Shown one piece after another: positions 1-26,756 of a stretch of 26,756 bases of DNA (position 1 is the first letter of the stretch; each line of letters starts with the position of its first letter). Where the stretch lies: positions 1 through 26,756 of IMG/VR virus record IMGVR_UViG_3300042988_000799; one strand, written 5' to 3'. The notes beneath the pieces are model-generated. The model was not told the origin of the DNA, searched no databases, and worked only from the letters and a program-made list of their open reading frames with translations. The stretch comes from a virus. The translations under genes and the position numbers were made by a program.

Positions 1-11
1 CTCGAATGAGA

Positions 12-38
12 GAAAACACCCCCAGGGGGGTCGTTTTC
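12..38. terminator. Terminator-like hairpin upstream of the terminase operon
   Basis: GAAAACA (12-18) pairs with T31 and GTTTTC (33-38), and CCCC (19-22) pairs with GGGG (27-30). The result is an 11-bp stem with one bulged C at 32 and a 4-nt loop. The A-tract on the left arm and T-tract on the right arm are typical of an intrinsic terminator that could work in either direction. It would insulate the terminase operon from upstream transcription. It could instead be part of a packaging site, because it lies just before the small terminase gene. Confidence 0.5.
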
Positions 39-70
39 CGAGTTCCGCCAGGTCGGTTCCCCCAGAGGGG

Positions 71-99
71 TTGCAAGGCACATAGTGAAGTGCTAGTAT
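71..99 (+). promoter_or_regulatory. Candidate promoter for the terminase operon
   Basis: TTGCAA (71-76, four of six matches to TTGACA) is followed after 17 nt by TAGTAT (94-99, four of six matches to TATAAT). TG at 91-92 gives an extended -10. Transcription would start near 106, just before the ribosome binding site AGGAAGG (108-114). The spacing is right, but each box is only a partial match. Confidence 0.45.
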
Positions 100-125
100 C
101 GGACTATAGGAAGGCGGTGGCTACG

Positions 126-824
126 GTGTCCCAAGGACGAAAGAAGGCTCCCCAAAAGAGGAAGAAATCGAAGAAACGGGTAAAACAGACCAAAACCGGT
201 CTGAACCAGGCGCATCCGGTCCTGATCGCCCCGGAACAGGTTGAAAGAGGCGCAGAAGCCACGGTTTCCGCGAATCGGGGGCGCAGCGCGGCCACTCTGG
301 CCGCCATCGTCGACGGCGGTCTGAAGAAGTTCTCCAGGACGGAGATCGAGTTCCGGCAGCGAGCGGAGGAGGCGATCCGCTCCAACTCCAAGGCGTATCT
401 GATGCATCCCGAGGTGCAGGAAGACCCCGTCGCCAATGCGAAGTTCGAGGAACTGTGCCTCCTCTACTCGAACAACCCCTATGTGGACCGGATGGACTCC
501 GACCTCATGAACCAGTACTGCCTCATGTGGCGGGACATGGCGAAGCTGCGCAAGCTGCAGACGGGCATCGAGGACTATGCGGAGATGGCGTCGAACGGTC
601 TGTTGCTCGTCGGGCAGGACCAGCGCCCTCTGGAGCCGGATGAGTTCAACACGTTCCTCGAGCGAGCGAACGACATCGGCAAGTCCATCCGCGCCCTCCG
701 GCAGCAGATGGTCCCGATCATGGACCGGTTGCTGCTGACGCCGACGAGCCGGATCAAGGCGGTTCCGAAGACGCCGCCGAAGGAGAAGCCGAAAATCGCG
801 GATGGGGAGGATCTGTTCACATGA
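126..824 (+). CDS. Terminase small subunit (P27-like)
   Basis: Probable small terminase subunit, which recognises phage DNA and recruits the large subunit for packaging. The first 60 residues are Lys/Arg-rich. The middle is helical with a WRDMAKLRKLQ stretch. The end has LLLTPTSRIKAVPK, which resembles the conserved 'LGLTP-SR' tail of P27-family small terminases. The predicted length is 232 aa from a GTG at 126 behind AGGAAGG (108-114). The frame stays open back to position 6, but that extension crosses the terminator hairpin and promoter and reads as non-native sequence. The last bases overlap the next gene (ATGA). The large subunit lies 2 kb downstream instead of directly next door. Assignment rests on the C-terminal motif and position, so the family is likely but not certain. 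Confidence 0.75.
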   Translation: MSQGRKKAPQKRKKSKKRVKQTKTGLNQAHPVLIAPEQVERGAEATVSANRGRSAATLAAIVDGGLKKFSRTEIEFRQRAEEAIRSNSKAYLMHPEVQEDPVANAKFEELCLLYSNNPYVDRMDSDLMNQYCLMWRDMAKLRKLQTGIEDYAEMASNGLLLVGQDQRPLEPDEFNTFLERANDIGKSIRALRQQMVPIMDRLLLTPTSRIKAVPKTPPKEKPKIADGEDLFT

Positions 825-985
825 CAACGGAACAAGCCAAAGACCTCGAACAAAAGATGCGCAGTTTCGCATCGGCGGTACTTCAAGGGAAACACCCGAT
901 TTATATCGATCGCCAAGCCACTCCGGAGCAGACGCTGGTGCTTCCGGAGATTCTCAAGTTGTTGTTCCCTGGAAGTGTGGGGTGA
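821..985 (+). CDS. Small hypothetical protein (54 aa)
   Basis: This short gene starts at an ATG that overlaps the terminase small-subunit stop by four bases (ATGA). GGGGAGG (804-810) sits 10 nt upstream, so translation is probably coupled. The product begins MTTEQAKDLEQKMRSF, is polar and helical, and ends in a hydrophobic stretch (ILKLLFPG). I do not recognise a domain. It is the first of seven small genes between the two terminase genes. Its opening sequence catgacaacg is repeated at the start of the next gene. Coding status is supported by the overlap, the ribosome binding site and tight packing. Confidence 0.65.
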   Translation: MTTEQAKDLEQKMRSFASAVLQGKHPIYIDRQATPEQTLVLPEILKLLFPGSVG

Positions 986-992
986 AGAAGAC

Positions 993-1367
993 ATGACAAC
1001 GATTCACAGGGTGGTTCTTTCCTACGACATCAGAGACGCGACCTGCGAGGTCAAGGTGGAGAAGATCGAGGTTCGCGAGACGCCGGCCATGTACATCTGG
1101 GAGCCGTCCAGCTACAACTTGCGCCGGCTCACCCGTGCCATGGTCGAAGAGGCCGTGATCGAGTCCATGATATCCGAGGCGGGGTGGTACAAGGGCTGCG
1201 GGACCTGGAGGGCATACTGCCTACCGAATGACACCGAGAAGGTCGTTGCCCAGATGAAGCAGAAGGCGCTTCTGTTGGTGACCACCGGCCTCCAGTATGC
1301 GCAGAAGGCGTACGACCTCGTTTTGGAGAAGCTTGATCCCTGCGGACTGGTGGTGTATGAGTCATGA
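993..1367 (+). CDS. Hypothetical protein (124 aa)
   Basis: The protein is unrecognised. The start is the ATG at 993, seven bases after the previous stop, behind a weak purine-rich site (GAAGAAG). The N-terminal part alternates charged and hydrophobic residues as in beta strands (VVLSYDIRD, EVKVEKIEV). The second half is helical and ends in VVYES. The protein has four cysteines but no CxxC pair. The stop overlaps the next ATG by four bases. The frame can be extended slightly upstream to 975, but that would overlap the previous gene without a better ribosome binding site. Confidence 0.7.
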   Translation: MTTIHRVVLSYDIRDATCEVKVEKIEVRETPAMYIWEPSSYNLRRLTRAMVEEAVIESMISEAGWYKGCGTWRAYCLPNDTEKVVAQMKQKALLLVTTGLQYAQKAYDLVLEKLDPCGLVVYES

Positions 1368-1579
1368 AGACGAAGACGGTCATCACCTCGACTCCCGAGC
1401 TGGAGTATGAGTATACCTTCAAGAACTCAAGGATCCGAAACTGCCGTATGTGTCCATTCGGTTCTCGTGATCCGATGTCATGGATCACGCAGACGGTCAA
1501 TTGCGACCGTCTGGACCGGTCCACGCGCGAGACGCGCCGCCGACCGAGTTGGTGTCCGATCGTGGAGGTGAAGAAATGA
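1364..1579 (+). CDS. Small four-cysteine protein, putative zinc binding (71 aa)
   Basis: A small basic protein with cysteines at about residues 27, 30, 47 and 64, arranged as RNCRMCPF, NCDRL and PSWCPI. This C-x2-C plus two later cysteines, with the ending R-P-x-WCPI, resembles small phage proteins of unknown function that I recall from Gram-positive phages. The spacing fits one structural zinc site, which is inference. Both ends are coupled: the ATG overlaps the previous stop, and its own stop overlaps the next ATG. No enzymatic function can be assigned. Confidence 0.7.
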   Translation: MKTKTVITSTPELEYEYTFKNSRIRNCRMCPFGSRDPMSWITQTVNCDRLDRSTRETRRRPSWCPIVEVKK

Positions 1580-2001
1580 GCAGGATGGAACTCAAGGACG
1601 CGATCGACGGGATGATGGTAGGCGTTGAGATATGCGCAAGTCTGAATAGTCCGACGCTCAACAAGGCGGCGAAAATGGTCATCGAAGCCGCGAAGCAATG
1701 GGATGATCAATGGCTGCCGGCCATCAAGCCGGGGGACAAGGTCTACTGGCTGCACGGGCTGAAGATCTACCGAGGCACGGTGGTCCGGTACTCGTGGTGC
1801 GAGGGGCAGGGCGCGATGTATCTGGAGCTGAACGCGCCGACCTTCCGAGTCAACCGCACTCCGACGGTCCACTACACGAGCTGCTACAGGAACCGGTCCG
1901 CGGCCGAGGAGTACGTCGAGTATCTCAAGAAGCAGGGGAAGACCTGGCCGATGCATTGCGACACCTGCAAGTTGAACGAGATGCGGAAGGAGAAGACATG
2001 A
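1576..2001 (+). CDS. Hypothetical protein with SH3-like stretch and CxxC tail (141 aa)
   Basis: The start is the ATG at 1576, overlapping the previous stop, with GGAGG about 8 nt upstream (1564-1568). The first 45 residues are helical. Residues 51-72 (KPGDKVYWLHG...RGTVV) look like the first strands of a small SH3-like barrel, in which PGD-V is a common turn. The C-terminus has a CxxC pair (C128, C131) in HCDTC and ends EKT. I cannot name the family. The longer reading that starts near 1480 lies inside the previous gene and is not used. The last codons form the junction motif AAGGAGAAGACATGA shared with another gene boundary downstream. Confidence 0.7.
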   Translation: MSRMELKDAIDGMMVGVEICASLNSPTLNKAAKMVIEAAKQWDDQWLPAIKPGDKVYWLHGLKIYRGTVVRYSWCEGQGAMYLELNAPTFRVNRTPTVHYTSCYRNRSAAEEYVEYLKKQGKTWPMHCDTCKLNEMRKEKT

Positions 2002-2282
2002 GCGACAATCAGATGACCCTGCAACAAGCAATCAAGGTTGTAAAGAATATGACTGGCCCTGTAATGGGATCGCGATACTGTGACGAGTATAATTCTGCTC
2101 TAAATCTTGTCCTCTCTGCCGCAGAGAAGCAGATGGAGATAGAGGGATGGGCAAAGACGCCAAGTGGAATATGGAACGATTATACGGCGGCCGGATATGC
2201 CAACGCACAGTTTGACGTAATGCAAATTATAGAAGGGTCCGCCTATCGCAAGGCAAAGGCAAGGGAGGCGTCTAATGGCTGA
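1998..2282 (+). CDS. Hypothetical protein from AT-richer gene (94 aa)
   Basis: The start at 1998 overlaps the previous stop and is preceded by AAGGAG. The product begins MSDNQMTLQQAIKVV and is a mostly helical soluble protein with one cysteine. It is not recognised. Base use differs from the neighbours: codons such as aat, tat, att, gta and aaa are common, while almost all surrounding genes favour G or C in the third position. This suggests recent acquisition from a lower-GC source. The end overlaps the next gene by eight bases. Confidence 0.7.
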   Translation: MSDNQMTLQQAIKVVKNMTGPVMGSRYCDEYNSALNLVLSAAEKQMEIEGWAKTPSGIWNDYTAAGYANAQFDVMQIIEGSAYRKAKAREASNG

Positions 2283-2448
2283 GAAGGAACGGTGCGACTT
2301 CTGCGGAGAGCCACACAAATGGGTTTCGCTTGGGACGGCCTATCACGGCCCGTACTGCGAGGGGTGTTTGAGAATGTCCCGATTCTACGACCTGGAAGCG
2401 CTTCACGAGATTCGAGACCGCAAGCGCAAGGCGAAGGAGAAGACATGA
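2275..2448 (+). CDS. Small double-CxxC zinc-finger-like protein (57 aa)
   Basis: A short gene in a different frame from the long open frame that covers the same bases. The ATG at 2275 is preceded by GGGAGG (2263-2268), a good ribosome binding site. The product has two Cys pairs, C7-x2-C10 (RCDFCGE) and C28-x2-C31 (YCEGCLR), separated by 17 residues. This is the layout of a single four-cysteine zinc finger. A basic helix (RDRKRKAKEKT) follows. Such small treble-clef or ribbon proteins may bind nucleic acid or a protein partner. The stop overlaps the next ATG through the repeated junction AAGGAGAAGACATGA (2434-2448). Confidence 0.75.
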   Translation: MAEKERCDFCGEPHKWVSLGTAYHGPYCEGCLRMSRFYDLEALHEIRDRKRKAKEKT

Positions 2449-2591
2449 TCGGGAACGAGCAGGAGACTCCGAGGTCGTTCGTATTGGTGGTGTGGATCCT
2501 TTCGCTGGTGGGGCTGGGGACGCTGATCGTGGGCGCGGCGAAGCTGGGGGATCTGATCGGCGCGTTCATCCGCGGCCTGATCATCGGGTGA
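2445..2591 (+). CDS. Small single-pass membrane protein (48 aa)
   Basis: The start at 2445 overlaps the previous stop and uses AAGGAG (2434-2439). After about ten polar residues there is a strong hydrophobic segment (FVLVVWILSLVGLGTLIVGA), then a second weakly hydrophobic glycine-rich stretch to the end. It is probably a small inner-membrane peptide. It could be holin-like, but it lies far from the lysis cassette at 20705-22523, so this is only a possibility. The longer upstream reading from 2292 overlaps the zinc-finger gene in another frame and lacks a ribosome binding site. Confidence 0.6.
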   Translation: MIGNEQETPRSFVLVVWILSLVGLGTLIVGAAKLGDLIGAFIRGLIIG

Positions 2592-2601
2592 GGAGAGAGA
2601 A

Positions 2602-2829
2602 ATGAAAGAGCGGGAGCAGGATCCGGTTGATGAGATCATGGAGAAGGCCGAGAAGTGGGACGCGCTGGTGTGGCTAATCGGGCAGGATCTGCGGTGGTTC
2701 GTTTGGCTCCCACCCGAAGAGGGGAAGCCTGTACAATGCTCAGTCTGCAAAGACAATAGCACAGAGCATAGCGTCCACAACATCGATGCCGTACTCGACG
2801 TCTTTCGCAAGGCGCAGGAGAAGCCATGA
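2602..2829 (+). CDS. Small protein with C-x2-C/H-x2-H arrangement (75 aa)
   Basis: A 75-residue protein starting at 2602 behind AGGAGAGAG. The first half is an acidic helix followed by a tryptophan-rich segment (LRWFVWLPP). It then has C46-x2-C49 and H56-x2-H59 in CSVCKDNSTEHSVH. That order of two cysteines and two histidines could hold a zinc ion, although the six-residue loop is short for a classical C2H2 finger. The C-terminus is helical. The stop overlaps the large terminase start (ATGA). The family is unknown. Confidence 0.7.
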   Translation: MKEREQDPVDEIMEKAEKWDALVWLIGQDLRWFVWLPPEEGKPVQCSVCKDNSTEHSVHNIDAVLDVFRKAQEKP

Positions 2830-4616
2830 AGCTGGATCCACGGCATCCGGTGCATGGGTACGCCGCAGCGCACCAGAACGATTCGGCGATGTGCCTGTCC
2901 GAGCGCCTCGCTTGCAAGCGCCATGTCCAGGACCTGTCGCGGATCGGGGACACCGACTTCCCCTATGTCTTCGATGACACGCGCATGGAGCGGATCTACG
3001 ACTGGTTCGAGAAGGTGTGCCAGCACACGCGCGGACCGCTCGTCGGGCAGCACATCCACCTCCTGGACTGGCAGAAGTTCCAGATGGGATGCATCGCCGG
3101 TTGGGTCCACAAGGACTCCGGCGCACGACGGTTCCGCAAGGTGTTCGATCTCCGCGCCCGTGGCAACGCGAAGTCATCGGAGGCGTCGGGTCTCGCGCTC
3201 TACGGGATGTGCGGGGATGTCTGGTATCCGCCGAACCACCCAGAGTCGAAGATATTCGAGTCCTCGCCGGAGGTCGAGTGCGCGGCCGTGGACCGTGGCC
3301 AGGCGAAGCGCGTCTGGGGAGATGCCAAGGAGATGGCGCTGCGCAGCCCGCTCATCCTCAAGCACCTCGATGTCAAGGAGACCTATGTCAAGCACAAGAC
3401 CCGGGGCGGGTGGATGAGGGCGTTGTCGCGGGACACGAAGAACAAGGACTCCGGCGCTCCGACGATGGTCATCCTGGACGAGTACCACGCGCACCCGACG
3501 TCCATCATCCACGACACCCTGTGGAACTCGTTCGGCAAGCGCACACAGGCGCTCATGGTCATCATCAGCACGGCCGGCGGGTCTGCGGACACCTCGCCCT
3601 GCTACCGCGAGTACGAGCTATGCAAGTTCATCCTCGAGGTCTGCGCCGGTGCGCAACAGGATCCGGCCGCGCGGCGGAAGTTCGACACCTACTTCGTCAT
3701 GATCCGAGAGCTGGAGAAGGATGACGATGTCCACGACGAGAGGATCTGGCTCAAGGCGAACCCGATCCTCCGCGTCGAGAACGCATACTCGAAGGAGCTG
3801 CGCGACCAGATCCGGTCGGAGCATGACGCCGCCTATTCCATGAACGACACGATCGCCATCCGCGAGTGGCTCACGAAGCGCACGAACCAATGGCAGCGCC
3901 TGTCCGACGCATACTACTTCGAGCGGTGCGTGGAGGCGTGGGAGGAGTGCCGCATGGAGCCGGAGGAGCTGGATGTCCTCATCCGTGGCACGGACGCGCT
4001 CGTGGGCATCGATTTGTCGAAGCGGATCGACTTGACCGCATCCGTGCTGGCCATCGCGCTCGAGGACGGCAGGATCGCCGTCCGCGCGTTCGGGTTCATG
4101 CCGAAGAACACCCTCGCCTACCACGAGAAGATGGACAAGATCCCGTACTCCGAGTGGGCCGCGCAGGGATGGCTCGTGGTCACGGACGGCGATGTCACCG
4201 ACTACGACTGGGTGCAGACATACACCGAGCGCGAGGCCGAGAGGTGTATGCTGCGCATCCTGGAGTGGTGCATGGATCCTGCGAACGCCGTGCCGTTCGC
4301 GGTGGCGATCACGCGCAAGTACGGGCAGGATGCGGCCATCGACGTCCGGCAGGGGACGATGAGCCTCAACGCCCCGACCAAGCTCTTCCGCGAACTGGTG
4401 CTGCAGCGCAGGGTGGTCCATGACGGGAACCCCCTGCTCCTGGCGCACCTCATGAACGCCGTGGAGTTCAAGGACGACAAGGAGAACATCCGGCTCACAA
4501 AGAAGACCAAGGACTCGGTGCAGCGCATCGACCTCGCGGCCGCGACGATGAACGCCATGGCTCGGATTCAAGTCCGGGACAAGGAAACCACGGACATGGA
4601 CGACCTCTTTTTCTGA
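2826..4616 (+). CDS. terL: Terminase large subunit (Terminase_1-like)
   Basis: This is the ATPase and nuclease of the DNA-packaging motor. It docks on the portal, drives DNA into the prohead and cuts concatemers. Visible motifs are a variant Walker A (ARGNAKSS, residues 111-118) and Walker B with catalytic glutamate (MVILDEYH, 214-221). A coupling motif (VIISTAGG, near 245-252) follows. The nuclease domain opens with GIDLSKRIDLTA (394-405), whose first aspartate is a likely metal ligand. The length of 596 aa is slightly above the usual 500-570. The start overlaps the previous gene and is preceded by AGGAGAAG. After the stop there is a regulatory region rather than a coupled portal gene. Confidence 0.97.
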   Translation: MKLDPRHPVHGYAAAHQNDSAMCLSERLACKRHVQDLSRIGDTDFPYVFDDTRMERIYDWFEKVCQHTRGPLVGQHIHLLDWQKFQMGCIAGWVHKDSGARRFRKVFDLRARGNAKSSEASGLALYGMCGDVWYPPNHPESKIFESSPEVECAAVDRGQAKRVWGDAKEMALRSPLILKHLDVKETYVKHKTRGGWMRALSRDTKNKDSGAPTMVILDEYHAHPTSIIHDTLWNSFGKRTQALMVIISTAGGSADTSPCYREYELCKFILEVCAGAQQDPAARRKFDTYFVMIRELEKDDDVHDERIWLKANPILRVENAYSKELRDQIRSEHDAAYSMNDTIAIREWLTKRTNQWQRLSDAYYFERCVEAWEECRMEPEELDVLIRGTDALVGIDLSKRIDLTASVLAIALEDGRIAVRAFGFMPKNTLAYHEKMDKIPYSEWAAQGWLVVTDGDVTDYDWVQTYTEREAERCMLRILEWCMDPANAVPFAVAITRKYGQDAAIDVRQGTMSLNAPTKLFRELVLQRRVVHDGNPLLLAHLMNAVEFKDDKENIRLTKKTKDSVQRIDLAAATMNAMARIQVRDKETTDMDDLFF

Positions 4617-4642
4617 CACTTGACAAACGCGCCTAGCCTGTA

Positions 4643-4668
4643 ATGACATCGTGATATAATGGTGTCAT
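4643..4668 (+). promoter_or_regulatory. Extended -10 promoter enclosed in a dyad (portal/head operon)
   Basis: TGA then TATAAT (4652-4660) is a perfect extended -10 in a GC-rich genome. It is flanked by inverted arms ATGACATC (4643-4650) and GGTGTCAT (4661-4668), matching at seven of eight positions. The arrangement resembles an operator overlapping a promoter, so a dimeric regulator could block or activate initiation. TTGACA occurs at 4620-4625, but 29 nt away, too far for a normal -35. The ribosome binding site AGGAGG (4671-4676) for the portal follows directly. Confidence 0.55.
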
Positions 4669-4685
4669 ATAGGAGGGCGTTGCCT

Positions 4686-6011
4686 GTGCAGTTGCGTATG
4701 TTCGGCAGAACCTTGAGCATCACAACCCGCGGCATCAATGCGGACGATTGGATGAAGGGTATCCAGTCGGCGAACGCATCCTCCAACGGCGTCATCACGA
4801 ACATCATCGATGCGTACGGCATCGCGACCGTCATGCGCTGCGTGGACCTCATCTCCAACTCCATGGGGTCGATCGGTCTGGACTTGTTCGAGAAGAAGGA
4901 AGACGGGATGTACCCCGCCGAGAACAACGACCTCTACGACCTGATCACCATCGCGCCGAACCCCGAGACCACCAGCTTCGACTTCATCTCGTTCTTGGTG
5001 GTGGAGATCCTGCTCACCAAGGCCGGAGTCATCTGGATCGAACGCGCCGCAAGTGGCAAGGTCGAGGCGCTCTGGAACCTTCCGTCCTGCTACTGCTCCG
5101 ACATCGTCCGCAACACCCAGACCGGAGAGCGGTACATCACCTTCTCCGGAGACTGGCGTGGGAAGTCCATCACGAAGACCATCTACGACAAGGACATGAT
5201 TTGGATTCCGGGCCGGCGCATCAGCAACCCCGACAAGGCGGTCGATGTCATCTCCCTCGCGGCGCGGTCGCTCGGCCTCACGAGCAAGCTGGACCTCTTC
5301 GCCACGAACTACTTCGACTCCGGCACGAACCCCTCCGGCATCCTCACCTACGACGGCAACCCCCGCGACGAGGTCTTCAAGGAGATGATCGCGCGGTTCC
5401 GGCAGGAGTACTCCGGCGCGAAGAACCAGAACAAGGTCATGGGCCTCACCAGCAAGATGAAGTTCGAGACCCTGGACAAGCGCGAACCGGACAAGGCCCA
5501 GGCGCTGGAGAGCCGGAAGTTCCAGGTCAGCGAGATCTGCCGGATCTTCGGCGTACCACCCCACCTCGTATTCGAGATGGAACGCGCGACCTACTCCAAC
5601 ACCGAGCAGCTCAATGTCGAGTTCGTCCAGTACGGGCTTGACCCCGTGTGCGCGAAGATCGAACAGGCGATGGCGCTCGGCCTCTTCTCGCGTCCGCAGC
5701 GTCGGAGGTTCAACCTCCGGTTCCAGACCATCCGGTTGATCCAAGGCGACATCAAGACGCGCGTGGAGTTCTACTCGCTGATGCGCAACGGCGGTATCAT
5801 GAATGCCGACGAGATCCGCGCTCGTGAGAACCTCCCGAGGATCAAGGGTGGAGACGGACAGGAATACCTGATCAACGGCGCGATGATCCCGCTGAAATAC
5901 GCGAAGGAGAACCGCCCGAAGAACTCATTACCGCAGAAAGGAGGTGCGCCCAATGGAGATCCTAACGGAAAACAAGACCCGAAGCCAGATCCCGCCGCCC
6001 CAGCAAAGTGA
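4686..6011 (+). CDS. Portal protein (HK97 family)
   Basis: The dodecameric portal ring at one head vertex is the channel for DNA and the docking site for terminase and connectors. The sequence is typical of HK97-type portals. It has an early helix MRCVDLISNSMGSIGLDLFEK, then LLTKAGVIWIE, the conserved stretch around TNYFDSGTNPSGIL, and a C-terminal half with EICRIFGVPPHL and the NTEQLNVEFVQYGLDPVCAKIEQ-type helix. The length is about 441 aa. I place the start at GTG 4686, nine bases after AGGAGG (4671-4676). An in-frame ATG at 4659 lies upstream of that site and inside the promoter dyad. The last 59 bases overlap the protease gene in another frame. Confidence 0.97.
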   Translation: MQLRMFGRTLSITTRGINADDWMKGIQSANASSNGVITNIIDAYGIATVMRCVDLISNSMGSIGLDLFEKKEDGMYPAENNDLYDLITIAPNPETTSFDFISFLVVEILLTKAGVIWIERAASGKVEALWNLPSCYCSDIVRNTQTGERYITFSGDWRGKSITKTIYDKDMIWIPGRRISNPDKAVDVISLAARSLGLTSKLDLFATNYFDSGTNPSGILTYDGNPRDEVFKEMIARFRQEYSGAKNQNKVMGLTSKMKFETLDKREPDKAQALESRKFQVSEICRIFGVPPHLVFEMERATYSNTEQLNVEFVQYGLDPVCAKIEQAMALGLFSRPQRRRFNLRFQTIRLIQGDIKTRVEFYSLMRNGGIMNADEIRARENLPRIKGGDGQEYLINGAMIPLKYAKENRPKNSLPQKGGAPNGDPNGKQDPKPDPAAPAK

Positions 6012-6639
6012 ACTCGAGTACCGCTCGTTCACTTTCGAGGTCCGCGAGGCCGGAGGCGATGGACCGGACAAGCCCATGATGCTCGAGGGCCATGCCGCCG
6101 TCTTCAACCAGCCGGTGCGCATCTATAGCGACCTCGAGGAAGAGATCGAACCGGGCGCGTTCTCCGCGACCCTGGCCAACGACCAGGCGTACATGGCGTG
6201 GAACCACAACCCCGACATCATCCTGTGCGGTACGCCGAACGGCAGCCTCCAGCTCAGCGAGGATCCGACCGGACTGAAGTTCACGGCCACGCTCGTGAAC
6301 ACGCACGAGGCGCGTGACAAGTACGAACTGGTGCGCAGCGGTGTGATCAACAAGATGTCGTTCGGGTTCATCATCCGCAAGCAGGAGTGGGACGAGAGCG
6401 ACCCGCTCGTCACCAGACGCAAGATCAAGGAATGTCGGTTGCTGGAAGTCAGTCCAGTACCGTTTCCGGCATACGATGGGACTTCCGTGGGCGCTCGGGC
6501 CATGGCGGAACTCGCACAGTACCGGTCCAGCAGGGTTCCACCTGCCGACCCGATGCCTGTGGAGGACGCGAAGGACGAGAAGCTGGCGGAACAGAGGCGC
6601 GAGATCCAGCGCAGACGCAGAATGCTCTTGGCAGAGTAG
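5953..6639 (+). CDS. Prohead protease (HK97 family)
   Basis: A serine protease that is packaged in the prohead and cleaves the scaffold-like N-terminus of the capsid protein during maturation. The sequence shows the family blocks: FTFEVRE, GHAAVFNQP, EEEIEPGAF, then WNHNP with the likely catalytic His85, and NKMSFGF with the likely nucleophile Ser136. RLLEVSPVPFPAY follows, a hallmark of this family. The start is ATG 5953, eight bases after AAAGGAGG (5937-5944). A GTG at 5944 is in frame but overlaps that site. It is 228 aa, a usual size. The C-terminus is basic, as in a scaffold-binding tail. It overlaps the portal gene end. Confidence 0.95.
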   Translation: MEILTENKTRSQIPPPQQSELEYRSFTFEVREAGGDGPDKPMMLEGHAAVFNQPVRIYSDLEEEIEPGAFSATLANDQAYMAWNHNPDIILCGTPNGSLQLSEDPTGLKFTATLVNTHEARDKYELVRSGVINKMSFGFIIRKQEWDESDPLVTRRKIKECRLLEVSPVPFPAYDGTSVGARAMAELAQYRSSRVPPADPMPVEDAKDEKLAEQRREIQRRRRMLLAE

Positions 6640-6657
6640 ACGAAGGAGGAACGAACC

Positions 6658-7845
6658 ATGGAACTGAACGAGAGAATCACCATCATGAAGGAAGAGCGGA
6701 TGAAGGTCGTGGCCGACCAGCGGGCCATCTACGACTTGTCCGGCGATGCCTTCGACCAGAAGCGCGAGGAGCTCGGCAACCTCGAGAAGAGAGCCGATCA
6801 GCTCGCGAAGGACATCATGGGCGCTGAGAAGCTGCTCGAGACCACGCGCTCCATGGGCGAGAAGCCCGTCTCCGCGCAGCCCGAGAGCCGCGACGATGCC
6901 CAGATGAAGGCCTTCGGGCGCTTCATCCGTTCCCAGGACGCCGGCCCCGAATACCGCGCGTTCACCCAGGCTGCCCCGACCCAGGCCGGCTACCTCGTGG
7001 CCCCGATGAAGTTCGTGAACGAGCTGATCAAGGACGTCGACGATGATGTCTATATGCGTCGACTCTCCAAGAACATGGCCCCCGGCGGCATCGGCCCGTT
7101 CCAGTCCCTCGGCTTCCCGAAGCGCACCACGGCCGCCTCCGACGCGGACTGGAAGACGGAGACCGCGATCCTGTCTGAAGAGTCCACGCTGGCCTTCGGT
7201 CGCCGCGAGTTCAAGGCGAACCGCCTCGGCAAGTTCGCCCTGGTCTCCAAGCTGCTCCTCTCCACCTCCAATGCGGAGTCGATCATCAAGGGCGAGATCT
7301 CCTACAAGCTCGGCGTGACGCAGGAGAAGGCGTACCTCACCGGCGACGGCGTGGGCAAGCCCCTCGGCATCTTCACGGCGTCCGTGGACGGCATCTCCAC
7401 CTCGCGCGACACCGCCGGTTCCAACTCCGCGACCGCGATCGCCGCCGACACCATCCTCGATGTGGTCTACGGCCTCAAGTCGCAGTACCTCCCCGGCTCC
7501 GGCTGGATGGCCCACCGCGACTTCTACAAGGCCGTCGCGAAGCTGAAGACCGGCGAGGGCCAGTACCTCTGGCAGCCCTCGACGATCGCCGGCCAGCCCG
7601 ACACGCTCAAGGGCTTCCCGATCTACATGAGCGAGTACGCGCCGAACACCTTCACGACCGGCCTGTACGTCGCGGTGTTCGGGAACTTCGGGCGCGGCTA
7701 CGGCTACGCCGACTCGCTGCAGCTCGAGATCCAGCCGCTCTGGGAGCTCTACGCTCTCTATTCGGAGCAGGGCTACGCCTGGACCTACTACGGCGACGGC
7801 GCTCCGATCCTCGAAGAGGCTTTCGTCCGGGTCAAGATGGGCTAG
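6658..7845 (+). CDS. Major capsid protein (HK97 fold) with delta domain
   Basis: This is the main shell protein of the icosahedral head. The first 90 or so residues are charged and helical (MELNERITIMKEERMKVV, then ELGNLEKRADQLAKDI). This is the coiled-coil delta domain that acts as internal scaffold and is removed by the protease encoded just upstream. The mature part begins near residues 95-105 and shows family features: APTQAGYLVAP, then a strand-rich region, the AYLTGDGVGKPLGIF block and the C-terminal WTYYGDGAPILEEAFVRVK. The length of 395 aa is normal. It has a strong AAGGAGG site. Codon use is strongly biased to C/G third bases, as expected for the most highly expressed gene. Confidence 0.97.
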   Translation: MELNERITIMKEERMKVVADQRAIYDLSGDAFDQKREELGNLEKRADQLAKDIMGAEKLLETTRSMGEKPVSAQPESRDDAQMKAFGRFIRSQDAGPEYRAFTQAAPTQAGYLVAPMKFVNELIKDVDDDVYMRRLSKNMAPGGIGPFQSLGFPKRTTAASDADWKTETAILSEESTLAFGRREFKANRLGKFALVSKLLLSTSNAESIIKGEISYKLGVTQEKAYLTGDGVGKPLGIFTASVDGISTSRDTAGSNSATAIAADTILDVVYGLKSQYLPGSGWMAHRDFYKAVAKLKTGEGQYLWQPSTIAGQPDTLKGFPIYMSEYAPNTFTTGLYVAVFGNFGRGYGYADSLQLEIQPLWELYALYSEQGYAWTYYGDGAPILEEAFVRVKMG

Positions 7846-7876
7846 TAGCCCGTCTGCCCATGAATGATCGGTGACG

Positions 7877-7913
7877 GCGGGGGCCGGATGCTTCGGAAAG
7901 GACCGGCCCCCGC
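7877..7913 (+). terminator. GC hairpin after the major capsid gene
   Basis: Perfect 11-bp inverted repeat: GCGGGGGCCGG (7877-7887) and CCGGCCCCCGC (7903-7913), with a 15-nt loop. No T-run follows, so it is probably not a full intrinsic terminator. A hairpin here could stabilise the capsid mRNA 3' end or reduce transcription into the downstream genes. The inverted repeat is certain. The function is inference. Confidence 0.5.
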
Positions 7914-7939
7914 AAACCCCCGGAAAAGGAGGAATCGAC

Positions 7940-8371
7940 ATGGAACCCATCCTCAAGAACACCAAGGTCATGAAGTTTCTCGGCTACACCGCCGCCGCCA
8001 CCTCGGATCCGGCGACCACCGAGATCGACTGCCTCGGCTACACCTCTGCGTTCGTCTTCCTGTCCATCGGGACGGTGACGGACACCGCCGACCTCACCGT
8101 CACGGTGAAGGGCAGCAACACCGTCAGTGGCGCGTCCGCTGGCACGGCCCTGTCCGGCGCGTCCATCGTGCGCACCGGCATGACGAACACCGCACACTCG
8201 AACACCGCCCTCGCGATCGACATCGCGACGCTCGGCTACCGCTACATCTACGTTTTCGTGGATCGCGGCACGGCAAACACGGTGATCGAGAGCGGCCATG
8301 TCTTCCTGTACAACGGGAAGGCCGCGCCGGCCGCCCTGTCCGCCATCAAGTCCGATGCCGTGATGGCGTAG
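7940..8371 (+). CDS. Beta-rich virion protein, possible capsid decoration (143 aa)
   Basis: The start is ATG 7940 behind AAAAGGAGG. The protein is small, rich in Thr, Ala, Ser and Gly, and has alternating hydrophobic residues throughout. It has strand-like runs such as DLTVTVKGSN and GYRYIYVFVDRG and ends AALSAIKSDAVMA. Its position directly after the capsid gene and its beta-sandwich-like composition suggest a head decoration or stabilising protein. I do not recognise a specific family. It is separated from the capsid gene by a GC hairpin, and the next gene follows 24 nt later. An alternative is a capsid fibre or connector accessory protein. Confidence 0.7.
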   Translation: MEPILKNTKVMKFLGYTAAATSDPATTEIDCLGYTSAFVFLSIGTVTDTADLTVTVKGSNTVSGASAGTALSGASIVRTGMTNTAHSNTALAIDIATLGYRYIYVFVDRGTANTVIESGHVFLYNGKAAPAALSAIKSDAVMA

Positions 8372-8395
8372 GACAGAGGGTAGGAGGAAATCGTC

Positions 8396-8857
8396 ATGGC
8401 AGGATATCCGAAGACCGGTCCGGTCACCAGCCCGAGCGCTCTCGGTCTCGATGACCGCAAGATCCCCAGCACCTTCACCGTCTCGGCGATGCTGCCCGGC
8501 GCGACGCCGGCCACCGCCGCGAACTTCAACGCCTTCTGGATCGCCCCGTTCGCTTGCCGTGTGGTCTCCATCAAGGAATCGCACGGAACGGCCGGCAGCG
8601 ATGGTGGAGCAGTGAGCCTGGAGGTCTACAAGGCCGCCGACGGGACCGCCGTCGGGTCAGGCACGAACCTCCAGAGCGCGGTGATCAACCTCAAGGCGAC
8701 GGCAGACACGGTCCAGACACCGGCTCTCACGGCGACCACGGCGGATCTCACGCTCGCCGCCGGAACCAGGCTTGGGCTGAAGCTGACCGGAACCCCGACC
8801 GCCCTCGCCAGCGTCGTCGTGACGGTGGAGCTCGACGCCGGACAGTTCGACCCGTAA
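8396..8857 (+). CDS. Beta-rich virion protein (153 aa)
   Basis: The gene follows the previous one by 24 nt with its own AGGAGG site. The protein begins MAGYPKTGPVTSPSALGLDD and is Ala/Thr/Val-rich. It contains FWIAPFACRVVSIKESHGTAG, then a run of strands ending in a VVVTVEL segment. It reads as a single beta-sandwich, probably exposed on the virion. I recall similar small proteins between capsid and connector genes in gut phages but cannot name the family. A role as a head decoration protein is likely by position. It is followed by a hairpin (8874-8897) before the next gene. Confidence 0.68.
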   Translation: MAGYPKTGPVTSPSALGLDDRKIPSTFTVSAMLPGATPATAANFNAFWIAPFACRVVSIKESHGTAGSDGGAVSLEVYKAADGTAVGSGTNLQSAVINLKATADTVQTPALTATTADLTLAAGTRLGLKLTGTPTALASVVVTVELDAGQFDP

Positions 8858-8873
8858 CCAGCACCCATGCGGC

Positions 8874-8897
8874 GGGTGGCGGGTAACACCGCCACCC
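8874..8897 (+). terminator. Intergenic hairpin in the head operon
   Basis: GGGTGGCGG (8874-8882) and CCGCCACCC (8889-8897) form a perfect 9-bp stem with a 6-nt loop. TTGCC follows, with no long T-run. It lies between two structural genes, 16 nt after the upstream stop. It may act as an mRNA processing or stability element, or as a weak terminator. Confidence 0.45.
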
Positions 8898-8924
8898 TTG
8901 CCGTAAAGGCAGGAGGGATCCCCG

Positions 8925-9464
8925 ATGGGTATGCAGATTCTCGAAAAGCAGAGACAGACCAACATCCCGTTCATGCTCACGACCGAGATCACTCGGCCGG
9001 CGAACACGACCATCTACCACACCAACGACCTCATCGCGGCGAATGCCGCCACGACCCTGGTCGAGTGCGCGTTCGGCGCGTGGTACGCGAACCGTGTCGT
9101 GAAGATCAAGACCATGAGGGTCGCATCGAGCAACGGCGCCGCGGCCACGAAGCTGCAGCTCTTCGCGCACTTCTTCAATGTCTCCACCGTGGACAACGGC
9201 GGGTCCGCCGTCGTGAACGACCACGATACCTGGTCCTGCACCTATGCGGCTTTCTCTGCGGCGTTCCAGTGTGCCGTGGAAGCGTTCGGGACCACGCTCG
9301 ACATCAGCACCGTCATCGACTTGTATTCCAGCGCATCGAACATCGACAGATGCTTCCAGCTCGATGCCAACGGCAAGGTCTGGTTCGCGCCGGTGACGAT
9401 CAATACCTACACGCCGGCCTCGGCCGAGAAGCTCCTGTTCATCATCGAAGGGGAGATCCTGTAG
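8925..9464 (+). CDS. Beta-rich structural protein (179 aa)
   Basis: ATG 8925 lies seven bases after AGGAGGG (8911-8917). The protein starts MGMQILEKQRQTNIPFML, then continues as beta-rich sequence with ITRPANTTIYHTNDLI, a strand pair around NRVVKIKTMRVASSN and a C-terminal strand LLFIIEGEIL. It is the third consecutive beta-rich gene between capsid and connector. A virion surface role is probable; no family is recognised. It may be a distant relative of the gene before it, because both have a short N-terminal arm and a 'VV-IK' strand at a similar place, but this is weak. Confidence 0.68.
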   Translation: MGMQILEKQRQTNIPFMLTTEITRPANTTIYHTNDLIAANAATTLVECAFGAWYANRVVKIKTMRVASSNGAAATKLQLFAHFFNVSTVDNGGSAVVNDHDTWSCTYAAFSAAFQCAVEAFGTTLDISTVIDLYSSASNIDRCFQLDANGKVWFAPVTINTYTPASAEKLLFIIEGEIL

Positions 9465-9465
9465 A

Positions 9466-10026
9466 ATGCTCGGCAGCGTGAGAGTCGTTGTCCCGCCCAC
9501 CGTGGAGCCGGTGCTTCCGGAAGAGGTCAAGCTGTTCATCAGACAGTTCGACACGAGCCTGGACTCCGTGCTTGCCATGCTCATCCCGCTCATCCGCGGG
9601 TTGTGCGAGGACTATGTCAACCGTGCCGCCATGCTGCAGACCCTTGAGTACGCGCTCAACGAAGTCCCGACCGACTGGGTGGCGCTTCCTCGACCTCCGT
9701 TCGCCTCCCTGGTCTCCGTCATCTTCTACGATTCGGATGGCAACCCTACGACCATCACGAACTCGAAGTTCGATGTCGTGACGCAGGGCGCGTACACCGC
9801 CATCAAGATGAAGGACGATGAGGAGTGGCCATCCGACGCGGCGCGTAGCGTATCCGCCGTGGTCATCCAGTACAAGGCCGGCTCGAGCGTCGTGACGGAT
9901 ATCCCACAGAGTTTCCGGCTCGGGATCCTCACCGCGATCGTGGCTTGCATCGATGACCCGGGTCATGTGGACTTGAGCGAGTCGGCCATGCGAGTCCTGG
10001 ACTCAATCCGTGAGGTTCCGATATGA
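9466..10026 (+). CDS. Head-tail connector (gp6-like)
   Basis: A head-tail connector that forms a ring beneath the portal. The pattern fits the HK97 gp6 / phiE125 gp8-like connector family: an N-terminal segment (VEPVLPEEVKLFIRQFDTS), a helix pair containing IPLIRGLCEDYVNR, then YALNEVPTDWVALPRPPFASLVSVIFYDSDG. The last of these contains the family's conserved 'L P-PP--SV-SV-Y-D-dG' motif. C-terminal helices follow. The length is 186 aa. The start, two bases after the previous stop, has GGGGAG upstream. The end overlaps the next gene by four bases. Confidence 0.87.
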   Translation: MLGSVRVVVPPTVEPVLPEEVKLFIRQFDTSLDSVLAMLIPLIRGLCEDYVNRAAMLQTLEYALNEVPTDWVALPRPPFASLVSVIFYDSDGNPTTITNSKFDVVTQGAYTAIKMKDDEEWPSDAARSVSAVVIQYKAGSSVVTDIPQSFRLGILTAIVACIDDPGHVDLSESAMRVLDSIREVPI

Positions 10027-10379
10027 AGAAGTCGCCTACACTCGCCATCGGCGCGATGAGGAACCTCATCGTCATCGAGACTCCGACGGAAACGCAGGCC
10101 AACGACGGATCCTACGGAGCATCTCCGTGGGTCACCTTCGGTCGGGCGATGGCTTCCGTCAAGCCGGTATCCGCGACCGAGTACGTCATGGCGCAGCAGA
10201 TCGCCGCAGAGCAGACGCACATCGTCGCCATGCGGTACATGAGAGGCATCACGAGCGACATGAGGATCAAGTACTCGCCGGACGGGACCGTCCGGTATCT
10301 GTACATCGTCACGCCCCCGAGAGACCTTGACGAGCGGCATCTATTCATCGAGATGAGATGCCGGGAGAGGGAAGCCTAG
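10023..10379 (+). CDS. Head closure / head-tail adaptor (SPP1 gp16-like)
   Basis: A stopper that keeps DNA in the head and joins it to the tail. It is a 118-aa beta-barrel type sequence with the usual layout of the phage head-tail adaptor family: IGAMRNLIVIETPTE, then GSYGASPWVTFGRAMASVKPV and a C-terminal half with MRIKYSPDGTVRYLYIVTPP. In the family this corresponds to the 'V--R----i--t-R--y-g--y-I' pattern. The start overlaps the connector stop (ATGA), so the two are coupled. The order connector then closure protein supports the call. Confidence 0.85.
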   Translation: MKKSPTLAIGAMRNLIVIETPTETQANDGSYGASPWVTFGRAMASVKPVSATEYVMAQQIAAEQTHIVAMRYMRGITSDMRIKYSPDGTVRYLYIVTPPRDLDERHLFIEMRCREREA

Positions 10380-10381
10380 CC

Positions 10382-10819
10382 ATGCTTGACTTCATGGAGA
10401 GCCTCCGAGCCTTGCTGAAGAGCGATGCGACCGTCTACGCAGCCGTAGGCGAGCGCATCTACCCCGATCAGGCGAAGAAAGGGGCGGCGTTTCCTTTCAT
10501 CGTCTACGAGTTGGACTCCGAGACCGAGCTGGCATCGTTCGAGACCCCGAGCAACACCCTTCGGACTGCGGCCGTGACCATTTCCTGCTACTACGAGGAA
10601 TCCCCCACGGGCGCCGGTGGACGCAGGACCGCAGCACGAACCCTAGCCAATGCCGTCGCGGCCAAGCTGCGGAACTACTCTGGAACCATCTCCGGCGGCG
10701 TGACGGTATCCGGTACGGACTCCATCGAACTCAGAACTGGGTTCCCCCAGGATGAGAGTGGAGACTACAGGATGGTGTCGATGAGCGTCGGATGCAACAT
10801 ATGGTACTATCTATCGTAG
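10382..10819 (+). CDS. Tail completion/terminator-type protein (gp17-like)
   Basis: The product starts MLDFMESLRALLKSDATVYAA and continues VGERIYPDQAKKGAAFPFIVYELDS, which is the pattern of the small alpha/beta tail-terminator family (DUF3168-like). Those proteins cap the tail tube and mediate joining to the head. In the family, 'R-yp---p----yP-ivy' is followed by a TAAVTISCYY-like strand and an amphipathic helix, both visible here. I choose ATG 10382 with GGGAGAGGGAAG upstream (145 aa). An in-frame ATG at 10358 would extend into the previous gene. Confidence 0.72.
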   Translation: MLDFMESLRALLKSDATVYAAVGERIYPDQAKKGAAFPFIVYELDSETELASFETPSNTLRTAAVTISCYYEESPTGAGGRRTAARTLANAVAAKLRNYSGTISGGVTVSGTDSIELRTGFPQDESGDYRMVSMSVGCNIWYYLS

Positions 10820-10835
10820 AGAGGAGGACTGAATC

Positions 10836-11573
10836 ATGCCTACATTCAGCCACGGCTCCAAGGCCAAGATCTACGCGAACGGATATGATCTGACGGCGTT
10901 CTTCAACTCGGCAAGCGTGGATGCAAACCGCGACACCGCCGAGGTGAGCGTGTTCGGGAACGCATTCAAGGACTTCCTCGTCGGGCAGTACGGTGCGACG
11001 TTCAGCGCGGACGGATTCTATTCCGGCAGCGCGACCGATGCCCAGATGCTGATGGACCTCGCGTTGCGGAATGGCACTCCGGTCATCTGGTCCTACCTCC
11101 CCGAAGGCGAGGCCGCTCAGACGCTCGGATTCGGGTTCAGCTCGTACCAGAACAAGCACACGATCACCTCGAGCATCACCGAGGCGAACCGGATCTCGCT
11201 CGGCAGCCAGGCTACCGGACCGATCGTCGGCGGCATCTCCCTCGGGCCGCTCACGCAGCTCACGAACGCAGTGCCTGGAACGACAGGGGTAGACCTCGGC
11301 GCAGGGTTCACGGCCTACACGAAAGTCCGTGCCGTGGTCCATGTCACCCAGATCGGGGGCGGCGACTCGAGCGTCGCGCTCATCGTGCAGGGCGCGGACT
11401 CTGCCGACTTCGTGACCGCCCCGACCACCTTCATCACGCTCGCAACCGCGACCGCGATCGGTGCGCAGATCAGCGCCGAGGCGACCATCACGGGCAAGAG
11501 ATACCTCAGAATTCTCGGGACGCTGACCGCCGGTGAGACCTGCACGGTGCAGGGCATTCTCTACAAGGCCTAA
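10836..11573 (+). CDS. Tail tube protein with extra C-terminal domain
   Basis: A major tail tube-type protein of 245 aa. The N-terminal 130 residues share a clear block with the next gene: NRDTAEVS-FGNA-KD-LVGQYG in both. This marks them as paralogs. From about residue 140 it carries an additional beta-rich domain (VDLGAGFTAYTKVRAVV to GILYKA) that the paralog lacks. Such a domain could decorate the outside of the tube, as the extra C-terminal domain does in the longer tube form of phage SPP1. Strong AGAGGAGG site; an extended -10-like TGGTACTAT lies at 10802-10810. It may be the main tube protein or a minor long form. Confidence 0.83.
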   Translation: MPTFSHGSKAKIYANGYDLTAFFNSASVDANRDTAEVSVFGNAFKDFLVGQYGATFSADGFYSGSATDAQMLMDLALRNGTPVIWSYLPEGEAAQTLGFGFSSYQNKHTITSSITEANRISLGSQATGPIVGGISLGPLTQLTNAVPGTTGVDLGAGFTAYTKVRAVVHVTQIGGGDSSVALIVQGADSADFVTAPTTFITLATATAIGAQISAEATITGKRYLRILGTLTAGETCTVQGILYKA

Positions 11574-11592
11574 GGGATAGGAGGAAAAGACA

Positions 11593-11997
11593 ATGGCTTT
11601 CACGCATGGTAGAGTGGCAACCCTCAAGATCGATGATGTCGGCGGAACGTTGCGTGATTACACGACCTACGCCTACAACATCTCGCTCGACCTCAACCGC
11701 GACACCGCCGAGGTGAGTGCGTTCGGAAACGCCCACAAGGACTACCTGGTCGGGCAGTACGGCGGAACGCTCACCTTCGACATCCACTACGACCCGACCT
11801 TCGTCGGGTATCTGTTCGCGCTTCTGATCAGCACGGCTGCCGGTGCGCTGACGGACATCGAGTACTCGGTCCAGGGCGATGCCGTCAAGTACGGTTGCAA
11901 GGGGTTTGTCACCTCTGTAAGCCCGAAGTCCTCGCTCTCGGACGCGAACGCATTCTCCGTTTCCATGCAGATCTCCGGCGCAGTCACCCTTGCCTAA
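11593..11997 (+). CDS. Tail tube protein (short paralog)
   Basis: A 134-aa tail tube protein. Residues 30-60 (LDLNRDTAEVSAFGNAHKDY and the following LVGQYGG) match the upstream gene almost exactly. The remainder, with DIEYSVQGDAVKYGCKGFVTSV and SSLSDANAFSVSMQISGAV, has the strand pattern of small siphophage tube proteins, where each subunit adds strands to the inner barrel. It lacks the extra C-terminal domain. A 22-nt stretch starting aaccgcgacaccgccgag is identical in both genes, consistent with a gene duplication. It has an AGGAAAAG site and precedes the chaperone gene, the normal place for the major tail protein. Confidence 0.83.
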   Translation: MAFTHGRVATLKIDDVGGTLRDYTTYAYNISLDLNRDTAEVSAFGNAHKDYLVGQYGGTLTFDIHYDPTFVGYLFALLISTAAGALTDIEYSVQGDAVKYGCKGFVTSVSPKSSLSDANAFSVSMQISGAVTLA

Positions 11998-12021
11998 GGG
12001 GACAGAAAGGCAGGAACAACC

Positions 12022-12402
12022 ATGGCTCCTATCAGCATCTTCGGAGACCGGTCCCAACTCTTCCCGATCGATGTCGAACTGGCGGATGGGACGAAGACCA
12101 CCGTCTACACGCGCAAGTTGACCGCAGGTGACCGCGACCGGTTCACCTCGGCCATGCTGGGAGAGGATCCGAGCTCCACGAAGTTCGGGCGCATCTTCTG
12201 CAAGGTCATCCAGACCTGCCTACGCGACAAGGATGGGAACCGGCACTTCGACGACTCGGAGGAGACCTTCCAGCAGCTCTACGAGGAGACGGACGTCGAC
12301 CTCACGGAGAAGCTGGCAGAGGCGGTCCTCAAGCTCAACGGGATGACGAAATACGGTGGGGTCTCGGATGAGGAGCTGAAGAAAGCCGCAAAAAACTCGT
12401 AG
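12022..12402 (+). CDS. Tail assembly chaperone, short form (G-like)
   Basis: A 126-aa protein read without frameshifting. In siphophages the gene between tube and tape measure encodes a chaperone that coats the tape measure protein during tail assembly. It is made as a short form and a rarer frameshifted form. The sequence starts MAPISIFGDRSQLFPIDVEL, carries the charged segment KLTAGDRDRF and ends LKKAAKNS. The slippery heptamer A AAA AAC lies two codons before the stop, in the correct phase. The start has an AGAAAGGCAGG site. Confidence 0.88.
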   Translation: MAPISIFGDRSQLFPIDVELADGTKTTVYTRKLTAGDRDRFTSAMLGEDPSSTKFGRIFCKVIQTCLRDKDGNRHFDDSEETFQQLYEETDVDLTEKLAEAVLKLNGMTKYGGVSDEELKKAAKNS

Positions 12403-12572
12403 ACCGGCCGGACAGGATGTTCCTGTTCTCCCTCGCGGAGAACGTGTTCCATTGTTCGGTCGGCGAACTAGCAGAGCGGTTGACTGTAGAGGAGTACATA
12501 TACTGGCAAGCGTATATGATTCTCAAGGTCGAGGAACTCGAGCATCGAAGCAAACACGGCGGGGCAGGATGA
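12022..12572 (+). CDS. Tail assembly chaperone, -1 frameshift fusion (GT-like)
   Basis: A -1 slip at 12390-12396 joins the first 125 residues to 58 more that end at TGA 12570-12572, giving about 183 aa. The downstream frame reads LVDRPDRMFLFSLAENVFHC then SVGELAERLTVEEYIYWQAY and LKVEELEHRSKHGGAG. This 'S--EL-E-LT--E-I-W-AY' pattern is typical of the T half of lambda-like GT chaperones, so it is a real coding segment. It has no convincing start codon of its own: the first ATG at 12417 lacks a properly spaced binding site. The fusion would bind the tape measure protein and recruit tube subunits. Confidence 0.87.
12390..12428 (+). promoter_or_regulatory. Programmed -1 frameshift site
   Basis: The heptamer A AAA AAC (12390-12396) has the X XXY YYZ form, and its codons AAA and AAC are in the zero frame. 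Thirteen bases downstream a stem of eight pairs (12410-12417 with 12421-12428, one G-T wobble, 3-nt loop) could pause the ribosome. The zero-frame stop TAG is at 12400-12402. All parts of a standard phage tail-gene frameshift signal are present. Confidence 0.87.
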
Positions 12573-12606
12573 TCAGCGTCCTGCCCCGAGGTCCAGAGGG
12601 GGATGA

Positions 12607-13143
12607 ATGGCTCGGAAGTCCGCTAAGTTCACCGTCCGGGTCGATGGGGTTGCCGAGCTGATTCGAGACCTCCACGGATTCCATCGGGATCTGAACTTCG
12701 TGTGCGCAGCGACTTCCCAGCAGTCCATGGCTCCCGCACTGAATGTCGCGAAGAACACGACCATCTTCAATGATGCCGGCCAAGCCCATGGGCGGTGGAA
12801 GCACCCTCCCGGCAACCTCCGCAAGAAGATCGCCATATTCAGCCCTCCTCGGACCCGCAGGAACATGAACGCGAGCTGGACATCCATCGGTGTCCCTCGA
12901 GGGTCTGGGGCCGCCTACTATATCCCGCTCAACCAGGGACACAAGGTCAAGAACGCCAGAAACCCGATCACGGGCGAGACCTACCTATACTCCCGCCGGA
13001 AGAATGCGAAGACCTTCGTCGCGCCCCGTCCGTTCCTCCAGGAGGCATTCCGAAGGGGACGGAGAGGCGCGCCGAACCATTATCGGGCGAACATCACGAA
13101 GCTCGTACAGGCGTATAATTCAAGGATAGGAGGGACTCCGTAA
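12607..13143 (+). CDS. HK97 gp10-like tail/connector protein
   Basis: The product begins MARKSAKFTVRVDGVAELIR and has an early helix (LIRDLHGFHRDL). It then has VAKNTTIFND, a Gly/Ser-rich strand region and the signature KTFVAPRPFLQEAF near the C-terminus. 'fv-pRPFl--A' is the hallmark of the HK97-gp10 family, which takes part in joining or completing tails. The length of 178 aa is above the usual 120-150, and the protein is very basic. Its position after the chaperone and before the tape measure is unusual: this family normally lies between the head closure and tail tube genes. The last base overlaps the tape measure start. Confidence 0.8.
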   Translation: MARKSAKFTVRVDGVAELIRDLHGFHRDLNFVCAATSQQSMAPALNVAKNTTIFNDAGQAHGRWKHPPGNLRKKIAIFSPPRTRRNMNASWTSIGVPRGSGAAYYIPLNQGHKVKNARNPITGETYLYSRRKNAKTFVAPRPFLQEAFRRGRRGAPNHYRANITKLVQAYNSRIGGTP

Positions 13144-15530
13144 TGGCTGGTGTCCTCACCCAACTCCTTATCCGCATCGGCGCGGACACGACCCAGTTCG
13201 AGAGGTCGATCCAAAAGGTCGCCTCTGAAACCATCCGCGTCGGCAACAGTCTCCAGTACATCGGCAATGCGATGACCACGGCGGTGACCCTGCCGATCGT
13301 CGCTGCCGGTGCTGCCATCGTGAAGCTCGGCATGAACGCCGTCGAGTCCGAGAACCTCTTCAAGGTCGCCATGGGTGACATGGCGGGACAGGCGACGACG
13401 CTGGCGACCGGGATGTCGAACGCCATGCGCCTCAACCCATACCAGGTCAAGCAGAACATCGGTACGTTCTATGTGATGTTCGATAGCATGAACCTTGCGA
13501 CCGATGCCTCCTACGAGATGGCGACCGGTCTGACGCAGCTCGCTTATGACATCTCCTCCCTCTACAACATCTCCAGATCCGATGCGTTCGAGAAGCTGAA
13601 GTCCGGCATCTCGGGCGAGGTCAAGCCCCTGCGCGAGCTGGGCATCTCCGTCTATGAGAACACCATCCAGCAGTACGCGCTGCAGAAGGGGTTCATCAAG
13701 CAGGGCGAGACCATGGACGAGACCATGAAGATGTATGTCCGGTATCTCGTCATCCTGGACCGCACCAACAAGGCGCAGGGAGACCTCACGCGCACCATCG
13801 CCGACCCGGCGAACACGATCCGTGGGATGATCGACGAACTGACTGCGTCCGCGACGCGGATGGGCGAGCAGTTCACGAAGAGCGACCTGTTCAAGCAGTT
13901 CATCCAGGCGGCGCAGGATGTCATCGACATGGTGACGAAGCTGATGGACGGCTTCCAGAAGATGTCGCCGAAGCAGCAGAAGATGATTGTCGACTTCCTG
14001 CTCATCGCTGCCGCGACCGGACCGGTCCTGCTCGCCATGGGCAAGATCACCACCGCAGTCGCTGGCATGATCAAGATCTACGGCGTGGCGGTCCAGGCGA
14101 TCAAGGCGTACAACGCCGCGAACGCCGCCTCGTCGTTCGTCTCGGGCGTGGCCGGCGTAGCCGGATCCGCAGGGAAGGCAGCCGCCGGAGCCGCCGGTGG
14201 GGCAGCCGCCCAAGCCGCCGCCGGAGCCGCGACCGCTGCCGCCCAAGCCGCCGCCGGAACCGCAGCTACCGCTGCAACGACGGCATCCATCAAGCAGATT
14301 TCCTCGGCGGCGTTCAAGAATGCGGTCGCCGGTGGTGCGACGCACGGACAGGCATCCCAGGCGGCGAAGGTCGCCGCACAGACCGCACGAGCCGCGGCAC
14401 AGGCAGGAGCGACGGCTGGCGCACAGGCCGCCGCCGCCGGAGCGGCTACCATCGGAAGAACGGTCACGACTTCGCTCGCGCCCATGCTCGGGACCGCTCC
14501 GGCGTGGATCGAGGCGGCGGCGGTCATCGGGCCGGCAGCCCTCGTTCTGGCAGGAGCCGTCGCCCTCTATGCTACGCACACGGACGAGATCAATGTGCTG
14601 GCGGAAGAGGCGTGGGGAGCGATCGTCGATGGCGTGAACTACATGGTCAATGCCGTCGTGGAGGCGTGGACGCCGATCATCAACGCACTCGGAGCTGCGC
14701 TCCAGGCGAGCGGCGAGGCGTTCAAGTGGATCCTCAACGGGTTCAAGGGACCGGAGACGCCCGCGCAAAAGGCATCCGGATCCTTGGCGTGGGGCGGGGG
14801 AGCGAAGGCGGATGGGACGCTTGGGCCGTACAGACCCGGCACGGGTCCATATGCGCCAGATGCCTACAAGAAGATTTTCACTCCGACCAACGCCAAGGAC
14901 AAGGCGCTCGCCGACCTGGTCAAGTATCAGAAGACCGCAACCGAGGTGGCTGCCGAGCAGTATGCGGCGGCGCAGAGGCTTGCGGATGCCGAGCAGAAGG
15001 CAGCGGAGAAGAAGGCGAAGGCGGAAGCCGCCGCACAGGCGAGACAGGACAAGCTGAACCAGAGCGCTCGGGACATGGTCTCTGCCATCATGGACGCGAC
15101 CAAGCAGTTCGCGAACTTCACGGGGATGTTCGAGATTTTCGAGCGCAACCCGATCAGCGCGGAGCGTCTGAGCCGGAGGATGGGCGCACACCTCGGCGTC
15201 ATGCAGGAGTGGGCGTCCGCGATGAAGAGTCTCAAGGGCAGGGTGTCTGACGCGCTCTATCGCGAGTTGTTCAACATGGGGCCGAGTGCCGTTGACCAGA
15301 TCAAGGCGCTGGCAGGAATGAGTTCCACGGAGCTCGCATCCTACAACCAGGACTACAACGACATCCAGAAGATCGCAGGAACCATGGGCAAGGAAGCCGG
15401 TACGGCGAACTGGAAGGCAGACCAGTATATCGCGTCGCAGACCAACAACATCTATGTGTCCGGAGCCGGGAGCGTCGAGACGGTCGTGAACCGGGTTCTG
15501 GAAAAGCTCAAGGCAGCGGGATATAGGTAG
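13143..15530 (+). CDS. Tail tape measure protein
   Basis: A 795-aa protein that sets tail length and occupies the tube lumen. The N-terminus has the family start (IRIGADTTQFERSIQKVASE) followed by VGNSLQYIGNAMTTAVTLPI. Next comes a helical body with RTIADPANTIRGMIDELT and a hydrophobic segment near residues 285-310 (FLLIAAATGPVLLAMG). An Ala-rich low-complexity stretch spans about 320-440, followed by a coiled-coil near 600-640. The ending YVSGAGSVETVVNRVLEKLK is typical of the family. At about 0.15 nm per residue it predicts a tail near 120 nm. TATAAT at 13114-13119 and AGGAGGG precede the gene. There are no peptidase motifs. Confidence 0.95.
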   Translation: MAGVLTQLLIRIGADTTQFERSIQKVASETIRVGNSLQYIGNAMTTAVTLPIVAAGAAIVKLGMNAVESENLFKVAMGDMAGQATTLATGMSNAMRLNPYQVKQNIGTFYVMFDSMNLATDASYEMATGLTQLAYDISSLYNISRSDAFEKLKSGISGEVKPLRELGISVYENTIQQYALQKGFIKQGETMDETMKMYVRYLVILDRTNKAQGDLTRTIADPANTIRGMIDELTASATRMGEQFTKSDLFKQFIQAAQDVIDMVTKLMDGFQKMSPKQQKMIVDFLLIAAATGPVLLAMGKITTAVAGMIKIYGVAVQAIKAYNAANAASSFVSGVAGVAGSAGKAAAGAAGGAAAQAAAGAATAAAQAAAGTAATAATTASIKQISSAAFKNAVAGGATHGQASQAAKVAAQTARAAAQAGATAGAQAAAAGAATIGRTVTTSLAPMLGTAPAWIEAAAVIGPAALVLAGAVALYATHTDEINVLAEEAWGAIVDGVNYMVNAVVEAWTPIINALGAALQASGEAFKWILNGFKGPETPAQKASGSLAWGGGAKADGTLGPYRPGTGPYAPDAYKKIFTPTNAKDKALADLVKYQKTATEVAAEQYAAAQRLADAEQKAAEKKAKAEAAAQARQDKLNQSARDMVSAIMDATKQFANFTGMFEIFERNPISAERLSRRMGAHLGVMQEWASAMKSLKGRVSDALYRELFNMGPSAVDQIKALAGMSSTELASYNQDYNDIQKIAGTMGKEAGTANWKADQYIASQTNNIYVSGAGSVETVVNRVLEKLKAAGYR
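14160..14290 (+). repeat. Ala-rich tandem repeat in the tape measure gene
   Basis: GC-rich codons for Ala and Gly are repeated. The block GCCGCCCAAGCCGCCGCC begins at 14205 and again at 14238, a 33-bp period that encodes 11 residues such as AQAAAGAATAA and then AQAAAGTAATA. Slippage here would lengthen or shorten the tape measure, and thus the tail, in steps of 11 residues. Confidence 0.7.
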
Positions 15531-15538
15531 GAGGGGTC

Positions 15539-17842
15539 ATGGCATACTCGGTCAAGTTCCTCGAGAAGGCAACGAACGACGCCAACGACTACGGTACCGG
15601 GGCGTTCTTCAACCAGTTCGAGTCGGAATCCGCGGGGTATACCTCGACGAACTGCTCGATTGTGTTGTCGAACCATGTCTGGACCATGACCGGGAACGCC
15701 GCCACGACCTCGATGAACTGGAAGTATGTCACAACGAACGCCTACGCCCTCAACAAGATTGTCTTCTTCCGCGCGAGAGTGACCATCACCAAGGTCGGCG
15801 CGACGATGACGGCGATCACCCTCACCTGCAATGGTTCTACTTCTGGGTCGGTAAGCGTCAAGTCGCAGTCCAACCCTGCGGTGGGAACGACCTATGACCT
15901 CTACGGTCGAGCCACCCTCACGGGGCTTGTCGGGAATCTCGTGTGGATCATCACGGTTACCGACGATGTGACTACGAATACCGTCACCGCGACCATACAG
16001 GACTGGGTCGCGTTCGATCTCACGACGCAGCAGGGAGCCGGTTGGGAGTCGTCCGAGGCGGACTGGTACACCTGGCTCGTCTTCCGTATGCGGGGATGGA
16101 CCTGGACGGACTGGTACGACATGGCGTGGTTCAAGGGTGGAGTCGGGGACGGGTCCGACCCGTTCTTCCGGTATTGTCGCGCGACCGCGCATGGGCTTGC
16201 GACCTACGACATGGTCGGGCAGACCGGAGACCTTGCGTTCGGACAGGTCACTCGGATCGATGCGAACTGGTTCGCGGTCGGGACAGGCTATCCGATGTTC
16301 CTCGGCAGCGCGACTTTCACCCCCTACAAGGCGACCGACCGGACCTCGAAGATCGCCAAGGGGACTCTGAAGTGCAACCTGCGCAGCGACATGGAGGCGT
16401 ATGTCACCTTCGACTGCTACGGCGATTCCACATGGAGACCCCGGCTTGGACACACGGTCCAGCTCTGGGACGGGACGACCCTACTCTATGTCGGGAAGAT
16501 CGAGTCCATCGACACGACCCCCTTGGCCCCCAACGCCAGGTGGTTGTGTTCGGTCACGATGAAGTCGCTCACCTCGCTGATCAACCGGATCCTGCTGGAC
16601 ACTTCCGACTCCGGCTCCCTCGACTTCCAGAGCAGCAAGGCCGCGGTCTTCCAATGCTTCTGGTTCAACAGCTACCTCCACGGTATGGGGATCACATGGG
16701 GCATCGTGGACGACGGGCAGACCGACATCGGGGAGTTCGGGGACAATATGTACGGCATGACGGATGTCATGAACTCCCTCGCCAAGCAAGCGGGGAAGGT
16801 CTGGTATATCGACTCCGAGCGCAGACTCAACTTCCGCGACCCGCTCATGGCGGTCTCTGCGGCCGCCCACGCGCTGGTGGATGGCAACGGATACCTCGAG
16901 TCCAGACCCGGCTCGTACTCGAACGTGAAGTACCTCGAGCAGACCAGCGGGTATGTGTCGGACATCCTGATCTGCGGCGGCGTGGGTGACGATGGGTACA
17001 GGGTATTCACCATCGCCGACAATCGCACCTCCGGGTTCACCCCGATCTCCTCCGATGAGGAGGCGAATATGCCGTACTACCAGGGCATCATCTCGGATGA
17101 CCTGTACAACGACTCGGTGACGGCGGATGCCGCCGCAGCGAAGTACCTCGCGGCGCAGGGGTATGCGGTTCCGTCCACGCTCACCTTCTCCAGTACCGAC
17201 ACCGACTGGCGGCCGAACACGAAGTTGTCCGTGCAGCTTGCCAATGTCGGGATCTCGTCGCTGACCTACTTCAACATCGACTCGGTCGAAATGACCGACA
17301 TCGACGGCTTGAACATGATCACCAACATCACGGCCACGCAGAGGAACTCCTCCAGCTTCGTCTCGGCTCCGGCGCAGGGGTCCACCCAGTACCTCTCGGA
17401 TGTTCAGCAGAAGGCGCAGGACTCCGTGGCTGCCGTTCACCAACAGGCAGGGGTCTTCAGCCCCACGCTTCGTGGCGGAACGACGGCGGGGACATGGGCG
17501 TATACCCTTCAGTACGGCGCGTTCCTCCGGTATCAGAACCTCGTCTGGATCACCATCTCGCTGAACGCATCCAGCATCGGTGGCGGCGCGGCCGGAGACC
17601 TGATCATCGGCGACCTTCCGTTCCCGTCCGTCGCGCAGAGAGCCAGCTTCTCCGTCGTGACGCAGCAGGTCGCATGGCCGGCAAGCTCAACGAATGCCGG
17701 AGCGCAGATCGTCGGAGCCGGAACCGATATCATCCTGTACGGCTTTTACAACAACGGATCCCTAAGCCGTATGCAGGTCTCTGGACTGACGGCTGGTGAT
17801 ATCATATATGTGACCGGATGCTACCAATGCACACCCAATTAA
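15539..17842 (+). CDS. Large tail tip/hub protein with C-terminal surface module
   Basis: This 767-aa gene follows the tape measure, where Dit and Tal hub genes usually lie. Residues 1-240 are beta-rich and Trp-rich, perhaps a Dit-like or carbohydrate-binding module. Residues 260-600 look like a hub (Tal/gp27-type) core: LKCNLRSDMEAYVTFDCYGD, LGHTVQLWDGTTLLYVGKIE and MNSLAKQAGKVWYIDSERRL. Residues 635-767 (VFSPTLRGGTTAGTWAYTLQ, then GAFLRYQNLVWITISL and IGDLPFP) match the common 'FTPTL-FGG...YT-Q-G-Y-RIGNLVW...GLPF' module at the C-terminus of many phage tail fibres. It may both plug the tube and contact the host. It has a strong GGAGGGG site. Confidence 0.7.
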   Translation: MAYSVKFLEKATNDANDYGTGAFFNQFESESAGYTSTNCSIVLSNHVWTMTGNAATTSMNWKYVTTNAYALNKIVFFRARVTITKVGATMTAITLTCNGSTSGSVSVKSQSNPAVGTTYDLYGRATLTGLVGNLVWIITVTDDVTTNTVTATIQDWVAFDLTTQQGAGWESSEADWYTWLVFRMRGWTWTDWYDMAWFKGGVGDGSDPFFRYCRATAHGLATYDMVGQTGDLAFGQVTRIDANWFAVGTGYPMFLGSATFTPYKATDRTSKIAKGTLKCNLRSDMEAYVTFDCYGDSTWRPRLGHTVQLWDGTTLLYVGKIESIDTTPLAPNARWLCSVTMKSLTSLINRILLDTSDSGSLDFQSSKAAVFQCFWFNSYLHGMGITWGIVDDGQTDIGEFGDNMYGMTDVMNSLAKQAGKVWYIDSERRLNFRDPLMAVSAAAHALVDGNGYLESRPGSYSNVKYLEQTSGYVSDILICGGVGDDGYRVFTIADNRTSGFTPISSDEEANMPYYQGIISDDLYNDSVTADAAAAKYLAAQGYAVPSTLTFSSTDTDWRPNTKLSVQLANVGISSLTYFNIDSVEMTDIDGLNMITNITATQRNSSSFVSAPAQGSTQYLSDVQQKAQDSVAAVHQQAGVFSPTLRGGTTAGTWAYTLQYGAFLRYQNLVWITISLNASSIGGGAAGDLIIGDLPFPSVAQRASFSVVTQQVAWPASSTNAGAQIVGAGTDIILYGFYNNGSLSRMQVSGLTAGDIIYVTGCYQCTPN

Positions 17843-17859
17843 CATAGGAGGACAATGAC

Positions 17860-18342
17860 ATGGCGGCAGGGACTTTCTGGTTCCACGAGGGGTTGGCCAG
17901 CATGGCCAAGGGGGACATCATCTGGAAGGCCGGCAGCGGACAGACCTTCAAGTGCGCCCTGCTCAAAAACACCATCACCCTGGACGCGACTGCGCAGCGC
18001 ACCTACAACGCCTACGATGACCTCACCCCTGGGTCGAACGAGGTGACCTCGGCCAACTACACGGCGCGGGGGAACGCGCTCACGCCGGCCGACCCGACCA
18101 TCGTAAACGACACGACCTACAAGGTGTTCATCATGCAGAACCACGCCAGCACCGTCTGGAGTGGACCCTGTACCTTCACGGCAAGGTATGCGGTCATCTA
18201 CAAGGACACCGGCGTGGACTCGACCAGCCTCCTGATCGCGTATCTGGACTTCGGGTCCGACCAGGTCGTATCGTCGGGTTCGTTCACGATCGACTGGGAC
18301 AACACCACGACCTTCAAGATCGCGCCCTCGATCTTCGCATAA
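17860..18342 (+). CDS. Tail-associated beta-rich structural protein (160 aa)
   Basis: The start is ATG 17860 behind AGGAGG. The protein has the layout of small phage structural proteins I recall from tail and head modules: an N-terminal FKCALLKNTITLD strand pair (in place of 'kvaLl'), then NEVTSANYTARGNAL, 'WSGPCTFTARYAVIYKDT', LLIAYLDFGSDQVVSSGSFT and a final 'IDW' strand. The pattern 'T-RYAViY-dT----L-ay-DFG' recurs in that group. The exact function is not known to me. It begins a run of repeat-type tail genes. Confidence 0.65.
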   Translation: MAAGTFWFHEGLASMAKGDIIWKAGSGQTFKCALLKNTITLDATAQRTYNAYDDLTPGSNEVTSANYTARGNALTPADPTIVNDTTYKVFIMQNHASTVWSGPCTFTARYAVIYKDTGVDSTSLLIAYLDFGSDQVVSSGSFTIDWDNTTTFKIAPSIFA

Positions 18343-18347
18343 TCGCC

Positions 18348-19250
18348 ATGGCACTTCTAGCTGGCGTCAACTACGACCCTGCAAGCGCCGTGTCGAAGGC
18401 TACCTCGTCGCGCCTTGCGATGACCGCCTTCGACACGACCAACCTGCGCCTGTCCTTCACGGTCCCACCGAACGGGAAGGTGATGGTCCGGCTTCGGTGT
18501 ACGCTTCTCGGCGCGACCACGTTCCCTGCTATTCTGCTCGGGGTGCTGCAAAGCACCACCGTCATCGCTCGAATCGCACCTGTCGGCGCGCTGCTCGGGA
18601 CCGCTCTGGCGACCACGCGCGTGACGCAGGAGGCACTGTTCACCATAGGAGGACTGACCCCGGGCGCGAGTCTGACATGGGACGCCGCCTATGGCGTGGA
18701 GATCCTGCTGGCGTCCACGAACATCAAGTACGGTGGCCCTAATACGACGAGCGGCGCTGATGCCTGGGGCGGGATCCAGTTCGAGGTCTGGGAAGCGACG
18801 GGGCTGCTCGGGACCATCCTGTACGACCCCAGCACCCGCGCATCGCTGTCCTGCGCGTCGCTTCTGGCGATGACTGCGATGGACACCACGAACCTCCGGA
18901 TCACCTTCACGGCGCCCGCGTCGGGGAAAGTCCTGATCCGAATGAAAGGCCAGCTCCACGGCGCAACGACCTTCTCCCAGATTCTGTTCGGAGTCCTCGA
19001 AGGCTCGACGATCCGCGCCCGGACTCAACCGCTTGGAGGATTGAGGTCCACGGCGGTCGCCACGGCCTTGCTGACGCAGGAGGGGCAAGCGGTGGTCACC
19101 GGACTCACGCCTGGGAACTCCTACACGTTCGACGCGGCGTATGCGGTCCAGACCGCCGTCACGTCCTGCACCCTCAAGTATGGCGGGCCGAACAACACGA
19201 CCACAGACGATGCGGCGGGCGGATTTCTCTTCGAGATCTGGACGGCGTAG
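18348..19250 (+). CDS. Two-domain tail protein with internal duplication (300 aa)
   Basis: The protein consists of two 150-residue halves that align without gaps. Residues 9-150 and 159-300 start YDP and end E-W-A, with about 75 of 142 identical by hand count, including DTTNLR, HGATTF/LGATTF, GLTPG and KYGGPN. Each half is beta-rich with strands every 8-12 residues, like a jelly-roll or Ig-like fold that could form an oligomeric appendage. No Shine-Dalgarno sequence is visible before ATG 18348, and the previous stop is only three bases away, so translation probably reinitiates. It is probably an exposed tail tip or fibre component. No named family is recognised. Confidence 0.68.
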   Translation: MALLAGVNYDPASAVSKATSSRLAMTAFDTTNLRLSFTVPPNGKVMVRLRCTLLGATTFPAILLGVLQSTTVIARIAPVGALLGTALATTRVTQEALFTIGGLTPGASLTWDAAYGVEILLASTNIKYGGPNTTSGADAWGGIQFEVWEATGLLGTILYDPSTRASLSCASLLAMTAMDTTNLRITFTAPASGKVLIRMKGQLHGATTFSQILFGVLEGSTIRARTQPLGGLRSTAVATALLTQEGQAVVTGLTPGNSYTFDAAYAVQTAVTSCTLKYGGPNNTTTDDAAGGFLFEIWTA

Positions 19251-19253
19251 CCC

Positions 19254-20354
19254 ATGCCAGCGTCGCAGCTCGTAGTCCTCGCGAACCTCGCGAACAACGT
19301 GTCCGTCGTTGGCGGCGCTGGCAACGCATCGGCGGACGGCATCGCCGCGACGATTACGGCGCAACGGAACGTCACCGTCTCCGCAGGGGCGGGGTCGTCC
19401 TCATCGGCAGGTGTGACGGCCACCATCACGGTCGGCGCGTCTGCGGTCAATGTGACTGTCTCGGCGGGTGTCGGAACGGCGAGTTCCAACGGCGTAACGG
19501 CATCTCCTACGCCAACCCGGAACATCACAATCTCGGCATCGATCGGAACGGCGAGTTCCAACGGCGTGACGGCGACCACGACCGCGCAGCGGAATGTAAC
19601 GGTCTCCGCAGGATCCGGAACGGCATCGTCCATCGGTATGACGGCTACGGCTACCCCGACGAGGAATGTGTCCGTCGCGGCATCGATCGGGACGGCGAGC
19701 GCCAACGGTGTGACGACCACCACCACGCCAGGGACTGGCCGCTCTGTTTCCGCGGCCCCCGGGACCGCATCGGCCGATGGGGTGACGGCTACCGTTGCGG
19801 TGCAGCTCAATGCCTTGATTTCCGCAGGGGCCGGATTCGCCACTTCAGAAGGAGTCGCCGCAACGGTCTCGGCACAACGGAATGTGTCCGTCTCCGCGTC
19901 GGCAGCGGATGCGATGGCGACCGGAATGACTGCGACCACTTCGCCGGTGCGGAACATCAGCATCACGGGGTTCATCGCGACTGCGAACTCCGAGGGGGTC
20001 ACGGCGACCATAATCACAGTCAGTCTGGCGAACGTCACCGTCATCGCCGGATTCGCGAACTCGACCGCTTCCGGCATCACCGCACTCATCAACCGCCGCC
20101 CGTCGTTCCGGTCTCCCTACAGGCTGGCGCAGGACGATGGGATGTTGTCCGTTGGGAATGATGACCGTGCGAACCGGATGAACCCTTCCGACAGTGCATT
20201 GTCCGTTGGCAGCATTGACCGTGCGAACCGCATGGATACCGCTGATGGTATACTATCCATAGGAAACGATGACCTCGCGAACCGCATGGATACTGCCGAT
20301 GGCCGGCATGATGCCAGGGTGAGCGGGGGGAAGCTGGGGGTGAAACTAGGATGA
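19254..20354 (+). CDS. Repeat-rich tail fibre-like protein (366 aa)
   Basis: The body consists of about ten copies of a 24-residue repeat with consensus GTASSNGVTATTTAQRNVTV then SAG-, from about residue 23 to 279. It is Thr/Ser/Ala/Val-rich with regular strand spacing, like a beta-solenoid or triple-helical fibre shaft. A short linker leads to three copies of an 18-residue repeat (DGMLSVGNDDRANRMNPS type, residues 295-348) and a basic Gly-rich tail. It is probably a stalk or fibre exposed on the tail tip. There is no clear Shine-Dalgarno sequence before ATG 19254, three bases after the previous stop, so coupling is likely. The end overlaps the next gene. Confidence 0.7.
   Translation: MPASQLVVLANLANNVSVVGGAGNASADGIAATITAQRNVTVSAGAGSSSSAGVTATITVGASAVNVTVSAGVGTASSNGVTASPTPTRNITISASIGTASSNGVTATTTAQRNVTVSAGSGTASSIGMTATATPTRNVSVAASIGTASANGVTTTTTPGTGRSVSAAPGTASADGVTATVAVQLNALISAGAGFATSEGVAATVSAQRNVSVSASAADAMATGMTATTSPVRNISITGFIATANSEGVTATIITVSLANVTVIAGFANSTASGITALINRRPSFRSPYRLAQDDGMLSVGNDDRANRMNPSDSALSVGSIDRANRMDTADGILSIGNDDLANRMDTADGRHDARVSGGKLGVKLG
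19320..20090 (+). repeat. About ten 24-residue (72-bp) coding repeats
   Basis: Repeats of GTASSNGVTAT followed by T--RNVTVSAG occur through this segment, with occasional 23-27 residue variants. At DNA level ggaacggcgagttccaacgg occurs at 19471 and again at 19546. The number of copies may vary between relatives by unequal recombination. Confidence 0.75.
20136..20297 (+). repeat. Three tandem 18-residue (54-bp) coding repeats
   Basis: The encoded units are DGMLSVGNDDRANRMNPS, DSALSVGSIDRANRMDTA and DGILSIGNDDLANRMDTA. The fourth unit begins DG but then diverges and is Gly/Lys-rich. The shared core is LS-G--D-ANRM. The units are exactly 54 bp with no indels. Confidence 0.85.
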
Positions 20355-20680
20355 TTATCAAGCAGAACGATACCTACCCGCCGCTCACCGCGACTCTGAC
20401 CGACGGCTACGGCAACGCCATCGATCTCACGGATGCCACCGTCACGCTTTACATGGTCAACGCCGCGGGTGTCGTTGTCATCGATGGCAATCCAGTCACC
20501 GTGACGAACCCGTCCAGCGGTGTGGTCGAGTACGAGTGGGGAGTCGGAGAGACCTCTGTCCCCGGTGAGTACCTCGCTGAGTTCAAGGTCGAGTTCGTCG
20601 GTCTGCAAGTCGCTCGCTTCCAGAACGACTCCTTCGTCATGATCCGGATCATCAAGAACCTCGAGCCTGTAGCACCGTAA
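20351..20680 (+). CDS. BppU-like tail/baseplate domain protein (109 aa)
   Basis: The sequence starts MIIKQNDTYPPLTATLTDGY, then DLTDATVTLYMVNAAGVVVI, and later GVVEYEWGVGETSVPGEYLA with EFKVEF. This is the pattern of the small Ig-like N-terminal domain of baseplate upper proteins (BppU/DUF2479-like): 'G-t-P-l---l-d--G---dLt-a-V-----', then 'G-v-Y-w---d---pG-y-aef'. Here it is a stand-alone domain that could link tail fibres to the tail tip. The start overlaps the previous stop (ATGA); GGGGGTG lies upstream. Confidence 0.78.
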   Translation: MIIKQNDTYPPLTATLTDGYGNAIDLTDATVTLYMVNAAGVVVIDGNPVTVTNPSSGVVEYEWGVGETSVPGEYLAEFKVEFVGLQVARFQNDSFVMIRIIKNLEPVAP

Positions 20681-20704
20681 CCGCAATTGAGGAGGATGCA
20701 GCTC

Positions 20705-21157
20705 ATGGAACAGTCGGCCATCAGTCAGAGTGTGAAGGACATCATCTATATCCTTGGAGGGGTGGCGGTTGCATTGGGTATCATCGGCGTAGCTGTCAGA
20801 TTCTGCTCATGGGGGCAGAAGCGATGGAGGGAGCGCGTCGCGCGGCGGAACGCCACGAAGAATGCGCTCGAGGCGATCGAGAAGCGACTGACCGACATGG
20901 ACACTCAACGCTCCAATGCCCGAAGGGAAGATGACTTCTGTCATAGGAGCATCGATGGGAAGCTGGACTCGATCATAGAAAGGCAGGAGATCATCATTTC
21001 GGATCTGCGGTTGTGCGTCTCGGCGACGGGGGCCGCGCTCGATGGATTGATGCAGCACGATGCGAAGATCAACGGGCCGGTCGCCCGTTGGAAGATAAGG
21101 TTGGAGGACCGTGTCAAGGAAGGCGTAGGAGAGCCGAAATCTCCGAGGAAGGAATGA
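20705..21157 (+). CDS. Membrane-anchored coiled-coil protein in lysis cassette (150 aa)
   Basis: The start is ATG 20705, nine bases after AGGAGG (20690-20695); an in-frame ATG at 20696 is too close to that site. Residues 12-35 (DIIYILGGVAVALGIIGVAV) form one transmembrane helix. A basic stretch (KRWRERVARR) and a long charged helix follow, then a second helical region with C-terminal lysines. The topology, and its place just before the holin and endolysin, suggest an accessory lysis protein or small holin-like membrane protein. No family is recognised. Confidence 0.65.
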   Translation: MEQSAISQSVKDIIYILGGVAVALGIIGVAVRFCSWGQKRWRERVARRNATKNALEAIEKRLTDMDTQRSNARREDDFCHRSIDGKLDSIIERQEIIISDLRLCVSATGAALDGLMQHDAKINGPVARWKIRLEDRVKEGVGEPKSPRKE

Positions 21158-21160
21158 CCC

Positions 21161-21583
21161 ATGGAAGGAATCGACTGGACCTCGATCATCAACACCCTCA
21201 TCCAGGTTCTGCTTGTGCCTCTTGTCATGTGGGCGGTGGCGCAGGGCGCGCTCTACCTCAAGAAGAAGACCAAGCAGGTCAACGATGCCGCGACCCAGCT
21301 CCTCCTCAACAATGCGGAGGACCGCGCCATCGCGCTCATCCAGGCGGCGGTCATGGAGACCACCCAGACCTTCGTCTCTACGCTGAAGGCGCAGGGGAAC
21401 TTCACTGAGGATGCAGCCAAGGTGGCGTTCGACATGACCTACCAGAAGGTGTTGCTTTTGCTGGGGACAGAGGGCAAGGCCGCCTTGAAGGGCGTGGCAG
21501 GGGACGTCGAGGCGTGGCTCAAGACCAAGATCGAGGCGACCGTCCTGGACGTGAAGGTCACCTCCATCATGAGCGGAGGCTAG
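21161..21583 (+). CDS. Phage holin, LLH family
   Basis: A holin that permeabilises the membrane so that the endolysin can reach the cell wall. It has one N-terminal transmembrane helix (NTLIQVLLVPLVMWAVAQGA), then a basic turn (YLKKKTKQ) and a long soluble helical domain. The pattern AIALIQAAVMETTQTFVSTL, then LKAQGNFTEDAAKVAFD and DVEAWLKTKIEATVLDVK matches the LLH holin family closely. In that family the 'V--vnQTFVd-LK--GkF-e--a--A' and 'leaWl--kIEa-V' blocks are characteristic. The length is 140 aa. It starts three bases after the previous stop, with GAGGAAGGA upstream. Confidence 0.9.
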   Translation: MEGIDWTSIINTLIQVLLVPLVMWAVAQGALYLKKKTKQVNDAATQLLLNNAEDRAIALIQAAVMETTQTFVSTLKAQGNFTEDAAKVAFDMTYQKVLLLLGTEGKAALKGVAGDVEAWLKTKIEATVLDVKVTSIMSGG

Positions 21584-21587
21584 GGAC

Positions 21588-22523
21588 ATGGAATATCGTG
21601 GATCCGCTCTGGACTTCGGTGAGTTCCTCGAGCGCACCGTAGGAAGGGTCGGGTATATCCTCGGGACGCGCGGCGAACTCTGCACCCCCGCGCTGCGAAT
21701 GCAGAAAGCCAAGGAAAACCCCGATCAGGCCGCGAAGATTCTCGCCGCGAGCAAATGGGACGGATTGCCGGTCGGGGACTGCCTCGGCTGGGAGGAAATG
21801 TATGAGAACGGCGGGGATGTCAACTTGCCGGTCACCGTCTTCATCTACCCCGACCGGCGCACCTTCGGCGACTACGACCTGGCGAAGAAGCTCGGGCTGC
21901 CGAACGGTCCCATCTCAACGCTCCCGAAGGATCTGCCGGACACGCCGATCGCAGTAGGGTACTACGGTCATGTGGGGTACTTCTACAAGGGCGAGGTGTA
22001 TCAGAGCGCCGGCCATGTCTCTGGGACCATCATCACCAAGCTGGGCTATGTCGTGCCTGGTCTCAAGCCATGGGAGTACTGGTATCAGATGCCGTACCTC
22101 GACTATTCCACGGAGGAGGATGTCATGCTCAAGAAAGGCGACAAGGATCCCACCGGCGTATTCGGGCCGGTTTCGGCTTGGCAGCAGTCCATGCTCGACC
22201 AGGGCATCAAGATGATCGGCGCCGATGGCAAGGAGTACGGCGTGGACGGCAGCTTCGGGACCGCAACCGCGAACGGCACGATGTCCTTCCAGACCAAGGT
22301 CTTGGTCGCCGTCACCGGCGTGGTCGACGACATCACCATGGGCAAGATGGACGAGGCGCAGCACACGACCATAACCGACACCCGCGCCGCCGTGGAAGAC
22401 CTCACCGCGAAGAACGACTACCTGGTGAAGCAACTCTCGGAGAGCCAGAAGACCGCCTTCGACCGGAAGGCGGCGATCGACGCATTCAACTCCGGCCTCG
22501 CGGGGCTTAAGACCGTCGAGTGA
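21588..22523 (+). CDS. Endolysin (NlpC/P60-like domain plus wall-binding domain)
   Basis: A cell-wall hydrolase that lyses the host. Residues 15-150 look like a papain-like NlpC/P60 or CHAP-type peptidase: GRVGYILGTRG at the start, a candidate nucleophile Cys65 in VGDCLGWEEM, and candidate His128 in GYYGHVGYFY. The His could also be 143. Residues 178-260 look like a peptidoglycan-binding region with KKGDKDPTGVFGPVSAWQQS, then DGSFGTATANGTMSFQ. A charged coiled-coil tail follows. The length is 311 aa. It comes directly after the holin and ends eight bases before a terminator. The enzyme class is likely, but the exact bond cut cannot be read from the sequence. Confidence 0.8.
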   Translation: MEYRGSALDFGEFLERTVGRVGYILGTRGELCTPALRMQKAKENPDQAAKILAASKWDGLPVGDCLGWEEMYENGGDVNLPVTVFIYPDRRTFGDYDLAKKLGLPNGPISTLPKDLPDTPIAVGYYGHVGYFYKGEVYQSAGHVSGTIITKLGYVVPGLKPWEYWYQMPYLDYSTEEDVMLKKGDKDPTGVFGPVSAWQQSMLDQGIKMIGADGKEYGVDGSFGTATANGTMSFQTKVLVAVTGVVDDITMGKMDEAQHTTITDTRAAVEDLTAKNDYLVKQLSESQKTAFDRKAAIDAFNSGLAGLKTVE

Positions 22524-22530
22524 CCAGCGC

Positions 22531-22563
22531 AGGGAGGGTCGATGCACAATCTCGACCCTCCCT
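22531..22563 (+). terminator. Strong hairpin terminator at the end of the late module
   Basis: AGGGAGGGTCGA (22531-22542) and TCGACCCTCCCT (22552-22563) form a perfect 12-bp stem with a 9-nt loop, followed by CTTTG. The stem starts eight bases after the endolysin stop, and the next gene begins only at 22634. The U-tract is short, so termination may be partial or helped by Rho. Confidence 0.75.
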
Positions 22564-22582
22564 CTTTGTGCAAAACTCCATC

Positions 22583-22612
22583 TATACAGGGCTACTGCCA
22601 ATAGGGTACTAT
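22583..22612 (+). promoter_or_regulatory. Candidate promoter of the second gene block
   Basis: TATACA (22583-22588) and TACTAT (22607-22612) are 18 nt apart, each with four of six consensus matches. The -10 lies inside a small dyad ATAGG (22601-22605) / CCTAT (22613-22617). The ribosome binding site AGGAGG (22620-22625) of the next gene follows. It is placed just after the late terminator, where a new promoter is expected. Confidence 0.45.
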
Positions 22613-22633
22613 CCTATATAGGAGGTAGTTGAA

Positions 22634-23248
22634 ATGCAGCGGTGTGAACGACAAGCGAAGGACATCGGAATCAGTGCGGTGTCACAGGTCATCGACTGGG
22701 GGCGGATCGGCAAAGGCTCGGTCGTGGAGACTTTCCTGCTCAAGCCAGGTGGAATCCTCGACACATTCCCTGGAACGGTCACTTTCAAGTGCGCGTCATT
22801 TCTAGAAATAAACAACGAGTTCGTCATCGATGCCTGTGCTGGGATTCACATGGAGGTCACCTTCGTCCTGTACGATGGCGAGTGGTATCCTCGGAAGCCG
22901 TCGCATTCGGACGTGCGGAAGATACTCGCCGAGCGGTCGAATGTCCTCGACGAGCATCTCATGGAGATCTTCGACGACGCGCTGCGCGGACAGGGATGGA
23001 AGCTGGATGTCCGGTATCCATCGACCGCGATCCACGGCGTGGTCAAGACCGACGAGGCCGCGCTCGAACGACACCAGAACCCGAAGCAGATCGGCATCAA
23101 CGAGCTGGCCATCGCCAGAAGCAGGGCGTACCATAAGAAGAAGATGGCAGAGCTCTACAAGAACAACCCCGAGTGGCGAGAGAAGAAGAAAAAGACGGAA
23201 CGGTTGAGGCATCGTGCAAAGAAGAGCGGAAAGGCAGCAAAGCGATGA
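22634..23248 (+). CDS. Hypothetical early protein with basic tail (204 aa)
   Basis: First gene after the late terminator, with a strong AGGAGG site nine bases upstream of ATG 22634. Residues 1-85 are beta-rich with SFLEINNEFVIDACAGIHME; residues 85-140 are helical. From about 155 to the end it is a long Lys/Arg helix (KKKMAELYKNNPEWREKKKK) suitable for binding nucleic acid. I recognise no catalytic motif. The stop overlaps the next gene (ATGA). The position suggests an early or replication-associated protein. Confidence 0.6.
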   Translation: MQRCERQAKDIGISAVSQVIDWGRIGKGSVVETFLLKPGGILDTFPGTVTFKCASFLEINNEFVIDACAGIHMEVTFVLYDGEWYPRKPSHSDVRKILAERSNVLDEHLMEIFDDALRGQGWKLDVRYPSTAIHGVVKTDEAALERHQNPKQIGINELAIARSRAYHKKKMAELYKNNPEWREKKKKTERLRHRAKKSGKAAKR

Positions 23249-23553
23249 AGCGGATCTCGATGTGTATGTTCCAGAGACACAACACTCCGGTCGGAACCTA
23301 TGTCTGGCCCGAGCGCAAGACCGAACACGCCATGGACATCGAAGTCCTCGAGGCACAGGCCGTAGCGTCGCTCAAGGCGAACGTGAAGGACAAGGGCGCG
23401 TACGAGCTGAACCTCTATGTCACCGGCCTGTCACCGGCGCTCATCGCCGTGCTGAACGCCGCGACCATACTGGACATCGACGTCTGGGCTTACCACTACG
23501 ACCAACGCACCGGCGGGTACGTCGAGCAGAAGATACTGCGCAGCCTCAACTGA
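23245..23553 (+). CDS. Hypothetical early protein (102 aa)
   Basis: The start overlaps the previous stop by four bases; the frame runs further upstream but inside the previous gene. The protein reads MKRISMCMFQRHNTPVGTYV, then has ELNLYVTGLSPALIAVLNAA and VWAYHYDQRTGGYVEQKIL. I recall phage proteins with a 'N-YvTGLt-ali-vlN' segment and a 'HyDr-tg-Y--Q' ending, but no known function. It looks like a small alpha/beta fold. The pair with the preceding gene may be transcribed together. Confidence 0.65.
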   Translation: MKRISMCMFQRHNTPVGTYVWPERKTEHAMDIEVLEAQAVASLKANVKDKGAYELNLYVTGLSPALIAVLNAATILDIDVWAYHYDQRTGGYVEQKILRSLN

Positions 23554-23567
23554 TCATCCCACGATCG

Positions 23568-23606
23568 ATGCGCGTCCAGACAGTGCCTGTTGCGGACCTC
23601 CGGTAG
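23568..23606 (+). CDS. Possible 12-residue leader peptide or gene remnant
   Basis: ATG 23568 reads MRVQTVPVADLR and then stops. The string resembles the first residues of ParB-like nuclease domains ('v--ipv--L-p'), but the following frame shows no continuation. No ribosome binding site is visible. It lies in the 105-nt gap before the helicase gene. It may be a chance frame, a leader peptide or the stub of a lost gene. Confidence 0.15.
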   Translation: MRVQTVPVADLR

Positions 23607-23658
23607 GAGACCTCCCCAAGGGCCGAGTCGAAGACGATTACAGAGAGGGGACCGAGCC

Positions 23659-25320
23659 ATGAACAACCGTCCGAAGGCCGAACTGTTCGGCGACACCATC
23701 CGTCTCGAGCTGCCCTATGCGTGGCGCAATGTCGCCAGCGAGTTCACACAGGCCAGATGGGATCCCATCTCTCGCGCCTGGAAGATTCCGGCTTTCATGG
23801 AGAACCTCAAGGTGGTGGCGAGCATCGCCGGTATCACGATGACCAACGAGTTCATCGACCGGCTGAACTCCGTGTCCGTGCCGGACGCCGGATCCTTGAT
23901 GCCGAACGACCCCGTCGTGTCCATGATGCTCAAGCCGCATATCAAGCCGTACAAGCACCAGGTCCAGGCATTCAACCTCGCCATGACGAAGGGGAACGTC
24001 GCGATCCTGCACGAGCAGGGGTGTGGGAAGTCGCTCGTCACGGTCGGCGTGGTCGGGGCGCGGTGGATGGCCGGCGAGGTGCGCAGGGTCATCATCGTGG
24101 CTCCGCTCTCCGTGCTGCCGGTCTGGAAGCGCGAGTTCAACGACTACTGCTCGCTCACCATCCCCATGATCACGCTCGAAGGTCCGGTCGCAGCCAAGGT
24201 CGCTGCCATCAAGTTGATGCCGTCTGGGATCATCTGCGTGAACTACGAGTCCGTCTGGCGCGAGGAGGTCGCGGTCGCGCTCAAGGCGTGGAAGCCGAAC
24301 ATGATGATCTGCGACGAGAGCCAGCGGATCAAGAGTCCCACGAGCCGCCAGAGCAAGGGAGTGGCGCAGCTCGGACACAACTGTCGGTATCGGATGATTC
24401 TCTCGGGGACGCCGGTCATGAACGGTCCCATCGATTTCTGGGCGCAGTACCGGTTCCTCGAGCCGGACCTGTTCTCCACCTCCTTCTATGCGTTCAAGAG
24501 CCGGTACGCCGTGGTCGGCGGATACGAGAACCACCAGATCGTCGCATACCGTCACCTGGACGAGCTGGTGCAGAAGGTCCACTCCATCGCCAGCCGCACG
24601 ACCAAGAAGGAGGCGCTCGACCTCCCCGAGACTGTGGACGAGATCCGGTACTGCGAACTCGAGCCGGCCGCGCGGAAGGCGTACAAGAAGCTGCTCAAGG
24701 ACTCGATCGCGGAACTGGACGGAGGAGTGATCACCGCACCGCAGGTCATCACGCGCATCCTCCGGCTGCAGCAGATCACCGGTGGGTATGTCCAGATCGA
24801 CGAGGCGAAGACGCTCACGAAGATCTCGGACGCGAAGCGCCTCGCGCTCGTGGACACCCTGGAAGACCTCCTCGACGCGGGGAAGAAGGTGGTCATCTTC
24901 GCGCGGTTCCTCGCCGAGGTATCGGACATCACGAACACGGCGAAGAAGATGTTCGGGGAGGATGCAGTCGTGGTCATCACCGGCGCCGTGGACCAGAAGG
25001 AGCGCGGACCCATCGTGGACCGGTTCCAGACGGATCCGGACTGCAAGGTGTTCATCGCGCAGACGGCGACCGCCGGCCTCGGCATCACGCTCACGGCAGC
25101 GGACACGGCAATCTTCTATAGCTGCGACTACTCGTATGCGAACCACGAACAGGCGAGGGCGCGGATCCACCGCATCGGGCAGTTGAACCGATGCACCTAC
25201 ATCTACATGGTCGCGGAGAAGACGGTCGATGAGGATGTCCTCGACATCCTCCAGAGCAAGAAGAGCATGGCCGACCTGGTCGTGGACAACTGGCGGTCCC
25301 TGCTGAAGGAGAAAGGATAG
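23659..25320 (+). CDS. SNF2-family DEAD/DEAH-like helicase (DNA translocase)
   Basis: An ATP-driven superfamily 2 translocase. The N-terminal 60 residues (LPYAWRNVASEFTQARWDP and WKIP) may be a small substrate-binding element. Motif I is HEQGCGKS (118-125), motif Ia is VIIVAPLSVLPVWK, motif II is DESQ (219-222) and motif III is SGTP (249-252). The C-terminal RecA lobe holds KVVIFARF, TATAGLGITLTAA and motif VI QARARIHRIGQ (498-508). The 'R-HR-GQ' form is diagnostic of the SNF2 group. The length is 553 aa, compact for this group. Start ATG 23659 has GAGAGGGG eight bases upstream. In phages this helicase usually sits in early or replication modules, possibly for fork restart or recombination. 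Confidence 0.95.
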   Translation: MNNRPKAELFGDTIRLELPYAWRNVASEFTQARWDPISRAWKIPAFMENLKVVASIAGITMTNEFIDRLNSVSVPDAGSLMPNDPVVSMMLKPHIKPYKHQVQAFNLAMTKGNVAILHEQGCGKSLVTVGVVGARWMAGEVRRVIIVAPLSVLPVWKREFNDYCSLTIPMITLEGPVAAKVAAIKLMPSGIICVNYESVWREEVAVALKAWKPNMMICDESQRIKSPTSRQSKGVAQLGHNCRYRMILSGTPVMNGPIDFWAQYRFLEPDLFSTSFYAFKSRYAVVGGYENHQIVAYRHLDELVQKVHSIASRTTKKEALDLPETVDEIRYCELEPAARKAYKKLLKDSIAELDGGVITAPQVITRILRLQQITGGYVQIDEAKTLTKISDAKRLALVDTLEDLLDAGKKVVIFARFLAEVSDITNTAKKMFGEDAVVVITGAVDQKERGPIVDRFQTDPDCKVFIAQTATAGLGITLTAADTAIFYSCDYSYANHEQARARIHRIGQLNRCTYIYMVAEKTVDEDVLDILQSKKSMADLVVDNWRSLLKEKG

Positions 25321-25324
25321 GACG

Positions 25325-25663
25325 ATGGCGACGATGATTCCTCCGGTCACGCCTCCGGGCCGGCGCATGGTCAAGTACGAGCGGACGAACTGCGCGAACT
25401 GCGGGGCGGCCCTCGTGGACCGGAAGTGTCCGTTCTGCGGAACGCAATGGGTTCCCGTCGGGTTCCAGGTCGGGGAGCATGGCTTCGTGAAGAGCTCCAC
25501 CGTGAGGTTCTGCTCGAACCCTCTGGAGGTGACTTCCTTCGGGAGGGCCTACCGGCAGTTCACCCCTGCTCCCATGGAGTGCGAGGTGTCGCTTGAAATC
25601 GTCGGTCTGACCTCGGAAGAGGCCACGAGGATATGGGTCGCAATCAGAGACGCGATGCAGTAG
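25325..25663 (+). CDS. Zinc-ribbon protein (112 aa)
   Basis: After a Pro-rich start, residues 23-38 read CANCGAALVDRKCPFCG, a four-cysteine zinc ribbon (C23-x2-C26 and C35-x2-C38). The remainder has a strand-rich part ending LEIVGLTSEEATRIWVAIRD. The ribbon at the N-terminus resembles small zinc ribbons of transcription or DNA-binding proteins. Its place four bases after the helicase stop suggests a functional link. The ribosome binding site is AAAGGATAGGA. The function is unknown. Confidence 0.75.
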   Translation: MATMIPPVTPPGRRMVKYERTNCANCGAALVDRKCPFCGTQWVPVGFQVGEHGFVKSSTVRFCSNPLEVTSFGRAYRQFTPAPMECEVSLEIVGLTSEEATRIWVAIRDAMQ

Positions 25664-25675
25664 GAAAGGAGAAGC

Positions 25676-25822
25676 ATGAACGAAGGACAGGCCCAGAGGA
25701 TCCGACAGGCGAAGTTCGGGAAGAAGGCTCCGGCGAAGAGACCATATGACAAGGACAAGCCGACCGTGAAGCTCGCACCGAAGCCAGCACCTGGCACTTA
25801 CGCCAAGAGAAAGGAAGCCTAG
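25676..25822 (+). CDS. Small basic protein (48 aa)
   Basis: ATG 25676 follows AAAGGAG. The product starts MNEGQAQRIRQAKFGKKAP, is rich in Lys, Arg and Pro, has no hydrophobic core, and is probably disordered. Such small basic proteins may bind DNA or RNA. The stop at 25820-25822 directly abuts the next ATG. It is too small to assign to a family. Confidence 0.6.
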   Translation: MNEGQAQRIRQAKFGKKAPAKRPYDKDKPTVKLAPKPAPGTYAKRKEA

Positions 25823-26242
25823 ATGTACGAGGGACTCAGCCTCCGCGAACTGTGCGCGGAAATCATCAAGGAGAAGGCCGCGCTCGAGGCGGTCGAGTAC
25901 CAGAAGAAAATCGTCGACGAGAAGGTCGACGCTCTGGAGCTCAAGATCCACGACATCATGCTCGAGTCCGAGATCGAGCGCATCTCCGTGGACGGCTACA
26001 CCTTCCGGCCCGATGTCAAGATCCGCGCCTCCATCTGGGCCGAGATGCAGGAGAAGGCGTTCCGAGTCTTCCCGAAGCACGGACTCGGAGGTCTGATCAA
26101 GAAGACCATCAACGCACAGACGCTCTCCGCGACCACGCGCGAGCTGCTCGAACAGAACGAGGGGAAACTGCCCAAGTGGATGCTGCCGTACGTCAACATC
26201 TACAGGGCGAAGAAGGTATCGATGCGCAAGGACGCTCGATAG
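25823..26242 (+). CDS. Coiled-coil early phage protein (139 aa)
   Basis: Starts directly after the previous stop, with AGAAAGGA upstream. Residues 5-50 form an amphipathic helix (LRELCAEIIKEKAALEAVEY and on), probably a coiled coil. The next part contains VDGYTFRPDVKIRASI and GLIKKTINAQTLSATTRELL, followed by a C-terminal VNIYRAKKVSM. I recall a group of phage proteins with 'VDG-tf-p----a----' and 'LIk-tvNaqTL---vre-l' placed near ssDNA-binding and recombination genes, but cannot name a function. It is likely an early replication/recombination protein. Confidence 0.7.
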   Translation: MYEGLSLRELCAEIIKEKAALEAVEYQKKIVDEKVDALELKIHDIMLESEIERISVDGYTFRPDVKIRASIWAEMQEKAFRVFPKHGLGGLIKKTINAQTLSATTRELLEQNEGKLPKWMLPYVNIYRAKKVSMRKDAR

Positions 26243-26256
26243 AAAGGCAGGTCATC

Positions 26257-26756
26257 ATGCCAGCAAACGACGAGAGAAGCATCATGGACATGGTCGCGGA
26301 GACGCAGACCAAGGAGCTCGCCACCAAGGCGACCTTCAGCGACCAGGAGCTGCACGAGGCGATGACCGAGGAGATGAACGGCCTCGGGCAGATCCAGCTC
26401 CCGCGCATCAAGATCCCCGCCGGTGGGACCATCGTGTTCGAGGTTCCGACCGACGACCCGAACGAGCCGATCACCGTCAAGGAAGTCCGCGGCGTGGTCA
26501 TCGGCCACCACCCGGTCAACCGCCTGTACCTCAAGTCGGTCGAGGAGCAGACCGAGGCGAACGCCGCGCCGGACTGCTACTCGCAGGACGGAGTCACCGG
26601 CAGCGCCACCTATGACCCCGAACTCGGGTACGGCGGTCTCTGCGAGAAATGCCCGATGAACGAGTTCGGATCCGGCAGGAACGGCTCCGGCAAGATGTGC
26701 AGCAACCGCCACCGCCTCCTGTTCATGATGGACGGCGGACAGGGGTTCCCCTTCGT
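26257..26756 (+). CDS. Four-cysteine early phage protein, partial at window end
   Basis: ATG 26257 follows AGAAAGGCAGG. The reading frame is still open at the end of the window, with 166 residues visible. After a charged helical start it has LPRIKIPAGGTIVFEVPTDD, then KEVRGVVIGHHPVNRLYLK, and cysteines at 107, 129, 132 and 148. The latter sit in LCEKCPMNEFGSGRNGSGKM and CSNRHRLLFM. I recall this 'CE-CP-N-FGSG---GK-C-N' pattern from a phage family found with DNA-replication genes, of unknown role. Four cysteines could bind zinc or an iron-sulfur cluster, but this is not shown. The C-terminus is missing. Confidence 0.75.
   Translation, partial: MPANDERSIMDMVAETQTKELATKATFSDQELHEAMTEEMNGLGQIQLPRIKIPAGGTIVFEVPTDDPNEPITVKEVRGVVIGHHPVNRLYLKSVEEQTEANAAPDCYSQDGVTGSATYDPELGYGGLCEKCPMNEFGSGRNGSGKMCSNRHRLLFMMDGGQGFPF

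Follow-up and report, generated by a model that had tools for sequence, protein, structure and literature searches.

In the window analysed here, the complete 26,756 bases of the IMG/VR record IMGVR_UViG_3300042988_000799, the terminase genes TerS and TerL are separated by eight tandem small open reading frames (ORFs) that lie on one strand at 821-2829. This stretch is probably a cassette of small accessory genes, assembled by horizontal transfer, that came between the terminase genes of an HK97-type tailed phage: the ORFs overlap in tandem on one strand, occupy a rare position and are absent from relatives. Taken as a whole, the window appears to bring together types of feature that are already known, in an uncommon location. 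A cassette of this nature would mean that even TerS and TerL, a closely kept pair, can accept a block of small genes of ~2 kb between them.

Terminase borders and the eight small genes

No end repeats are reported for the record, so it may be a fragment, and the contig starts only 125 bases 5′ of TerS. From the left end, the gene order is TerS, the eight small ORFs and TerL, after which the portal, protease, capsid and tail genes come in their usual succession. The left border of the insertion is TerS of the P27/Terminase_4 type (126-824, + strand). It is diverged, with only 8e-4 for Terminase_4 (Pfam PF05119) and ~1e-12 for the best single-sequence match; a profile built from relatives confirms its identity (5.5e-25). 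The right border is TerL (2826-4616, + strand), identified by TerL_nuclease (1.5e-47), TerL_ATPase (2e-16) and phrog_9 (7e-123). In the TerL tree, the window stands on a long branch within a group with Bacillota members, a placement that does not assign the host. One other short contig (UViG_3300047552_001013) contains identical DNA over a stretch that includes at least 2341 up to where TerL begins; it is a fragment either of this phage or of one almost identical to it.

All small genes, here named g2 to g9, are on the + strand. The first, g2 (821-985, 54 aa), overlaps the TerS stop as ATGA, is in the ORF list and selected by gene calling, has a weak codon score and is the weakest of the set; without it, seven genes are left. 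It is followed by g3 (993-1367, 124 aa), with a good codon score and four scattered cysteines that form no CxxC, by g4 (1364-1579, 71 aa), with cysteines at 27, 30, 47 and 64 (C27-x2-C30 plus two single Cys), and by g5 (1576-2001, 141 aa), with a central KPGDKVYW and one CxxC only, the C-terminal C128-x2-C131. The AT-richest gene is g6 (1998-2282, 94 aa; 49% GC, GC3 0.52). In g7 (2275-2448, 57 aa) the pairs C7-x2-C10 and C28-x2-C31 give a putative zinc-ribbon-like layout. A single transmembrane stretch is predicted in g8 (2445-2591, 48 aa; mean hydropathy 2.54 over 19 residues), which has the best codon score of the set, and g9 (2602-2829, 75 aa) carries C46-x2-C49 and H56-x2-H59. An earlier sequence-only reading had described small genes splitting the terminase pair, Cys/His motifs in four of them (g4, g5, g7 and g9) and a small membrane protein among them (g8). 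The ORFs, the identities of TerS and TerL, the motif residues and the strongly hydrophobic stretch were all confirmed. The ORFs listed in that reading for the cluster were right; its extent, given as 1364-2829, was too short, since the block starts at 821 and also includes 821-985 and 993-1367.

The start of each small ORF coincides with the end of the preceding one or lies a few bases away, mostly as ATGA. Within 101-2830 there are seven ATGA-linked pairs of ORFs of at least 45 codons, whereas 2000 sequences from a first-order Markov model contained 0.64 on average and never more than 4. When the three forward frames are compared, the codon score is highest in the annotated one for all eight ORFs, and a simple dynamic-programme gene calling selects all of them. 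In absolute terms the codon scores are weak for 821-985, 1364-1579, 1998-2282, 2275-2448 and 2602-2829. The low scores of g2, g6, g7 and g9 would fit the idea that some frames, 821-985 above all, are untranslated and that the Cys pairs are a chance output of GC-rich frames. Against this stand the in-frame score, the best of three throughout, and an ATGA chain and ribosome sites far above chance, and we regard the idea as highly improbable. The sequence-only reading had depended on these frames being translated; the ATGA chain beyond chance and the best-scoring annotated frames argue that they are real genes.

Position of the block and searches for homologues

A TerL family profile yielded 80 loci from viruses and 35 from genomes. 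Once TerS had been sought with an iterated profile, both genes were present in 98 non-redundant loci. TerS and TerL lie within 150 bases of each other or overlap in 96 of these. The two exceptions, the only loci with a long insert between TerS and TerL, are the window (1951 bases) and IMGVR_UViG_3300049483_000227 (L054; 1437 bases). The latter insert consists of one lysin-like gene (479-495 aa, at 543-1982) that encodes a GH25 domain; it is without small Cys-pair genes and has nothing in common with the block in the window. The split is thus real and rare, but not unique. Morons are recognised by being missing from the corresponding gene boundary of related phages, as is the case here with TerS against TerL in 96 of 98 loci, and by an own promoter and terminator. 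In a scan restricted to the sigma-70 type, no promoter-like site was found on the + strand of 1-5000, which fits expression by read-through, nor was a + strand terminator-like site found within the block.

Searches of Pfam, PHROGs, NCBIfam and PADLOC with all eight small proteins gave nothing significant. The sequence-only reading had likewise seen no recognised role in packaging for any of the genes. With six of the small proteins as queries, tblastn against 50,697 phage records produced matches at chance level only; a blastn search with the entire block produced none. No homologue was obtained for g3, g4, g6, g7 or g9. IMG/VR scans with g3, g4, g5 and g7 returned only the identical fragment, besides a match of just 21 residues (21-23) between g5 and a contig of 463 kb from a virus. 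The small proteins were absent from the terminase loci fetched for relatives. Searches of the complete records of 47 relatives, and of the 463-kb contig, gave no homologue of g4, g5, g6 or g7 in any relative; as a search without a positive control, this is weak evidence of absence.

Several candidate matches were discarded. The match of g5 to LR745208 (E 2) was judged to be chance after alignment; the matched stretch resembles what we take to be the tail of a DNA methyltransferase. The similarity of g5 to PDB entries of designed toroid proteins (3.8e-9) is a repeat artefact, as no single stretch passes and the targets are designed repeats. Assignment of g5 to a GDxVY...TxEEA type of phage protein was dropped, with one candidate in the gene calls of relatives and no profile support. 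For g4, a match in a Phascolarctobacterium genome (E 0.004) is interrupted by a stop codon, and a long frame resembling anthranilate synthase occupies the locus.

Insertion of genes among canonical head and packaging genes, as in the window, is known from Arthrobacter phages of cluster AL, which carry genes of unknown function there; in Laroye five lie between TerL and portal and eight between protease and capsid (PMC5513430). The cluster AL inserts are located at TerL-portal or later, whereas the block in the window lies between TerS and TerL, and as far as tested they have no gene in common.

Cysteine pairs in the small proteins

Among all proteins of at most 150 aa called in 101 related loci, 12% contain CxxC. 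The share for small genes 5′ of TerL is 17.6% (132/748, HNH proteins included) compared with 2.6% (12/459) for those 3′ of it. This shows that small Cys-pair proteins near the terminase genes are common in related phages. With four Cys-pair genes of eight, the window is somewhat above the local rate of 17.6% (binomial p = 0.037, before allowing for selection by the sequence-only reading), which counts against a loose cassette. With crude gene calling and loci that share ancestry and so lack independence, these figures serve as a rough guide only.

Two metal-ligand pairs per small domain are present in g7 (CxxC-x17-CxxC) and g9 (CxxC-x6-HxxH). Judged by residue spacing, g7 is the clearest candidate for a zinc-ribbon-like layout among the four Cys-pair proteins. 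Its AlphaFold2 single-sequence model contains two short strands and a helix (mean pLDDT 67.6), and comparison of this model with PDB folds gave no match with E below 3. Membership of g7 in the Lar restriction-alleviation family (PF14354) was rejected at 14.5 bits against the curated cut-off of 28.6. The corresponding model of g5 was unusable (mean pLDDT 45). The four proteins are mutually unlike. They are probably zinc-stabilised micro-domains, as far as their residue patterns can tell.

Many proteins of less than 100 aa with at least one CxxC occur in HF1-like haloviruses and have been read as zinc-finger interaction modules, with nucleic acid or a host protein as the usual guess for their targets (PMC7230728). 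The abundance of small CxxC proteins, likened here by description, is the shared trait; the haloviruses are archaeal and their CxxC proteins avoid the region from terL to the structural genes, unlike those in the window. The four Cys-pair proteins are probably independent of each other, each with zinc holding a tiny fold that would bind nucleic acid or a host protein. In this reading they belong to the dispensable early or middle class that is usual just upstream of TerS in these phages and are not components of the terminase.

Junction repeat and origin of the block

Five copies of AAGGAGAAGACATGA or a near copy of it are present in the window, all at junctions of the block, and none of 100 shuffles reached five. 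On the + strand these are GTGAAGAAGACATGA at 982-996, comprising SD and start, GAGGTGAAGAAATGA at 1565-1579, AAGGAGAAGACATGA at 1987-2001 and again at 2434-2448, and CAGGAGAAGCCATGA at 2815-2829, the start signal of TerL. The repeat joins a ribosome site, read in frame as Lys-Glu-Lys of the upstream gene, to the next start. The C-termini of g5 (MRKEKT), g7 (RKAKEKT) and g9 (RKAQEKP) are similar because this ribosome site is read in frame. Between g7 and g9 the likeness at the junction extends over 24 bases (92%), slightly longer than a ribosome site needs. Elsewhere, the repeat was found only in the identical fragment of the same phage and in an unrelated phage contig (L127), in which a gene likewise ends in AKEKT with an ATGA overlap. 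This suggests that a Lys-rich tail combined with a ribosome site arose convergently.

A comparable feature are the start-associated sequences (SAS) of cluster K mycobacteriophages, a short repeat with a ribosome-site-like core before several genes of unrelated families (PMC3203893). Like SAS, the repeat in the window is short and asymmetric and lies directly upstream of several unrelated genes. It differs from the SAS consensus GGGATAGGAGCCC, has only five copies and lies within the preceding coding sequence. An existing model has phage genomes recombining at short sequences that mark gene boundaries (PMC3233612). The five-fold junctions, with ribosome site and start in the tail of the preceding gene, suggest a route for adding genes with translation of TerL unbroken.

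The composition differs between the genes and, for some of them, from the phage core: GC3 is 0.52 in 1998-2282 compared with 0.85-0.92 in 1576-2001 and 2445-2591, and GC is lower than in the core for g2 (52%) and g6, while g3, g5 and g8 are core-like, a mixed picture in relation to morons, whose base composition is expected to be unlike that of the flanking genes. We propose assembly of the cassette gene by gene. The small genes would have been acquired horizontally and would now stand between TerS and TerL. Their transcription would be part of the terminase/head message, and ribosomes would re-initiate at the overlapping ATGA junctions, with the ribosome-binding site provided by the 3′ tail of the preceding gene.

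An origin by relocation would have left a variable zone of small genes in its usual place before TerL, with TerS moved or re-acquired upstream. Its appeal lies in the small CxxC genes of relatives, found mainly 5′ of TerL, and in the divergence of TerS described above; we nevertheless hold it to be unlikely, as the upstream zones of relatives contain no homologue of the small genes and the HNH gene typical of these zones is missing from the gap. The sequence-only reading had instead proposed a coordinated accessory function such as host takeover or packaging regulation; as weighed here, a set of zinc proteins would regulate packaging or late expression and would hence be kept in the terminase operon. 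The shared repeat could, in this alternative sense, mark one coordinated unit, and the tight coupling of all genes to each other and to TerL as well as the rare position would agree with it. However, none of the relatives of the terminase was found to carry the small genes, and the terminases of 96 relatives have no such genes between their subunits. The four Cys-pair proteins are unlike each other, the compositions are heterogeneous, and phages often show coupled genes as well as small CxxC genes. The proposed joint function in packaging or takeover is therefore not borne out, and we rate such a set as quite improbable. A set that regulated packaging would represent a novel type of terminase accessory; a packaging role of the small genes is conceivable, although no observation speaks for it. 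In a more specific and very doubtful version, a phage-specific set of zinc micro-proteins held at a fixed ratio with TerS and TerL by coupled restarts would control the packaging switch or host shut-off at the onset of packaging, and the junction repeat would be a recombination/translation module adding genes to the terminase operon. The accessory cassette remains our preferred reading.

Outside the block, three further places in the window were recorded. In the tail region, 15539-17842 and 18348-20354 encode proteins of 767, 300 and 366 aa without a PHROG or Pfam match. A small protein with a putative double zinc-ribbon-like layout is encoded at 25325-25663, downstream of the helicase gene (DZR 0.002, DUF1272 4e-4, both below cut-off). 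At 26258-26756, a frame cut by the contig end contains a CxxCP...C motif (GGLCEKCPMNEFGSGRNGSGKMCSNRHRLLFMMDG) and adjoins a helicase gene and a Pam3 gp33-like gene.
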